Assembly: GCF_023115355.1 (NCBI RefSeq)
Contig: NZ_CP096019.1
Location: 806,001 to 870,000, forward strand
Direction of reading: 5' to 3'
DNA: 64,000 bases
From: Halocatena salina
GTDB lineage: Archaea; Halobacteriota; Halobacteria; Halobacteriales; Haloarculaceae
The notes beneath the pieces are model-generated. The model was not told where the DNA came from, did no database searches, and saw nothing but the letters and a program-made list of their open reading frames with translations. Both the position numbers and the translations under genes were made by a program. Below, one piece after another: positions 1 to 64,000 of this stretch (its first letter is position 1; every line of letters begins with the position of its first letter).

Positions 1-335
1 TCCTTGGTGATAAATTTGCCGTTATTCGTCTACGTTCATATCGTGGTTCCGATACGGGGTCCGAGATCGATTTCCGGACAGTCGGGGCTATTACGGTGGA
101 TATACCACCGGTCGTGGCACACATATACACATTTCATCATTAATAAACCACACCTCTAATATCCAAGTATAAGTGAAATCGCTGTTTCACTCACGCATCG
201 GTTTCGCCCCGCGTCTCACTCGGACGGGCTGCGGTCCACCGCCGATTACCCACCCATATACGTATTATTTCTAATGTGTAATCACTCGTTCTCAGTTTCG
301 TCACGTTTATATCGGTGTGGAAACAACTGACAGAT
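1..335. other. Gene-free left edge of the window
   Basis: I see no open reading frame with haloarchaeal character and no tRNA or repeat here. The stretch is AT-rich around 120-180 and 250-275. Its only clear element is the TATA-like sequence TTTATAT at about 306-312, which serves the small gene starting at 336. The rest may be the tail or promoter of a gene outside the window. Confidence 0.4.
306..312 (+). promoter_or_regulatory. TATA box of the 52-aa protein gene
   Basis: TTTATAT lies about 26 bases before the ATG at 336. That is the haloarchaeal spacing between TATA box and transcription start, so the message is probably leaderless. The spacing also supports the choice of ATG 336 as the start. 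Confidence 0.55.
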
Positions 336-494
336 ATGGTGCCAGATACGGCCCCGGCGTCGGAGACACGCGTCGATCATGAGGTGATGATGGCTGTCGA
401 TTCCGATCAGCTCATCATTGCTGACGTTTGTCGGGACGGAGCCTGGCTGAAGATGCCGACCGCAGAAGCGGCGACGATCGAGGAGTGGCGATAA
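336..494 (+). CDS. Small conserved haloarchaeal protein (52 aa, DUF7556-like)
   Basis: ATG 336 to TAA 494 encodes 52 residues with an acidic haloarchaeal composition. The core reads as a short beta pattern (VMMAVD, then LIIADVCRDGAWLKM). It resembles a family of very short haloarchaeal proteins with an AAVD...VIADI...AW pattern, which I recall as DUF7556. The assignment is from memory and the function is unknown. A TATA box sits 26 bases upstream, so it is probably translated from a leaderless transcript. It is the first gene before the PPC-domain protein and polC but has its own promoter. The reverse-strand reading frame across it is a shadow. Confidence 0.6.
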   Translation: MVPDTAPASETRVDHEVMMAVDSDQLIIADVCRDGAWLKMPTAEAATIEEWR

Positions 495-569
495 GGACGG
501 TCCATCGCCCAGCCTGCGGTTCGTATCGTTCGGGAACCTTTTTGCCGATATCGTTCGTGGGATCCCTGT

Positions 570-992
570 ATGGACTATCGGACTGTCGAAAGCAGTCGTG
601 AGTTCGTCGCTCGAATGGACCACGGTGTGGACTGGCGCGATCAGATCGAGACGTTTGCGGACGAGCGCGGGATCGATGCAGCGTTCTTTTATGGCTTGGG
701 TGCTGTACAGGACGCGGAGCTACTGTTTTACGATCACGACGCCCAAGAGTATCGTCCGATCACGTTCGAGGAGCCACTGGAAGTGACCGCGTGCGTCGGA
801 AACATCTCCAAACTCGACGGCGAGCCGTTTGCTCACACTCACATGACGCTTTCCGATAGCGAGGGACGGACGGTTGCAGGACACCTCGACTGGGCGACGA
901 CGTACGCGGGCGAGCTGTACGTTCGGGAGTTCGACACCGAGTTGGTTCGCCAGCGCGATGAGACGACGGACTTGGATCTCTGGGAGCTGTGA
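570..992 (+). CDS. PPC-domain (DUF296) DNA-binding-type protein
   Basis: This 140-aa protein is a single PPC/DUF296 domain, the fold found in plant AT-hook proteins and in stand-alone prokaryotic proteins. The recognisable parts are the FFYGLGAVQDAEL strand-turn near the start, the ACVGNISKLDGEPFAHTHMTLSD block with its conserved histidines (residues about 72-94), and the GHLDWATTYAGELYV block. Stand-alone archaeal members form trimers and may bind metal; their cellular role is poorly known. The stop codon overlaps the GTG start of polC in the sequence GTGA, so the two genes are co-transcribed and translationally coupled. That suggests a housekeeping or nucleoid role beside the replicative polymerase, but this is inference. 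Confidence 0.85.
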   Translation: MDYRTVESSREFVARMDHGVDWRDQIETFADERGIDAAFFYGLGAVQDAELLFYDHDAQEYRPITFEEPLEVTACVGNISKLDGEPFAHTHMTLSDSEGRTVAGHLDWATTYAGELYVREFDTELVRQRDETTDLDLWEL

Positions 993-3900
993 ACGCTGAG
1001 GAGCGCTATTTCGAGCAGATCGAAGATCGATTGGACGAGGCGTTTTCGGTCGCCCGCTCGGCCAAAGAACGCGGCGGAGATCCGAGTACGGAAGTGGAGA
1101 TCCCGGTGGCCAAGGACATGGCCGACCGCGTGGAGAACATCCTCGGTATCGAAGGGGTCGCACAACGGGTTCGAGAACTCGAAGGGCAGATGAGCCGCGA
1201 AGAGGCCGCGTTGACGCTAGCCGAAGATTTCGCCGAGGGACGGGTCGGTGAATACGAAACCACGGCAGGAATGATCGAAGGTGCGGTGCGAACCGCCGTC
1301 GCGCTGCTCACCGAGGGTGTCGTGGCGGCACCCATCGAGGGAATCGATCGTGTGGAAGTGCTCGAAAACGACGACGGTTCCCGGTTCGTTCGGGTGTTCT
1401 ACGCCGGTCCGATCCGTTCCGCTGGCGGGACCGCCCAAGCGCTGTCCGTGCTCGTCGCGGACTACGCTCGAACGCTGCTCGGGTTGGATCGGTACAAGCC
1501 TCGTGACGATGAGATCGAACGCTACGCCGAAGAGTTGGGTCTGTACGACAACGAAACGGGGCTACAGTACTCACCGAAAGACAAGGAGACGACGTTTATC
1601 GCTGAGCACTGTCCGATCATGCTCGATGGAGAGGCGACGGGCGAAACGGAGGTATCCGCCACCCGCGATTTGGAGCGCGTCGACACGAACAACCCTCGAG
1701 GTGGAATGTGTCTGGTGCTCGGGGAGGGGATCGCGCAGAAGGCCCCGAAGATTAAGCGGTACACCGGACAGCTCGAGGAGCTTGAATGGCCGTGGCTCGA
1801 CGATCTGATTGAGGGAACGATCGGTACTGACACCACAGACAGCTCCGAATCCGACACAGATGGCGACACCGATGCCGACAGCCAAGCGCCGGTCGTTGAA
1901 GACACACCGGCCTCGGAATCGGGACCTCCACGAGCGGAATCGACGACGAAGTTCCTCCGTGACCTCATCGCCGGTCGGCCCGTCTTTTCCCACCCCTCCC
2001 GAACTGGCGGCTTTCGGCTGCGGTACGGACGGGCGCGCAACCACGGCTTTGCGACCGCTGGCGTCCATCCTGCGACGATGCATCTGGTCGATGATTTTCT
2101 CGCAACCGGTACGCAGATCAAAACGGAACGCCCCGGGAAGGCTGCTGGTGTCGTACCCGTCGACACGATCGAGGGACCGACGGTTCGGCTGGCAAACGGC
2201 GAAGTGCGCCGCATCGACGATCCCGAGGAAGCCCGGTCGATCCGAAACGGGGTCGAAGCCATCCTCGATCTCGGGGAGTATCTCGTCAACTACGGGGAGT
2301 TCGTCGAGAACAACCATCCACTCGCCCCAGCGTCTTACACCGTCGAATGGTGGGTTCAGGAGTTCGATCGTGCCGGGGCAGACGTACAGGCCCTGCGGGA
2401 TGACCCGCACGTGGATCTCTCCGATCCCCCAGTGACACGGGCGATAGGGTGGGCCACCGAATACGAGGCCCCTCTTCACCCCGAATACACGTATTTGTGG
2501 CACGATCTCACTGTCGAGCAGTTCGACGAATTGGCCGATGCCGTCTCAGAGGGACGGATTTCCGAGACTGACGACACGCTGTTCGTCCCCCGAGCCAAGC
2601 CCACTCGGATCGCGCTCGAAACGCTGCTCGTCGAGCATACGACCGACGACGAAATCGTGATTCCCGACGCGAGCGCACTCGTCCGCTCGCTCGGACTGAC
2701 CGCGGATCTCGAACGGATGTGGTCGTTAAACGATCTGTCCGAGACCGCTCGGTCGTGGGGTGAAAGCGACGGGAGCAACGCCATCAAGGCTGTAAACGAG
2801 GTTGCGCCGTTCTCGGTTCGGGAGCGCGCACCGACCCGCGTTGGTAACCGGATGGGCCGCCCGGAGAAATCCGAAAAGCGCGAGTTGAACCCAGCGGTTC
2901 ACACGCTGTTCCCGATCGGTGAAGCTGGTGGCAGCCAGCGGGACGTCGCACAGGCGGCTGCTCACACGGAGTCGATGCGATCGACCACAGGAGAAGTCGA
3001 GTTGGAGATCGCACGCCGAGAGTGTGTCGACTGTGGAACGACGACGTTTACGGCCCGGTGTCCGGACTGTGGTGGGATCACCGAGCCGGTGTACGTCTGT
3101 GGTGATTGTGACATCCGTGTCGAACCCGATGAGTCCGGGCGGGCGGAATGTCCCCGGTGTGAGGAGCTTGCCACCCCCGTCGAGTACCGGACGATCGACG
3201 TGGATGAAACGTACCACGAGGCGTTGTCGGCCGTCGGAGAGCGGGAACACGCCTTCGAGATCCTCAAAGGGGTGAAAGGACTCACCTCCGAGCAGAAGGT
3301 TCCCGAACCGATGGAGAAGGGTATCCTGCGCGCGAAACACGACGTTTCGGCGTTCAAAGACGGGACGATCCGATACGACATGACGGATCTCCCGGTGACG
3401 GCAGTCCGGCCAGCCGAGTTGGACGTCACTGTCGAGCAGTTCCGCGAGCTGGGATACGAAACCGACATCGACGGCGAGCCGTTGCGCCACGACGATCAGC
3501 TGATCGAACTGCGAGTCCAAGACATCGTTCTTTCCAGTGGTGCAGCCGAGCACATGCTCAAAACGGCTGATTTCGTGGATGATCTCCTCAAACGCTACTA
3601 CGGGATGGAGCCGTTTTATGAGGTCGACGACCGCGACGATCTGGTGGGTGAACTAGTGTTCGGGATGGCACCACACACCTCGGCGGCGGTCGTCGGGCGC
3701 GTCGTCGGATTCACCGACGCCGCCGTCGGGTATGCGCATCCGTATTTTCACGCTGCAAAAAGACGGAACTGCGATGGTGACGAAGATTGCGTGATGTTGT
3801 TGATGGACGGCTTGTTGAACTTCAGCAAGCTGTATCTGCCGGATAAACGCGGTGGGAGTGTGACAGCGGACACCCGTCTTACCGCCTTCGGTCCGACAGG

Positions 3901-5938
3901 GAAACTCCGAACGCTCCCGATCGAGGAGTTGTGGACAGCTCTGGACTGTCCGATCGAGTACGACGGGAAGTTCGAGAAAAAGAGCTGTCTCGGGGAGGAA
4001 TGGACGACGTACGCGTTCGACGACCATTACGAGGCGACGCCCAAACCGATCGAGAAGGCCATCCGGTACCGCGTCGAGGACGAAGAGCTGCTCCGTGTCG
4101 AAACACAGTTCGGACGATCGCTGACGATCACAGACAACCACAGCCTCTTCCGGTACGACGACGGCATTGAGACCGTCTCCGGAGCGAAACTCGAAACCGG
4201 CGATCTGATCCTCGCACCCCGTCGGCTGGGAGTCGACGAAACGGAAACCACCATCGACGTGACCGACTGTCTGGAGACACCCCACGTCTTCATCGACGAT
4301 CCGGACGAGGAGAACCGACCCACAGAACGGGAGACCCTTCCCTTCGGGATGGTAGCAGACGACGACCCGTCTCATGGCTCTCGATCCGTTCCTACTATCA
4401 TGGAGATCGGCCGAAAGGACGCATTGGGCGGTCTCAACCGGTACATTCCCGTCGACGAGAAAGTCGCGTGGCTGCTCGGACTGTTCATCGCTGACGGCTC
4501 CCGTCGAGAACGACCGGCGCTTTCGCTCGCGGACGATGACGTCTTCGATCGTGTGATAACGATCGCAACGGGAACACTCGGATGTGATCCGATCGTTGAG
4601 ACCGAACGCGTGCAGTTCCCGACCGTGTTCGACGATGTGCTCGACTATCTCGGCTTTGCGGATACCGACGCTGACGGCGGCGGATTCACCGTTCCGGACT
4701 GTATCCTCCGTGGCGAGCGCCAGATCGTACAGTCGTTCCTTCGCGGATACATAGCTGGTGAACACGGCGGATGTGAGAAAACGTCTCATTCACGGATCGA
4801 TCTTCATGCGCGCAACGAGTCGGTCAAAGACGGGCTGGTGTTCCTACTCCATCGGCTCGGATTGGTCGCGGACATCACCCATCGTCCCACAAGCGAGCCA
4901 GCGTACACCCTCTCCGCGACTCGGGAGACCCAAGCCGACAGCGACGAGTCCGAGGAGGATCTCGTGGTCACCGTTCCGAACGCCTTGCTCGAACTCCGTG
5001 AGATGGTCCAGAACATCGGTCGACTCATCCCTCGGAAGTACACGCGCCGAGACACGATCCCCGTGACGAAGCTCCGAGAAATCGTCGACGCTCTTGATCG
5101 GCGCGACCTGTCGGCGACGGCCGAGACCCGGTTGAATCAGCTCCGTCCACTCGTCGAAGGCGATCTCTCGTATCTCAAAGTAACCGACATCGAACGCGTC
5201 GACTACGACGGCTACCTGTACGATCTACAGGTAGGCGGTGAGCCGATCTTCACCGCGAACTGGCTGTACGCCCACAACTCCATGGACGCACCGCTAGTAA
5301 TGTCCTCGCGAATCGATCCCACGGAGATCGACGACGAAGCCCACAACGTCGACATCGTTTCGTCGTATCCCCTCGACTTCTACGAAGCGACTCGGGAAAT
5401 GGCCGATGCCGACGAGGTCGACATCACGATCGCGGAGGACACACTCGGAACCGACGACCAGTATTCGGGCTTCGAACACACACACGACACCTCCGATCTC
5501 GCCGCCGGTCCGGATCTCTCATCGTATAAGACGCTCGGCTCGATGCTGGAGAAGATGGATGCCCAATTGGAACTCGCCCGAAAGCTCCGGGCGGTCGATG
5601 AGACCGACGTCGCAGAGCGTATCATCGAATACCACTTTCTCCCGGATCTCATCGGAAACCTCCGTGCGTTCGCCCGCCAAGAGACCCGGTGTTTGGACTG
5701 TAATAGGAAATACCGACGGATGCCGCTCTCCGGCGAGTGTCGGGAGTGTGGTGGTCGCGTGAACCTCACTGTCCATGAAGGATCGGTCAACAAATATCTC
5801 GACACCGCGATCCGCGTCGCAGAGGAGTTCGGCTGTCGAGAGTACACTAAACAACGACTCGAAATCCTCAAACGACAGCTCGAAAGTATCTTCGAAAACG
5901 ATCACAACAAACCCTCTACACTCGGAGACTTCATGTAA
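989..5938 (+). CDS. polC: DNA polymerase D large subunit DP2, with intein
   Basis: This is the catalytic large subunit of archaeal DNA polymerase D, which pairs with the small exonuclease subunit DP1 to replicate DNA. The precursor has 1649 residues; removal of the 474-residue intein leaves 1175, a normal DP2 length. Visible signatures are the N-terminal DP2 block with AGPIRSAGGTAQALSVLVAD (about residues 140-160), a Cys-rich zinc region CVDCGTTTF...CPDCGG (about 680-730), the catalytic-core KRGG/SMDAPLVMSSRIDP motif split by the intein, and the C-terminal zinc finger CLDCNRKYRRMPLSGECRECGG (about 1570-1592). The start is GTG 989, overlapping the PPC gene stop by four bases. A linker at about 280-310 is very acidic and probably disordered. 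The DP1 gene is not in this window. Confidence 0.97.
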   Translation: MNAEERYFEQIEDRLDEAFSVARSAKERGGDPSTEVEIPVAKDMADRVENILGIEGVAQRVRELEGQMSREEAALTLAEDFAEGRVGEYETTAGMIEGAVRTAVALLTEGVVAAPIEGIDRVEVLENDDGSRFVRVFYAGPIRSAGGTAQALSVLVADYARTLLGLDRYKPRDDEIERYAEELGLYDNETGLQYSPKDKETTFIAEHCPIMLDGEATGETEVSATRDLERVDTNNPRGGMCLVLGEGIAQKAPKIKRYTGQLEELEWPWLDDLIEGTIGTDTTDSSESDTDGDTDADSQAPVVEDTPASESGPPRAESTTKFLRDLIAGRPVFSHPSRTGGFRLRYGRARNHGFATAGVHPATMHLVDDFLATGTQIKTERPGKAAGVVPVDTIEGPTVRLANGEVRRIDDPEEARSIRNGVEAILDLGEYLVNYGEFVENNHPLAPASYTVEWWVQEFDRAGADVQALRDDPHVDLSDPPVTRAIGWATEYEAPLHPEYTYLWHDLTVEQFDELADAVSEGRISETDDTLFVPRAKPTRIALETLLVEHTTDDEIVIPDASALVRSLGLTADLERMWSLNDLSETARSWGESDGSNAIKAVNEVAPFSVRERAPTRVGNRMGRPEKSEKRELNPAVHTLFPIGEAGGSQRDVAQAAAHTESMRSTTGEVELEIARRECVDCGTTTFTARCPDCGGITEPVYVCGDCDIRVEPDESGRAECPRCEELATPVEYRTIDVDETYHEALSAVGEREHAFEILKGVKGLTSEQKVPEPMEKGILRAKHDVSAFKDGTIRYDMTDLPVTAVRPAELDVTVEQFRELGYETDIDGEPLRHDDQLIELRVQDIVLSSGAAEHMLKTADFVDDLLKRYYGMEPFYEVDDRDDLVGELVFGMAPHTSAAVVGRVVGFTDAAVGYAHPYFHAAKRRNCDGDEDCVMLLMDGLLNFSKLYLPDKRGGSVTADTRLTAFGPTGKLRTLPIEELWTALDCPIEYDGKFEKKSCLGEEWTTYAFDDHYEATPKPIEKAIRYRVEDEELLRVETQFGRSLTITDNHSLFRYDDGIETVSGAKLETGDLILAPRRLGVDETETTIDVTDCLETPHVFIDDPDEENRPTERETLPFGMVADDDPSHGSRSVPTIMEIGRKDALGGLNRYIPVDEKVAWLLGLFIADGSRRERPALSLADDDVFDRVITIATGTLGCDPIVETERVQFPTVFDDVLDYLGFADTDADGGGFTVPDCILRGERQIVQSFLRGYIAGEHGGCEKTSHSRIDLHARNESVKDGLVFLLHRLGLVADITHRPTSEPAYTLSATRETQADSDESEEDLVVTVPNALLELREMVQNIGRLIPRKYTRRDTIPVTKLREIVDALDRRDLSATAETRLNQLRPLVEGDLSYLKVTDIERVDYDGYLYDLQVGGEPIFTANWLYAHNSMDAPLVMSSRIDPTEIDDEAHNVDIVSSYPLDFYEATREMADADEVDITIAEDTLGTDDQYSGFEHTHDTSDLAAGPDLSSYKTLGSMLEKMDAQLELARKLRAVDETDVAERIIEYHFLPDLIGNLRAFARQETRCLDCNRKYRRMPLSGECRECGGRVNLTVHEGSVNKYLDTAIRVAEEFGCREYTKQRLEILKRQLESIFENDHNKPSTLGDFM
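3857..5278 (+). mobile_element. Intein with LAGLIDADG homing endonuclease in polC
   Basis: The insertion splits the DP2 active-site motif between KRGG and SMDAPLVM. It spans 474 residues, from Ser957 to Asn1430 of the precursor. Splicing motifs are present: a Ser nucleophile at position 1 (SVTADTRL), a block-B TxxH (TITDNHSLF), and a C-terminal block ending in AHN before Ser+1. A LAGLIDADG-type endonuclease domain is present. Its first motif, LLGLFIADG, is intact, but the second, FLRGYIAGEHGG, lacks the usual Asp-Gly ending. Haloarchaeal polC genes are known to carry inteins at this conserved site. Self-splicing is expected; the endonuclease may be weakened. Confidence 0.92.
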
Positions 5939-6009
5939 ACCATAGATCTTTGGGACCGTCTCATCGTCGCCGAGAGGGGGACTTTCTCTCGCAACGGCAA
6001 GCCTTATGC

Positions 6010-6315
6010 TCATTGCTAACTAGCATCAAGATGTAGGAGCGACGGGGATACACTAGACGATTCGATCCAGTTCGTACGGAACTGGATCGGATGAGAGACA
6101 AAACCGAAGGCCCCATAACAGGGGAACGAGGTGAACGCCTCGAAGGAGAACCGAAACGGTCCGGTTCTCATCTGCGACAGCGGATGAGAAAGAAGACCAA
6201 GTAGCGGATCTCGTGAAAACGGGTTTCGTGAAACTGGGAAACCAGCACAGTCGCAAGGATCGTGGAAAACGTCTCCCGTCTGGGTCCAAGCCGTGGCTGT
6301 TACGCTTTTCATCGT
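6010..6315 (+). ncRNA. Candidate structured non-coding RNA or structured relic
   Basis: This 300-base gap between polC and the next gene lacks a credible reading frame but contains many local hairpins. I see an 11-bp perfect stem at 6063/6089 with a 5-base loop; CCCC/GGGG at 6111/6124; CGAGG/CCTCG at 6127/6142; an 8-bp stem at 6146/6169; an 11-bp stem at 6165/6190 with one G-T pair and a GACA loop; a 5-bp stem at 6210/6223 closed by GAAA; and a 4-bp stem at 6234/6245 closed by GAAA. The stems at 6146 and 6165 compete for the same bases. I could not match it to RNase P RNA (no GAGGAAAGTC core), SRP RNA (no GGAG...GGAGCA helix) or a group II domain V. Strand is assumed from the GNRA loops. Confidence 0.5.
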
Positions 6316-6338
6316 AGATCACTATACAGACCATCCAC

Positions 6339-7184
6339 ATGTCGAACCAGGCGATGCTCTCAGGCTCTACACACATCGGTCGGGTGTTCCTTCGTGTCGG
6401 TGATCTCGATCGAACCGTCGAGTACTACGAGACAACCATCGGTCTCACGATCCACCGCCACGACGCCGATCGAGCGGTTTTGGGAACGGAAACCGAATCG
6501 CTGTTGGTGGTGAACGCTACACCGTCCGTTCCCCCGCGAGAACGAACCGAAACGGGACTGTTCCACGTGGCGTTTCGGGTGCCGTCACGGACGGCGTTAG
6601 CCGCCACACTCGGCCGGATTCGTGATCACGAACGGTGGCAGTTGGACGGGGCGTCTGATCATCTTGTCAGCGAGGCGTTATACGCCACCGATCCGGAGGG
6701 AAACGGGGTAGAAGTGTACTGTGACCGGCCGCGAGACGCGTGGCCGACCCCAGCGGACGGCTCTGTGGGTATGGAGACGCGACCGTTGGACATCGAATCG
6801 TTGCCAGAACACTCTCGGGAGCCGACGGTGCCCACCGACACGACCGTCGGCCACGTGCATCTCGAAAGCTCTTCACTCGCTGCCGCGCGGGCGTTTTACG
6901 TCGATGATCTCGGTTTCCGTGTCCGGGATCAGTTCGATGAGTCGGCGCTGTTCGTCGCTGCGGGCGACTACCATCACCACGTCGGACTCAACACGTGGAA
7001 CGAACGGACGGAACCACACACGGGTAGAGGTTTAGATCGGTTCGAACTCGTGGTGCCCGACCGGCACACGCTCGACACGGTACAGTCGCGCTTGGACGCG
7101 AGCGGACGACACTTCACCACCACAGAGGGCAGCATCGAAGTTTCCGATCCGGACGGAATCGATCTCAGAGTGATCACCGAGTGA
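6339..7184 (+). CDS. Two-domain VOC (glyoxalase/extradiol dioxygenase-like) protein
   Basis: The 281-aa protein has two vicinal-oxygen-chelate domains in tandem. Domain 1 (about 12-135) starts HIGRVFLRVGDLDRTVEYYE and ends in EGNGVEVYCDRP. Domain 2 (about 155-280) starts VGHVHLESSSLAAARAFYVDDLGF and ends in DPDGIDLRV. Candidate metal ligands are His12 and the Glu of GVEVYC in domain 1, and the His of VGHVHL and the HHVGLN histidines in domain 2. This arrangement matches the CatE-like catechol-2,3-dioxygenase/glyoxalase group common in haloarchaea, but the substrate cannot be read from sequence. ATG 6339 is chosen because homologous proteins begin shortly before the first domain. No operon partner is evident; the next gene is convergent, with one base between the stops. 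Confidence 0.88.
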   Translation: MSNQAMLSGSTHIGRVFLRVGDLDRTVEYYETTIGLTIHRHDADRAVLGTETESLLVVNATPSVPPRERTETGLFHVAFRVPSRTALAATLGRIRDHERWQLDGASDHLVSEALYATDPEGNGVEVYCDRPRDAWPTPADGSVGMETRPLDIESLPEHSREPTVPTDTTVGHVHLESSSLAAARAFYVDDLGFRVRDQFDESALFVAAGDYHHHVGLNTWNERTEPHTGRGLDRFELVVPDRHTLDTVQSRLDASGRHFTTTEGSIEVSDPDGIDLRVITE

Positions 7185-7185
7185 T

Positions 7186-8004
7186 CTATTCGTTCGCCAC
7201 TCCGGTCACAGCCAGATCGAGAAGCGCCTCGCGGACGGTCAGGAGTGCCCCAAGGTGATCGGTGTCGATCTCCGAGAGGGTCACAGTGGACCGATCGGCA
7301 GCCACCGCCCTGACCGGATCGATCCGGACGTTTTCGTCGGCCACGCCGTGCCACGCACGAACTGGAACGTCCGGAGCCGGCAGCGACCACTCGTTTGCGA
7401 ACAGACGGCTCTCTCGCACCGCACCTGTCGGCCGTCCCGCAAGCGCGCGCCGGAAATCCTGAGACACCGCGCTGGCTGTCGAGGAATCGACTGTCTCTCC
7501 GGTGAACTGCCCGAGGACGAACTCGGGACCGCGAACGCGGGCGACCCACCTGACCACGCACAACGTCGCTTCCAACGCTGGCGACACCCGTGAGAGCGTT
7601 TCCAGCAACCCACCGTCGTTTTCCGGTACGAGTGCCCCGACTAGTCCGACAGCAGACACCCGGTCGGACTGCTCCGCGACAGCCAGCGCGAACGGTCCCC
7701 CACCGGAAAACCCAGCAACTGCGAACGAATCGAGTGAGAGGTGGTCGGCCAACACCTCACAGTCCGTGGCCCACGTTTCGAGCGTCGTGTCGTGGGGATC
7801 GGACTCACCGTACCCCGGTCTCGTCGGCGCGATCACCCAGCTGCCCTGTTCACGAGCGGCGTTCTCGAACAGCGAGCCGAGGAAGCACGTTCCGGGAATC
7901 CCGTGGTGGAACACCAGCGGCGCGCCATCCTCGTCTCCATACGTGGCGTAGGCCAACCGCCGGCCATCAGGCAACACCAGCGTCTCCACCGCCGAACTGC
8001 CCAT
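7186..8004 (-). CDS. Alpha/beta hydrolase
   Basis: The 272-aa protein is a complete alpha/beta hydrolase. It has the oxyanion-hole strand LVFHHGIPGT (about residues 30-40), the nucleophile elbow GFSGGG (about 96-101, with the catalytic Ser), and a late His in the DTDHLGALL segment as probable third triad member. The acid is probably the Asp in HGVADENV. The family is broad (esterases, haloperoxidase-like and epoxide-hydrolase-like enzymes), so the substrate is unknown. It lies six bases downstream of the MBL-fold gene on the same strand and is almost certainly co-transcribed with it. It has no signal peptide, so it is cytoplasmic. Confidence 0.88.
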   Translation of the reverse strand: MGSSAVETLVLPDGRRLAYATYGDEDGAPLVFHHGIPGTCFLGSLFENAAREQGSWVIAPTRPGYGESDPHDTTLETWATDCEVLADHLSLDSFAVAGFSGGGPFALAVAEQSDRVSAVGLVGALVPENDGGLLETLSRVSPALEATLCVVRWVARVRGPEFVLGQFTGETVDSSTASAVSQDFRRALAGRPTGAVRESRLFANEWSLPAPDVPVRAWHGVADENVRIDPVRAVAADRSTVTLSEIDTDHLGALLTVREALLDLAVTGVANE

Positions 8005-8010
8005 CTGGTG

Positions 8011-8640
8011 CTACTCCGGATATTTGGGTTCGCGCCGTTTCGCCCGTTCGAGCGCCCGTTCGATGACCGTACGGACATCGCCGTGGAACGGACCGCCGTG
8101 TCCCGAGTACATGTGAGTGATACCGTCCGCGTCGGCGTCATCCTGTTCTGAAAGCCGATCGAGAAGCGTCTCGATGCTATCGATGAGGCGATCGCGCGAC
8201 TGGCCGGGCATGTCCGTCCGTCCGAAGCTGCCGTCGTCGAACGCTCCGTCGTCGTGGACCACCACATCGCCGGTGAAAACCGTGGTTTCACCCACCAATG
8301 AGACGTGATCGTCGGCGTGGCCCGGCGTGTACACCACCTCGAACGTTTCTCCACCGATCTCGATGTCGTTCCCATCGGCGATGGCGTGTGTCCGACGAGG
8401 ATGGTCAGCATGAGCATAGCAGTCGGGCTGGAAGGCGTCCATCACGGCGTCGAGTGCCCCGATGTGATCGCCGTGTTGATGGGTGAGAACGACCCGGTCG
8501 ACGGTGTCCGTTCGGTCTTTGATAGCGGTGACGACATCGTCGACTGCACCGGCATCGACGAGCGTCGTCACCTCCCCAGTGACGAGATACGCGTTAGAGG
8601 TGAACGTCTCGAACCCTGCCGTGACGTTGTGTACGTCCAT
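8011..8640 (-). CDS. MBL-fold metallo-hydrolase
   Basis: This 209-aa protein has the metallo-beta-lactamase fold. It shows the metal motif HQHGDHIGAL (about residues 54-63), the second metal His in YTPGHADDHVSL, and an Asp in FTGDVVVHDDGA. It resembles the glyoxalase II-like and quorum-quenching-like hydrolases that act on thioesters or lactones, but the substrate cannot be assigned. ATG 8640 begins MDVHNVTAGFETFTSNAYLV, a typical start for the fold. It is the first gene of a two-gene unit with the alpha/beta hydrolase downstream. Confidence 0.9.
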   Translation of the reverse strand: MDVHNVTAGFETFTSNAYLVTGEVTTLVDAGAVDDVVTAIKDRTDTVDRVVLTHQHGDHIGALDAVMDAFQPDCYAHADHPRRTHAIADGNDIEIGGETFEVVYTPGHADDHVSLVGETTVFTGDVVVHDDGAFDDGSFGRTDMPGQSRDRLIDSIETLLDRLSEQDDADADGITHMYSGHGGPFHGDVRTVIERALERAKRREPKYPE

Positions 8641-8814
8641 ACCGGTCGATAGCGATGCTCACACTTCAGCCTACTTCACCGTCTCCTGCCAGCCGACGGA
8701 TATAAACGACCATCGGGTACCGGCAAGATGTGAAATCGAAGGGAATATTACTCGTTCTATATTATTCTGAACTCGGACAACGCTTTTCAACGACTACTCC
8801 CTAGAAAGCTGTGT

Positions 8815-8985
8815 ATGGGCTTTGGGAGTTACGATGAATCCGAACAGGAGAATCGTGAGATCGACACTGATTTTGACGAAGATGAGACCGTTACGTCAGG
8901 GGACTCCCACGAGGGAAGTGTCTCATTCGAGTTCGATGCTTCTAACGATGAGCTGTTAGATCGGTTGCAGGAGATGAAAGAGTGA
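8815..8985 (+). CDS. Small acidic haloarchaeal protein (56 aa, DUF5786-like)
   Basis: ATG 8815 to TGA 8985 gives 56 residues beginning MGFGSYDESEQENRE and ending in a predicted short helix NDELLDRLQEMKE. I recognise this as the small haloarchaeal family I recall as DUF5786; its function is unknown. The protein is strongly acidic and apparently soluble. Its stop overlaps the GTG start of the DUF99 gene (GTGA), so the pair is translationally coupled. Confidence 0.75.
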   Translation: MGFGSYDESEQENREIDTDFDEDETVTSGDSHEGSVSFEFDASNDELLDRLQEMKE

Positions 8986-9533
8986 AGGCAGGCACGCGAG
9001 CACTCGGTGTCGCTGAGTCGTACACTCACGGAGCCACAAAGAGCACTGTCGTGGGCGCTGTCGTGCGCGCCGATCGCGTGTTCGACGGGATGGTAGTCGG
9101 GCACATCACGGTGGGTGGAACCGACAGCACTGCGCGTATCACGGATCTTTGGCGTCGAATCGATCGACCCGACGTACAGTACGTATTTCTGGCTGGGATC
9201 GCTCCAGCGTGGTACAACATCATCGACCTCCGAGAGGTCGAAGACGTCGTCGACCGTCCCGTTGTTTCCGTTTCGTTCGAGCAAAGCGACGGATTAGCGC
9301 CCGCGCTCCGTGACGCGTTCGAAACCTCGGCGCTTGCCGAGCGGCTTGATCGGTACAACCGCCAACCACCCCGCCAGAAGATCAGTGTGAACGACGAGCA
9401 ACTGTTCGTCCGCGCTGTCGGACTCGCTACCGCGGAAGCCGAGCGGGTCGTTCGGGCGTTCACTCCTGAAGGCGGACGACCGGAGCCGCTTCGTGTGGCC
9501 AACACCGCAGCCGCTGCGATCGATGAGTTCTGA
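8982..9533 (+). CDS. DUF99 (UPF0215) family protein
   Basis: The 183-aa protein matches the archaeal DUF99/UPF0215 family. It has the N-terminal ALGVAESY segment, the GGTDST turn, the conserved VFLAGIAPAWYNIIDL block (about 67-82), and the RPVVSVSFE strand followed by a helical C-terminal half. The family resembles endonuclease V in fold, but its activity has not been settled. The start is GTG 8982, overlapping the stop of the 56-aa gene. A uracil-DNA glycosylase gene follows 49 bases later, so a role in nucleic acid repair is possible, though only by context. Confidence 0.85.
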   Translation: MKAGTRALGVAESYTHGATKSTVVGAVVRADRVFDGMVVGHITVGGTDSTARITDLWRRIDRPDVQYVFLAGIAPAWYNIIDLREVEDVVDRPVVSVSFEQSDGLAPALRDAFETSALAERLDRYNRQPPRQKISVNDEQLFVRAVGLATAEAERVVRAFTPEGGRPEPLRVANTAAAAIDEF

Positions 9534-9582
9534 GCGTGGTGAGAACACAACCTTGTAGTCGCGTTCGGACGGGTTTCGAGTT

Positions 9583-10176
9583 ATGGAACAGCGTATCGAT
9601 GGAATCGACGTCCGCGCCTGTGAGCAGTGTCCCGAGCTGTGTGAGTCTCGATCGCAGATCGTCAACGGAACGGGCACCACGAGCGGACCGATACTGTTCG
9701 TGGGCGAAGGCCCGGGTGCGACCGAGGACGAACGAGGCGAACCGTTCGTCGGACGCTCGGGCGACGTGCTTGATGAGGCGCTGCGCGATCGCGGACTCAC
9801 CCGGCGTGACATCCGGATCACCAACTGTGTCCGCTGTCGCCCACCGGATAACCGCGATCCGACCACGAACGAACTCGAAAACTGCCGTGTGCATTTACAC
9901 CGGGAGATCGAACAGGTCGATCCTGAACTGATCGTCACACTCGGGAAGGTGCCGAGTCAGCACCTTCTCGAACGTGATGTCGCAGTGACCAACGAAGCCG
10001 GCTCGGTCGTCGAACACCGGATCGCTGGGACGGCTCGACGTGTCGTAATCTGTGTCCATCCCGCTGCGACGCTGTACGATTCGAGCCAACAGGACGCCTT
10101 CGAGAGCGCGTTAGACGAGGCGATCTCGATCGTGGGCCACAGCGTCGGTGGCCAGTCACGACTCAGTGAGTACTGA
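9583..10176 (+). CDS. Family 4 uracil-DNA glycosylase (4Fe-4S)
   Basis: The 197-aa protein removes uracil from DNA at the start of base excision repair. Motif 1 is GEGPGATEDERGEPFVGRSG (about 45-64), and the NCVRCRPPDNRDP motif follows at about 85-97. The iron-sulfur ligands are probably among Cys13, Cys16 and the two cysteines around CVRC and NC (about 86 and 103), as in the thermophilic family 4 enzymes. The motif 3 region CVHPAATLY (about 150-158) carries the conserved His-Pro. The length is normal. It follows the DUF99 gene on the same strand but with a gap, so shared transcription is only likely. Confidence 0.92.
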   Translation: MEQRIDGIDVRACEQCPELCESRSQIVNGTGTTSGPILFVGEGPGATEDERGEPFVGRSGDVLDEALRDRGLTRRDIRITNCVRCRPPDNRDPTTNELENCRVHLHREIEQVDPELIVTLGKVPSQHLLERDVAVTNEAGSVVEHRIAGTARRVVICVHPAATLYDSSQQDAFESALDEAISIVGHSVGGQSRLSEY

Positions 10177-10215
10177 GACGGTAAAGGACTTACTCGCGCT
10201 CGTCAAAACTATCCT

Positions 10216-10854
10216 ATGAGCCAGGCGGACATCGTCGTCGTCGATTATGGACTCGGAAACCTCCGGAGTGTAACGCGAGGACTCCAACGCGCGGGGGCGA
10301 ACGTCGAAGTGAGCCACGATCCAGCCGCCCTCACACGCGCCGATGGGATCGTGCTTCCCGGCGTGGGGGCGTTCAGCGAGGGGATGGAAAACGCCAAACC
10401 GTTCCGCAAAGCCCTGATCGAAGCCGTCGACGACGACATCCCCCTGTTCGGCATCTGTCTCGGGATGCAGATGCTACTCACCGCAAGCGAAGAATCCGAA
10501 CAGGTCGGACAGGGAGATGTGGACGGTCTCGATCTGATCCCCGGAAAAAACGTCCGGTTCGGTCGAGACCAAACGGTGCCACACATGGGATGGAACGAGC
10601 TGACCGTCGAACGTGAACACCCGATCGTTGCCGGTGTCGACGGCCAGTATGCGTACTTCGTTCACTCCTATTACGCTGCTCCCGAGGACGAACACGCCTC
10701 AGTGGCGAGCACTGACTACGGCCACGCGTTCCCGAGCATCGTTGCGACTGACGACGACACCGTCTTCGGAACACAGTTCCATCCCGAAAAGAGCGGAAAA
10801 ACCGGACTCCGAATCCTCCGAAACTTCGTGGAGCTTTGTGATTCTTCGGCGTGA
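10216..10854 (+). CDS. hisH: Imidazole glycerol phosphate synthase, glutaminase subunit HisH
   Basis: HisH hydrolyses glutamine and passes ammonia to HisF to form imidazole glycerol phosphate in histidine synthesis. The 212-aa sequence has the class I glutamine amidotransferase triad. The nucleophile Cys is in FGICLGMQ (about residue 79), and the His and Glu are in FHPEKSG (about 191-197). The N-terminal VVDYGLGNLRSV block is diagnostic for HisH. The partner hisF is not in this window, and hisI lies 30 kb away, so the his genes are scattered as usual in haloarchaea. The ATG at 10216 follows the AT-rich stretch CAAAACTATCCT. Confidence 0.96.
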   Translation: MSQADIVVVDYGLGNLRSVTRGLQRAGANVEVSHDPAALTRADGIVLPGVGAFSEGMENAKPFRKALIEAVDDDIPLFGICLGMQMLLTASEESEQVGQGDVDGLDLIPGKNVRFGRDQTVPHMGWNELTVEREHPIVAGVDGQYAYFVHSYYAAPEDEHASVASTDYGHAFPSIVATDDDTVFGTQFHPEKSGKTGLRILRNFVELCDSSA

Positions 10855-10985
10855 GAACTGTCCGTGTGTTCGTTCCGGTCAACACGGCTGACCGATGACC
10901 TACGCCGTTTTCGACGTCTCATCCTCACTACACGTTTTATGGTGCAAAGCGAAGAGTGAATACAATGCGAAAAAATATGTAGGAT

Positions 10986-11360
10986 ATGCCACCGAGGCCA
11001 GTAACGGAATGGCCCGATCGGCCAGTGACACGATCAGAGATCCAGACTGATCTCGATCCGATTGACGCGATCGATCCACTCCCGCTCGACGATACCGTCG
11101 TGGGAGTTTGGGGAGTGACACAGGGACAGATCCAACGTCGATCGATTCCCGAGGAGGTGCCTGAAGCCGCGATCGTCGATTTCGTATTAGAAACGCCCAC
11201 GGAGTACCGGATGTACAGCTACGTCCAACACGACAGAACGACACAGTGGGTCACGTACGAAGCCGAAGAGAAACGGACTGAAGGCGGCGACAAATTCGAA
11301 ACGACACTGCAGGAGTACACGCTGCTGGCAGGCGACACCGACATTAGTCGAGTCGAATGA
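10986..11360 (+). CDS. Uncharacterised haloarchaeal protein (124 aa)
   Basis: I do not recognise this protein. It has no membrane segment, no signal peptide and no cysteine. It reads as acidic, mostly beta structure (DDTVVGVWGVTQ, YRMYSYVQHDRTTQWVTYEAEEK, TLQEYTLL). Codon use looks like that of its neighbours. A TATA-like TTTTATG at about 10935 precedes it, giving a short leader before ATG 10986. It lies 70 bases upstream of the MscS channel start on the same strand, and the two could share a message. Confidence 0.6.
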   Translation: MPPRPVTEWPDRPVTRSEIQTDLDPIDAIDPLPLDDTVVGVWGVTQGQIQRRSIPEEVPEAAIVDFVLETPTEYRMYSYVQHDRTTQWVTYEAEEKRTEGGDKFETTLQEYTLLAGDTDISRVE

Positions 11361-11430
11361 GAACAGTTGGGTGACCCATCGGGCGGTCGTCGTTCGCAAC
11401 GCTTTTTCGTTCACCCGAATGCCCCTGGAC

Positions 11431-12543
11431 ATGGGGATAGGGGAGGAGACACAACGAGAGCCACAGGTAGAGAACGCCACGCCCATCAACGACACGGCTG
11501 CCACCGCAACGTCGGATCCGTCCTCCACATCGACCCCGACTAACACATCCGTCAGAGAACAAGCCATCAAGCAAGCCAGGGAAGCCACGGATGAACTGTT
11601 CGATCTCTTCAATCAGTGGCTTCCGACCGACGTGGCACGGTTGCTCGTCACGGCACTCGTCATTGCCATCGCGTGGTATCTCGCAAACTACATTGCCCGG
11701 TTGTTGGAACCGCGCGTATCCAGTCGATTCGAACGCCCGAGCGTCACACGGACGATACTCAAAGCCATTCGAACGGTGATTCTCAGTATCGGGGTCCTGT
11801 TCGCAATCACCAACCTGTACGGTATCAGTGGGGATATCGTCGTCTTTCCGCTCACCGTGTTCTCGGCGATAGCCGGTGTCGTGCTCGCGCCGATCGTCAG
11901 GAGCTTCAGCTCCGGGTTGTTCATCCTCGCTGACCAACCGTATGAGATCGGAGATATGATCGAACTCGTCGATACGGAGCAGCTCGGCTTCGTGCAGGAC
12001 ATCACGATCCGATACACCAAGATAACCACCCTCGACAACACGACCCTCGTGATTCCGAACGGTTCGATGCGAGATCGGGACGTCACCAACTACTCCGCAG
12101 AGGACGCCCGCACGCGGTTGGCACTCGATATCGGCATCACCTACGAGAGCGACGTCGACACCGCTCGAACGCTCATCGAGGATGCGGCCAGCGACATCTC
12201 GGGGGTCATCTCCGGTGGCCCAGCGATCCGGATTGCGAGCGCTCGCTATCACGCCGCCCCCACGTGCTACATCACTGAATTCGGAGCACACAGTGTAGAG
12301 CTACAGCTACGCTACTGGATCACCGAACCACCCAAACAGCACCGGATTCGTTCCCGCGTGTTGGAGGCAGTCTTGAATCGACTCGACGGGAGCGACGTAG
12401 AACTGGCCTATCCCCACTCACACGTCGTCTTCGACGAAACGAGTGGGGTGCTCGACATCGATGTGACGCGAGAAGAGCGAAGACATCATCGATCAACCGA
12501 CAACCACTCCAACCGGCGACCGAGACCCAACACCAACGATTGA
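11431..12543 (+). CDS. MscS-family mechanosensitive ion channel
   Basis: MscS channels open under membrane tension and release solutes after osmotic downshock, which matters for halophiles facing dilution. The protein has a hydrophilic acidic N-terminal tail, then membrane helices around VARLLVTALVIAIAWYLANYIA, RTVILSIGVLFAITNLYGI and VFPLTVFSAIAGVVLAPIV. The third is the pore helix and is followed by the conserved SSGLFILADQPYEIGDMIE start of the beta domain. A C-terminal alpha/beta domain ends in LAYPHSHVVF. I chose ATG 11431 over the longer GTG 11371 because a T-rich TATA-like patch sits near 11405. The gene converges on the O-antigen ligase gene with 12 bases between stops. Confidence 0.9.
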   Translation: MGIGEETQREPQVENATPINDTAATATSDPSSTSTPTNTSVREQAIKQAREATDELFDLFNQWLPTDVARLLVTALVIAIAWYLANYIARLLEPRVSSRFERPSVTRTILKAIRTVILSIGVLFAITNLYGISGDIVVFPLTVFSAIAGVVLAPIVRSFSSGLFILADQPYEIGDMIELVDTEQLGFVQDITIRYTKITTLDNTTLVIPNGSMRDRDVTNYSAEDARTRLALDIGITYESDVDTARTLIEDAASDISGVISGGPAIRIASARYHAAPTCYITEFGAHSVELQLRYWITEPPKQHRIRSRVLEAVLNRLDGSDVELAYPHSHVVFDETSGVLDIDVTREERRHHRSTDNHSNRRPRPNTND

Positions 12544-12555
12544 GTGCCGGTCGTG

Positions 12556-14097
12556 CTATCGCTCCCACTCGGGCCGACTCCACGTGCTGGATCCGGTGGA
12601 ACCGGTGTGTCGTCGTCTTTCACGTTCGTCGGCTTCGGCCACGTCAACCCACGCTCCGTTCATGATGAGATAACCGGCCGAAAGCGATGCGAGAACTGCG
12701 GGAATCGTGTGGTGGAAGATCGTGTACGCCTCGAAGATCTGGTGGGCAGCGAAACCGAACGCGAGCACGAGCGCCGGCACATCGACCCGAGACGCTTGAA
12801 ACACGCCTCTAAACAGACTTCCAACGACGATGAGGAGATACGCACCCAGTCCGACAACACCGATTCGGATCAAAATCGAGAGATAGGAGTTGTGTGGACT
12901 GTGACCGCTCGCAGGTCCTGCAACGTACGGTTCGATGGTGTCGTCTACGGCAACCAGCCCATGCCCGAACAGGAACGGCCCATCGAACGTGGCCTCGATC
13001 GACCCGGCCCAGAGCGCGAACCGTCCCGAAGAACTGATACCGAGCGTCGGAAGGAGGAACAAAAACAGGACCACGGAGCCGATGAGACCGACCACGGCAA
13101 ACGGAAGCGCACGCCGACCGAGCACCAGATAAGCGCAGTACAGAACGAGTGCCGTGCCGATCGCGAGATAACTCGCTCGGCTGTTGGTGAGATACGTCCC
13201 GAACGCATTGATCACGCCCAACGTCCCGGCGACGAACGACAGTCCGAGAGACATCATAAACGGAAACGTAGAGACGGTTGTCGAACCGCCGTCAGCGTGC
13301 ACCGGCTGATTCTGGTTGTTCCGCTCGCGTCGAGGAAGCGCACGGGTAGCGAGCAACACGGAAGCGATAGTCCCAGCAAACCCGACCACTCCGAGCGTGT
13401 TCGGATTGTCGAACACCGACGTGAGTATATACACCTCACTGTCCGCAAACACCGGCGTGAACGTGTTGTGCCACGGGGCAACAGGAAGTCCGAAAAACGT
13501 GAACGACCCGCTGTAGGAGAGGAGGCCAAGCAACATGAGAACGGCTGAAAAGAGACTCACAACCCACAAAAACGCATCACGAGGCACGTACCGAGGAATG
13601 ACGAAGAGGTTCAGTCCGGTCATGAATCCGGCGATGATGAAAAACGCCGCGGTACCGGATGTGGACGGATCGACGATCGGCATGACGTAGAACAGATGGA
13701 CCGAAAACAGCACGACGAACGCCAGTAAAAAGATCCCTGTCCGCTGTAAGTATCGTCGTTGTCGTGGACACATAAAGAGGAAAAAGAAAAACAGCGACGC
13801 GATGAGCGTCAATTTCGCTGCTCGGCCCGGCTGGGGAAATCCCGGTCCCATCCGCCGAAACACCACCCCGATGAGAACTAGCATGCACAAAATGTATGTA
13901 AACAATAAAATCCCGAATCGACCATCGACGCCGTACACCTCGGCTCCGTAGACGGTAAATCCGACCCCCCCCATCAATAAACCGAGTGCGAGAAGATGAT
14001 ATTTCGTGACTAGTGGATTACTGGCGTCGGTTAATATTAAACAGGCAACAATCAATACGAAAAAACCGGTCGACAGGTATCGGACTAGTCTACTCAT
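12556..14097 (-). CDS. O-antigen ligase/polymerase-like (Wzy_C) membrane protein
   Basis: This 513-aa protein has about ten to twelve membrane helices and one large extracytoplasmic loop. The loop region contains SGRFALWAGSIEATFDGPFLFGHG and GHSPHNSYLSILIRIG (about residues 350-430), the hallmark of the Wzy_C family, whose members join or polymerise lipid-linked glycans. Nothing shows whether the substrate is the S-layer N-glycan or a capsule-like polysaccharide. It sits divergently beside uppP and near the glycosylphosphotransferase and epimerase, so the region looks like a surface-glycan locus. Its first 40 codons are AT-richer than most of the window. Confidence 0.82.
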   Translation of the reverse strand: MSRLVRYLSTGFFVLIVACLILTDASNPLVTKYHLLALGLLMGGVGFTVYGAEVYGVDGRFGILLFTYILCMLVLIGVVFRRMGPGFPQPGRAAKLTLIASLFFFFLFMCPRQRRYLQRTGIFLLAFVVLFSVHLFYVMPIVDPSTSGTAAFFIIAGFMTGLNLFVIPRYVPRDAFLWVVSLFSAVLMLLGLLSYSGSFTFFGLPVAPWHNTFTPVFADSEVYILTSVFDNPNTLGVVGFAGTIASVLLATRALPRRERNNQNQPVHADGGSTTVSTFPFMMSLGLSFVAGTLGVINAFGTYLTNSRASYLAIGTALVLYCAYLVLGRRALPFAVVGLIGSVVLFLFLLPTLGISSSGRFALWAGSIEATFDGPFLFGHGLVAVDDTIEPYVAGPASGHSPHNSYLSILIRIGVVGLGAYLLIVVGSLFRGVFQASRVDVPALVLAFGFAAHQIFEAYTIFHHTIPAVLASLSAGYLIMNGAWVDVAEADERERRRHTGSTGSSTWSRPEWER

Positions 14098-14289
14098 CAG
14101 CTACTCCCTTGGGGCAATGAGGTAAAAATCTAATTATGCATCTTCCGACCATATATAATAAAAAAGACAGTAGACCGCGGTGTTGTACACGAGGTAGTTC
14201 GATCGACGGGGTCGTTCAGTTGCACTCCTGAGAGAGCGGTCACCGATGAAAGACCAAACTGTTTTGTCATTCTCCCAGGTACGTTCGGT

Positions 14290-15135
14290 ATGGACGGTGA
14301 GACGGCACTGATTGCTGTGATCGTCGGCTTTTTACAAGGAATATTCGAGTGGTTACCGATTTCGAGCGAGGGTAACATCACGATCGCCTTGGCTGTGCTT
14401 GGGGGATTCGGGAACGCAGGTGCAGTCTCATTCGCGCTGTTTCTTCACACCGGAACGGCTATTTCGGCGGTAGCGTACTACCGCGACGAACTAGCGGCAG
14501 TGATACGGTCGATGACGGAGTGGCGTCCGTCGACGGCATTCGACGATTCGACGGCTGAGTTATCGTATCTCCTCATCGCAACGTTCTCGACTGGGATCGT
14601 TGGCTTACCGGCGTACGCGCTTTTCGGAGACATCATCGGTGAGCTGCACGGCGGGATATTCATCATTCTGATTGGTGTGTCGTTGATCCTGACGGGCGTG
14701 ATCCAGCGGCTATCGGGTGATCTTTCGCTCGGGTCGCGCAAACAACCGGATCTGATCGATGCAGTGGTGGTCGGAGCCCTTCAAGGGTTTGCTGTGTTGC
14801 CAGGGATCTCTCGCTCCGGTGTGACAGCAAGTGCGCTCCTGTTTCGGAGCCACGATGGACCGTCGGCGTTTCGACTTTCGTTTCTGTTGAGTATCCCCGC
14901 GGCGATCGGCGGCGGGCTACTCGCGGCGCTCGAAGACGGGATCGGATCGGTGTCGCCGTTCTCGGCACTGATCGCTATCGCTGTGAGTGCCATCGTCGGT
15001 TACCTCACTATCGACGCGCTGATGCGGATCGTCGAACGCATCTCCTTTTGGAAGATCTGTCTGGGTCTCGGTGGAGTTGCCGTGCTTGGGGGCATGCTCT
15101 TATTCACCGTGAACGACGTCAGTGCTATGGGATGA
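14290..15135 (+). CDS. uppP: Undecaprenyl/polyprenyl-diphosphatase-like UppP (BacA family)
   Basis: UppP dephosphorylates polyprenyl diphosphate so the lipid carrier can be reused for glycan assembly; archaea use dolichol-type carriers. The 281-aa membrane protein has the family's two inverted-repeat motifs: VGFLQGIFEWLPISSEGN (about residues 12-29) and LQGFAVLPGISRSGVTASAL (about 164-183). Bacterial enzymes usually read SSSGH in the first motif; here it is SSEGN, as I recall for archaeal homologues. About eight hydrophobic helices are visible. The flanking ligase and glycosyltransferase genes support a role in surface-glycan carrier recycling. Confidence 0.9.
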   Translation: MDGETALIAVIVGFLQGIFEWLPISSEGNITIALAVLGGFGNAGAVSFALFLHTGTAISAVAYYRDELAAVIRSMTEWRPSTAFDDSTAELSYLLIATFSTGIVGLPAYALFGDIIGELHGGIFIILIGVSLILTGVIQRLSGDLSLGSRKQPDLIDAVVVGALQGFAVLPGISRSGVTASALLFRSHDGPSAFRLSFLLSIPAAIGGGLLAALEDGIGSVSPFSALIAIAVSAIVGYLTIDALMRIVERISFWKICLGLGGVAVLGGMLLFTVNDVSAMG

Positions 15136-15597
15136 AAACGACGTCCGTGAGTAAAGATCACTTGGATTCTATGATCGGCTCGTAAGGATCAACTACTCTA
15201 ACATAATAATCCATGTTGATGAATTCTATTACAATAATTAATACGTGTTACACCGATGTGTATCAGAGTTATACGACAAGATCTTGATTCGACGTCGGTT
15301 ACGGACTCATGTTGAAATGCTGCTTTTCGGGCCGTTGTAACGGCGTATACATCCGCGTGCCTGTTCTAATTGGACATAATTTTCGTCTTGAAAAGATAAT
15401 ACGGAAATTGAACGGATCGAAATCCCAGCCATTTAATACTACGTCTCAATGAGTGGTCTACGAGACCAGCAGAGAGACACGGAGTATCGGATATGCACAC
15501 AAGAGCTATTATAGTAGACGACCCGGGATTGACAACGGCACGGTTAGCTAATCTCATCGAAGTGAATATCAATCGGACGTAAGAAACAGATAACAAC
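15136..15597. other. AT-rich intergenic region before the glycosylphosphotransferase gene
   Basis: This 460-base stretch is distinctly AT-rich and holds no convincing gene; the frames crossing it are short and lack haloarchaeal composition. A weak hairpin (GTCTC...GAGAC) is visible near 15444-15467. It could be a long leader or promoter region, or decayed foreign DNA. I cannot choose between these. Confidence 0.4.
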
Positions 15598-17076
15598 ATG
15601 TCGAGCCAACGTAGTGGTGTGACGTCCGGCTGGCGATACCGGTTAGCGAGCGTGATCGGTACGGCATCGATCACCGCGATAGTGGTCCCTGTTACGAGTC
15701 ACCCAACGGTGGAGGACTTAGCGATGTCACTCCCGGTCGTTTCTCACCTCCCGAAACCAGTACACACACACGGTGGACTCACGATCATCACAGTAACAAC
15801 AGTTCTTGCGGTTCTATTGTCGTTAATTCCGCTGTACAAGCCTCGTCCCCGTCGTATCATCGACGTCATTTCCGAAACGCAGCGTCGGATCTTGCTCGCG
15901 GCACTCGCGCTCGCTACCATCGGATATTTCGATTACACCTACCGTCTACCTCGGATGATGCTGGTGTTAACGACGCTCGGACTGCTCGTCCTTCTTCCGG
16001 CGTGGCATGTACTCATCCGGAATCAAAAACGGAATGCAACGGAAAGCGTCATCATCATCGGTAACGACGTAGAAACCATCACTACTCTTCATGAGAAGGC
16101 AGATATCCCGTTTATCGGCTACGTATCGTTGAATCAGCCTATCTCTTCACCATCGGAGAGCAGTGACCGGAACCACAGCTCCACAGCAATGGCCCCGTTC
16201 ACCGATGGGGGTGCAGTTATCGCCTCTCACGCTGATGTCGAAGGATTGGAATATCTCGGTGGCATCTCACGACTCAACGAGATCATCGTAGAGAACGATC
16301 CGGATACAGTAGTTCTTGCGTTCTCCCAGGCCGATCGAGAGGAGTTTTTCGGAGTGCTTCGAACGTGCTATCAACACGGCGTCACCGCGAAGGTCCACCG
16401 AGACCTCGGGAACGACGTATTAACGTGTGATACCAAATCCGATATGCTACGGGATATCAATCTCGAACCGTGGGATTGGCAAGACCGAATGGTAAAACGA
16501 GCGTTTGACGCTCTGTTCGCCGCTGTCGGGTTGCTGGTGGCCTCACCACTCGTACTCGGTATTGCCATCGCCATCAAGCTCGACAGTCCTGGGTCAGTGA
16601 TTTACGCACAGGAACGAACCGCAACGTTCGGAGGCACGTTCACGATTTATAAATTCCGAAGCATGGTCGAGAACGCCGAACAAGCGACGGGTGCGGTTAT
16701 CAGCGAGGAAGACGCCGGTGAAGTCGATCCTCGTGTTACTCGCGTTGGACGCATTCTCCGTCAGACGCATTTGGACGAAATCCCACAGCTCTGGTCCATA
16801 TTCACCGGCCACATGAGCGTTGTCGGTCCGCGCCCTGAACGCCCGGAAATCGATCGGGAAATCACCGCCGATGTGACGGAGTGGAAACAGCGATGGTTCG
16901 TCAAACCCGGGTTGACTGGACCAGCACAGATAAACGACGTCACTGGGCACGAACCGGATCGGAAGCTCCGATACGACGTCAAATATATCAGAAACCAATC
17001 CGTTCTACTCGATGTTCGCATCATCATAAAACAAGTGTATAAAGTTGCTAAAGAAGCAACCGATCATCTAAAGTAG
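15598..17076 (+). CDS. Polyprenyl glycosylphosphotransferase (bacterial sugar transferase family)
   Basis: The enzyme transfers a sugar phosphate from a nucleotide sugar to a polyprenyl phosphate carrier, starting a surface glycan. The 492-aa protein has the WbaP/WcaJ plan. Four or five N-terminal membrane helices (about 15-145) are followed by a soluble CoA-binding-like region with VIIIGNDVETI (about 150-160). A further helix (FDALFAAVGLLVASPLVLGIAIAIKL, about 302-327) leads into the catalytic domain with KFRSMVENAE, DEIPQLWSIFTGHMSVVGPRPERPE and a terminal QVYK segment. The epimerase gene starts 25 bases downstream, probably in one operon. The upstream spacer and N-terminal part are AT-rich, which may mark a transferred glycan locus. 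Confidence 0.93.
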   Translation: MSSQRSGVTSGWRYRLASVIGTASITAIVVPVTSHPTVEDLAMSLPVVSHLPKPVHTHGGLTIITVTTVLAVLLSLIPLYKPRPRRIIDVISETQRRILLAALALATIGYFDYTYRLPRMMLVLTTLGLLVLLPAWHVLIRNQKRNATESVIIIGNDVETITTLHEKADIPFIGYVSLNQPISSPSESSDRNHSSTAMAPFTDGGAVIASHADVEGLEYLGGISRLNEIIVENDPDTVVLAFSQADREEFFGVLRTCYQHGVTAKVHRDLGNDVLTCDTKSDMLRDINLEPWDWQDRMVKRAFDALFAAVGLLVASPLVLGIAIAIKLDSPGSVIYAQERTATFGGTFTIYKFRSMVENAEQATGAVISEEDAGEVDPRVTRVGRILRQTHLDEIPQLWSIFTGHMSVVGPRPERPEIDREITADVTEWKQRWFVKPGLTGPAQINDVTGHEPDRKLRYDVKYIRNQSVLLDVRIIIKQVYKVAKEATDHLK

Positions 17077-17101
17077 CGTGCTATTCCCATACTGATATAT
17101 T

Positions 17102-18088
17102 ATGGACGATAATGGTGATGACAAGGAAGCAACGACAACAGTAGTCGTTACTGGCGCAGCCGGATACACAGGCAGCTGTGTCGTTCGTGAACTGCAGGCT
17201 GAACATCCGGACTGGACTATCAAGGGACTCGACAACTACTACCTTGGAACGGTTCGCTCTGTGGAAGGGGTCGCCGTCGACCACGTGGATATTCGGGACC
17301 GAGCTCGACTCGAATCCGTCCTCTCAGACGCGGACGCCGTCGTGCATCTCGCAGCGATAAGCGGTGTGGACGACTGTGCTGAGAACCCCGATCTGACCTA
17401 CGAGACTAATGTCATTGGGACCGCTAACATCACGAACTGGTGTCGACAGACGGGAGCCGGGCTGATATTCCCGTTAAGTATGGCGATCGTCGGCGATCCG
17501 CAAACGTTTCCGATCACGATCGACCATCCTCGTCAGCCGATGAACTGGTACGGCAGAACGAAGGTCATCGGAGAACGGATCATCGAATCGATGGCTTCCG
17601 ATAGGTTTCCCGCCCACCTCGTTCTCAAATCCAATCTGTACGGCGTTCATCGCTCCGGTGGGCAGATAGTCACCAAGGACACGGTTATCCAACGCTTCGT
17701 CGAGAAGGCGTTAGCGGGCGAGGACCTGACCGTGTACGAGCCCGGGACACAAGCGCGCAATTACGTTCACGTCGTGGACACCGCCAGGGCGTACGTTCGG
17801 AGCGTCGAATCGGTTTTGAACGAACGTCGTGAGAACGAAACCGGTGTCAAGAAGTACGAAATTGCGGGGCAAAACGCTCCCAGCGTGCTTGATATTGCCG
17901 GTCTGATTCAGGAAATCGCCGTCGATCGGGGAATCGATGTCGGCCTCAAGCGAATCGAAAACCCCCGGAACGAAACGCTCGTTTCGGAGTTCGACGTCGA
18001 TACATCAAAAGCACACGACATATTGGAGTGGAAGCCCCAGCAAGAGCTCGCACCGTCGATCCGCGAGATGTTCGAACAGCTAGCGTGA
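17102..18088 (+). CDS. NAD-dependent nucleotide-sugar epimerase/dehydratase (extended SDR)
   Basis: The 328-aa protein is an extended short-chain dehydrogenase of the UDP-glucose 4-epimerase/dTDP-glucose dehydratase type. Motifs are the NAD-binding VVTGAAGYTGSCVVREL (about 14-30), the DAVVHLAAISGVDDC strand, and a catalytic YGRTK (Tyr and Lys, about 153-157). The usual Ser/Thr is supplied by the PLSMAIVG segment. A middle part, KSNLYGVHRSG, binds the nucleotide sugar. It follows the glycosylphosphotransferase by 25 bases and probably makes its sugar-nucleotide substrate. The exact epimer is not predictable. Confidence 0.9.
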   Translation: MDDNGDDKEATTTVVVTGAAGYTGSCVVRELQAEHPDWTIKGLDNYYLGTVRSVEGVAVDHVDIRDRARLESVLSDADAVVHLAAISGVDDCAENPDLTYETNVIGTANITNWCRQTGAGLIFPLSMAIVGDPQTFPITIDHPRQPMNWYGRTKVIGERIIESMASDRFPAHLVLKSNLYGVHRSGGQIVTKDTVIQRFVEKALAGEDLTVYEPGTQARNYVHVVDTARAYVRSVESVLNERRENETGVKKYEIAGQNAPSVLDIAGLIQEIAVDRGIDVGLKRIENPRNETLVSEFDVDTSKAHDILEWKPQQELAPSIREMFEQLA

Positions 18089-18103
18089 TCGCGAGTACGG
18101 ATC

Positions 18104-18988
18104 TCACTGGTGAGATGTAACCGCGATTCCTCCGAGTACGATCGTCCCACCAACGACGGTAGCGACGCCGGGGAATTCTCTGAGCAGTACGAGCGCGAGC
18201 ACCGTGCTTCCCACCGGCTCGCCGAGAAGAGAAACGCTGACGACGCTCGATTCGACGTGTGCGAGCGCCCAGTTGATGACCGTATGGCCGAAGATTCCGG
18301 GCCCGATAGCCATGCCCAGAAAGAGGAGCCACTCCCGTGGCGGGTAGGAAACGAGCGGTAGCTGTTCGATGCGAAGCAGTACGAGCAAAACGAGCGCACA
18401 GACGGCGTAGACGATCGTCACGTAGGGAAGCAACGCGATACGTTCCCCGTGTCTGAGTGCTCGACCGGCTAACACGTATCCAGCAGCCATCACTGCGCCC
18501 ACAACGGCGAGTACGTTCCCGTAAACGGACGCAGTCGTGGGTCCGCCAATGCCCCCATCACCGACCGACATCATGATCATCCCCGCAAGCGCGATCAGGA
18601 TTCCGACTGTGGTTCGTACAGAGATCCGTTCTTCGAGCAACAGAGCGGCTCCGAGAGCGACGAACAGAGGTTGGGACTGAACGAGCGTGACGCTCGCTGC
18701 CACGCTCGTCCATTCAAGACTCTCGAACCACGCAGCGAAATGCAACGCGAGCGCGAGTCCAGCGAGTCCCGCACCGAGTACATCGCGGCCGGTAAGACGA
18801 CTGAACGCCGTCCGGTGGCCCGAGAGAGCAAGCGGAACGAGCAGCATCGTAGTGAATAGGACGCGATAAAACGCCTTGATGAGGCTCGGTGCCTGACTCC
18901 AGCGAACGAGAATTGCGCTCGTACTCACCGCCCCCACAGCGACCGCGAGTCCGAGCGCTGGGGAAACCGGTGGGGCGTCCCGTGCCAT
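18104..18988 (-). CDS. EamA/DMT-family transporter
   Basis: The 294-aa membrane protein has ten hydrophobic helices in two homologous halves, the EamA (drug/metabolite transporter) architecture. Examples are ALGLAVAVGAVSTSAILVRW at the start, SVAASVTLVQSQPLFVALGAALLL at the end of half one, and SVVSVSLLGEPVGSTVLALVLL at the end of half two, where the LxEP signature is clear. The substrate is unknown. A longer frame runs upstream, but the ATG at 18988 overlaps the stop of the upstream SRPBCC gene (TGATG). That fixes the start and shows translational coupling. Confidence 0.9.
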   Translation of the reverse strand: MARDAPPVSPALGLAVAVGAVSTSAILVRWSQAPSLIKAFYRVLFTTMLLVPLALSGHRTAFSRLTGRDVLGAGLAGLALALHFAAWFESLEWTSVAASVTLVQSQPLFVALGAALLLEERISVRTTVGILIALAGMIMMSVGDGGIGGPTTASVYGNVLAVVGAVMAAGYVLAGRALRHGERIALLPYVTIVYAVCALVLLVLLRIEQLPLVSYPPREWLLFLGMAIGPGIFGHTVINWALAHVESSVVSVSLLGEPVGSTVLALVLLREFPGVATVVGGTIVLGGIAVTSHQ

Positions 18989-19464
18989 CACTCCAGAGCC
19001 TCTTTCGTCCGCCGATGTCGGTAGCGAAACACCGGTTCGAATCCGAGCGCACTGAACCGATCCAGTGGACCGAACGTCGCGGGGAGTTCGTACTCGACCC
19101 GATCTCGGATCAGCGTCTCCGCTCCGTCGGCGTAGAACGCATGTGTATGTCGCCAGTCGGGGAACGGCCCATCTCGCATCTCGTCGACGAACACCCTCGT
19201 CCCCGGCTCTTCCGTTCGTTCGACGATGACGGAGATCCACTCACGTCGTGGGCCCACACCGAACGGTCTGACGGACACGCCGACGCGCGTTCCGGGGACG
19301 AGGTGGTCCCGATCCGCTGGCCGCCCGTCGCCGTCGACGACGCGCTCGATACGAAGGTTCGCAACTTCCGGTGTGAGTGCCACGAGTCCATCGACGGACG
19401 AATGGAACTCCCACACGGAGTCGAGCGATGCTCGAACACGGGTATGACGAGTGAACACCGGCAT
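18988..19464 (-). CDS. SRPBCC-superfamily ligand-binding protein
   Basis: The 158-aa protein begins MPVFTRHTRVRASLDSVWEFHSS, the classic first strand and helix of the START/SRPBCC fold. It continues with paired strands (GTRVGVSVRPFGVGPRREWISVIV, HTHAFYADGAETLIRDRVEYELP) and a C-terminal helix ending RRTKEALE. Such haloarchaeal proteins resemble coenzyme Q-binding/cyclase-like domains; the ligand is unknown. I chose ATG 19464 because the fold begins there. A perfect 7-1-7 inverted repeat starts two bases upstream. It is followed, with one-base overlap, by the EamA transporter gene. Confidence 0.8.
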   Translation of the reverse strand: MPVFTRHTRVRASLDSVWEFHSSVDGLVALTPEVANLRIERVVDGDGRPADRDHLVPGTRVGVSVRPFGVGPRREWISVIVERTEEPGTRVFVDEMRDGPFPDWRHTHAFYADGAETLIRDRVEYELPATFGPLDRFSALGFEPVFRYRHRRTKEALE

Positions 19465-19465
19465 A

Positions 19466-19480
19466 GACGATAGTATCGTC
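19466..19480. promoter_or_regulatory. Inverted repeat GACGATA-G-TATCGTC before the SRPBCC gene
   Basis: A perfect 7-bp inverted repeat with a one-base centre lies directly in front of the start codon at 19464. Its position at the likely transcription start of a leaderless gene suits a repressor site, or a hairpin over the start codon. Either role is inference from position alone. Confidence 0.3.
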
Positions 19481-19651
19481 CGAAGAACCGTACCCGTGTC
19501 GGCGGATGGCTCTGTTCGGTGTAACGTCTGGTTCCTGTGGCAGGATCGATGAACCACTAAGCACCCCTCAGTGGGATAGAACGGACCGACCCGAGGAAGA
19601 CTAGGTTCGTCCGCTAGTGACAGCGGATCGGTGCAGATCCCCAGTCACACA

Positions 19652-20080
19652 TCACTTCAGCCGCTCTTGAAGAAACGAGGGATGGGCTGCCGTGATGCCC
19701 TCGATGGACTCGATCTGATCGCTGATGATGTCACCGACTGCGTGCCCGTCCACAGCATGGATCTCGGCCATCAACATGTGATCACCCGAAGAGGTGTACA
19801 ACGCCTCGATCGCGCCGTGTTCTTCGAGCTGACGGGTGACCTCGACGTACTGCTCGCTCTCGACATCGATTCCGACTAGCGCGATCGACCGACCGGAGAG
19901 TTTCTTTGGATCGACATCAGCAGAGTAGCCGACGATGATCCCCTCAGTTTCCAACTTATCTATATATTTACGTACTGTCGGTTTCGAAACGCCGGCCCGT
20001 TCTGCGATCTCGGCATACGAGGCCTGGGCATCGTCCTCCAAGGCCGAAAGGATCCGATTCTCGGTCGTGTCCGTACTCAT
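19652..20080 (-). CDS. Lrp/AsnC-family transcriptional regulator
   Basis: The 142-aa protein has an N-terminal AsnC-type winged helix (about residues 5-62: RILSALEDDAQASYAEIAERAGVSKPTVRKYIDKLETEGII). A C-terminal RAM domain follows (about 68-142, with SIALVGIDVES, ALYTSSGDHMLMAEIHA and IEGITAAHPSF) for amino-acid binding and oligomerisation. It is encoded 190 bases downstream of korAB on the same strand, so regulation of 2-oxoacid metabolism is plausible but unproven. A hairpin TCCGCT...AGCGGA at 19610-19627, just past its stop, could aid termination. Confidence 0.93.
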   Translation of the reverse strand: MSTDTTENRILSALEDDAQASYAEIAERAGVSKPTVRKYIDKLETEGIIVGYSADVDPKKLSGRSIALVGIDVESEQYVEVTRQLEEHGAIEALYTSSGDHMLMAEIHAVDGHAVGDIISDQIESIEGITAAHPSFLQERLK

Positions 20081-20272
20081 GGATCATTATTTTGCATCCG
20101 AGAAAAAATACCTTCCGAATCAGAAAACAGTGGAATACGTCCGGTCCTGTCGGCGTTTCCCGTCGCTACTGCTATCTCTGAGGCTATCTAAACGCAGAAC
20201 AAACCGAATTCAAAAATCGATCTTACCTCGCCGCAGTCACGAATCCAAACTACTGTGTTCGATCGACGTCGC
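20081..20272. other. Spacer between korB and the Lrp-family gene
   Basis: The spacer holds the 3' side of korB and the promoter of the Lrp-family gene on the minus strand. An A/T-rich run at 20095-20115 (TTTGCATCCGAGAAAAAATACC on the plus strand side) suits a BRE/TATA for that gene. I see no coding content. Confidence 0.35.
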
Positions 20273-21205
20273 TCACCGATGTCGATGCATGAGGTCGGCC
20301 GATCGTTCCCACTCGTAGCTATCATCGAAGTAGCGTTCGGCGAGGGGTTGCTCGGGCATCTCTCCGGTGTGTCGTTTCTCTTGACCGTAGGAGGGACGAT
20401 CCTCCCGGTAGAATCGACCCGTGAGCACCTCGCCTTGGGAGAGGCGAGACTCGGCTTCGTACATCATCTCGCCGGCTTCCTGTCGATCGGTCACCTCGAA
20501 CGAAAAGTCCTCGTCGTCCTGAACGTCGGTGTATGGCACGTACTGTTTTGCGTCCTTGTTCCACGTCGGGCACTGCGTGAGGAAATCGATATGGGCGAAG
20601 CCGTCGTGTTCGATGGCCTCGACGAGGATCTCTTTGGCTTGGTTAGGATTGACGGCAGCCGTCCGGGCGATGTACGATGCGCCTGCGGAGAGAGACATCG
20701 ACAGCGGCCGAACCGGATCTTTCGCACTGCCGTGGGGCTGTGTTTTGGATTTGTGGCCCTTGGGACTCGTCGGTGAGGTCTGGCCTTTGGTCAGCCCGAA
20801 GATCTCGTTGTTGAACACGATGTACACCATGTCGTGGTTCTCACGGGCGGTGTGCATGAAGTGGTTTCCGCCGATCCCGTATCCGTCACCGTCACCGCCA
20901 GCAGCGACGACTTCGAGGTTCGGATTGGCGAGTTTCGACGCCCGCGCGATCGGGAGCGATCGGCCGTGGATGGAGTGATAGCCGTAGCTGTCGAAATACG
21001 AAGAGAGTTTCCCCGAACAGCCGATCCCCGTCACGAGCAACACCTCATCCGGATTCTTTCCGACTTCGGTCATAGCGCCCTTCAACGCCTTCAAAACGCC
21101 GAAGTCGCCACAACCGGGACACCACGTCGCCTGAGGCTCGATATCCGGGGTGAACTCGTTTTGGTCGACATCCCGTTTCGTCTCGATGGCACTGAATGCA
21201 CTCAT
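20273..21205 (-). CDS. korB: 2-oxoacid:ferredoxin oxidoreductase, beta subunit
   Basis: The beta subunit binds thiamine diphosphate and works with the alpha subunit to decarboxylate pyruvate or 2-oxoglutarate to an acyl-CoA, passing electrons to ferredoxin. The 310-aa sequence has WCPGCGDFGVLKAL (about 28-41), the GIGCSGKLSSYF turn, and the ThDP/Mg motif GGDGDGYGIGGNHF followed by NNEIFGLTKGQ (about 98-140). The C-terminal tail is normal. Its start lies three bases beyond the korA stop, so korA and korB form one operon. Pyruvate versus 2-oxoglutarate specificity cannot be decided by eye, so the symbol follows common haloarchaeal usage. Confidence 0.92.
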   Translation of the reverse strand: MSAFSAIETKRDVDQNEFTPDIEPQATWCPGCGDFGVLKALKGAMTEVGKNPDEVLLVTGIGCSGKLSSYFDSYGYHSIHGRSLPIARASKLANPNLEVVAAGGDGDGYGIGGNHFMHTARENHDMVYIVFNNEIFGLTKGQTSPTSPKGHKSKTQPHGSAKDPVRPLSMSLSAGASYIARTAAVNPNQAKEILVEAIEHDGFAHIDFLTQCPTWNKDAKQYVPYTDVQDDEDFSFEVTDRQEAGEMMYEAESRLSQGEVLTGRFYREDRPSYGQEKRHTGEMPEQPLAERYFDDSYEWERSADLMHRHR

Positions 21206-21208
21206 TGG

Positions 21209-23116
21209 TTAATCACTTGCTGCGGGGACGAACGTGGTCGAGTGACCGGGGGCGTCCCCATCCCCGCTGATGCTCGATTCGAACCCCTCGACGATCTCCT
21301 CCGGTTCGAAGGGGTTGCCGTTGTACTTCAACAGGCTCGTCATCATCTCGCCATAGCCGCCCAGTTCTTTCTGGGTAAGTCCCCGGAACTGAGCAGAGGC
21401 GTTCATTTCGACGATCATACACTGATCGACCGAATCGAGGAACGCCTTGACCTCCTCGGTCGGATACGGAAGCAGTTCACTGACACCGAGTGCTTTCACG
21501 GAGTGGCCGTCGTCGGAGAGCCGTTTGGTGGCTTCTTCGACGGTTCCCTGCTGGCTTCCGAACGTCATGATACCGTACTGGTGCTCTGCTTCGTCGTCAG
21601 GGGTGTACACCGTCTGGCTGCTCTGATCGTTGGCATCGAGTTCTGCGCGAATCGATTCGAGCTTCTCCATCCGGCGATCCATCTGGTTGATCCGGTTGTC
21701 CGGGTCCTCGCTGATGTGTCCCTGTGGAGTGTGCTCGTTGCCAGTTACGAGGAATCGTCCATCTTCCTGTCCGGGGATCGAACGCGGACTGACACCGTTT
21801 TCGACGTCGTGGCGGTACCGGTTGAACTTCCCGGAGTGATGGTGTGGCGCGTCCGCGATTTCCTCTTCTGTGAGCACAGACCCGAGCGAGGGGTTCGGCT
21901 CACGGTCGAAAAACGCCTCGTCGACGTTGATCAACTCGCCCGACAACTTCTGGTCGTACAGCACGATTGCGGGGAGTTGGTAGTTGTAGGCGAGCTGGAA
22001 CGCCCGTCTGGTCTGCTCGTAGGCTTCCTGTGCGTTCCCCGGCGCAAAGACGACCCGGTTCGAATCTCCCTGACTGGTGTAAAGGACGTGTTCGAGGTCG
22101 CCCTGCTCGGGTTTGGTCGGCATACCTGTCGATGGCCCGGCTCGCATCGCCTCGACGAGCACGATCGGCGTTTCGGCCATCTCCGCCAGTCCGAGCGGCT
22201 CGGACATGAGCGCGAATCCTCCGCCGGAGGAACCGGACATGGCTTTGACGCCCGCATGAGAGGCTCCGATCGCAAGCGACGCGGCGGCGATCTCGTCTTC
22301 GACCTGTTCGGCGATTCCCCCGAACTCCGGGAGGTTCTGGGACATGATCGTGAACACGTCAGTCCACGGCGTCATCGGATAGCCGGAAATGAACCGACAG
22401 CCTTCGTCGATCGCCCCATACGCGATCGCCGTGCTTCCCGAGACGAGCACCTGCTCGTCGTTGCCGCCGTCCTCGACCGCCGGGATCTGAAGGTCGTGGG
22501 TGAATTCCCGTTCTTCAACCTCGTTTTTTGCGATCTCGAGGATTTCGAGGTTCTGCTCTAACACTTCGCCGCTCATGCGCTCTTCCATCAACTCCTCGAC
22601 CGGATCCAGTTCCATACCAAGGAGTGCGGCAGTCGCGCCGACACCGGCGGTGTTGCGCATCACTTCACGGCCGTGTTCACGCGCAAGACCGCGGAGATTG
22701 AGGGGGTAGACGTGCCACCCGTTCTCTTCGGCCTGTTCATCGAGATCCGCGACATCAGATTCGTCGAGCAATCCTTCGTCGTAGACGATCACGCCCCCCT
22801 CGCGCAGGTCGTCGAGGTTTTCGGTAAGCGGCTTGACTTCCTCGTTGCCGTAGTAGGCGTCTTCCTGTGGGTTGCGAGCGAAGCTGTCACCAAGCGCCAA
22901 GAGGAAGTTGTACCCATCACCGCGTGATTTGACCTCGTGGGATGCTGCTCGGACCTCCACATACGTGTGACCACCACGAATTCGTGAAGGGTAATGCCGG
23001 TGTGTGAATATATTCAGACCGGATCGCATCAGTGCCTTGGCGAAATTTTGGCTGGTCGAGTCGATCCCGTCGCCAGACCCACCAGCGATCCGCCAGAGTA
23101 GCTCATCATTTGTCAT
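21209..23116 (-). CDS. korA: 2-oxoacid:ferredoxin oxidoreductase, alpha subunit (gamma-alpha fusion)
   Basis: This 635-aa subunit fuses the gamma domain (about residues 1-195, starting WRIAGGSGDGIDSTSQNFAKAL and with RIRGGHTYVEVR) to the alpha pyrimidine-binding and transketolase-C-like domains (about 205-590). The alpha part shows SGSTAIAYGAIDEGCRFISGYPMTPWT and SGSSGGGFALMSEPLGLA. It is the larger half of the two-subunit haloarchaeal enzyme that replaces the NAD-dependent dehydrogenase complexes. No [4Fe-4S] ferredoxin domain is present in this chain, as expected. A palindrome ACAGGCCTGT at 23133-23142, just upstream of the start, could be a binding site. Confidence 0.93.
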   Translation of the reverse strand: MTNDELLWRIAGGSGDGIDSTSQNFAKALMRSGLNIFTHRHYPSRIRGGHTYVEVRAASHEVKSRGDGYNFLLALGDSFARNPQEDAYYGNEEVKPLTENLDDLREGGVIVYDEGLLDESDVADLDEQAEENGWHVYPLNLRGLAREHGREVMRNTAGVGATAALLGMELDPVEELMEERMSGEVLEQNLEILEIAKNEVEEREFTHDLQIPAVEDGGNDEQVLVSGSTAIAYGAIDEGCRFISGYPMTPWTDVFTIMSQNLPEFGGIAEQVEDEIAAASLAIGASHAGVKAMSGSSGGGFALMSEPLGLAEMAETPIVLVEAMRAGPSTGMPTKPEQGDLEHVLYTSQGDSNRVVFAPGNAQEAYEQTRRAFQLAYNYQLPAIVLYDQKLSGELINVDEAFFDREPNPSLGSVLTEEEIADAPHHHSGKFNRYRHDVENGVSPRSIPGQEDGRFLVTGNEHTPQGHISEDPDNRINQMDRRMEKLESIRAELDANDQSSQTVYTPDDEAEHQYGIMTFGSQQGTVEEATKRLSDDGHSVKALGVSELLPYPTEEVKAFLDSVDQCMIVEMNASAQFRGLTQKELGGYGEMMTSLLKYNGNPFEPEEIVEGFESSISGDGDAPGHSTTFVPAASD

Positions 23117-23357
23117 TGCAAATCACGGCCAAACAGGCCTGTATTCCCAGCAAGGAACCCTGCAGACTAAAGGGTTTACCATGTGTTAGCATACATCGAT
23201 TATGATGAATAAGGTTCTATCATGAGCATAAGGAAAGACAGTGATTATCGATAATACTAATAGATCATTGTGCTGGCGAAATCACGATCGGTCTCCGATC
23301 GATCACCGTCTCGAAAGACACCGTACTATATAGCGGAGGAGGGGGGATGTATTGAGA
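23117..23357. other. Divergent intergenic region between korA and the DICT gene
   Basis: This 240-base region has no gene. It holds two short palindromes, ACAGGCCTGT (23133-23142) and ATTATCGATAAT (23244-23255). A TATA-like ACTATATAG at about 23324-23332 is placed for the DICT-domain gene on the plus strand. A purine-rich GGAGGAGGGGGG follows the TATA box and could act as a ribosome-binding site. Confidence 0.4.
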
Positions 23358-24077
23358 ATGAAGTTAACAGAGTTGATCGCGGGGGTAGAGTCACATCGGA
23401 AGACGCTCACAGTGTTCAACGCTCCCGAATCGGAGATCACTGCGCTTCGAGAGCACTTTACTGATCGGAACATCGACGTTGCAGGGACACGAACGTCGTC
23501 CGGACCACAACGGTACGTCGTTCTCAGCAAGGGTGATGAGTTCGTCACGGCGATGAGCATCGATACGGTGTTCGGAAGCGATGAAAAAGCGTCACAGTCG
23601 GGCGCGTACCGACCGATTCTCGATCACCTCGATGAAACGACGTTCACGTCGTACGATGTGGGACAGATGGGTGCCGCATCTCACGAGATCGAAGACCGGG
23701 CGTGGCGCGTCGGTTCCGGCACGGTGTACGCCGGGTTTGGAACTGTTTCGGCACTCGGAGTCCGGATCGATACGTACGAGCGCCTCGCAGACAAAAAGCC
23801 TCTGTCGGTGCATCTGTACGCGTTTCCCGACAGCGAACTTCCAGCCCACGACGACGTTACCGTGCATCTAGAACGATCCGAAGAAATTCGGACGACGTGG
23901 TTCGTCGCGTACGATGGGGATGGAATGGACTCGAACAAGTGTGCGTTACTGGCCGAAGAGCGTGAGCCGGACGCATTTTACGGCTTTTGGACGTACGATC
24001 CTGACACGGTCGATTGGATCGTCGACCACCTCGTCACGAACTACACGATCACCGATCACACGTCCGATCTCTCGTGA
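23358..24077 (+). CDS. DICT sensory domain protein
   Basis: The 239-aa protein starts MKLTELIAGVESHRKTLTVFNAPE, the pattern of stand-alone haloarchaeal DICT-domain proteins. DICT domains accompany diguanylate cyclases and two-component systems and are thought to sense signals, possibly light-linked. The core blocks are DHLDETTFTSYDVGQMGAASHEIEDRAW (about 88-115), GTVYAGFGTVSALGVRIDTYERLA, and FYGFWTYDPDTVDWIVDHL near the end. It has no membrane segment and no output domain, so any partner must act in trans. ATG 23358 lies about 28 bases after a TATA box. Confidence 0.82.
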   Translation: MKLTELIAGVESHRKTLTVFNAPESEITALREHFTDRNIDVAGTRTSSGPQRYVVLSKGDEFVTAMSIDTVFGSDEKASQSGAYRPILDHLDETTFTSYDVGQMGAASHEIEDRAWRVGSGTVYAGFGTVSALGVRIDTYERLADKKPLSVHLYAFPDSELPAHDDVTVHLERSEEIRTTWFVAYDGDGMDSNKCALLAEEREPDAFYGFWTYDPDTVDWIVDHLVTNYTITDHTSDLS

Positions 24078-24135
24078 TCGCCTCGGATTCGAACGTCGTT
24101 TCGATAGAAATGATAGATTGTTGAGGCTCTGTCGC

Positions 24136-24483
24136 TTACAGGAACTCGCGCACTTCCGAGTACCACATGTCGTGGTGGTCGACGGCGTCGATTCGGCGCG
24201 CGATTTCGACGGCGAGCGTGTGCCAACACTGTTGTGTGGGATCGCCGCGATCGAGGTTGTATAGGCTGTCCTCACAGGGACACTCGCCGTCTTCGATCAC
24301 GTACTCCTCGGTGTGCCCGACGACGACGGTGAAATCGCGGTACTCTTTGACGCGGGCCTCCGCAACAGCTTCGATCGCCCGCTTTCCCCGCGAGCCGTGG
24401 ACAGTGATGATACGATCGACTACAGGGGCAGTGAGTTCGCCCGCTTGAGCGAGAGATTCCTGCCACTCTTCCACGGAGATCAC
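24136..24483 (-). CDS. Small SWIM-type zinc-finger protein
   Basis: The 115-aa product carries one CxCx(n)CxH zinc motif, CPCEDS...QQCWH (about residues 65-86 from the chosen start). This is the SWIM signature seen in DNA-, RNA- or protein-binding domains. The preceding half has short strands (FTVVVGHTEEYVIEDGECPC), as in other haloarchaeal stand-alone SWIM proteins. The start is uncertain: no ATG exists in the frame, a TTG lies at 24510, and I chose GTG 24483. The gene is divergent from trm1 and shares a short promoter region with it. Its function is unknown. Confidence 0.72.
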   Translation of the reverse strand: MISVEEWQESLAQAGELTAPVVDRIITVHGSRGKRAIEAVAEARVKEYRDFTVVVGHTEEYVIEDGECPCEDSLYNLDRGDPTQQCWHTLAVEIARRIDAVDHHDMWYSEVREFL

Positions 24484-24587
24484 ACGTCCTGGTTGCCCGT
24501 CCGGAACCAAAACCGATTCGATGATCTCTCACACGGTCGTGACGTTCGATCGGTGTCGTTTTTCGCGTTCGAACGCGTGAGCCCTGT

Positions 24588-25691
24588 ATGGAAGTCTCCG
24601 AAGGAGTCGTCACTGTCGACGTGCCCGAACAACCGGAATCGGGCGTCGGCGACGACGTGTTTTTCAATCCCGATCAGGAGTTGAATCGGGACATCACCGC
24701 CGCCGTGCTCCGCATCTGGGAGGATCGCACGGATGCGGGAACGTATCTCGATGCGACGGCCGCGAGCGGCATCCGGGGCGTTCGCGGAGCGGCGGCGGGA
24801 TGGGATGCAACGTGTTGTGACTATGATGAGCGAGCGGTAGAGTACTGTCGCGCCAATTTTGCGCGCAACGACCTGTCGGGAACTGCCGTCCACCGGGATG
24901 CTAACGCGTACATGCACGAACAGCGGTTCGATGTCGTGGACCTCGATCCGTTCGGGACGCCGATCCCCTTCGCTGACAGCGCATTTCGGTCAGCGCGGTC
25001 GCTGTTATGCGTCACGGCGACCGACACCGCACCGCTGTGTGGTGCCCACTTCGAAAGCGGCGTTCGATCCTACAGCGCTGTGCCACGCAACACCGATTTT
25101 CACGCCGAGATGGGACTTCGGATACTCCTCTCTGCGCTCGCGCGCACTGGTGCGCGCTATGACATCGGTGTCACGCCCGTGCTGAGCCACGTCACCCGTC
25201 ACTACGTCCGGACGTATCTCGAACTTGACCACCGAGCGACGGACGCCAACGCCGCCATCGAGGCGTTAGGCTACGTCGATCACTGTGAAGACTGTCTGTA
25301 TCGCACGACGACTCAGGGACTGATCGCCGATCCGCCAACCGTGTGTCCGAACTGTGCGAGCGACCGTATCAACACGGCTGGACCGCTGTGGCTCGGTTCG
25401 ACGCACGACGCGGACTTCGTCACCGAAGTGAGCGAGCGAATGCCCGAGACGTTCGACACCGCCGGACGGGCCACACGACTCCTCGATACCATCGCTGGGG
25501 AAATCGACACACCGACCCACTACGATCAACACCGGCTCTCGAAACAGTGGGGGGTTTCGGCGATCGGCATGGACGAGTTTCTCGATCGGCTCAGACGCGC
25601 TGGGTTCGATGCTTCGCGCGCCCAGTACGGTGGGACGACGTTCAAAACGGATGCGGATGTCGCACAGATCGAACGCGCCACTGTTCGATGA
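24588..25691 (+). CDS. trm1: tRNA (guanine26-N2)-dimethyltransferase Trm1
   Basis: Trm1 uses S-adenosylmethionine to methylate G26 of tRNA. The 367-aa length is normal for archaeal Trm1. Visible signatures are [18 protein letters not shown] (about 19-36), the SAM-binding [14 protein letters not shown] (about 54-67), and the catalytic [15 protein letters not shown] motif (about 118-132). A zinc-binding C-terminal part has CEDCLYRT...CPNCASD (about 227-263). ATG 24588 is placed before the conserved N-terminal segment. It is divergent from the SWIM-protein gene and is followed by the BrkB-family gene after 42 bases. Confidence 0.95.
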
Positions 25692-25733
25692 CTGCCAGAG
25701 CTATAAAGAATACGGGCCGAGAACTGTTTTCGT

Positions 25734-26600
25734 GTGAGCTGGGATGTCGCCTCTCTCGTAGCCACCATCCGATCGATTCTCGAAGGGATCAGATCCAAAC
25801 AGATCACGTTTCTTGCGGCCAGTCTCGCGTACTACGCGTTCGTCTCGCTCATTCCCTTGCTTTTGCTCGCTATCGCGATCGGGACGACGCTCGGCGGAGC
25901 AACGTTCTCGAACACCGTTTCCGAACCCGTGACCACCGCTATTGGCGGTGAAGCAGGCTCGATCGTCCGTGACGCGCTCGAACGTCGATCGGGGAGTAGC
26001 GGCGCAACGGTCGTTGGCCTTCTCGTTTTGCTGTGGAGCGGATTGAAGCTGTTTCGGGGGATAGACATCGCGTTTTCAACCGTCTACAGCGGCGTTTCTT
26101 CACCAGGGTTCACCGAGCAGTTCCGAAATGCGCTCCTTACTCTGTTTGGGGTCGGGATCGGAATCATGCTGACCGTCGCCATCGGAACGATACTAGCAGT
26201 GTCGGACGTTGCGGCCGTTGTCGACGACTATCTCGTCGTCACGATCGGAACGGTCATTCAAGTAGGCGGACTGATCCTCTCGTTGTTGCCGATCTACTAC
26301 ATCCTTCCGGGAGTGACCGTTTCAGTTCGGGAAGTGGTTCCGGGGGCTGTGTTCACCGCCATCGGCTGGACCGTGCTCCAAACTGCGTTTCGAACGTATA
26401 CGGAATATGCGACCTCCTACGCTGCCTACGGAGTACTCGGAGGCGGTCTTTTGCTCGTAACGTTTCTCTATTTCGGCGGCCTTATCCTCCTCGTCGGCGT
26501 GGTGATAAACGCCACACTCGCCGGACGCCTCGATACCGCGACGGACGAAACGGATGATGGAGACGATCACGGCGGGACAAAGACGGAACCGACAACTTAG
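25734..26600 (+). CDS. YihY/BrkB-family membrane protein
   Basis: The 288-aa protein has six hydrophobic helices and the YihY/BrkB signatures. These are SLAYYAFVSLIPLLLLAIAIG near the start, WSGLKLFRGIDIAFSTVY (about 101-118), YYILPGVTVSVREVVPGAVFTAIGW, and YGVLGGGLLLVTFLYFGGLILLVG near the end. Despite old labels, the family is not ribonuclease BN; its transport or envelope role is unclear. The start is GTG at 25734, downstream of the trm1 stop. The acidic C-terminal tail is typical for haloarchaea. A small two-helix membrane-protein gene follows 25 bases later, likely in the same message. Confidence 0.88.
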   Translation: MSWDVASLVATIRSILEGIRSKQITFLAASLAYYAFVSLIPLLLLAIAIGTTLGGATFSNTVSEPVTTAIGGEAGSIVRDALERRSGSSGATVVGLLVLLWSGLKLFRGIDIAFSTVYSGVSSPGFTEQFRNALLTLFGVGIGIMLTVAIGTILAVSDVAAVVDDYLVVTIGTVIQVGGLILSLLPIYYILPGVTVSVREVVPGAVFTAIGWTVLQTAFRTYTEYATSYAAYGVLGGGLLLVTFLYFGGLILLVGVVINATLAGRLDTATDETDDGDDHGGTKTEPTT

Positions 26601-26624
26601 GTGCTGCCGATTCACCACCATACC

Positions 26625-27011
26625 ATGCCAGACGAGACAAGCGAGTCGGACGACGATCTCAGATCGGAGGTGCGGGACCTCCGTTCGAAACTCAACGAAT
26701 TCGAGGCACAGGTCGATGAGCGTACTCTCCACCGCGATGAGATCGAATCCGATCTCAAACGATACGTTCGGAAACGCGCCCGTCGCGGCAAGGCCCGGGG
26801 ATGGGGACCGTATCTCGTACTCCTCTATGGAACGGCAATGACGATCGGCGCGTTCTACTATCTCAGGGGAGGCTGGGCCATCCTCGCGATGATCGTGCTC
26901 TGGCTTTCGACGCTCGGTCTGTACGTGTTTATGATCGTGGTCGGGCTAGGCCTCAACCTCCTCGGGATCCCCGGTCGGCTGCGAGACCGCATCAGCTCGT
27001 TCCGGTCGTAA
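26625..27011 (+). CDS. Small membrane protein with N-terminal coiled coil
   Basis: The 128-aa protein starts at ATG 26625 (MPDETSESDDDL). Residues about 8-50 form an acidic then basic coiled coil (SEVRDLRSKLNEFEAQVDER). Two membrane helices follow, around YLVLLYGTAMTIGAFYYL and ILAMIVLWLSTLGLYVFMIVVGL, and then a short basic tail. I recognise the arrangement from haloarchaeal uncharacterised proteins but know no function. It sits 25 bases behind the BrkB-family gene and converges on glnA. Confidence 0.75.
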   Translation: MPDETSESDDDLRSEVRDLRSKLNEFEAQVDERTLHRDEIESDLKRYVRKRARRGKARGWGPYLVLLYGTAMTIGAFYYLRGGWAILAMIVLWLSTLGLYVFMIVVGLGLNLLGIPGRLRDRISSFRS

Positions 27012-27035
27012 TGCGCCCGGAAGATCCGATATCGG

Positions 27036-28406
27036 TTAGAAGATTTCGAGGTACTGATCGATCTCCCACTCCGAAACCGAGGCCCGGTATTCGGCGAACT
27101 CGGCGCGTTTGGCCTCGATGAACTTTTCGGCGACGTGCTTTCCGAGCGCATCGAGGATGACTTCGTCGTTTTCGAGAGCGTCGATGGCCGCGCCGAGATT
27201 GGGCGGAAGGGTATCGATGCCGTACTCCTCGCGAGTCGCTTCGTCGAACTCGTAGATGTTCTCCCGGACGGGGTTAGGAGCTTCGAGTCCGCGCTCGATC
27301 CCATCGAGGCCGGCTTGCAACATGACCGCCAGCGCGAGATACGGATTACACGACGGATCGGGCGAACGCAGTTCGATCCGCGAGGCGGCGGGCGTACGCG
27401 CGGCAGGCTTGCGAATCAACGCAGAGCGGTTTACGTCGCTCCACGCGACGTACACCGGAGCTTCGTACCCCGGCACCAGTCGTTTGTAGGAGTTGACGGT
27501 GGGGTTGCACACAGCGGTGATTGCGGGCGCGTGTTCGAGGATCCCCGCGAGGAACTGTTTCGCTTCCGTAGAGAGATCGAATTCGTCGCTACCGTCATAG
27601 AACGCGTTCTCATCGTCCTCCGTGAACAGCGAAAGGTGGGTGTGCATCCCGCTTCCGTTGATGCCCGCGATCGGTTTGGGCATGAACGTCCCGTGAAGCC
27701 CGTGCTCGGCAGCGATAGCACGCACAACGGCCCGGAAGGTAGCGATGTTGTCAGCAGTCGTGATGGCGTCGGCGTATTTGAAACTGATCTCGTGTTGTCC
27801 TTGCGCGACCTCGTGGTGGCTGGCTTCGACCTCAAAGCCCATCTGATCCAGTCCATAGATGATGTCCCGACGAACGTCGCTCGCCAGATCCTTCGGTGCG
27901 AGATCGAAGTACCCACCCGCGTCGTGGGTAACCGTCGTTGCCTGCCCGTCTTCTTCCTCGAACAGGAAAAATTCCGGCTCTGGCCCGGCATTGAGCTGGT
28001 ATCCCATGTCGCTGGCTTTCCTCAACGCGCGTTTGAGCACGTGCCGGGGATCACCGGCGAAGCTGTCACCTGAGGCCTCCATCACGTCCGCGATCAACCG
28101 GGCGCTGGCGGTGCCGTCCTCGTGGGTCCGCCACGGCAACAACGCGAACGTGTTCGGATCCGGCTTGAGACGCATGTCGCTCTCCTGTATCCGGACGAAC
28201 CCTTCAATGGATGAGCCGTCGAAGTAAATACCCTCAGTGAATGCCTTCTCGGCCTGACTCGCCGGAATAGAGACGTTCTTGACGGTTCCGAGAATATCCG
28301 TAAACTGGATCCGGAGGAAATCCACGTCGTTTTCCTCGATCGAATCTAGGACGTTCTGTGCCTCGACGCTGAGGCCGCCATCAGAGGCAATACTTTCGTT
28401 TCCCAT
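27036..28406 (-). CDS. glnA: Glutamine synthetase
   Basis: GlnA makes glutamine from glutamate, ammonia and ATP, the main ammonia-assimilation step. The 456-aa sequence is a complete type I enzyme: [19 protein letters not shown] (about 71-90), the ATP-site [10 protein letters not shown] (about 142-152), [12 protein letters not shown] (about 249-260) and [16 protein letters not shown] (about 335-350). The C-terminus is typical. I did not find the adenylylation-type KPPY motif, as in archaeal GlnA. The divergent neighbour is an Lrp-family gene, with a perfect inverted repeat between them that could be its operator. Confidence 0.97.
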
Positions 28407-28470
28407 TGTTCTTTGACGTCCTATCCAACCACCCGAATAGTTAAAACCGTATTGGTTCCCGCAAACCGGC

Positions 28471-28486
28471 TATCTGCGAGCAGATA
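28471..28486. promoter_or_regulatory. Inverted repeat between glnA and lrp (candidate Lrp operator)
   Basis: TATCTGC-GA-GCAGATA is a perfect 7-2-7 inverted repeat in the 128-base gap between the divergent glnA and Lrp-family genes. Its size suits a dimer of an AsnC-type helix-turn-helix protein. It lies about 40-50 bases upstream of the lrp TATA-like AATTATAG and upstream of the glnA promoter, so one bound dimer could act on both promoters. The proposal rests on position and symmetry only. Confidence 0.5.
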
Positions 28487-28534
28487 ACTGGATATTCGTA
28501 AAATTATAGTGCCTCCGTCGAGTGTGGTGATGTA

Positions 28535-29024
<490 letters not shown>

Positions 29025-29040
29025 ACCGTGAGGGGTTCGG

Positions 29041-29202
<162 letters not shown>

Positions 29203-29234
29203 CGTCCCGAGAACTGCTCTGCAGTTCTCGTGGG

Positions 29235-29261
<27 letters not shown>
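29203..29261. repeat. 59-base two-hairpin insertion breaking tnpB
   Basis: Two perfect hairpins sit side by side: ACAAGACG/CGTCTTGT (29238-29245 with 29251-29258, loop CTTCA) and CGAGAACTGC/GCAGTTCTCG (29208-29217 with 29221-29230, loop TCT). They are joined by a short TTAGCCC spacer on the minus strand. The insert lies between codons for HADLTA and SETFL, shifts the frame (59 is not a multiple of three) and brings in a TAG stop. Boundaries may be off by a few bases. A similar hairpin pair occurs at 59832-59880. Confidence 0.75.
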
Positions 29262-30751
<1,490 letters not shown>

Positions 30752-30805
30752 CTATGCATACTATCACTGTCGGACGGCTTAAAGATTGCGTTGGAACCCC
30801 GTCTC

Positions 30806-30882
<77 letters not shown>

Positions 30883-31031
30883 CGGAATGAAAACACGCCT
30901 AGTGACGGGTCCGACGCGACCGATCCGACGGACAGCGAAAGGACGGACACGGCACTGACACGGAAACTGATGACACATTGCTCAGCGTCGCTACGTGACA
31001 ATATCGGATTCAATACGACAGCGCGGTAGAT

Positions 31032-31037
31032 CCAAAA
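31032..31037 (-). terminator. Oligo-T terminator downstream of the thermosome gene
   Basis: Six A residues on the plus strand give TTTTTT on the minus strand, 55-60 bases past the thermosome stop. Archaeal RNA polymerase stops at such T runs without needing a hairpin. Confidence 0.5.
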
Positions 31038-31091
31038 AATCGCGTGTAGGAACTGATTGGACTGATTGCGGTTAGGCTATCGTGGAGACGC

Positions 31092-32783
<1,692 letters not shown>

Positions 32784-32910
32784 AATCGGACGATGATTGA
32801 ATGTGCTTCTACATAAAAGTACCGAATCACACACAGCCACCGCTTCACGTACCCGCATCATGAGGAATGCTACTAACTAACAACGTGTATTTTATATGTT
32901 GCGTTCAGCG

Positions 32911-33750
32911 CTACTGGACGTTCTGAGACAGCGTTCCGGCGGGCGTGATGGTGGCGCTCGTCAGTTCTCCGAGTGATTTCTCGATGGTGTACTCCGGTGT
33001 TTTGATCTCGATCATCGAGTCATCAGTAACGTCATAAAAGGGCAGGTTGAGGACGTACTGTCCACTTTTCTCGATCCCCGTCGCTTCCTGTTGGTCGGAT
33101 TTGCGATGGAACGCCCACGCCGTCTCACCGGCGAACTTCGGAGCGGTTGTGCCGGTGATAGTTTGTCGATTCGGCTGTTTCTCGACGTTCGACCCGGCGA
33201 TCGGATGGCCGTGTTCGATCCAGTCATCAAACCCTTTATCAAGGGCGTACACCCGTTCGTAGCCTTGGTTGATGAGGTTTGCAGCACGGAGTGCCGACAT
33301 GTGGTGGGGACACCGGCAGTACGTGACGATCCGATCCGATTTCGGCCAGCTTTCGACCGGATCGTCGCTTGTCTGTCCGTTCGGGGCAGGGCTACGTACA
33401 GCACCACTGATGTGGGATTCGTTATACCCCCCGTTGCGGGCATCCACGAATCGAGCTTCCCGGTTGCGATACCACGCGTACGCGACATCGGTCGGTACGA
33501 GCGGCACAGACACGCCTCGCGTCGGCCGTGTTTTAAACGAGTCCTCATCCACCGGTGTTGGGGAGGAACTCTCGTTCCCCATAGCGCTCATGGTCTCGTT
33601 GGTTTGCGTCGTTTGTGTCACGGACGGAGGTGCGTAACCGTCGGCGTCGCTCTCCCCATCGTCGGAAGCCAAACAGCCGCTGACACCGACTACCACCGAT
33701 GTCCCGGCTAACTGGATGAGGCGGCGACGAGTAAACGCTCGACCGTTCAT
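32911..33750 (-). CDS. Tat-exported lipoprotein with rhodanese domain
   Basis: The 279-aa protein has a twin-arginine signal with a lipobox (FTRRRLIQLAGTSVVVGVSGC), so it is exported folded and lipid-anchored at Cys26. An acidic, Ser/Thr-rich linker follows. A rhodanese-like domain (about 85-185) contains VDARNGGYNESHISGAV and the active loop YCRCPHHMSALRAANLI, whose first Cys is the presumed sulfur carrier. The last 90 residues form a separate beta-rich domain. A sulfur-transfer or redox role outside the membrane is likely, but the partner is unknown. It lies between the thermosome gene and the paa operon and is not clearly tied to either. Confidence 0.88.
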   Translation of the reverse strand: MNGRAFTRRRLIQLAGTSVVVGVSGCLASDDGESDADGYAPPSVTQTTQTNETMSAMGNESSSPTPVDEDSFKTRPTRGVSVPLVPTDVAYAWYRNREARFVDARNGGYNESHISGAVRSPAPNGQTSDDPVESWPKSDRIVTYCRCPHHMSALRAANLINQGYERVYALDKGFDDWIEHGHPIAGSNVEKQPNRQTITGTTAPKFAGETAWAFHRKSDQQEATGIEKSGQYVLNLPFYDVTDDSMIEIKTPEYTIEKSLGELTSATITPAGTLSQNVQ

Positions 33751-33847
33751 CGTGAGTTAACTTGCGCATGAGACGGTATTACGTTATTGATCGGATAGTC
33801 GGTCCTGAGAATTATTCACACAGCCGGTTCGTAGGGGGGCCGTGGAT

Positions 33848-34024
33848 CTAGCGGAGTGCTTCGAACGGCTCTTCACAATCGTGGCAGAAATGCATCGAGC
33901 GACAGAGCGACGGTCCTTTTGGGTGCTCACGGTTCGTGTTCGTCCCCTCACAGTACGGACATCGGATCCCGCTAGCCGATCGGTCGGTGTCGACGCTCGG
34001 ATCTGGGGGATCGGATCGTCTCAT
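33848..34024 (-). CDS. Zinc-ribbon protein equal to the PaaD C-terminal domain (58 aa)
   Basis: ATG 34024 overlaps the paaD stop (ATGA). The 58-aa product has an acidic N-terminal tail and a zinc ribbon, CPYC...C...CHDC, ending EEPFEAL. Bacterial PaaD proteins end in just such a ribbon, with a CPYC...C..C-EPF pattern, after the MIP18-type domain. This gene therefore looks like the separated C-terminal half of PaaD. It is the last gene of the paa operon and probably works with PaaD in iron or cluster delivery to the epoxidase. A longer in-frame extension upstream is not needed. Confidence 0.8.
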   Translation of the reverse strand: MRRSDPPDPSVDTDRSASGIRCPYCEGTNTNREHPKGPSLCRSMHFCHDCEEPFEALR

Positions 34025-34464
34025 GGGACGCTCACCCCGAACGATTCGAGCGCGTTCGCACCGTCTTCGGTAATGAATTCGAGCGACCATTCGGGCGTCC
34101 ACACGAGTCGCACGCTACAGTCCTCGACGTCCTCGACCGCTTCGACAGCGCTCTGGACATCCGAAAGCAGCATCTCGCGGGCCGGACAGCCGGTGTAGGT
34201 GAGCGTCATCTCGACCAGCACGTGATCGGCTTCGATCTCGACGCCGTAGATCAATCCCAGATCGACGACGCTGATCGGCATTTCCGGGTCCTCTACTTCA
34301 TACAGCGCCTCCCACACTGATCGTTTCAGACCGCGTGCCGACTCGCCGGTTGCAGGGAGATCATCGGCGGTGCCGTCGCGCTCGTACTCGTACTGCGTGT
34401 ACGGACAGTACCCAGTCTGCGGTTCGTCGGGGGACTCGACCGAGGGTGATGGATTATCCGGCAT
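34021..34464 (-). CDS. paaD: Phenylacetyl-CoA epoxidase accessory protein PaaD (MIP18 domain)
   Basis: PaaD is needed to assemble or mature the phenylacetyl-CoA 1,2-epoxidase. This 147-aa version contains the MIP18/DUF59 domain. The visible blocks are VWEALYEVEDPEMPISVVDLGLIYGVEIE (about 50-78), MTLTYTGCPAREMLLSDVQSAVEAV (about 85-110) and VRLVWTPEWSLEFITEDG. The Cys in TGCPA is the conserved family Cys. The C-terminal zinc ribbon of bacterial PaaD is missing here and is encoded by the next gene. The start overlaps paaC by 11 bases. Confidence 0.9.
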   Translation of the reverse strand: MPDNPSPSVESPDEPQTGYCPYTQYEYERDGTADDLPATGESARGLKRSVWEALYEVEDPEMPISVVDLGLIYGVEIEADHVLVEMTLTYTGCPAREMLLSDVQSAVEAVEDVEDCSVRLVWTPEWSLEFITEDGANALESFGVSVP

Positions 34465-35305
34465 GGTCGGAACCGTTCGTGATCGTACGGGTGTTCGTTC
34501 GATCTAGCTCGCGGTACGTTCGGGTCAGTTCCTCGTGGAGCACCGGCCAATGATCGGTGTGTTCACCGCCGCGCCCGTAGGCAGCAGGAAGTTCCGGCAG
34601 GGAACCGTCCTCCGAAACGGGGGGCCGAACGCCGAGCGAATCGAGAAACGGTACGGTGATCGCGAGCCACTGCTCGCGCAGATCGTCGAGTGATTCGGAT
34701 CGGAGACCGAACTCCTGAATCGTTGCCTCGTGATCTGCATCGACCGGTTCGAACAGCGCCACCGCATACGGGAACAACCGATCCGTCGCCGCCTGCACGT
34801 TCGCACGACCGTCTGGATCCGCACACAGCCGCTCGAGCCAATTTTCGGCGTGTTCGCGGTGATAAGACTCTTCACCCATGATCTTCCCGATCCGATCCGC
34901 GATCTGGGAGTAGGAAGCGTCTTCGAGCGCTGTCAACCGGAGCCGTTCGGCGGTGTCGTACAGATAGCTTCGGAGGATTGCATCGGCCCAATCGCCGTCA
35001 TCGAAGGGGAGCTCTACGAGTGCTGCGTGGGTGAAATCGGCCGGGGGGCGCTCGAAGAGCAGTTCGGATTCGGTGTAACCGAACTCTGTGAGGAGGTCGT
35101 ACCACAACCGCGCGTGTCCCAACTCGTCCTGTGCGATGTTCGAGAGCGCAAGATCCGACTCAAGCGTCGGTGCGCGTACCTGCCACTCGGTGTATCGTTC
35201 TGCGAGTACGAACTCGTCGTCGGCCAGCGAGAACAACAGCGCCTCAACGGCCGCCTGCTGACGGTCGGTCAGTTCATCCGGCCCGGAACGCTGGTCTGCT
35301 GGCAT
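34454..35305 (-). CDS. paaC: Phenylacetyl-CoA epoxidase structural subunit PaaC
   Basis: PaaC pairs with PaaA in the epoxidase and stabilises it; PaaC is not itself catalytic. The 283-aa helical protein has ferritin-like motifs AQDELGHARLWYDLL (about 65-79) and GEESYHREHAENWL (about 140-153), with further segments LALSNIAQ and YTEWQVRAPTLE. It shares one base with the paaB stop and overlaps paaD by 11 bases, so the operon is tightly coupled. Confidence 0.93.
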   Translation of the reverse strand: MPADQRSGPDELTDRQQAAVEALLFSLADDEFVLAERYTEWQVRAPTLESDLALSNIAQDELGHARLWYDLLTEFGYTESELLFERPPADFTHAALVELPFDDGDWADAILRSYLYDTAERLRLTALEDASYSQIADRIGKIMGEESYHREHAENWLERLCADPDGRANVQAATDRLFPYAVALFEPVDADHEATIQEFGLRSESLDDLREQWLAITVPFLDSLGVRPPVSEDGSLPELPAAYGRGGEHTDHWPVLHEELTRTYRELDRTNTRTITNGSDHAG

Positions 35306-35625
35306 CAGCGTTCACCCTCCGCTTTGCGCTGCTCGCGGTCGGACGTTTCGATCTCCTCGGCGAATTCGACATCAACGTTGTAGGCCGACACCCACCGGTA
35401 GGATTTGTCGGTCGTCCCACCGAACTCGACGTCGTCGGTGTCGGCGTCGACTGCCGACACTTCCGCCTGGGGAACGACCCACAAGCTGTTGGTCGGCTTT
35501 CTGCGTGCGTGTTGAATCTGTGCAAACAACAGCGCCATCTCTCGGTCCGGTGCGTGAACGTTTCCACAGTGGGTGTGATACTCGCCCGCTTGCTCCTGTC
35601 TGAACACTTCCCAGATCATAGTCAT
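35305..35625 (-). CDS. paaB: Phenylacetyl-CoA epoxidase subunit PaaB
   Basis: PaaB bridges PaaAC heterodimers in the epoxidase. The 106-aa protein begins at ATG 35625, MTMIWEVFRQEQAGEYHTHCGNVHAPDREMA, overlapping the paaA stop in ATGA; the longer frame upstream is a shadow. The family features are WEVF, HCGNVHAPDREMALLFA and RRKPTNSLWVVP. It lies between paaA and paaC, as in most paa operons. Confidence 0.93.
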   Translation of the reverse strand: MTMIWEVFRQEQAGEYHTHCGNVHAPDREMALLFAQIQHARRKPTNSLWVVPQAEVSAVDADTDDVEFGGTTDKSYRWVSAYNVDVEFAEEIETSDREQRKAEGER

Positions 35626-36530
35626 GGTTGCTCGGACCGATCGATCGCGTTTCTGACCCACGCCACCGCCTCTTGTGTGGCGGCTCGGGAATCGATCTGC
35701 TCGTGACTACCCGCATACTCGTTGCTAGCGATTTCCCAGAACTCCTCCCAATCGAGATCGTCCTCCTCGACGATGTATCGTCCGTCCTCCTTGCGGATCC
35801 GTGGCTCGTCGGGAATCTCCAGTCCGTATTTCTGGGCCTTCGGGAGGTAGGCGTTCAGAAACGCCTGTCTGAGTTCGTCATTGCTCATCGTTTTCAACCC
35901 CACGCGCTCCGAGAAATCGTGGTGGGTGCTCCGATCGTCCGTCGGTCCGAAAAACTGCAGGATGCGCGGCCACCACTCCTCGAACGCCTCCTGTAGCAAC
36001 TGCTGTTCCCGACGGCTCCCTGTCGCCAATGTACGCATGATGTCCTCGCCGTGTTTGATGTGGAATCCCTCCTCGAAACAGATCTTGTCCATCGCGTGGG
36101 CGTACGGTTCCCAACTGGTGCGTTTGATCGTCGCCTGCCGACGCATCGCCGCTCCATCGACGAAGAAGGCGATCATCGGCGTCTCCCACCACTCGGTCAT
36201 GGGATAATGAAAGCAGTTGAGGAACTTTCCCTCACCTGTGGCCAGCTCGTCTAACATTTCCGCGCGCGTTTTGATTCCGAGCGATTCCGCAGCCCGGTAC
36301 AGCAACTGGCCGTGGCCGATCTCGTCTTGGACCTTCGCCGAAAACGCGAGCTTCCGATCGAGACTCGGTGCCTGACGGATGAACGGCCGTTCGAGATACG
36401 CGCCCATGATCTCGGAATTGGCGTGAAACTGGATCATCCGCGTCGCCGCTTTGCGGTACTCCTCGGGCATGTCGTCGTGGGGACTGAACGCCCGTGGTTC
36501 GGCCCGCTCTGTGACCTCCTCGACGTTCAT
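35622..36530 (-). CDS. paaA: Phenylacetyl-CoA epoxidase catalytic subunit PaaA
   Basis: PaaA carries the di-iron site that converts phenylacetyl-CoA to its 1,2-epoxide, the committing step of aerobic phenylacetate breakdown. The 302-aa protein has the di-iron motifs AKVQDEIGHGQLLYRAAES (about 63-81) and ICFEEGFHIKHGEDI (about 146-160). I chose ATG 36530 (MNVEEVTERAEPRAFSP) because homologues start there. ATG 36560 lies 30 bases after the TATA box and is the alternative leaderless start. The reductase PaaE, ligase PaaK and later pathway genes are not in this window. Confidence 0.92.
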   Translation of the reverse strand: MNVEEVTERAEPRAFSPHDDMPEEYRKAATRMIQFHANSEIMGAYLERPFIRQAPSLDRKLAFSAKVQDEIGHGQLLYRAAESLGIKTRAEMLDELATGEGKFLNCFHYPMTEWWETPMIAFFVDGAAMRRQATIKRTSWEPYAHAMDKICFEEGFHIKHGEDIMRTLATGSRREQQLLQEAFEEWWPRILQFFGPTDDRSTHHDFSERVGLKTMSNDELRQAFLNAYLPKAQKYGLEIPDEPRIRKEDGRYIVEEDDLDWEEFWEIASNEYAGSHEQIDSRAATQEAVAWVRNAIDRSEQP

Positions 36531-36586
36531 TACGACCGGATGTTTGTGATGGACTATCATACGAATTACCCCCCACATGAGCGGGT

Positions 36587-36595
36587 TTTATAACA
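36587..36595. promoter_or_regulatory. TATA box shared by paaA and the divergent HTH_10 gene
   Basis: TTTTATAAC is the only TATA-like sequence in the 86-base gap between paaA and the HTH_10 gene. It reads as a TATA box on both strands (GTTATAAAA on the minus strand). It lies about 26-29 bases before GTG 36616 on the plus strand and about 30 bases before ATG 36560 on the minus strand. Confidence 0.5.
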
Positions 36596-36615
36596 TACCA
36601 ACGGTATCGGTACAC

Positions 36616-37269
36616 GTGATTTCGGAGTGTCTCGTCGTGGAGTTCGAAATACGGGGTGATGACTGCCCGCTCGCGGAGGCCACCCGGAGGGTCGACGTGC
36701 CGGTAACGGCACAGCCCCCTCAGTTACGGTCCGACGGATACGCACTGCTACGGTTCGGTGTGTCCCAAGCGGCCGATCGGCTCACGGATGTGTTGGAAGC
36801 GGACGATCGGGTTCGGTATCTCCACCGTGTGCTGATCGACAGCCGGACGAACTACCGGTGTCTCTCGAAGCATCCATGCGTGGTTCACGAGCTAGTGAGT
36901 GAGGGCCTGTTGATCGAGTCGCTCGGCTATCGGAACGGAACCGCGACCGTCAGGGGTGCCGTCGTCGGGTACGACGTGCTCGAAGGGGTGATGGACCGGG
37001 CTGGCCAAACGGTCGGCGTCACGCTTCGGCGGGTGTATCCCCTGGGATCGCACGAACACGAACACGAACGGACGGCCATCACACAGCGCTGGGATCTCAC
37101 ACGAAAACAGGAACAGGCGCTGCGTGTGGCGATCGAGTTGGGCTATTTCGAACTTCCGAGAAACGCCGACGCGGCTGCGGTCGCGGCCGAGCTCGGGGTG
37201 AGCAAATCCGCGTTTCTGGAGCGGCTCCGACGGGCCGAACGAGCGGTTCTCACCCAACTGTTTCGGTGA
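36616..37269 (+). CDS. HTH_10 (Bat-type) transcriptional regulator
   Basis: The 217-aa protein has the haloarchaeal Bat-like layout. An N-terminal GAF-like sensor part (about 1-150, from VVEFEIRGDDCPLAEA) is followed by a C-terminal HTH_10 domain (about 160-217). That domain contains LTRKQEQALRVAIELGYFELPRNADAAAVAAELGVSKSAFLERLRRAE. I chose GTG 36616 because it lies about 26 bases after the TATA box; a longer frame begins at 36577, inside the promoter. Divergent placement next to paaABCD makes it the likely regulator of phenylacetate breakdown. The ligand could be a pathway CoA ester, which is inference. Confidence 0.85.
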   Translation: MISECLVVEFEIRGDDCPLAEATRRVDVPVTAQPPQLRSDGYALLRFGVSQAADRLTDVLEADDRVRYLHRVLIDSRTNYRCLSKHPCVVHELVSEGLLIESLGYRNGTATVRGAVVGYDVLEGVMDRAGQTVGVTLRRVYPLGSHEHEHERTAITQRWDLTRKQEQALRVAIELGYFELPRNADAAAVAAELGVSKSAFLERLRRAERAVLTQLFR

Positions 37270-37336
37270 TCGGTGCACTCGATTCGGTTTCGGATACGCC
37301 GTTAACACCTATGTTGATGACTAGTGTACACGACCC

Positions 37337-38125
37337 ATGGGACAGCCGACCTATGATTTCGATGAGAAGACGGTGATCGTGACTGGAGGGAGTTCGGGGA
37401 TCGGTCGAGAGACTGCGCTCCGGTTCGCCGATGCGGGTGCAACTGTGTTGATCGGTGATGTTCGGGCCGAGCCGAAAGACGTTGATGAAACCACGCCGAC
37501 CCACGAGCTAATCGATGCGGCCGGCGGGACGGCGGAGTACGTCAAGACTGACGTGACCGACCCCGACGCCATCGAATCGCTCGTCACGGCGGCCCGTGAG
37601 TACGGCGGCGTCGACGTGATGGTGAACAATGCGGGGCTACACATCGAAACACCGTTGCGAGAACTCACACCCGAAGCGTTCGACCGCATCCACGCGGTGA
37701 ACGTTCGTGGCGTGTTTTTCGGCTGTCAAGCCGCCGCCAACGACATGATCGACCGGGGGCAGGGAGGCGTCATCGTGAACACGGCGTCGATCAGTTCCTC
37801 GCTCGCGCAGTTCGGACAGGTACAGTACGACTCGACGAAAGGAGCGATCCGGATGGTTACACGCGGCGCGGCGCTCGAACTTGCCGAACACGACATTCGG
37901 GTTGCCGGTGTCGCTCCCGGCCAGATCGCCACGGAGTTCCTCGATGGATGGACCGAAGAGGCGACGACTGGCGCACAAGAGAACGCCTTTCTCAAGCCGA
38001 TCCCGATGGGTCGAGCCGGACATCCCGAGGACGTTGCTGGTGCGTATCTTTTTCTCGCGAGTGACGACGCGAGCTACATCACCGGGGAGTTACTCCACGT
38101 CGATGGCGGCTGGCAGATCTGTTGA
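37337..38125 (+). CDS. SDR-family NAD(P)-dependent oxidoreductase
   Basis: The 262-aa protein is a classical short-chain dehydrogenase. The cofactor motif is VTGGSSGIGRETALRFADAG (about 15-34) and the acidic residue after VLIGDVRAE suggests NAD preference. NNAGLH (about 98-103), a Ser in NTASISSS and YDSTKG (Tyr about 161, Lys about 165) complete the active site. The C-terminal GAYLFLASDDASYITGELLHVDGGW is typical of glucose dehydrogenase and 3-oxoacyl reductase-like members. The substrate is unknown. It converges on the TIM-barrel gene with the stops adjacent. Confidence 0.92.
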   Translation: MGQPTYDFDEKTVIVTGGSSGIGRETALRFADAGATVLIGDVRAEPKDVDETTPTHELIDAAGGTAEYVKTDVTDPDAIESLVTAAREYGGVDVMVNNAGLHIETPLRELTPEAFDRIHAVNVRGVFFGCQAAANDMIDRGQGGVIVNTASISSSLAQFGQVQYDSTKGAIRMVTRGAALELAEHDIRVAGVAPGQIATEFLDGWTEEATTGAQENAFLKPIPMGRAGHPEDVAGAYLFLASDDASYITGELLHVDGGWQIC

Positions 38126-38914
38126 TCAGTCCGCCAGTAACGCCTCGACGTGGCGCTTGCCGAGCGCGATGGTGTCTAGATCGTTAGTGCCGACTTCGAG
38201 CGTCGCGGTGCCCGACCAGTCGGCGTCCGCAATCCCCTCGAACACCGTGGCGAAATCGATGTGACCCATCCCGACAGGGAGGTGTTCGTCGCCGTCACGG
38301 GTGTCAACGAGATGGAGATGATCGATCCGGTCGGCGTGCTCCCGACAGAACTGGGCCATCTCCGGTTCCGCCATCCCGGCGAGCAGCGCGTGGCTAGTGT
38401 CGAACGTCATCGACGCGTCGGGGTACCGGTCCAGCAGCTCCGGGAACGAAGTGACATCGTAGTAGCTCGAAACGACGTTTTCGAGACAGGGGGTGAGTCC
38501 GTGCTCGTGAGCGGCGGGAATCAGTTCGTCGAGGCTCTCATGGACGAACGCCCGGCACTCGGATTCGGACCAGCCCAGCTCCCACGCATCCGAAGATGGA
38601 TGAAAAACCACTTTTTCGGCACCAAGATCGACCGCCAGCTCCATCCCGGCCGTGAATTCCGAGATCACGCCGTTTCGAACGGGCGTGAACGGCGAGCCGG
38701 GATCGGGGACGAACGGCAGGTGCACCACGGCGCCCAGCCCAGCGTCGGAGAGGGATGTGCGCATCGATTCGCTGCGATCCTCGATACGCTCGCGGGCGTA
38801 TCGACCGTCGAGAAGGATCTCAACGAACTCGAACCCCTCCTCAGCAGCCCACTCGATCGTCTGCTTGAACGGGAGTTCGAGTCCGAGCGTAAAGCCAAGT
38901 CGCAGTGAACGCAT
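38126..38914 (-). CDS. Sugar phosphate isomerase/epimerase (xylose isomerase-like TIM barrel)
   Basis: The 262-aa protein has the AP endonuclease 2/xylose isomerase-like TIM-barrel fold. Blocks are EFVEILLDGRYARER near the start, VVHLPF, EKVVFHPSSDAWELG, GLTPCLENVVSSYYDVTSFPELLD, MTFDTSHALLAG and IDHLHLVDTRDGDEHLPVGMGHIDF. The His, Glu, Asp and His residues in these blocks are the probable metal ligands. The substrate is not known. It has no clear operon partner; the upstream coiled-coil gene is on the same strand 34 bases away. Confidence 0.9.
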   Translation of the reverse strand: MRSLRLGFTLGLELPFKQTIEWAAEEGFEFVEILLDGRYARERIEDRSESMRTSLSDAGLGAVVHLPFVPDPGSPFTPVRNGVISEFTAGMELAVDLGAEKVVFHPSSDAWELGWSESECRAFVHESLDELIPAAHEHGLTPCLENVVSSYYDVTSFPELLDRYPDASMTFDTSHALLAGMAEPEMAQFCREHADRIDHLHLVDTRDGDEHLPVGMGHIDFATVFEGIADADWSGTATLEVGTNDLDTIALGKRHVEALLAD

Positions 38915-38948
38915 GTACTACCTTACCAATCATTCCAAAAAGAGCTTG

Positions 38949-40061
38949 TCACGAAATTCGTTGCTCTTCGAGCACTGCATCGAGCTGTTGACGTTTCTCC
39001 CGCGCTCGTTCGAGATCACGATCGACAGAGTCATTTCGGATGCGCTCGCGGTCGTCGTCGTCGAGCCGTTCGTGGGCGACGGCGGTTTCCCGAAGCCGCT
39101 CGTACGCCGCGTTTTTGCACAGCGACCGTAGTTCTCGGAGTTGTGGCACCGTTTTCTCGGGGGCGAACCGACCGGCGACGGCGATGCGTTCGCGGATCTG
39201 GTACCGAAGGGCCCCAGCAGAGGGTGGTGGCCACGCGATTTCGAGCGGGCCGCCGTCGAGACGGCTCAGATACGTGCGGTTCGTCCGTACGGCGCTGAGA
39301 AGCGCCTGTGGATCGTCTACGTAATGACTCAACTTCGAACGGGAGTAGTCCGCGTACTCAAGCAGCGTCGGGATCGGTTCGGTGCCCGCTTCGTGTGTCA
39401 TAACGAACTCACACAGCGCCGGTGGCGGCTGGCGGTAGTCGACGAGCGGATACTGCTCCGTCGTGGCGACAAGCGATAGTACCTCTCGGGTGCTCGCCTC
39501 AGTGCGGAACGTCTCGAACGCTGTATCGACGGTGTCGTTGTACTGCTCGATCGGCGTTCGAATCTGATCGACCGAGGCGTCGAGATCGACCGTTTCGAAC
39601 CGGCGGAGCCGTTCGAGCCGCTCGATCCGTTCGACGGTCGCATCGCGCTGTTGGGTAACCGCGTGGCGTGCATCGTCGTAGCGTTCTCGTAGCTCTCGGT
39701 ATCGATCCAACAGCTCGGCGTACTCGGCGGCGGGTCGTAGCGCCGACCGTGCGCGGTCGAACTCCGCGGCAGAGAGCGTTTGCTGGTGGAGTTGCTCGTC
39801 GGCCGCCTCGAAGGCCTCCCGTTCGGGCAACCCCTCCGGTAATCCCTCGATCTGATCGACCAGTTTCTCTTGAAACTCGACGTAGCCCTCGAAATCGTCC
39901 CAGTCGGTCGCTCGCTCCTCATACCGATCGAACAGGTCGATCACGTCGTGATAGGCCGTACTGACTGCCTTCAGATCCTTGACGCCGATCGATTCGACGC
40001 GATCGCACACCGCATCGTACTCCTTGACGACGTCTCGGAGCGTCTCGACTGCATCCGACAT
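38949..40061 (-). CDS. Haloarchaeal coiled-coil protein (370 aa, DUF7118-like)
   Basis: The protein is soluble, with no signal peptide or cysteine-rich motif. Its first 200 residues are heptad-rich helices (VKDLKAVSTAYHDVIDLFDRYEER, LLDRYRELRERYDDARHAVTQQRDATVERIERLERL), a long coiled coil. The C-terminal half holds a conserved-looking patch (PLEIAWPPPSAGALRYQIRERIAVAGRFAPEKTV) and ends in another charged helix. I recognise it as a haloarchaeal family, which I recall as DUF7118, with no known function. It directly follows hisI on the same strand with eight bases between them, probably in one message. Confidence 0.75.
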   Translation of the reverse strand: MSDAVETLRDVVKEYDAVCDRVESIGVKDLKAVSTAYHDVIDLFDRYEERATDWDDFEGYVEFQEKLVDQIEGLPEGLPEREAFEAADEQLHQQTLSAAEFDRARSALRPAAEYAELLDRYRELRERYDDARHAVTQQRDATVERIERLERLRRFETVDLDASVDQIRTPIEQYNDTVDTAFETFRTEASTREVLSLVATTEQYPLVDYRQPPPALCEFVMTHEAGTEPIPTLLEYADYSRSKLSHYVDDPQALLSAVRTNRTYLSRLDGGPLEIAWPPPSAGALRYQIRERIAVAGRFAPEKTVPQLRELRSLCKNAAYERLRETAVAHERLDDDDRERIRNDSVDRDLERAREKRQQLDAVLEEQRIS

Positions 40062-40069
40062 ACTACGCG

Positions 40070-40465
40070 TTACTCGTACACCTCCTCGGGATCGAACAGT
40101 TGCTCGCCCGTTTCAGCGGTCGAAACCTCAACCGTCGACTCCGTCCGCTCGACCGTTTCGACCGTCCGGTGGAAACAGCTCTCATAACCTGTGTGACACG
40201 CACCACCCTCCTGTTCGACCTCATACACCAACGCATCACTGTCGCAGTCGACTCGGATCTCTTCGACGTGTTGAACGTGGCCGCTGCTCGCTCCTTTCTG
40301 CCAGAGTTCCTCCCGACTGCGAGAATAGTAGTGCGCCAACCCTGTTTCTTGGGTTCGCTCGACGGCTTCCGGGGAGGCGTACGCGAACATCAAAACCCGT
40401 CCGGACTCGGCGTCGTGGGCGATCGCCGGGATCAGTCCATCCTCGAAGGTGAGATCGACGGTCAT
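40070..40465 (-). CDS. hisI: Phosphoribosyl-AMP cyclohydrolase HisI
   Basis: HisI opens the adenine ring of phosphoribosyl-AMP in the third step of histidine synthesis. The 131-aa protein has the family blocks [32 protein letters not shown] (about 24-55), [29 protein letters not shown] (about 57-85), and the zinc-binding HTGYESCF (about 91-98). The phosphoribosyl-ATP pyrophosphatase HisE is not fused, as usual in archaea. It is the first gene of a pair with the coiled-coil protein. Confidence 0.95.
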
Positions 40466-40550
40466 GACCGATCGAATGGACGGTCAGTGAATAGTCCTTT
40501 TGTCCTCGAAATTCGGGAACACTTTTCGGTGCTTGGTGATAACTTACAAC

Positions 40551-41486
40551 ATGGAGAACGTGAGACCGCCCGGAGAACGAGTCACGACTAAGACTGAGAC
40601 ACTCCCGTCGGTCGACTACCGAATCGCCGTAGCGCTCCAAACGCCGACTCCAGTCGAGCAGTTGCTCCGTACGGCACTCGATCTCGCAGCCGACAACGAT
40701 GGGGAGGTCCTCATCGTGAGCGTCATCACGAAACCCCGTAGCTCCCCGTTCTCGCTGTTCACCGACGAGTTCATCAAACGGGAGTTCAGTGGTGATCGCC
40801 GAGAGATACTCGACCGTGCGATAGCGATGGCGGATGGCTCCGGCGTTCCGATCCGTGGACGGTTGCTGGTCGCCCACGACGTTCCCCGAGCCATCGGCGA
40901 GGCCGTTTCGGAGTTCGGGTGTGACGCCGTGTTGCTTGGCTGGCACGATCGTCGTCGCCCGGAGGCGGTGTTCGGGCGAAACGTCGACCGAGTAGTGACG
41001 CGCGCACCGTGTGACGTCCTCGTCGAGAAGATCGGGCACACGGCCGATTCGGTCGAGCGCATACTGCTTCCGGCGGGGAAAGGCCCGAACACCGAGCTTG
41101 CGGCGAGCGTGGCGAGCGCGATCGCGGTGGCCAACGACGCCGGGATCGACGTGCTTCGGCTCATCGGAACCGATCCAACGCCCGCAGAGCGAACCGACGC
41201 TCACCGACAAGTGACCGCTATCGGCGAGCTGCTCGAACCGGTCTCTGACGTGTCGTTGTTGGTTAAAGAGACCGAATCGGTGGCCGAAGCCATCATCGAA
41301 GCGACCGGCGATCGGGACATAACTGTCCTCGGTGCGACCGATCGAACGTGGACCCAGCGGTTAGTCGTCGGTCCAACACCGGAAAAAGTCGGCCGGAACG
41401 CCCGAAGCACGGTCATCGTAACCAAACGCGGCGACCGACTGACCTCAACGCTCAACTACTGGCTGCGACAGTTCGGGCGAAGTTGA
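40551..41486 (+). CDS. Tandem universal stress protein (UspA family)
   Basis: The 311-aa protein contains two Usp domains. The first (about 20-160) starts YRIAVALQTPTPVEQLLRTALDLA and has GCDAVLLGWHDRRRPEAVFGRNVDRVVTRAPCDVLV. The second (about 168-300) has VERILLPAGKGPNTELAASVA and TVLGATDRTWTQRLVVGPTPEKVGRNA. The first domain has the GRNVDRV stretch in place of a clean G-x9-G(S/T) ATP loop. A role in stress response is the family rule, not seen here. ATG 40551 is chosen over an upstream in-frame start because the domain begins soon after. Confidence 0.88.
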   Translation: MENVRPPGERVTTKTETLPSVDYRIAVALQTPTPVEQLLRTALDLAADNDGEVLIVSVITKPRSSPFSLFTDEFIKREFSGDRREILDRAIAMADGSGVPIRGRLLVAHDVPRAIGEAVSEFGCDAVLLGWHDRRRPEAVFGRNVDRVVTRAPCDVLVEKIGHTADSVERILLPAGKGPNTELAASVASAIAVANDAGIDVLRLIGTDPTPAERTDAHRQVTAIGELLEPVSDVSLLVKETESVAEAIIEATGDRDITVLGATDRTWTQRLVVGPTPEKVGRNARSTVIVTKRGDRLTSTLNYWLRQFGRS

Positions 41487-41586
41487 TGTCGTCGTGTCTG
41501 CGTAACACTGTTATCGAGAGCCTCGGTCCGTTCGGTCGTGAGTGAATGACAACGTACTATTAGAATAGCAGACACGAATCGTGTGT

Positions 41587-42159
41587 ATGACTACTGCTCT
41601 CGACCTCCGTCAGTACCGCCCTGCCGACGACGACCGTGTCCGCGAACTCCACGAGACCGCGTTACGAGCGGCGGGTGGGTTCATCGAGGGAGTGCCGGAG
41701 CTGGATCTCGACGCCGTCGAAAAGACGTATCTCACGGACGGCGACTTTCTCGTCGGTGAGATCGATGATCGGATCGTAGCGATGGGCGCGTTCCGGCCAG
41801 CCACGGGCCACATCACCGAAGTCCTTGACTGCTCTGGGACGACCGCAGAACTGAAACGGCTGCGCGTCGATCCCGTTCACCAACGAAACGGGTACGGCCA
41901 AGCCGTCTGCGAGGAAGTGGAGCGCCGCGCGCGCGAGCAGGGCTTTACGGAGATAGTGCTCGATACGACACCTGCACAGACAGGCGCACGGCGGTTTTTC
42001 GAGACCAACGGCTTCGAACAGGTACGGACCGAACGCCGCCGATGGGAGGGCGACCCGTTCGAGCTGCTGTTTTACCGAAAATCGCTGGTAGACGGAGCGT
42101 CGTTCACAGCAAATACTCGTCTCCGGCCAGATCGACGAACGAATCGGCGGCGTCGATGA
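41587..42159 (+). CDS. GNAT-family N-acetyltransferase
   Basis: The 190-aa protein has the acetyl-CoA-binding GNAT core: LRQYRPADDDRVRELHETAL at the start, then GDFLVGEIDDRIVAMGAF, and motif A LKRLRVDPVHQRNGYGQAVCEEVERRA (about 95-121, with the Q/R-x-x-G-x-G/A turn). GARRFFETNGFEQV follows near the end. The last 20 or so residues, rich in Arg, run into the opposite-strand NYN gene and are unlike a GNAT tail. The substrate is unknown. ATG 41587 is preferred to GTG 41581. Confidence 0.88.
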   Translation: MTTALDLRQYRPADDDRVRELHETALRAAGGFIEGVPELDLDAVEKTYLTDGDFLVGEIDDRIVAMGAFRPATGHITEVLDCSGTTAELKRLRVDPVHQRNGYGQAVCEEVERRAREQGFTEIVLDTTPAQTGARRFFETNGFEQVRTERRRWEGDPFELLFYRKSLVDGASFTANTRLRPDRRTNRRRR

Positions 42160-42595
42160 GATCCTCAGAGGTCGAGGGACGGAAACTCATGACTTCGACC
42201 CGGACGCCTTCGTGGCGGAGGTGCCAACAGAGACGGGTAAAATCGCCATCGCCGGTACAGAGCACGATCGCATCGACGTGTTGTGCGAGCGTGATGGCGT
42301 CGAGACTCAGCCCGACGTCCCAGTCGGCCTTCTTCGTTCCGTCGGCGAACGTTTTCAGATCCTTGCTTTTCGTTTCGTATCCAATATCAGACAACGCCTC
42401 GAAAAACCGCTCCTCGTCGGGAGAGTGCGCCCGAATGACGTATGCGATGGCGCGAACCAGCTCCCGCTCGTACACTGCCTGTTCGAGTACGGCGTCGTAA
42501 TCGACGTTCCGTGAGAAAAGACTGTGAGCACTGTGGTAGAGATTTTGCGCGTCGGCAAGCACCGCGACGCGCTGGCTCGAATGCAACGGTGGCAT
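42104..42595 (-). CDS. NYN-domain (LabA/DUF88-like) protein, probable RNase
   Basis: The 163-aa protein is one NYN domain, a PIN-like metal-dependent nuclease fold. Candidate metal ligands are the Asp in VAVLADAQNLYHSA (near residue 13), the Asp/Glu in DWDVGLSLDAITLA, and the Asp residues in IVLCTGDGDFTRLCWHL (about 115-131). The core is complete and ends with VEVMSFRPSTSEDLIDAADSFVDL. ATG 42595 is the family start; the frame extends upstream as a shadow. Its 3' end overlaps the tail of the GNAT gene by 56 bases, convergently. Confidence 0.88.
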   Translation of the reverse strand: MPPLHSSQRVAVLADAQNLYHSAHSLFSRNVDYDAVLEQAVYERELVRAIAYVIRAHSPDEERFFEALSDIGYETKSKDLKTFADGTKKADWDVGLSLDAITLAQHVDAIVLCTGDGDFTRLCWHLRHEGVRVEVMSFRPSTSEDLIDAADSFVDLAGDEYLL

Positions 42596-42693
42596 ACGCC
42601 GTATACGACCGTCCACGCGGATAGACTTTCGTATTCTCCTGACAGTGATACTCAATGCACGACACACGATTAAAATGCTCATAGATATTATCA

Positions 42694-42705
42694 GAATATA
42701 TTAAT
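42694..42705 (+). promoter_or_regulatory. Candidate TATA region of the dap-lys operon
   Basis: GAATATATTAAT is the nearest TATA-like sequence upstream of dapA. No TATA box is seen at the leaderless distance before ATG 42937. Transcription would start near 42725, giving a leader of about 210 bases. Confidence 0.4.
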
Positions 42706-42724
42706 TTGGCAGGTATTGGGGGGT

Positions 42725-42936
42725 GGCACAATTGCTAAGTCGTCCTAGCGCACCTCTACAGACATGCACGTCGTCACATCCCCAACTGCCACCGGGTGTG
42801 ACCGTCGGGTTCGCCCTAGGAAAACAAAACGCCCGTAGCGACGGGTCCATGGCGGGTTGGCACCCCGTCGCGGGCTGTTTTTGATAACGTTGTAGTGTGA
42901 CACCGACTGGACACCGAGCAGATCAAGTAAAAACGA
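42725..42936 (+). promoter_or_regulatory. Possible attenuator-type leader of the dap-lys operon
   Basis: The leader contains a 9-bp hairpin GTCACATCC/GGGTGTGAC (42773-42802). Two mutually exclusive structures follow. One is a short CCCGT-AGCG-ACGGG hairpin (42832-42845). The other is a long hairpin GCCCG-tag-CGACGGG with CCCGTCG-CGGGC (42831-42875), followed at once by TGTTTTT. The long form looks like an intrinsic terminator and the short form would prevent it. Most haloarchaeal genes are leaderless, so such a leader before a biosynthetic operon is notable. An alternative is a small RNA that ends at 42882. Confidence 0.5.
42831..42882 (+). terminator. Terminator-like hairpin with T run upstream of dapA
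   Basis: Twelve base pairs form with a three-base bulge: GCCCG (42831-42835) with CGGGC (42871-42875), and CGACGGG (42839-42845) with CCCGTCG (42864-42870). Five T residues follow at 42878-42882. The hairpin lies 55 bases before dapA, not after a gene, which suggests conditional termination. Confidence 0.55.
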
Positions 42937-43863
42937 ATGAGACACGAACCGTTCACAGGCGTCTTTCCAGCGATGACGACGCCGTTTACGGACGAGTACA
43001 GCATCGATCACGACCGGCTCGCTGCGCAGGCAGAGCGTCTCGAAGCTGCGGGCGTCGACGGGCTGGTTCCCGTCGGCACGACGGGCGAGAGCGCGACGAT
43101 GACCCACGATGAGCACATCGAAGTCATCGAGACGGTCGTCGAGGCGGTAACCGACGTGCCCGTGATCGCAGGGGCTGGGAGCAACGCGACCCACGAGGCG
43201 GTCGATCTCGCAGCTCGTGCAGCGGATGCGGGTGCCGATGGACTGTTGCTCATCGCGCCATACTACAACAACCCCGAACCGGCCGGCATGGAAGAGCATT
43301 TCCGAACGATCGCCGACAAGGTGGACCTCCCACAGATCGTGTACAACGTCCCGAGCCGCACCGGGCGGAACGTGGCCGTCGATACGGCCGTTTCGCTAGC
43401 CAGCCACGAGAACGTGGTTGGATATAAGGCCGCCAGCGGGGATCTCAACCGCGTCACGGAGATCATCGAACGCACGCGGAATGAGACGTTCTCGGTACTT
43501 TCGGGCGACGACGCACTCACGACGCCGATGCTCGCCATCGGTGCGACCGGTTGTATCAGCGTCGCAGCCAACGTCGAACCCGAACGGATGTGTGCGATGG
43601 TGCACGCCGCCCTTGAGGAGGAGTACGATCGCGCTCGGGAGCTACACCACGAACTCGGTCCGTTGTTTCGGGCGCTGTTCCTCGAAACGAATCCCATTCC
43701 GGTTACGGCCGCGATGGAGATCCGAGAACACGCCCCAGAGCGCCTGCGCTCGCCGCTGTCGCCCCTCAGTCCCGAGAACCGCGAACAGCTTGCCAGCGTC
43801 CTCGAATCGCTCGAACCGTTCGAACCGCTCGAAGCACAGCCCGCACGTGAGGGCCATTCATGA
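42937..43863 (+). CDS. dapA: 4-hydroxy-tetrahydrodipicolinate synthase DapA
   Basis: DapA condenses pyruvate with aspartate semialdehyde, the first step committed to lysine. The 308-aa TIM barrel has GVFPAMTTPFTDE at the start, PVGTTGESATMTHDEHIEVIE (about 48-68), the YNVPSRTG segment (Tyr about 136) and VGYKAASGDL with the Schiff-base Lys (about residue 163). It is the first gene of the operon dapA-dapB-dapD-lysA-dapF-dapE. Its stop overlaps the dapB start (ATGA). An unusual leader with terminator-like structure lies upstream. Confidence 0.95.
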   Translation: MRHEPFTGVFPAMTTPFTDEYSIDHDRLAAQAERLEAAGVDGLVPVGTTGESATMTHDEHIEVIETVVEAVTDVPVIAGAGSNATHEAVDLAARAADAGADGLLLIAPYYNNPEPAGMEEHFRTIADKVDLPQIVYNVPSRTGRNVAVDTAVSLASHENVVGYKAASGDLNRVTEIIERTRNETFSVLSGDDALTTPMLAIGATGCISVAANVEPERMCAMVHAALEEEYDRARELHHELGPLFRALFLETNPIPVTAAMEIREHAPERLRSPLSPLSPENREQLASVLESLEPFEPLEAQPAREGHS

Positions 43864-44615
43864 CAGTCGCGGTGACGGGGGCGTCGGGCCGCATGGGCCG
43901 AACGATACTCGAGTTGGCGAGCGACCGCGGCGTGGAAACGATCGCAGTTTCACAGACGTTCACCGACGTCGATGAAGCGGTTAGTACGTGCAAACCGGAG
44001 ACCCTGCCGTCGGTACTGGCCGAACGGTCGGTCGACGCATTGATCGATTTTACCGTCCCAGCGGCGAGCGTCGAATTCCTCGATGCGTGCGTGGAGACCG
44101 AAACGCCCGCAGTGATCGGAACGACCGGATTCGAAGCGTCGGAACTGGATCGTATCGAACGAGCGAGCGACGTGGTTCCCGTGCTGCGGGCGGCAAACTT
44201 CGCGCGCGGCGTACAGGGCTTGCTCGCGCTTGTCCGCGAGGCGGCTGGGGCCCTTCCGGGGTATGACGTGGAACTCACCGAGACCCACCACAACGGAAAG
44301 CGTGACGCACCGAGTGGAACGGCCAACACGCTGCTCGATGCGATCGAGGAGGAGACCGACGCCACCGAGCGCGTCTACGGTCGAGACGGGATCCAGCCCC
44401 GGAACGACGGCGAGATCGGTGTTCACGTCCTGCGTGCGGGATCGATCCGTGGCGAGCACGAGGTCGTCTTTGCCGGCAACGATGAAGTGCTCACACTGAC
44501 CCACCGGGCCGAAAGCCGCCGCGTGTTCGCAGCGGGAGCACTCGATGCCGCAGCGTGGCTTCACGGACGAGAGCCGAGACGGTACACGTTCAGCGAGGTA
44601 ATCGCAGACACATGA
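43860..44615 (+). CDS. dapB: 4-hydroxy-tetrahydrodipicolinate reductase DapB
   Basis: DapB reduces the DapA product with NAD(P)H to tetrahydrodipicolinate. The 251-aa protein has the nucleotide motif VAVTGASGRMGRTILELA (about 3-20), a DFTVPAAS strand, GTTGF, the catalytic ELTETHHNGKRDAPSGTA block (about 137-154) and a C-terminal HRAESRRVFAAGALDAAAWL. It overlaps dapA and dapD by four bases each, so translation is coupled along the operon. Confidence 0.95.
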   Translation: MTVAVTGASGRMGRTILELASDRGVETIAVSQTFTDVDEAVSTCKPETLPSVLAERSVDALIDFTVPAASVEFLDACVETETPAVIGTTGFEASELDRIERASDVVPVLRAANFARGVQGLLALVREAAGALPGYDVELTETHHNGKRDAPSGTANTLLDAIEEETDATERVYGRDGIQPRNDGEIGVHVLRAGSIRGEHEVVFAGNDEVLTLTHRAESRRVFAAGALDAAAWLHGREPRRYTFSEVIADT

Positions 44616-45454
44616 GTACGAATTCGTTACGATCGGAGATCACGGAGTTGTATCAGCGCTATGACAACGGCCAAGTGACCGCTAGCGAGGCAGGCACAGA
44701 GGAATATGCAACGCTCGATGCGTTCCTCGACGCGCTCGAAACCGGCGACATCCGCGCAGCCGAACGACAGGGCGACGAGTGGGCGGCCAACGAATGGGTC
44801 AAACGCGGGATCCTGTTGAACTTCGGACTGCGAGAGATCCGAAGCCACACATACGGCGATGTCACGTACCACGACGTACTCCCGTTGCGCGAAACGGGGG
44901 ATCTCCCCGGCCGAGGAACACGAAACACGCCCGACGGAACGGTGGTCCGACGTGGGTCGTACGTCGGTAGTGACGCCATCCTGATGAGTCCAGCGTTCGT
45001 CAACGTCGGCGCGTACGTCGGCGACGGCACGCTCGTCGACTCCTGTGACACCGTCGGCTCGTGTGCACAGATCGGTGCCAACGTGAAACTCGGCGCGAAC
45101 ACATTGATCGGGGGCGTTCTCGAACCGGTCGAAAACGCGCCAGTTGTCGTGGAAGACGACGTCTCTCTGGGTGCAGGCTGTCGAGTAACGTCCGGATTCG
45201 TCGTCGGCGAGGGCTGTGTCGTGGGGGAAAACACGCTACTCACGCCACGAATCCCGGTGTACGATCTCGTCGACGAGGAGATCCGCTACGGCCGACTGCC
45301 TCCCGAGCGACGAGCGTTCACGCGCTTTGTCGAATCGGGCGTCGGCGAGCACGATCTCTTCGAAGGCGGAGCGTACAAACCGGCGGTCGTCGCAACCGAC
45401 ATCGAGACGACGACGCTCGAAGGAACCGAACGGGAGGCAGCGCTCCGGGAGTAA
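44612..45454 (+). CDS. dapD: Tetrahydrodipicolinate N-succinyltransferase DapD
   Basis: DapD succinylates tetrahydrodipicolinate, which commits this operon to the succinylase branch. The 280-aa protein has an N-terminal helical part (SLRSEITELYQRYDNG) and a left-handed beta helix of hexapeptide repeats (VRRGSYVGSDAILMSPAFVNVGAYVGDGTLVDS and following, about 110-225), where succinyl-CoA binds. The block ENAPVVVEDDVSLGAGCRVTSGFVVGEGCVV continues the helix. ATG 44612 overlaps the dapB stop; the frame upstream of it is a shadow. Confidence 0.94.
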   Translation: MSTNSLRSEITELYQRYDNGQVTASEAGTEEYATLDAFLDALETGDIRAAERQGDEWAANEWVKRGILLNFGLREIRSHTYGDVTYHDVLPLRETGDLPGRGTRNTPDGTVVRRGSYVGSDAILMSPAFVNVGAYVGDGTLVDSCDTVGSCAQIGANVKLGANTLIGGVLEPVENAPVVVEDDVSLGAGCRVTSGFVVGEGCVVGENTLLTPRIPVYDLVDEEIRYGRLPPERRAFTRFVESGVGEHDLFEGGAYKPAVVATDIETTTLEGTEREAALRE

Positions 45455-45460
45455 CACGAC

Positions 45461-45490
45461 ATGACCACGAACCCGCCTGTGAAGAGATGA
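45461..45490 (+). other. Nine-codon reading frame duplicating the lysA start
   Basis: ATG 45461 to TGA 45490 encodes MTTNPPVKR. Its first seven residues equal those of LysA (MTTNPPVRR), and the DNA is a near-copy of the lysA start 26 bases downstream. The TGA overlaps the lysA ATG (ATGA). It is a tandem duplication with a 26-base period that has left a minimal upstream frame, coupled to lysA. Confidence 0.65.
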
Positions 45491-46710
45491 CCACGAATCC
45501 ACCTGTGCGACGACTGGCCGACTGGCCGGACGGTCGACTCCGGGAGCTCGCGGACGAGCACGGCACGCCGCTCTACGTGATCGATCCCGATCGGATTCGT
45601 GAGAACGCAGACCGTCTTGGGACAGCCTTCCCCGAGGCCGAGGTGAGCTACGCACTCAAAGCGAACACGAACCGGGCCGTACTCGACACCGTCGAGCAGT
45701 GCGGACTCGGTGCTGAGTGTGCTTCTGCGGGCGAGGTGCAGCGGGCGATCGACGCGGGATTCTCGGGCGACCGGATCAGATACACCGCCGTCAACCCGCC
45801 CGCCCGTGACCTCGATCACGTCGTGGAACTCGCTCGCGGCCACGAATTCGTCACCACGATCGGCGCACTCGATACGCTCGATCGGCTTCGAGACCGGGAC
45901 TTCGCCGGTCACATCTGTGTGCGCGTCAACCCCGGCGTCGGTGCTGGCCACCACGCGAAAGTCACGACCGGCGACGCACCGCAGTTCGGGATTCCCTACG
46001 ACCGGGTCCCCGACGTTTGCACGTCAATCCGAACGGAGATGCCCGCGGTCGATCTCGTCGGCCTTCACGCCCACGCTGGAAGCGGGATTTCGGGAGATGA
46101 TCTCTCGGCCCACCGGGAGCTAGTCCGACGGATGGCCGAACTCGGTAGACAGGTGGGTGGACTCGATTTCGTCGCCGTCGGCGGGGGGTTTGGCGTTCCG
46201 TACGATCCTGAAGAGCCGCCGCTCGATCTCGACGCCGTGGCAGCGGCCACGCGAGAGGCGTTCGATCGCTGTAACGCACAGCTTGCGATCGAGCCGGGCC
46301 GGTATCTCGTCGCCGATAGCGGAGTGCTCCTGACGACCGTGACGGCGGTGAAACCCACGCCGGAAACACCCGTCGTCGGCGTCGATGCGGGAATGACGAC
46401 GCTACTCCGACCCGCGCTGTACGGAGCCGTCCACGAGATCCACAGCCTCGCTCCGGATGGGGATGCCCGACCGTCCCGGTCGTGTCTTCTCGCCGGGCCG
46501 ATCTGTGAGACTGCCGACGTGCTCGACCGGAATCGATCGCTGCCCGATCCACGGTACGGCGACGTGCTCGCGGTCGGAAACGCTGGGGCGTACGGCTACG
46601 AGATGGCCAGCCAGTACAACTCTCGGCCGCGACCGGCCGTCGTCTCGCTGGCTGGCGACCGCATCGCACGGCGGGAGACGATCTCTGATCTCACCCGATT
46701 GGAACGATAG
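45487..46710 (+). CDS. lysA: Diaminopimelate decarboxylase LysA
   Basis: LysA decarboxylates meso-diaminopimelate to L-lysine with pyridoxal phosphate. The 407-aa protein has the PLP-Lys motif VSYALKANTNRAVL (Lys about residue 58), GLHAHAGSGI, the glycine-rich VGGGFGVPYDP (about 229-239), EPGRYLVADSGVLLT, GPICETADVL with the active-site Cys, and NAGAYGYEMASQYNSRPRPA at the end. ATG 45487 is preceded by a near-identical copy of its own start. It follows dapD by 32 bases and precedes dapF by 35 bases in the same operon. Confidence 0.94.
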   Translation: MTTNPPVRRLADWPDGRLRELADEHGTPLYVIDPDRIRENADRLGTAFPEAEVSYALKANTNRAVLDTVEQCGLGAECASAGEVQRAIDAGFSGDRIRYTAVNPPARDLDHVVELARGHEFVTTIGALDTLDRLRDRDFAGHICVRVNPGVGAGHHAKVTTGDAPQFGIPYDRVPDVCTSIRTEMPAVDLVGLHAHAGSGISGDDLSAHRELVRRMAELGRQVGGLDFVAVGGGFGVPYDPEEPPLDLDAVAAATREAFDRCNAQLAIEPGRYLVADSGVLLTTVTAVKPTPETPVVGVDAGMTTLLRPALYGAVHEIHSLAPDGDARPSRSCLLAGPICETADVLDRNRSLPDPRYGDVLAVGNAGAYGYEMASQYNSRPRPAVVSLAGDRIARRETISDLTRLER

Positions 46711-46745
46711 CTGAACGATAGAACCACAACCAATTCGACTGAATC

Positions 46746-47609
46746 ATGATTCACGTAGAAAAGTACCACGGAACTGGAAACGATTTCATCGTCGTCGATG
46801 CCGCACTCACCGTTCCCGATCGTCGTGCGTTCGCCATCAAATACTGCGACCGCGAGACCGGGATCAGCCAACCAGACACGGAGACGACCGGTGCGGACGG
46901 TGTGTTGTTCCTCGCGCTAGAGAAGCAGTACTCGCCGCCACGAGTGGTGATGACGCTCGTCCAGCCCGACGGAAGCGTCGCAACGATGTGTGGTAACGGC
47001 GTGCGGTGTGCGGCGGCATGGGCCGCCGAACAAACGGGGGCAGACGAACTGATGATCGATACGCTTGCGGGCACCCGACGGGCGACGGTCGGAGACGAGA
47101 CGGTACGTGTCGAGATGGGCCAACCGTCGTTCGATCCCGATACGGTCCCCCTAGCAGAAGAGTCGCCGCTTATCGAGGCGTCTATCGACGACCTCACCGT
47201 GACAGCTGTTAACACAGGCGTTCCACACGCAGTAGCGTTCGTCGATGACGTGGCGGATGTCGATCTCCAACGCATCGGTCCATCCGTTCGCAACGCATCG
47301 GTGTTTCCGGAGGGTGCGAACGTGACGATCGCCTCGAAAGACGCCGAGCGCCCGGGACACGTCTTCGAACAGCGTACGTTCGAGCGGGGCGTCGAGGACG
47401 AAACGGCGTCCTGTGGCACGGGCGCGGTCGCGATCGCTGCCGCGGCTCGGCGGCTCGGACGCATCGACGGAAGCGAATCGGTCACGGTGTGTCCCGAAGG
47501 TGGTACACTCGAAGTGACGATTTCGGCTGACGGGACGACGTTAGCGGGTTCCGTCGCCCAGTCGTACGCGACCGAACTGCCCGTCGCCGAACCCCGTCGA
47601 ATCAGCTGA
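46746..47609 (+). CDS. dapF: Diaminopimelate epimerase DapF
   Basis: DapF interconverts LL- and meso-diaminopimelate without a cofactor, using two cysteines. The 287-aa protein has KYHGTGNDFIVVDA at the start, the first active Cys in MCGNGVRCAAAW (about residue 81), the second in ETASCGTGAVAIAAA (about 221), and a VNTGVPHAVAFVDDV block between. Its stop overlaps the dapE start (TGATG). Confidence 0.95.
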   Translation: MIHVEKYHGTGNDFIVVDAALTVPDRRAFAIKYCDRETGISQPDTETTGADGVLFLALEKQYSPPRVVMTLVQPDGSVATMCGNGVRCAAAWAAEQTGADELMIDTLAGTRRATVGDETVRVEMGQPSFDPDTVPLAEESPLIEASIDDLTVTAVNTGVPHAVAFVDDVADVDLQRIGPSVRNASVFPEGANVTIASKDAERPGHVFEQRTFERGVEDETASCGTGAVAIAAAARRLGRIDGSESVTVCPEGGTLEVTISADGTTLAGSVAQSYATELPVAEPRRIS

Positions 47610-48682
47610 TGGCGTTCGATCCATTGGCGTTTCACGAGCGAGCGGTCAAAACGCCATCACACGAATCATCGGACGCGATGCGGGATCTCGTGGTGGAAGC
47701 GCTGTGTGAGCAGGGAGTGGAGCCGACGGTCGACGATGCGGGCAACACGCTGGCAGAAAAGTCCGGAGCTGCGTCCGGACCACACCTCGTGTTGAACACG
47801 CATCTCGATACGGTTCCGCCTCACGTTCCGTTTCGTCGGGAGGGGGACGTCGTGTACGGGCGGGGTGCCTGTGACGCGAAGGGACCACTCGCGGCGTTGG
47901 TGGCCGCGTTTCTCGCGGCCGAGCCCGACCGTGGACGGCTCACGCTCGCGCTCACGCCCGACGAAGAGACCACGTCGGCTGGCGCAGCCGCCCTCGAGCT
48001 CGACGGAGACGGCTACATCGTCGGCGAGCCGACCGGTCTCGACGTGTGTACCGCCGCGAAAGGCCGATTCGAAGGAACGATCACGATCCATGGAACGAAC
48101 GCCCACGCCGCCGATCCGGAGGCGGGCGTGAACGCGGTCGCCGCCGGGGAAGACGTGCTGTCTGCGGTCCGCTCGTTCGACCGACAACGAGGTCCCGATA
48201 CCCATGCCGTGCTCGGTGGGCCGACGCTTACGCCGACCGTCGTTCGCGGGGGGAGCGCCGTGAATCAGATCCCCGACCGATGTACCATCACTGTCGATCG
48301 GCGAAGCGTCCCCCCCGAAACGGCTGCGGGATTCGAGACGGCTCTGAACGATCACCTCACGGAACGAACTGACGCCGACTGTGCGTTTTCGCTCACCGAC
48401 CGCGATACGCCATTTTTGGAGGCGTTCGCAACGCCCGAGGACTGCGACCTCGTAGCGGCGTTGATGGCAGCCGGTAACGGGGAGGTGGGACCGTTCACAG
48501 CAGCGACGGAGGCGTCCTACTTCGCCCCTGCCCCGACGGTCGTGTTCGGTCCCGGTGTGCTCACCGACGAGGAGGGAGCCGTCGCTCATGCCGACCGGGA
48601 GTACGTCCGCCGACCGGCGATCGAACGGGCCGCCACCATCGTTCAGAGCGCGCTTGGATCGCTGCTCGGATCACCGAGCTGA
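47609..48682 (+). CDS. dapE: M20-family peptidase, probable succinyl-diaminopimelate desuccinylase
   Basis: The 357-aa protein is an M20 zinc hydrolase: LVLNTHLDTVPPHVPF with the first metal His and Asp (about 63-78), YGRGACDAKGPLAALVAAF (about 86-104), LTPDEETTSAGA (about 118-130) with catalytic Glu, and a dimerisation lid (GRFEGTITIHGTNAHAADPE). A late His in the C-terminal part completes the site. As the last gene of the dap-lys operon it should remove the succinyl group before DapF and LysA act. The deacylase in this branch is sometimes ArgE-like, so the name rests on context. Its end overlaps the convergent DUF5518 gene by 12 bases. Confidence 0.88.
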   Translation: MAFDPLAFHERAVKTPSHESSDAMRDLVVEALCEQGVEPTVDDAGNTLAEKSGAASGPHLVLNTHLDTVPPHVPFRREGDVVYGRGACDAKGPLAALVAAFLAAEPDRGRLTLALTPDEETTSAGAAALELDGDGYIVGEPTGLDVCTAAKGRFEGTITIHGTNAHAADPEAGVNAVAAGEDVLSAVRSFDRQRGPDTHAVLGGPTLTPTVVRGGSAVNQIPDRCTITVDRRSVPPETAAGFETALNDHLTERTDADCAFSLTDRDTPFLEAFATPEDCDLVAALMAAGNGEVGPFTAATEASYFAPAPTVVFGPGVLTDEEGAVAHADREYVRRPAIERAATIVQSALGSLLGSPS

Positions 48683-49030
48683 CCGTCCGCCCGACCCGCT
48701 GATCAGCTCTGATCGGGTGTAAACTCCGAGATACCCGCCGATCGCCCCGAGTGCAGCGTTGACGATCGTCCCGCCGACGAACACGACGAACGCGGTGAGC
48801 ACACCCAGCCCGACAAGCGCATCGGGCACGAACACGAGTGCGGTCCCGACGATGGGCACCACCACCGCGATGGGGAGCGACGCGATAACCCCCGACAGTG
48901 CGCCGACTGTCGGGCCGTTTTTGGTCTCCAAATAACCGGCGACACCGCCGCCGAGGATCGGGCCCGCCGGGCCGATGACGAACCACGATACGGCCGTGAC
49001 GACGGCACCGACGAGAGCGTTGGCTATCAT
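48671..49030 (-). CDS. DUF5518-family small membrane protein
   Basis: The 119-aa protein has three to four hydrophobic helices (NALVGAVVTAVSWFVIGPAGPILGGGVAGYL, VGALSGVIASLPIAVVVPIVGTALVFV and VGLGVLTAFVVFVGGTIVNAALGAIGGYLG), with glycine-rich turns. It matches the haloarchaeal DUF5518 family of unknown function. A poly-purine region and AT-rich promoter lie upstream near 49031-49060. It overlaps the dapE 3' end convergently. Confidence 0.8.
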   Translation of the reverse strand: MIANALVGAVVTAVSWFVIGPAGPILGGGVAGYLETKNGPTVGALSGVIASLPIAVVVPIVGTALVFVPDALVGLGVLTAFVVFVGGTIVNAALGAIGGYLGVYTRSELISGSGGRSAR

Positions 49031-49092
49031 TTCATAACGTAGGTGGTGAATAATATAAGCGTTTGGGGGGAGCCGCCGTACCGTCGACGGAA

Positions 49093-50460
49093 CTACTCGT
49101 CTACCGAGTCGGCGAGATCGCTTGCCCGTCCGGTGTACGCCGTGGGGGCAAGCGCGTGGAGTTCCTCTCGCACGTCCTCGTCCACGTCGAGTTCGTCGAA
49201 CAGTTCGTGGAAATCCCCGATTGTGACGCGTTGGTCACGAGTCAGGGATTTGACGCGCTCGTATGCGTCCCCGTGGCCCTCCCGGCGGAGGATCGTTTGA
49301 ACCGCCTCGCCGATGATCTCGGGGGTTGCTTCCAGTTCCTCACGCATGACCTGCTCGTTCGGAACGATCTTCCCGAGACCGGTGTCGAGTTTCGTGTATC
49401 CAATGTGGCAGTGGGCGAACGCGGCACCGATATTGCGTTTGACAGTCGAATCCGAGAGGTCGCGTTGGAGCCGCGAAGAGGTGATATACCCCGACAGAAA
49501 TGAGAGGTCGGCGTTGGCTTTCGAGAGGTTCCCTTCGCTGTTTTCGAAATCGATCGGATTCACCTTGTGGGGCATCGTCGAGGAGCCGGTTTCGCTGGCC
49601 GTCGCCTTCTGCCCGAGATAGCGATCGCTGACGTACAGCCAGATGTCTCGGTCGAGATCGAGCAGGACGTCGTTGATCCGCTGAAGAGCGTCGAACAGCG
49701 ACGCGAGATCATCACAGGGGTTGACCTGCGTCGCAAGCGGGGTGTGGGTGAGTCCGAGCGACTCGACGAACGACCGGGCGAACGACTGCCAATCCACGTC
49801 GGGGTAGGCGACGTGGTGGGCGGCGTACGTGCCACTCGCGCCCGCCAGCTTACCGGACAGCTCGACAGCATCGAGCGCGCTGACGGCCCGACCGAGTCGA
49901 GCGGCGTACACCGCCATCTCTTTACCGAACGTGGTCGGCGTCGCGGGCTGGCCGTGGGTTCGAGCGAGCATCGGGAGATCGCGGTGCTCGTGAGCGTGTT
50001 CGACCAACGCATCCCGAACGGTGGCAAGATCAGGACGAAGCACCTCCTCCAGCGCGCCCACCACAAGCAACCGGTGGGCGAGGTTGTTCACGTCCTCGCT
50101 CGTGAGACCGAAGTGGATCCACGGCCCATACTCGGGGGCCGACTCGCGGATGAAATACTCGACCGCCTTCACGTCGTGGTTCGTCGCGGCGTACTCACCG
50201 TATCCATCGGTCTCGATCTGCTTGATCAGCGCCGCGCTGTCGGTGTCGAACGACTCGTACAACTCCCGCAGCGCCGCACGATCCGGGGCGTCGATCGATA
50301 GCGACGTGGCCGCGAGATCCGCGAGCGCGATGAGATACTCGACTTCGACGCGAACGCGCGCCCGCATGAGCCCTGCCTCGCTCGCATACGGAGACAGCTC
50401 CGATGTAGTGGACGCATACCGGCCATCGAGCGGCGAAACGGCTGATAGAGCGCTTTCCAT
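49093..50460 (-). CDS. purB: Adenylosuccinate lyase PurB
   Basis: PurB acts twice in purine synthesis, releasing fumarate from SAICAR and from adenylosuccinate. The 455-aa sequence has AVSPLDGRYASTTSELSPYASEAGL at the start, ARTHGQPATPTTFGKEMAVY (about 165-184) with the catalytic His, and the fumarase-family signature GSSTMPHKVNPIDFENSEGNL (about 295-315) with the active Ser loop. ATG 50460 (MESALSAVSPL) is the family start; the frame continues upstream as a shadow. It is divergent from the purN-purH fusion gene. Confidence 0.95.
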   Translation of the reverse strand: MESALSAVSPLDGRYASTTSELSPYASEAGLMRARVRVEVEYLIALADLAATSLSIDAPDRAALRELYESFDTDSAALIKQIETDGYGEYAATNHDVKAVEYFIRESAPEYGPWIHFGLTSEDVNNLAHRLLVVGALEEVLRPDLATVRDALVEHAHEHRDLPMLARTHGQPATPTTFGKEMAVYAARLGRAVSALDAVELSGKLAGASGTYAAHHVAYPDVDWQSFARSFVESLGLTHTPLATQVNPCDDLASLFDALQRINDVLLDLDRDIWLYVSDRYLGQKATASETGSSTMPHKVNPIDFENSEGNLSKANADLSFLSGYITSSRLQRDLSDSTVKRNIGAAFAHCHIGYTKLDTGLGKIVPNEQVMREELEATPEIIGEAVQTILRREGHGDAYERVKSLTRDQRVTIGDFHELFDELDVDEDVREELHALAPTAYTGRASDLADSVDE

Positions 50461-50624
50461 ACCGGATCTGTGGCGGGCCACCGAAAAAGCGTGTCGAACC
50501 CACGTCCGAACTCCCACGAATATATTCATGTTTGTGCATATCTTTATCGAACATACGAGTCGATAATACACGACCCTGCTGATAGATCGATATTTCTTTG
50601 CCGTCCCGACTCCGCGTGATGGGT

Positions 50625-52202
50625 ATGGTACGCATCGCCGGAATGGCCAGTAACCGTGGACGAAACCTCCTGAACATCGCCGATCAGGAACCGAGTGGGA
50701 CCGAGTTTTCGGTGATCCTCACCAACGACGCCGATGCACCGGTACTCGAAGACGCTGCGGACCGCACGATACCGACCGAAGTCGTCGAACGAGAAGCGAA
50801 CGAATCCCGCGAGACCCACGAGCGCCGGATCCTCGACCGGCTTGGAGAGTACGAGGTGGATCTCGTCTGTTTGGATGGATATATGCGCGTGCTGACGGGG
50901 ACGTTTCTGGATGAAACACCGTTGACGTTGAACGTCCATCCCTCGTTACTCCCTTCGTTCAAAGGGATGGATGCATGGAACGATACACTCGATGCTGGCG
51001 TTCGAATGACGGGCTGTACGGTGCATGTGGTCACCGAGGAGATCGACGGCGGCCCTATCGTTACTCAGGAACCGGTGCCAGTGTACGAAGATGACACGGC
51101 TGCAGAACTGAAAGACCGCGTGCTGTACGACGGCGAGTTCGTCGCCTATCCCCGGGCTGTCAGGGCGTTCGCAGAGGATCGACTCACAGTCGAGGACGGA
51201 ACCGTCCACATCGAGGGCGACGAACGACAGCAGTTCCCCCAACGGCGCCTCGACACCGGCGATCGTGTCGCCTCGCTCAGGTATGGCGAGAACCCACACC
51301 AAGACGCCGCTCTGTATGCGGATCCCACCTGTGAGGAGGCGAGCGTGGCACACGCCGAGCAGTTGAACGAGGGCGCGAAGGATCTCTCATACAACAACTA
51401 CAACGACGCCGATGGCGCGCTGAACCTCATCAAGGAGTTCGAGGAGCCGGCAGCGGCCGTCATCAAACACACCAATCCGGCTGGCTGTGCGACGGCAGAC
51501 ACGCTTGCCGAGGCCTACACTGACGCGCTCGCTACCGATCCGATGAGCGCGTTCGGTGGGATCGTGGCGCTGAATCGGGAGTGTGACGTGTCCACCGCAG
51601 AGCGGATCATCGACTCGTTCAAGGAGGTCGTCATCGCGCCCGGCTACACCGAGGACGCGCTCGATGTGCTCCGCTCGAAGGAGAACCTCCGGGTACTCGA
51701 CGTGGGGACTGCGTACGAACGAACGGAGACGCTCATCGAAAAACCGATCGTCGGCGGGCGACTCGTTCAAGAGCGTGACCGACAGCGGCTCACCCGCGAC
51801 GACGTGGAAATCGTCACCGCGCGAACGCCCACCGAAGAGCAGATCGAGTCGATGCTGTTCGCGTGGTCGGTCATCAAACACGTCAAATCCAACGCCATCG
51901 TGTTCGCGGACAACACTGAAACTGTTGGCATCGGAATGGGACAGGTGTCTCGCGTCGATGCCGTCCGACTCGCGGGCATGAAAGCCGACGAGCATGCCGA
52001 AGACAAATCCGCGGACGGGGCAGTGATGGCCTCCGACGCGTTTTTCCCGTTCCCCGATGGGATCGAAGCCGCAGCAGACCACGGCATCGAAGCCGTCATC
52101 CAACCCGGCGGCTCAGTCAATGACGACGACGTGATCGAGACCGCAGACGAACTGGATATGGCGATGATGTTCACCGGACAGCGGTGTTTCAGACACGATT
52201 GA
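50625..52202 (+). CDS. purH: PurN-PurH fusion: GAR and AICAR formyltransferase
   Basis: The 525-aa protein fuses two formyltransferases of purine synthesis. The N-terminal PurN-like domain (about 1-190) has RIAGMASNRGRNLLNI, LNVHPSLLPSFKGMDAW and MTGCTVHVVTEEIDGGPIV. The C-terminal AICAR transformylase domain (about 205-525) has LRYGENPHQDAALYAD, AAAVIKHTNPAGCATADTL and SDAFFPFPDGIEAAADHGIEAVIQPGGS. The IMP cyclohydrolase domain of bacterial PurH is absent, so the last step needs a separate PurO-like enzyme. Such fusions are known in haloarchaea. ATG 50625 starts the PurN domain; ATG 50619 is equally possible. Confidence 0.92.
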   Translation: MVRIAGMASNRGRNLLNIADQEPSGTEFSVILTNDADAPVLEDAADRTIPTEVVEREANESRETHERRILDRLGEYEVDLVCLDGYMRVLTGTFLDETPLTLNVHPSLLPSFKGMDAWNDTLDAGVRMTGCTVHVVTEEIDGGPIVTQEPVPVYEDDTAAELKDRVLYDGEFVAYPRAVRAFAEDRLTVEDGTVHIEGDERQQFPQRRLDTGDRVASLRYGENPHQDAALYADPTCEEASVAHAEQLNEGAKDLSYNNYNDADGALNLIKEFEEPAAAVIKHTNPAGCATADTLAEAYTDALATDPMSAFGGIVALNRECDVSTAERIIDSFKEVVIAPGYTEDALDVLRSKENLRVLDVGTAYERTETLIEKPIVGGRLVQERDRQRLTRDDVEIVTARTPTEEQIESMLFAWSVIKHVKSNAIVFADNTETVGIGMGQVSRVDAVRLAGMKADEHAEDKSADGAVMASDAFFPFPDGIEAAADHGIEAVIQPGGSVNDDDVIETADELDMAMMFTGQRCFRHD

Positions 52203-52206
52203 ATAC

Positions 52207-52231
52207 GGATCGGATATCACGTCACCGATCC
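52207..52231 (+). terminator. Hairpin after the purN-purH gene
   Basis: GGATCGG (52207-52213) pairs with CCGATCC (52225-52231), just after the stop. It has no long T run, but an AT-rich tract follows. It is a possible 3' end signal. Confidence 0.35.
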
Positions 52232-52298
52232 ATAATCAATAATATAAATATGTAAGTAAAATAAGTTTAAGTTTGTATAATTGTACTATCCAGTATCC

Positions 52299-53171
52299 AT
52301 GTCTGATGGTGCCGAGAAACACACTAATACAGGGGGATCGAGCGGTTCGAACGGCGGGATGGTGACTCGCCGTCGGGTACTGAAATCCAGTCTCACAACG
52401 GTCGTCGGGGTGGCCGGTGTGAGCGGACTAAGCGGAACAGCGACAGCAGGTGATGGGGAGTGCCCGTATTCCTATCCGAGTGCTCCGTCGTGGCTCGGCG
52501 AAGTGCGACCGGAGGCGGGAACCTTCCATGAGTGGCCATGGGCTGCGGAGAACCTCACCGTATTCATCCACGGCTTTACGAACCAGAACGGTGGTCGGAG
52601 CTACGCATACGAGATCCACCAGTATCTCTCGAACCACGGCTACGGCGGAGCCGTCACGACGTGCAATTGGGACGCCGGCGATTCATGGGACGAATGGTAT
52701 TCGGCGAAAAACCACTCGATAGAGGCTGGAGCGGATCTCGCTGGCCTCCTCGACGCCAACGGACTGACGGCGGAGCACGGCGTCACTGTGAACTTCGTTG
52801 CTCACTCGCTGGGTGGAAAGCTGGCGCTCGAATGTGTTCGAGATCTCCAGACGACGTATGGTCGATCGATCAATTCGGTCAACCTGTTCGGAGCTGCCGT
52901 GTGGGACGAACAGCCCGGAGAACGGTTTTACGACGGTATCCTGTACGGCACAAACGAAACACACAACTACTACAGCGAAAACGACGACACGCTCGGCGAC
53001 ATCTATCAGGCAGCCGAATTCGGACGACACGCATCTGGATACACCGGTGGGGCGGGCGGCGAGCCGGGGAATTGGTACGACCACGATCTGACATCCCGGA
53101 TCGACCATCACTGCCAGTACATGGATTCTAACGACGGCTGTGTCGGAGACATCACCGACGACCTCAGCTAA
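52299..53171 (+). CDS. Tat-exported alpha/beta hydrolase (lipase-like)
   Basis: The 290-aa protein has a twin-arginine signal TRRRVLKSSLTTVVGVAGVSG (about 22-42), so it is exported folded and probably cleaved near ATAGDG. The mature part has the oxyanion strand LTVFIHGFTNQ (about 85-95), the nucleophile elbow VAHSLGGKLALE (about 166-177), and a late His in the DHDLTSRIDHHC segment. It resembles secreted triacylglycerol lipase/esterase proteins of haloarchaea. The cysteines near both ends (GECPY, GCVGD) may form a disulfide. Its AT-rich promoter, with TATA-like TTGTATAATT, lies upstream. Confidence 0.85.
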   Translation: MSDGAEKHTNTGGSSGSNGGMVTRRRVLKSSLTTVVGVAGVSGLSGTATAGDGECPYSYPSAPSWLGEVRPEAGTFHEWPWAAENLTVFIHGFTNQNGGRSYAYEIHQYLSNHGYGGAVTTCNWDAGDSWDEWYSAKNHSIEAGADLAGLLDANGLTAEHGVTVNFVAHSLGGKLALECVRDLQTTYGRSINSVNLFGAAVWDEQPGERFYDGILYGTNETHNYYSENDDTLGDIYQAAEFGRHASGYTGGAGGEPGNWYDHDLTSRIDHHCQYMDSNDGCVGDITDDLS

Positions 53172-53309
53172 CGATCCGAGACGGTCGACGGAACGGCGGT
53201 TTTAGGGATCGCCCTACCGGAACGAACGACACGCCCACACCAATAAAAATTTTTACAAAAACTGATTCACGGGAACGTATAATTACACTGCCGCTCAATC
53301 AAATATTAC

Positions 53310-54284
53310 ATGTTGCTCGCAGGTACTACGGACGGCGTGTACAGGGTTTCGGATACAGACACGTTCGAATCCGAGCGCGTGCTGGAGACCGACCGCGCGA
53401 TGCGTGTTCGGACGTTCGATTCGGTTGCGGGTGCGTTCGCGGCGACCAAGTCCGGACTGTATCATTCACTCGACGGCACTGACTGGGTTGATCTGGGCGT
53501 TCCCAGAGAAGAAGTGTACTCCGTCGCGGTGAATTCGTCCGGAGACCACCTGTACGCCGGGACCCATCCCGCGCACGTGTACGTTTCCACGTCGTTCGCT
53601 GCCACGTCGTTCGCTGCGGAGTCGGACGATCGAGCGTGTGAATGGGAGGAACTCACGGGGTTTCAGGAGTTACCGTCCCGGAGTGAATGGCACACGCCGC
53701 GCCACCGCAACGAGGCTCACGTCCGGAGTTTGGGGTTCGATCCCGAGAATCCCGAGCGTCTCATCGCGGGCGTCGAGGTTGGCGGCGTCCACGTCAGCGA
53801 TGATCGCGGCCAAACGTGGGACGAGCGCCGCATCGCGTTCGACGCGCCACACAGCAACGACGTCCACCACGTGCTCGTCCAAACGAGCGATCGCTACGTC
53901 GCATCGACGGGAAGCGGGTTGTATCGCACGACCGACGCAGGCCACTCGTGGACGCGGATCGACGAAGACGTGGATCACACCTACTTCCGGGAGGCCTTTG
54001 CAGCCGACGGACGGCTGTACGCGGCAGCGGCCCGCGGAGCACCACCGACGTGGGGCGGCGATCTCGGCCCTGACGCCGCGCTGTTCGAGTCGACCGATGG
54101 AGGCGACTCCTTCGAGACCGTGTCGTACCCCGGCGCACCGAACGAGTTCGTGCTGGCGTGGACCGCCCGTGATGGCTCCGTGTTCGCCGGAACGCGTGGT
54201 GGATACGTCCTCCGTCGAACCGATGGCGAGTGGATCGAGGTAGGACGGCTGTCGGTCTCGATCCGGTCGCTATCCGGTGTGTAA
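53310..54284 (+). CDS. BNR/Asp-box beta-propeller protein
   Basis: The 324-aa protein is a six- or seven-bladed propeller. It carries BNR/Asp-box turns, SDDRGQTWDE, TTDAGHSWTR and STDGGDSFET, with further blades starting LLAGTTDGVYRV and LYAGTHPAHVYVST. Haloarchaeal relatives are annotated as sialidase-like or glycosyl-hydrolase repeat proteins, but no catalytic residues can be recognised. It has no signal peptide. A 15-base tandem repeat at about 53587-53616 duplicates residues TSFAA. The ATG lies about 30 bases after a TATA-like GTATAATT. Confidence 0.8.
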   Translation: MLLAGTTDGVYRVSDTDTFESERVLETDRAMRVRTFDSVAGAFAATKSGLYHSLDGTDWVDLGVPREEVYSVAVNSSGDHLYAGTHPAHVYVSTSFAATSFAAESDDRACEWEELTGFQELPSRSEWHTPRHRNEAHVRSLGFDPENPERLIAGVEVGGVHVSDDRGQTWDERRIAFDAPHSNDVHHVLVQTSDRYVASTGSGLYRTTDAGHSWTRIDEDVDHTYFREAFAADGRLYAAAARGAPPTWGGDLGPDAALFESTDGGDSFETVSYPGAPNEFVLAWTARDGSVFAGTRGGYVLRRTDGEWIEVGRLSVSIRSLSGV

Positions 54285-54383
54285 GGAGTGAACGCGACCT
54301 CAGCAACGTACTTCCGATACCAACCGCACCTCGAAAACCGACGAACAAGAACGTTCATTTCTGCTCCACTCGTCTGCACGGGT

Positions 54384-55019
54384 GTGACGACGTGGATCGA
54401 AGCGAGCGGCGGCCGTGAACGTGGAGTGGCCGGTCTCGTGCGAGCGTGGGTTGGTGTGCTTGTGGCCCCCCACCGGTTTTTCCGCTCGGCCATCTCGACC
54501 GGTGATCAAGCACCGGGACTTACGTTCGCCATCGCGGTGACCCTGCTCCACGTCGTGTTGCGGATTTTTCCATCAGCCATACAGTCGCTCTCGATGCGGA
54601 TGCTCACGCTCCTGTTGGTGGTGGTGTTTCTGGCTCCGGTCGTGTTACATCTCTGTGCCGCGCTCGAAACCGTCGCCCTCATCGGGTTGGTCGAAGACCG
54701 CGCCGGGGTGAGCCAAACAGTGCAGGTGATCGGTTACGCGGCCGCGCCGTGTGCCCTGTCGGGTGTGCCACTGACCGCGCTGTGCGTCGGAATGGCTGGG
54801 CTGTGTGTGGTGTCTGCCGAGCTGATCGCGCTGTTGTGGCTGGGAGCCGCCGTCTACGGTGTCGTGCTGTTGGTGATCGGAACGGCCATCGTTCACGACA
54901 CGTCGATCCCGCGCGCCGTCGCTGTGACCGCCATTCCATCGTGGATCATCTTCGGCTACGGGTTCCGGGGGATACACGCGCTCGAACTGCTCGGTGCCAG
55001 CAGCGGACTATTCGGGTAG
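54384..55019 (+). CDS. Yip1-like membrane protein
   Basis: The 211-aa protein has a short polar start (TTWIEASGGRERGVAGLVRAW) and then APHRFFRSAISTGDQAPGLTFAIAV, the pattern of haloarchaeal Yip1-domain proteins. Five hydrophobic helices follow. The start is GTG 54384; a longer frame upstream adds non-homologous sequence. Function is unknown. It follows the BNR propeller gene on the same strand after about 100 bases. Confidence 0.75.
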   Translation: MTTWIEASGGRERGVAGLVRAWVGVLVAPHRFFRSAISTGDQAPGLTFAIAVTLLHVVLRIFPSAIQSLSMRMLTLLLVVVFLAPVVLHLCAALETVALIGLVEDRAGVSQTVQVIGYAAAPCALSGVPLTALCVGMAGLCVVSAELIALLWLGAAVYGVVLLVIGTAIVHDTSIPRAVAVTAIPSWIIFGYGFRGIHALELLGASSGLFG

Positions 55020-55124
55020 ACGGGCTTCGGGCTAGGTATTGGACACACGGGGCGGTGAAGACGGTCGGTGTCGGCGGGAAAGAGATTCCGACAACCGTTT
55101 CAAGCCGGGCCGGTTCGTATTCAT

Positions 55125-57200
55125 ATGAGCGAGCAGATCGTCACCGGTGACTCCTTGGAGGATCAGATCGGCAATCTCCACAAGGAGGATGTCGTTCTCG
55201 ATTTCGCCGGGACGCGACCAGATCAACTCATCGTTGACTGTTACTATCGCGGTACTGTCGATGGCTATGCCGATTTCGGCATCTTCGTGAATCTTGGAGA
55301 TCACGTTACAGGTCTACTACACCGGAGTGAACTCCCTCACCGACTCGAAAGCCTCAGCTGGGAAAAAGATGACACCGTATACGTACAAGTAACGAACGTC
55401 CGTGACAACGGTAACGTAGATCTCGGATGGTCGCTTCGCGACTCCGCTCGGGAGTTCCGGGGCGAGTACATTCACGATCCCGAAAACACGCTCGAACCGG
55501 AGGAAGTCGATAGTCACAGCGACCAGTCCAACGACGACGATCGTTCGGACCAGCAGACACAGGATAGAAACAGCGAACTTCCGGACACCGAGATCGCAGA
55601 GGACGACTTCGAGCGGGGCGGATCCACACAGTCCACGCGGGAAGTCGCCTCGGAGAACGGAGCTGTGTCGTCCGATCTCAACCGCACTGAAATCGAACAG
55701 TTACAGGAACAGGTCGGTGACATCGTCCGTTTAGAGGGACTCGTTACCGACGTCCGCCAAACCAGCGGTCCGACCGTGTTTTCGGTACAGGACGAAACCG
55801 ATGTCGTCGACTGTGCGGCATTCGTCGGTGCTGGTGTGCGTGCGTATCCGGAGATCAGTACCGGCGATTACGTCGGTGTCGTGGGAGAGGTCCGAGAACG
55901 GCGCAGCGAGCTACAGGTCGAGACCGAACAGATCGACGTGGTCACTGACGAAGACGAAACGGCGATCGTCGATCGGATGGACGAGGCCGTACAGGCCAAA
56001 GCCGAAGTCGAGCCGCTAGATCCGCTCGCCCCAGACAGCGCCGTAGAATCGGTAATCGACGCCGTTCGAGAGGGTGCAACGACGATCCGGCGGGCCGTTA
56101 TCGAATCTCGACCGATCGTGGTTCGACACCAGACGAGTGTCGACGGCTATCTCGCCGGTGCAGCTCTCGAACGTGCGATCCTCCCACTCATCGAGGACGA
56201 ACACACGGCGGCCGATGCCGTCTACCACTTCTTCGATCGGCGTCCTCTCGAAGGAGCCTACGACATGGACGACGCGACGAACGACGTCACGTCTTTGCTC
56301 GGCTCTCGTGATCGCCACCAGCAGAAACGACCGCTGTTCGTCTTCGTGGCCACGGGAGGCACGAGCGACTCGCTCGATGGGCTTGACCTGCTCCAAATCT
56401 ACGACACCGACGTAGTCGTTCTTGACAGTACGCCCGGCGATGCGGACGTGCAAGAATCGGTCAGCTCCGTCGTGAATCCCGCCTTAGCCGGAAACGACGA
56501 GGAAACGAGTACCGCAGCTATCGCCACGGCGATCGCTGTCCACGTCAACCCCAATTCCGACGTTCGTGCTGATCTCTCGCACCTCCCGGCAGCGAGCTTC
56601 TGGGAGGACGTTCCGGAGATCTACACAGAGTTAGCACGCGAGGGCGCTCACAGCCACAGTCCGTCCGACACGGCTAACCTCCGGGAAGCCATCGCACTCA
56701 AAGCGTACTACCAGTCCTACGATGGAAAACGGGAGCTGATTTCCGATCTCCTGTTCGAGGAATCGGTTTCGAAGGGTCTCGCTGAGCAGGTAAGCGAACA
56801 ATTCCGAGAGAAACTCGCCGGAGAGGTCCAAACCGCAGAGGAGAATCTCGACCGTCGTGATGAGGATGGACTCACGTTCGCCGTCCTCGACACCGACGCG
56901 TTCACCCATCGCTTTGATTTCCCTCCCACGGATCTGTTGCTCGATGAGATCCATCGCCGCAACCGAGACGGCACGTTCGTCACACTCGGCGTCGATACGG
57001 ACCAGATCACGATCCGAAGCACAACACCGTTCGATCTGTCCGACGTCGTCGAACGACTCCAAGACGACGTCCCGAGCGCCGGCGTTACGGCGCGTGATGG
57101 CCACAACCGGATCGGGTTCGTGGCTGGAGAACGAGAACACGTACGTGAGGCCATTTACGACGCGATCGCGAGTACGCTTGGGCAGTCGCAAACGAACTAG
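55125..57200 (+). CDS. S1/OB-fold protein with degenerate DHH (RecJ-like) domain
   Basis: The 691-aa protein has an S1-type RNA-binding domain (about 40-115: RGTVDGYADFGIFVNLGDHVTGLLHRSEL). An acidic linker (about 125-190) and an OB-fold (about 195-300, VRLEGLVTDVRQTSGPTVFSVQD) follow. The last part is a RecJ/GAN-like DHH phosphoesterase region. In that region the usual HHADxD motif reads RHQTSVDGYLAG (about 334-345), and the DHH motif reads LDSTPGD (Asp434-Ser-Thr). Key metal ligands are therefore missing and nuclease activity is doubtful. Haloarchaea have several RecJ paralogues, some of which act as structural partners. ATG 55125 is the start with a TATA-poor upstream. Confidence 0.85.
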   Translation: MSEQIVTGDSLEDQIGNLHKEDVVLDFAGTRPDQLIVDCYYRGTVDGYADFGIFVNLGDHVTGLLHRSELPHRLESLSWEKDDTVYVQVTNVRDNGNVDLGWSLRDSAREFRGEYIHDPENTLEPEEVDSHSDQSNDDDRSDQQTQDRNSELPDTEIAEDDFERGGSTQSTREVASENGAVSSDLNRTEIEQLQEQVGDIVRLEGLVTDVRQTSGPTVFSVQDETDVVDCAAFVGAGVRAYPEISTGDYVGVVGEVRERRSELQVETEQIDVVTDEDETAIVDRMDEAVQAKAEVEPLDPLAPDSAVESVIDAVREGATTIRRAVIESRPIVVRHQTSVDGYLAGAALERAILPLIEDEHTAADAVYHFFDRRPLEGAYDMDDATNDVTSLLGSRDRHQQKRPLFVFVATGGTSDSLDGLDLLQIYDTDVVVLDSTPGDADVQESVSSVVNPALAGNDEETSTAAIATAIAVHVNPNSDVRADLSHLPAASFWEDVPEIYTELAREGAHSHSPSDTANLREAIALKAYYQSYDGKRELISDLLFEESVSKGLAEQVSEQFREKLAGEVQTAEENLDRRDEDGLTFAVLDTDAFTHRFDFPPTDLLLDEIHRRNRDGTFVTLGVDTDQITIRSTTPFDLSDVVERLQDDVPSAGVTARDGHNRIGFVAGEREHVREAIYDAIASTLGQSQTN

Positions 57201-57239
57201 CGAAGCGGTCGTACGCTCGTTTTGCAGGAACCGTTCGGA

Positions 57240-57845
57240 TTAACCGCTGTACTCGATCGTCCCCGTCCACTCGTCGTAGCGGTCGTCGAACTCGTGATCT
57301 ACATCGTACAGCGTCACGCGAACCGAAAGCGTCCCAGCGTCGAACTGGTCGAGTGCGTCCGGGTGGACGTTGAGCGTAAACGTCCCGTCCTCACGGAAGT
57401 ACGCGTCCTGTCGAGTGACGAGTTTGTCGTTGATCTCCACGGTGAAGTACGGCTCACCGTCCACGTCCGGCGTGGGATCGACGTTCTCCATCGACGTGTT
57501 GGCGTTCACACGGACGTCGAAGTCGGTGTAGCCGCTCCCGTCCGATGCGTTCTCCTTGTTGATGAACTCAGCACCACTGATCCGATCTTCGTGTTTGTTT
57601 TCCGGATCTCTCGGTGTCTCTGGTTTCGTCCACGTCTCCGGTTGGCCCGGCGTCGACGCTCCCGGAGCCGTCTTGACGACCTGTGTCGGTTCTGGCGATG
57701 TCGTTGCCGTAGTCGTCGCTTCTGTCGTAGTCGGTGTCGGCGAAGGTGTTTCCGAATCCGACCCCATTAAAGATCCGATACTACTGCATCCAGCCAGCAA
57801 CACAACGGCAATGAGTGCGAGAGCAGTTAGGCGTTGTACGTTCAC
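57240..57845 (-). CDS. Haloarchaeal lipoprotein, beta-sandwich-like
   Basis: The start is GTG 57845, giving RLTALALIAVVLLAGCSSIG: a Sec-type lipoprotein signal with lipobox LLAGC. A long Thr/Ser/Pro-rich linker (about 30-80) tethers the domain at the cell surface. The mature domain (about 95-201) is all beta, with TDFDVRVNANTSMENV, YFTVEINDKLVTRQDAYFREDGTFTLNVHPDALDQF and LSVRVTLYDVDHEFDDRYDEWTGTI. I do not recognise a family. The longer frame upstream overlaps the elp3 promoter and is a shadow. Confidence 0.75.
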   Translation of the reverse strand: MNVQRLTALALIAVVLLAGCSSIGSLMGSDSETPSPTPTTTEATTTATTSPEPTQVVKTAPGASTPGQPETWTKPETPRDPENKHEDRISGAEFINKENASDGSGYTDFDVRVNANTSMENVDPTPDVDGEPYFTVEINDKLVTRQDAYFREDGTFTLNVHPDALDQFDAGTLSVRVTLYDVDHEFDDRYDEWTGTIEYSG

Positions 57846-57974
57846 AGTTGTCCGAAACAGGTCAGAATGAGATAACTGTTGGGAAATCACCGCTGTGGAC
57901 GATTGCCGTGTGAGCTTCGGCTTCCTGAGAAGCGAACCGCAGGCTCTTATTCGTGGATCACCACACACCAGTAG

Positions 57975-59639
57975 ATGAGTACGCACCCGACCGAAACCGA
58001 CGCGTTCGAGCGGGTTTGTGAGACGCTGATCGACCGAATCCTCTCGGGGGAGGTCGGACGCGAAGATCTCGAATCCGCCAAACTCGAGGTGTGTTCGGAA
58101 CACTCCGCGCCGAAGGTGCCAAAGAACTCCGAACTCCTCGATTTCGCCGGACAAGACCGTCGTGAGGAGCTCGAACCGATCCTTCGTCGCAAGCCAGTCC
58201 GGACGGTTTCGGGCGTCTCACCGGTTGCAATCATGACCTCGCCGCACATGTGTCCCCACGGCAAGTGTCTGTACTGTCCCGGTGGTCCGGCCTCGGAGTT
58301 CTCCTCCGCACAGAGTTACACGGGTCACGAGCCTGCTGCAGCCCGTGGCGTCCAAAACGACTACGATCCATACGGCCAAGTTACCCTCCGACTCGAACAG
58401 TTGCGCAAGATCGGTCACCCCGTGGATAAAGTCGAGCTCATCCTGATGGGTGGGACGATGACCGCGCGGTCTCACGACTATCAGGAGTGGTTCGTCAAGC
58501 GCGCGCTCGAAGCGATGAACGACTACGACGTGGACAAAGAGCCGGAGCCAGCCGAAGGTGTGAGCTTCGCTCAGGATCCCGAAGAGTACGAGTTTCGGTA
58601 TCTCGAGGACGTCATCGCCGAGAACGAAACTGCTGACGTGCGAAACATCGGTACCACGTTCGAAACCAAGCCTGACTGGTGTGATCCCGAACAGATCGAC
58701 CGGATGCTCGCACTTGGGGGGACGAAGGTCGAACTCGGCGTTCAGACCACCTACGAGCGCATCAACCGCGAGATGCACCGGGGACACGGGATTCAGGCCT
58801 CGATCGATGCCAACCGCCGACTGCGCAACGCTGGATTCAAGGTCGGCTTTCACATGATGCCCGGCCAGCCCGGGATGACGATGGAGATGTGCCGAGAGGA
58901 CTTCCGACAGCTGTTCGAGGATCCAGCATGGCGGCCCGACTACCTGAAGATCTACCCGACACTCATCGTCAAAGACACGATTACCTACGACATGTGGCAA
59001 CGGGGGGAGTACGAGCCGCTCACCAACGAGGAAGCCGCTCAGCTCGTCGCAGAGATCAAATCACAGATTCCCAAATACACACGACTCCAACGCGTCCAGC
59101 GAGACATTCCTGCTGACTTCATCGAGGCGGGCGTCTGGAAGTCGAACCTCCGACAGCTCGCTCGCCAGCGGATGGACGATCACGGCTGGTCGTGTGACTG
59201 TATCCGGTGTCGGGAGGTCGGCATGAACGACGCCACTCCCGACCGGATCGAGCGCGACGTGCTCACCTACGAGTCCGGCGGCGGTACCGAGCATTTCATC
59301 AGCTACGAGGACCCAGACAACGATCTTCTCGTCGGGTTCTGTCGGCTCCGCTTCCCATCCGATGTGACCCGCAAGGAGCTACAGAACGCGGCACTCATCC
59401 GAGAGCTGCACGTGTACGGCAACGAGGTCGGTATCGGTCGAGACGGTAGCGAGGAGTACCAACACCGGGGGTACGGCCGGAAGCTGCTCAAACACGCAGA
59501 ACGCATGGCGCGCGATGAAGGGTACGACAAGCTCAGCGTCATCAGCGGTATCGGCGTTCGACAGTACTACCGGAAGAAACTGGGCTACTACCAGGACGGC
59601 CCGTACGTCTCGACGCGGCTGTCGACTACCCCGCTCTAA
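57975..59639 (+). CDS. elp3: tRNA uridine(34) 5-carboxymethyl transferase Elp3
   Basis: Elp3 is a radical SAM and acetyltransferase enzyme that makes the 5-carboxymethyl modification on wobble uridine of tRNA. The 554-aa archaeal form has the radical SAM cluster motif MCPHGKCLYCPGG (about 92-104), VELILMGGTMTAR, LGGTKVELGVQTTYERINREMHRGH and GFKVGFHMMPGQPGMTM. A zinc-binding CDCIRCREVG (about 407-416) precedes a C-terminal GNAT domain (about 430-554, with EYQHRGYGRKLLKHAERMA). The last residues include the GVRQYYRKKLGYY active segment. It has no partners nearby; archaeal Elp3 acts alone. Confidence 0.95.
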   Translation: MSTHPTETDAFERVCETLIDRILSGEVGREDLESAKLEVCSEHSAPKVPKNSELLDFAGQDRREELEPILRRKPVRTVSGVSPVAIMTSPHMCPHGKCLYCPGGPASEFSSAQSYTGHEPAAARGVQNDYDPYGQVTLRLEQLRKIGHPVDKVELILMGGTMTARSHDYQEWFVKRALEAMNDYDVDKEPEPAEGVSFAQDPEEYEFRYLEDVIAENETADVRNIGTTFETKPDWCDPEQIDRMLALGGTKVELGVQTTYERINREMHRGHGIQASIDANRRLRNAGFKVGFHMMPGQPGMTMEMCREDFRQLFEDPAWRPDYLKIYPTLIVKDTITYDMWQRGEYEPLTNEEAAQLVAEIKSQIPKYTRLQRVQRDIPADFIEAGVWKSNLRQLARQRMDDHGWSCDCIRCREVGMNDATPDRIERDVLTYESGGGTEHFISYEDPDNDLLVGFCRLRFPSDVTRKELQNAALIRELHVYGNEVGIGRDGSEEYQHRGYGRKLLKHAERMARDEGYDKLSVISGIGVRQYYRKKLGYYQDGPYVSTRLSTTPL

Positions 59640-59654
59640 CGCTCGCTGGCGCTC

Positions 59655-59885
<231 letters not shown>

Positions 59886-59912
59886 TGAAAGTGGACTGTC
59901 CGACTCCGGTGA

Positions 59913-60344
59913 CGGCCCCTCGAGGTCGATCACTCGGCGTTCGAACGCTCGTGGCGCGTATGGGCCGACGGCGTGTTCCTCTGCTCGGAACAGGCTGTGG
60001 CGGACATGCTCGCGGGTGACGGCGATGCCATCCTGTTCACCAGCTCCTCTGCCGCCGTCCGCAGCGACGGTCCCGCTCACAACAGCACCGGCTTCAGTGC
60101 GCGCGGACTCGCCCGTTCGCTTGCGCGCCAGCTCTGGCCCGAGGGCATCGACGTCGCAACCGTACTCGTTGACGATAGCGTGGGCGTCCCGGACCAACGA
60201 GACTGGACAGATCATCCCAACGAGGAGTGGATCCACCCGGATCACGTCGCCGACACGTACTGGCACGTGGCAAACCGACACCCGAACGCGTTGACGCCCG
60301 AACTCGACAGCGGAACACACGCAGCCGACATCAGTTTTGTATAA
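59913..60344 (+). pseudogene. Truncated short-chain dehydrogenase (C-terminal part)
   Basis: The frame from 59913 reads PLEVDHSAFERSWRVWADGVFLCSEQAVADM, then ILFTSSSAA and FSARGLARSLARQLWPEGIDVATVLVDDSV, ending HPDHVADTYWHVANRH. It matches the second half of an SDR protein (the catalytic Ser strand and later helices). The cofactor-binding N-terminal half is missing, because an in-frame TGA stands at 59910 and the IS-like relic lies just upstream. The usual YxxxK site is replaced by FSARG. It could start at GTG 59973 as a 123-aa protein but could not bind NAD. It is most likely a remnant left after the element inserted. Confidence 0.7.
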
Positions 60345-60443
60345 ATTATAATAATATATCAAACGATGGAATAAAATGGATCGTGGATAGTTAGTGTTTG
60401 ATCGCCCGTGAAGATTAAACGTGACAGGTGGATATCTCTCGTG

Positions 60444-61157
60444 ATGCGATGTCTCCGTGAGGACCTCTGGTTGCTCGAGCTCGGTTGGTCCGCACCACTC
60501 GGTTCGAACGCGTATCTGATCGACGACGGGATCGATCCGGAGACCGGTGATCGGACGGGAGGCGACGTGACGCTGATCGATACGGGCTATCGGTACAACC
60601 GTCGGTCGTTAGAGGGGGAACTCGAAGCCGCCGGATACGCCCCTGATGACATCGACCGCGTGTTGCTCACCCACTACGATCTCGATCACACGTGGGGGTT
60701 AGATAGCGTTTCCTTCGACTGTCCGGTGTATCTCGGCGAGCGCGACGTTGCGCTGGTCGAAGGGACGTGGGATCCGCCGATCACCCACCACAAAGGACTG
60801 TTCCACCGGGCCGCTCGCCAACTGTTTTCGTTGCCGGACGACACCGATCTCCACGATGTGAGCGACGAACAACGTATCGGGCGCTTCACCGCGTATCATA
60901 CTCCGGGACACAACCCGGGACACACCGCCTACATCCACGACGCCGACGTGGCCTTTCTCGGTGATCTCCTCTGGGAAACCGATGGCGAACTGACGACGCC
61001 GTTTTGGGGAGACTCATACGACATGCGACAGCTCCGCGAGAGCGTTCGGAACCTCCAACACCGGTGCCCACCGTTCGATATCGCCTGTATCGGCCACGGG
61101 GAGCCGATCACCGACCGGGGGTACGAACGACTCCAAACGCTCGCCGAGGAAATGTGA
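60444..61157 (+). CDS. MBL-fold metallo-hydrolase
   Basis: The 237-aa protein has the metallo-beta-lactamase fold with the metal motif LLTHYDLDHTWGLD (about 74-87; Tyr replaces the usual second His), AYHTPGHNPGHTAYI (about 149-163), FLGDLLWETDGE (about 170-181) and a late GHGEPI (about 219-224). An SNAYLIDDG start precedes it. The start is uncertain: ATG 60444 begins the fold and follows a GGTGG ribosome-site-like patch, while GTG 60408 would add 12 residues. The substrate is unknown. Its stop overlaps a possible GTG start of the next membrane-protein gene. Confidence 0.87.
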   Translation: MRCLREDLWLLELGWSAPLGSNAYLIDDGIDPETGDRTGGDVTLIDTGYRYNRRSLEGELEAAGYAPDDIDRVLLTHYDLDHTWGLDSVSFDCPVYLGERDVALVEGTWDPPITHHKGLFHRAARQLFSLPDDTDLHDVSDEQRIGRFTAYHTPGHNPGHTAYIHDADVAFLGDLLWETDGELTTPFWGDSYDMRQLRESVRNLQHRCPPFDIACIGHGEPITDRGYERLQTLAEEM

Positions 61158-61726
61158 GTGGTCTTCTATCAATTGCCGTTACATACAATTACCTTTCCGG
61201 CGCTGGTAGGAGTCTCGTCGTGGTCTCAGTACAGGGCATTCGTGAATGGATCCAAGATCGACATCCCACCGTGTTACTCGTAGTGGGGGCACTCCTATTC
61301 ACGCTGGTTACCCCCCTCAGCATTGTTTCGCTACAGAGGATACACACCCCACTTGCACAGAACCATGGAATATATGTCCCGCGCTGGTTGTGGATCCTCG
61401 GCCCATCGCTCACTATCGCTGGCTTGTATCCTATATTGGGCGTTCCGATTGTGAACAGGAGATACGATGATCCGCTCTACCGGTGGGCTGTCGTGTTACA
61501 AGCAGTGTATGGACCGTTCGTCTTGCTCAGCGGAGCATTCATCATAGAGATCTTCACCGTCCATCTCGCACAGTTGCTTATTCTCGGTGAATTCCGACCG
61601 AGCTGGGCACACGTAATCTTCCTATTTTATGCGATCCCTGCCGCATTCGTGGGTGTCTGGAGCGGGCTAGTGTGCTACTGGTTCTGTAACACCGTTCGTT
61701 CCGATCGTCAACGGACGACGAGATAG
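61154..61726 (+). CDS. Small four-helix membrane protein
   Basis: The frame encodes four clear membrane helices: TVLLVVGALLFTLVTPLSIVSL, LWILGPSLTIAGLYPILG, AVVLQAVYGPFVLLSGAFIIEIF and VIFLFYAIPAAFVGVWSGLVCY. I do not recognise a family. GTG 61154 overlaps the MBL gene stop (GTGA) and is favoured; GTG 61220 just before the first helix is the alternative. The coding region is AT-richer than its neighbours. It converges on the exported nuclease/phosphatase-family gene with one base between the stops. Confidence 0.65.
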   Translation: MSGLLSIAVTYNYLSGAGRSLVVVSVQGIREWIQDRHPTVLLVVGALLFTLVTPLSIVSLQRIHTPLAQNHGIYVPRWLWILGPSLTIAGLYPILGVPIVNRRYDDPLYRWAVVLQAVYGPFVLLSGAFIIEIFTVHLAQLLILGEFRPSWAHVIFLFYAIPAAFVGVWSGLVCYWFCNTVRSDRQRTTR

Positions 61727-61727
61727 T

Positions 61728-62696
61728 TCACACATCCGAATCGTGTGATCCGGTACGTCCCGAGGAGAGCACCAGATCCGCGGTGATCGGCCGGTGATCG
61801 GATGGAGAGGGACCCTCTCCGGTCGAAACCACGTTTCCAGCGGCAATACCGACCTCGTCCGTGGTGAAAACGTAGTCGAGCCGCCGTTTGAGACCGTCCT
61901 TGCCCAGTGCTGGAACGGTGTACTCCACATCACCAGTTCGCCAAAGTACGTCCACGAACGCGTCGTTGAGGCGTTTGTAGGTCTTCTGTCGTTGGTTGGT
62001 TCCGATCCCGTATCGGGCGTTGAAATCCCCCGCGACTACTTGGGGTAGCGATTTTCTTCTAGTCGTTTGGATGAGCTGTTCTTGCTGTGCCGCGTTGATC
62101 TCTATGTCGAAAGCGTTCGCATGCACAGAATAAAACCAGAACTGAGCGCCGCGGACGTTGATCCTCGCCGCTGCGATTTTATTCTGTAGATACGCGTTGT
62201 CTTCACCGGTCACCCGGAACGGATGCGCTTCGGTGCGGAGTATCGGATGCTTGCTCAAGATGAGATCTCCGTACTGTCCGTGGGCTTCCCCGTACTCCTC
62301 GAAGTTCTCCGTACCGGTGTAATCGATGTGGACGAAATATGCCGCGTTCATCCCGGTCCATTTCGAGAGTAACGCAGGCTGATTGTCGAAATCGCTACGA
62401 GACGTGTCCCGCCATGGAACGTGATACCCCTTGTCGACTTCCTGTAGAGCAACGACATCCGGATCCACAGCCCGAATCACTGCCGCCACTCTCCGGAGGT
62501 CGTACACTCCGTCGGTGCCCATCCCGTGGCGAATATTATACGATAGAACCCGGATCGGTTGTCGTGGGCCCATCGAACCGTCTTGCACTCCGATCGACAA
62601 AGCTGTCGTTGTCCGAGTGCCCATTACCCCCGTGATGGCTGCCCCGCCCATCGTGAGAAACTGGCGACGATCGATCCGAGTTTCGTTGCTACTCAT
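61728..62696 (-). CDS. Tat-exported endonuclease/exonuclease/phosphatase-family protein
   Basis: The 322-aa protein starts with a twin-arginine signal, RIDRRQFLTMGGAAITGVMG. The mature domain has the EEP fold of DNase I, sphingomyelinase and inositol phosphatases: VLSYNIRHGMGTDGVYDLRRVA (about 49-70, with the metal Asn), VVALQEVDKGY (with the catalytic Glu, about 83-93), VVAGDFNARYG (about 217-227) and a late SDHRPITADL. The core sites are all present, so it is probably active outside the cell on a phosphodiester or phosphomonoester. The substrate is unknown. Confidence 0.9.
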   Translation of the reverse strand: MSSNETRIDRRQFLTMGGAAITGVMGTRTTTALSIGVQDGSMGPRQPIRVLSYNIRHGMGTDGVYDLRRVAAVIRAVDPDVVALQEVDKGYHVPWRDTSRSDFDNQPALLSKWTGMNAAYFVHIDYTGTENFEEYGEAHGQYGDLILSKHPILRTEAHPFRVTGEDNAYLQNKIAAARINVRGAQFWFYSVHANAFDIEINAAQQEQLIQTTRRKSLPQVVAGDFNARYGIGTNQRQKTYKRLNDAFVDVLWRTGDVEYTVPALGKDGLKRRLDYVFTTDEVGIAAGNVVSTGEGPSPSDHRPITADLVLSSGRTGSHDSDV

Positions 62697-62899
62697 GATG
62701 TCTCAAATATAAATAAAGACAATAAAAATTCAGTAAATTAACTATCGACTATATATACATATAAGTATAGCAACATCGATCGTAGCGTCATTCTAGTGGT
62801 GTACGATCGTCCCGTTCTGATATATATTTCTGTGGAGCTGTCTGAAACGTATGGTGAATCACACTCTTTTATCGATCGCCTCGAAAGATATACCAACCG
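62697..62899. other. AT-rich divergent promoter region
   Basis: The 200-base gap between the divergent EEP-family and FAD-oxidoreductase genes is AT-rich. It contains TATA-like CTTTTATCG at about 62865-62873, about 30 bases before the ATG at 62900. I see no gene, repeat or RNA in it. Confidence 0.45.
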
Positions 62900-63940
62900 A
62901 TGAGCACACGTCGAATTGCCGTCGTCGGTGCCGGTGTTGCCGGTGCTGGCGTCGCCTACGCCTTACGGAACGCACCCGTTTCAGTTACGGTGTTTGAACG
63001 AACCGATCGGATCGGCGGGCGGGCAGCGACCCATACCGCCCACGGCTACACCTACGATCCCGGAGCGAACTACGTCAAAAACGACGATCCGGCGGTTGTA
63101 GATCTCATCACGGAGACGCTGGACGCCGAGGGGGTAATCGATATCACGGACCCGGTGTGGACGTTTACCGAGGATGGAACGATCACATCCGGCGAGGACA
63201 GCGATGCGCACAAATGGGGCTACGAACGAGGCATCGCGGAACTTCCTCGACGGCTGTTCGAAGAGAGCGACGCCACTGTCGTTCGGAACACCGCCGTTAC
63301 CGAGATCGACCGCGACGATGGGGAGTGGTCGCTCGCTGGCCCACGACCGCTCGGGACGTTCGATGTGGTCGTGCTCACACCGCCAGCACCGCAGACAGCG
63401 TCGCTCCTTTCGACCATCGAATGGGACAGCGATAGCTACCGAGCACTCCACTCGACCGTCGAAGAGGTCGAGTACCGTCCGATCCACACGGTCGTGTTGG
63501 GGTATCCGTTCGAGATCGACGTACCGTACTACGCGCTGGTCAACACCGACCGAAACCACGAGATCGGGTGGCTCTCCAGAGAGGAGTGCAAACCGGGGCA
63601 CGTCCCGACGGGTGAATGCCTGCTGGTGGTCCAGATGGCTCCCGACTGGTCGGCACGACGGATCGACGATTCCGACGAGACGGTGATCGATCACGAAGTG
63701 ACTGATCTGACGGCGGAGCTGCTCGATGATGAACGGTTTCGAGCGCCCGACTGGACCGATACCATCGCGTGGTCTCACGCGCTTCCCGACTTGGAGGGCG
63801 CTCCTGACATCGATCCGGAACTGCGCCAGCATATCGAGCGCGAGGGACTGTTTCTCGCTGGTGATTGGGTGACCGGCGAGGGACGCATCCACCGGGCGCT
63901 GGGCAATGGTCTGATGACGGGACAGCGCATCGGTCGCTAG
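62900..63940 (+). CDS. FAD/NAD(P)-dependent amine oxidase-like oxidoreductase
   Basis: The 346-aa protein begins RRIAVVGAGVAGAGVAYALRN, the GxGxxG dinucleotide motif. VFERTDRIGGRAATHTAHGYTYDPGANYVK follows, the FAD-binding pattern of amine oxidases, renalase-like proteins and phytoene-desaturase relatives. The C-terminal FLAGDWVTGEGRIHRALGNGLMTG completes the FAD site (about 318-343). The substrate domain in between is unassigned. The end at 63940 lies close to the window edge, and no further gene is visible after it. Confidence 0.9.
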   Translation: MSTRRIAVVGAGVAGAGVAYALRNAPVSVTVFERTDRIGGRAATHTAHGYTYDPGANYVKNDDPAVVDLITETLDAEGVIDITDPVWTFTEDGTITSGEDSDAHKWGYERGIAELPRRLFEESDATVVRNTAVTEIDRDDGEWSLAGPRPLGTFDVVVLTPPAPQTASLLSTIEWDSDSYRALHSTVEEVEYRPIHTVVLGYPFEIDVPYYALVNTDRNHEIGWLSREECKPGHVPTGECLLVVQMAPDWSARRIDDSDETVIDHEVTDLTAELLDDERFRAPDWTDTIAWSHALPDLEGAPDIDPELRQHIEREGLFLAGDWVTGEGRIHRALGNGLMTGQRIGR

Positions 63941-64000
63941 CGTTGTTTCACGGGGTGAACAGAGCGACATCCCTTTTCGCGTGCTCCGACTGTGCTCGAT

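Follow-up and report, generated by a model that had tools for sequence, protein, structure and literature searches.

A hairpin-rich locus downstream of polC

The window (the whole 64,000-nt stretch of Halocatena salina DNA that was analysed) contains a non-coding, hairpin-rich stretch with the gene for the large subunit of DNA polymerase D (polC) on its 5' side and a VOC-family gene on its 3' side. Folding confirmed, on the + strand, the hairpins that a sequence-only reading had placed here, at a stability far beyond that of shuffled sequences: the minimum free energy of positions 6010-6315 (+) was -126 kcal/mol compared to -90.7 +/- 5.3 kcal/mol for dinucleotide shuffles (z = -6.68; 0 of 100 equally low), and the opposite (-) strand of the same stretch gave a z of -2.8. 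The true unit of the RNA is 6032-6304 (+), i.e. ~270 nt here and up to ~500 nt in other genomes. The features of the locus, with the helices of the consensus fold numbered P1 to P9, are as follows:

989-5938: polC (DP2, large subunit of DNA polymerase D), with an intein-like insertion
6003..6008 (+): TATA-box-like element CTTATG, putatively the RNA's own promoter; near-fixed spacing across loci
6032..6304 (+): structured non-coding RNA gene (z = -6.7; conserved across the order, 80 of 295 genomes; consensus fold mapped onto the window)
6032..6045 (+): 5' strand of P1a, pairing with 6291-6304; terminal helix, with two mismatches here; 82.5% of cells paired compared to 40-43% with the partner slid; 217 double-change cells
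6046..6059 (+): P1b (6046-6049/6284-6287) and P1c (6053-6059/6277-6283) with an ACA bulge between them; 98-99% of cells paired
6060..6092 (+): P2 hairpin; 179 double-change cells
6095..6141 (+): P3 arm of the consensus fold, with P3 (6095-6099/6137-6141), P3b (6103-6105/6130-6132) and P3c (6111-6114/6121-6124)
6145..6149 (+): 5' strand of P4 (GGAGA), pairing with 6272-6276; stacked directly on P1c, with covariation
6156..6162 (+): 5' strand of P5, pairing with 6257-6263; both sides changed in 7 of 7 pairs
6167..6188 (+): P6 hairpin, from covariation and the consensus fold; self-complementarity of the loop, seen in most other genera, is lacking here
6192..6207 (+): most conserved stretch of the alignment, GAAGACCAAGUAGCGG (consensus GAAGRCCAASUANCGG), containing the 5' strand of P7 (6195-6197, pairing with 6250-6252)
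6204..6229 (+): P8 hairpin with a GNRA loop (GAAA, 6215-6218); the loop is of GNRA type in ~80 of 85 sequences
6234..6245 (+): P9 hairpin CUGGGAAACCAG with a GAAA loop; conserved helix, with large insertions at P9 in other genera
6264..6290 (+): conserved 3' stretch GGAAAACGUCUCCCGUCUGGGUCCAAG, giving the 3' strands of P4, P1c and P1b
6306..6309 (+): U-run directly 3' of the terminal helix, a possible terminator judging from its sequence
6339-7184: VOC-family gene

The protein of the intein-like insertion in polC starts near RGGSVTADTRLTAF and ends YAHN before SMDAPLV.

The predicted architecture comprises a terminal helix of ~25 bp that joins the ends of the RNA (P1a-c), a four-way junction and nine helices. 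In the consensus, P1a (~14 bp), P1b (4 bp) and P1c (7 bp) lead to the junction of P1c, P2, P3 and P4, where P4 stacks on P1c, and from there to P5 to P9. This long-range terminal helix (6032-6059/6277-6304) had been missed by the sequence-only reading, which had singled out two GAAA hairpins; one of them is the conserved helix P9, while the other, CCGAAACGG at ~6151-6159, is not a conserved helix. The same reading had seen two stems sharing bases, as in a switching RNA. The stem at 6165/6190 is real and corresponds to P6, but the stem 6146-6153/6162-6169, perfect here, is private to this genome: in 11 relatives, the sequence allows no more than 1 to 6 of the 8 pairs. By this comparison the stem is a coincidence of one genome, lying across the conserved helices P4 and P6, and because the competing stem exists in this genome only, a switch is not supported. 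In the P9 loop of five loci (L013, L018, L021, L094 and L099), we observed large lineage-specific insertions built from short GGTGAAANNCC-type repeats.

Covariation had been proposed as support for a structured RNA if seen in three or more stems, and was found in more than ten. Both sides had changed in 42 of the 66 pairs of a 12-sequence alignment. For the core, 83 distinct sequences had 93.2% of cells paired compared to 37-46% with the partner slid, and double changes in 30 of 35 pairs, with none of 500 shuffles reaching any observed value; being fitted to the model, the alignment leans toward structure. The 5' domain (P1a, P1b, P1c, P2 and P3), which was aligned by sequence alone but had its structure predicted from the same alignment, was 82-99% paired compared to at most 70% when slid. 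Overall, every predicted helix is backed by compensatory changes.

Of 56 distinct 4-nt P6 loops, 42 were self-complementary, with four kinds only (CCGG, CAUG, CGCG and CUAG), and this is far above the expectation of ~1 in 16, which suggests loop-loop dimerisation of the RNA via P6 in many genera. In the P6 loop comparison, the palindrome was absent from the window's own genus and from Haladaptatus, and the suggestion does not extend to the window's own genus.

A TATA-like hexamer was present at 56 of 63 loci, a median of 43 nt ahead of P1b, compared to 5% of random windows. The 5' start of the RNA is predicted at the 5' end of P1a, ~26 nt past the TATA centre, and the TATA spacing across loci places it at P1a or a few nt off. 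U-rich tails follow the terminal helix in many loci. Judged by these signals in the DNA, 6032-6304 is an autonomous RNA gene with a dedicated promoter signal and a putative transcript. Many loci (e.g. L096, L101, L088 and L041) share a recurrent, partly palindromic GGTANCATAC-like element, located after the TATA box and ahead of the predicted start, which may be an operator.

Distribution and comparison with known RNA classes

The RNA has no second copy in its own genome, where blastn finds the stretch once, and is present in many haloarchaea as two conserved blocks. Of 295 Halobacteriales genomes, 80 gave hits with a covariance model of the core (146 positions). These genomes belong to 35 of 88 genera and to eleven families, and the hits score up to 149 bits, usually with one copy per genome; the conservation in related haloarchaea that the sequence-only reading had proposed to check is order-wide. 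One locus (L075; G226:C2:120500-122400) holds two tandem copies ~440 nt apart. A pattern built on the most conserved stretch matched 52 loci in 84,980 species genomes, all of them haloarchaeal. No RNA was found in viral contigs and phage records, and four plasmid records (Natrinema, Halorussus) carry it. A wider model (85 sequences) added three homologues in other orders of the phylum, at 44-64 bits. Two homologues of family f26 (L221 and L222) have near-identical 5'-domain arms, GGCGCCC[CU]AUGAUGGC, which the haloarchaeal copies do not have.

Rfam covariance models run over the window gave no match at the gathering score and none that was convincing in a permissive scan, and ARAGORN called no tRNA or tmRNA at the RNA. 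The earlier view that it resembles neither RNase P RNA, SRP RNA, group II domain V nor a tRNA was thus borne out, and SRP RNA, tRNA, tmRNA, group I and II introns and other Rfam families were also without a match at the outgroup homologues. RNase P RNA or a paralogue of it was rejected (no RF00373 match here; the genuine gene of this genome is separate, at C1:2062517-2062828 with 173.6 bits), as was an IS200/IS605-type element (single copy in the genome, no mobile-RNA match). With no Rfam match, order-wide conservation and compensatory changes in all helices, we are almost certain that this is a real new structured RNA family, as had been suspected; it is large, well supported and missing from the Rfam release searched. 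We found no earlier description of it in the literature, of which preprints and subscription journals were thinly covered.

Some known RNAs are nevertheless similar in part. Archaeal RNase P RNA (RF00373) is likewise a large archaeal structured RNA whose terminal helix joins its ends, and shares the link to RNase P biology, but the present RNA does not match its Rfam model and has a separate gene. OLE, GOLLD, ROOL and raiA are large, ornate, conserved non-coding RNAs with GNRA loops and possible loop-loop dimerisation. The present RNA resembles them in size and conservation, in its GNRA loops and in its possible dimerisation, whereas it is archaeal, tied to the protein HARP (see below) and without an Rfam match to any of them. 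C/D box sRNAs are archaeal RNAs as well and can be circularised by the ligase Rnl3 (PMC12153264), but the present RNA is much larger and multi-branched, and has no Rfam match.

Within the window's genus, the RNA lies downstream of polC and in some genomes upstream of the VOC gene, as a riboswitch or other cis-regulatory element of either gene might; in other genera, however, the neighbours are different ones, which largely refutes such a role. The RNA moreover has its own TATA box and 3' U-run, and the mutually exclusive stem is not conserved beyond this genome, and we consider a cis-regulatory element highly improbable. Even less credible is a decayed intron or element, as the sequence-only reading had allowed, or a mobile element or chance hairpins. 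The patchy distribution and the tandem copies in one genome (G226) would suit a decayed element, but the RNA is single-copy in its own genome and mostly so elsewhere, lacks a match to intron or other RNA-family models, was absent from the viral contigs and phage records searched, carries a promoter signal of its own and retains the fold in several families. The covariation in all helices refutes decay and chance alike.

Association of the RNA with HARP and Rnl3

A protein of ~220 aa that recurs as a neighbour of the RNA is HARP (NCBIfam RNA_lig_partner TIGR03875, 254-262 bits; Pfam PIN_5, 258 bits). Of the 295 genomes searched for the RNA, 119 (~40%) had HARP above the cut-off and 84 had the Rnl3 ligase (TIGR01209), in each case along with HARP. 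Both the RNA (80 genomes) and HARP were present in 76 genomes, giving an odds ratio of 76 and a Fisher P value of 5e-34 with kinship ignored. Since related genomes are not independent, three controls were added. Shuffling of the RNA labels within genera, compiled by hand from the listed genomes with unlisted double negatives left out, gave a P value of 1.3e-4. Within the window's genus, where HARP was searched after the RNA calls, agreement was complete (7/7): the five genomes with the RNA all have HARP and the two without it both lack HARP. Outside the order, all three genomes with the RNA have HARP compared to 25 of 71 in a sample (P = 0.04), and these three HARPs cluster on the tree, weakly (80/67). 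An RNA depending on HARP would occur with it, and this was found with few exceptions, G008, G068 and G114 being among the four genomes with the RNA and no HARP. The RNA was also present in 35 of 35 genomes having HARP and no Rnl3, compared to 41 of 84 having both (P = 7e-9).

In 43 genomes with HARP, no RNA was found. Such absences are uncertain because the genome search scored few first-look candidates per genome; it missed at least one copy (G240), which was recovered by a mixed DNA query. The wider model found nothing in 40 genomes with HARP and no RNA, nor in 40 genomes without HARP above the cut-off, and no RNA lay beside HARP-Rnl3 within stretches of 5-8 kb around the pair in genomes with HARP and no RNA. 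In genus g5, the absence looks real.

The RNA adjoins HARP in Haladaptatus, Halorussus, Halorarius, Halegenticoccus, Halostella and other genera. The two are head to head in Haladaptatus, Halorussus, Halegenticoccus and other genomes of family f4, and tail to tail in Halorarius and genomes of families f5 and f13; in one Halostella genome (G107), the order is HARP, Rnl3, RNA. Traced over a tree of 82 HARPs, adjacency to the RNA requires 4-5 changes of state, and well-supported branches force at least two of these. A clade of 20 HARPs, all adjacent to the RNA, covers four families, which suggests that HARP and the RNA were transferred jointly. In two further Halostella genomes (G068 and G114), the RNA still occupies the same locus while the HARP-Rnl3 segment of ~2 kb is missing, and G114 retains a scar upstream of HARP. 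In genomes with Rnl3, including the window's own, the RNA is mostly far from HARP. The window's genome has HARP and Rnl3 as a divergent pair (C2:54059-55911) on another replicon, apart from the RNA; this pair lies on a 532-kb contig (L108; G000:C2:53500-57000).

We consider a functional link of some kind between the RNA and HARP likely.

Possible roles of the RNA beside HARP

The stretch is probably the gene of a new autonomous structured RNA family that works together with HARP, a protein-only RNase P. Between roles as substrate, cofactor or regulator, we lean slightly and tentatively toward an action of HARP on the terminal helix rather than a stable partnership. By analogy with its reading of the acceptor/T-arm helix of pre-tRNA, HARP would recognise the long terminal helix P1 and trim or otherwise act on the 5' end of the RNA, leaving a monophosphate end beside the 3' end. 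In genomes having Rnl3, this ligase could then seal the adjoining ends into a circle, which the meeting of the ends in a helix would permit. The mechanism as a whole is conjectural and somewhat doubtful, and the predicted start, at P1a or a few nt from it, speaks against trimming because it leaves little leader for HARP to remove.

Alternatively, the RNA would serve HARP as a stable partner, scaffold or regulator, either within an RNP or with P1 as a tRNA-like decoy restraining the nuclease. The same co-occurrence and neighbourhood evidence is consistent with this, as is the scarcity of 5' leader, and the dimers suggested by self-complementary P6 loops would suit an oligomeric protein; but the RNA stays in Halostella genomes without HARP, HARP stays in genomes in which no RNA was found, and the palindromic loop is missing from the window's genus and Haladaptatus, and we rate a stable partner or regulator as rather unlikely. 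It is less likely still that the RNA functions independently and merely belongs to the same accessory gene set as HARP or is favoured by the same habitats. Both are indeed patchy and on different replicons in the window's genome, and HARPs with an RNA neighbour span four families on the tree, as co-transfer would give. A shared accessory set, however, sits poorly with the 7/7 match in the window's genus although the two are not adjacent there, with the RNA in all 35 Rnl3-less genomes having HARP, and with the several gene arrangements.

The joint action of HARP and the RNA, which we prefer, touches on earlier work. Seshadri and Gopalan (2025; PMC12153264), who described that HARP and the circularising ligase Rnl3 co-occur, asked for the real substrate of HARP and proposed C/D box RNAs as HARP/Rnl3 substrates, matured by both, and named no dedicated RNA. 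The present RNA tracks HARP similarly to Rnl3, but here a specific RNA accompanies HARP, even without Rnl3, and is a different and more specific candidate than C/D box RNAs. An RNA that comes and goes with HARP offers a concrete candidate partner or substrate for it. It is a real possibility, though short of an even chance, that HARP is not protein-only here and either forms an RNP with a dedicated, possibly dimerising RNA or chiefly processes that RNA; if true, this would explain the absent growth defect upon HARP deletion.
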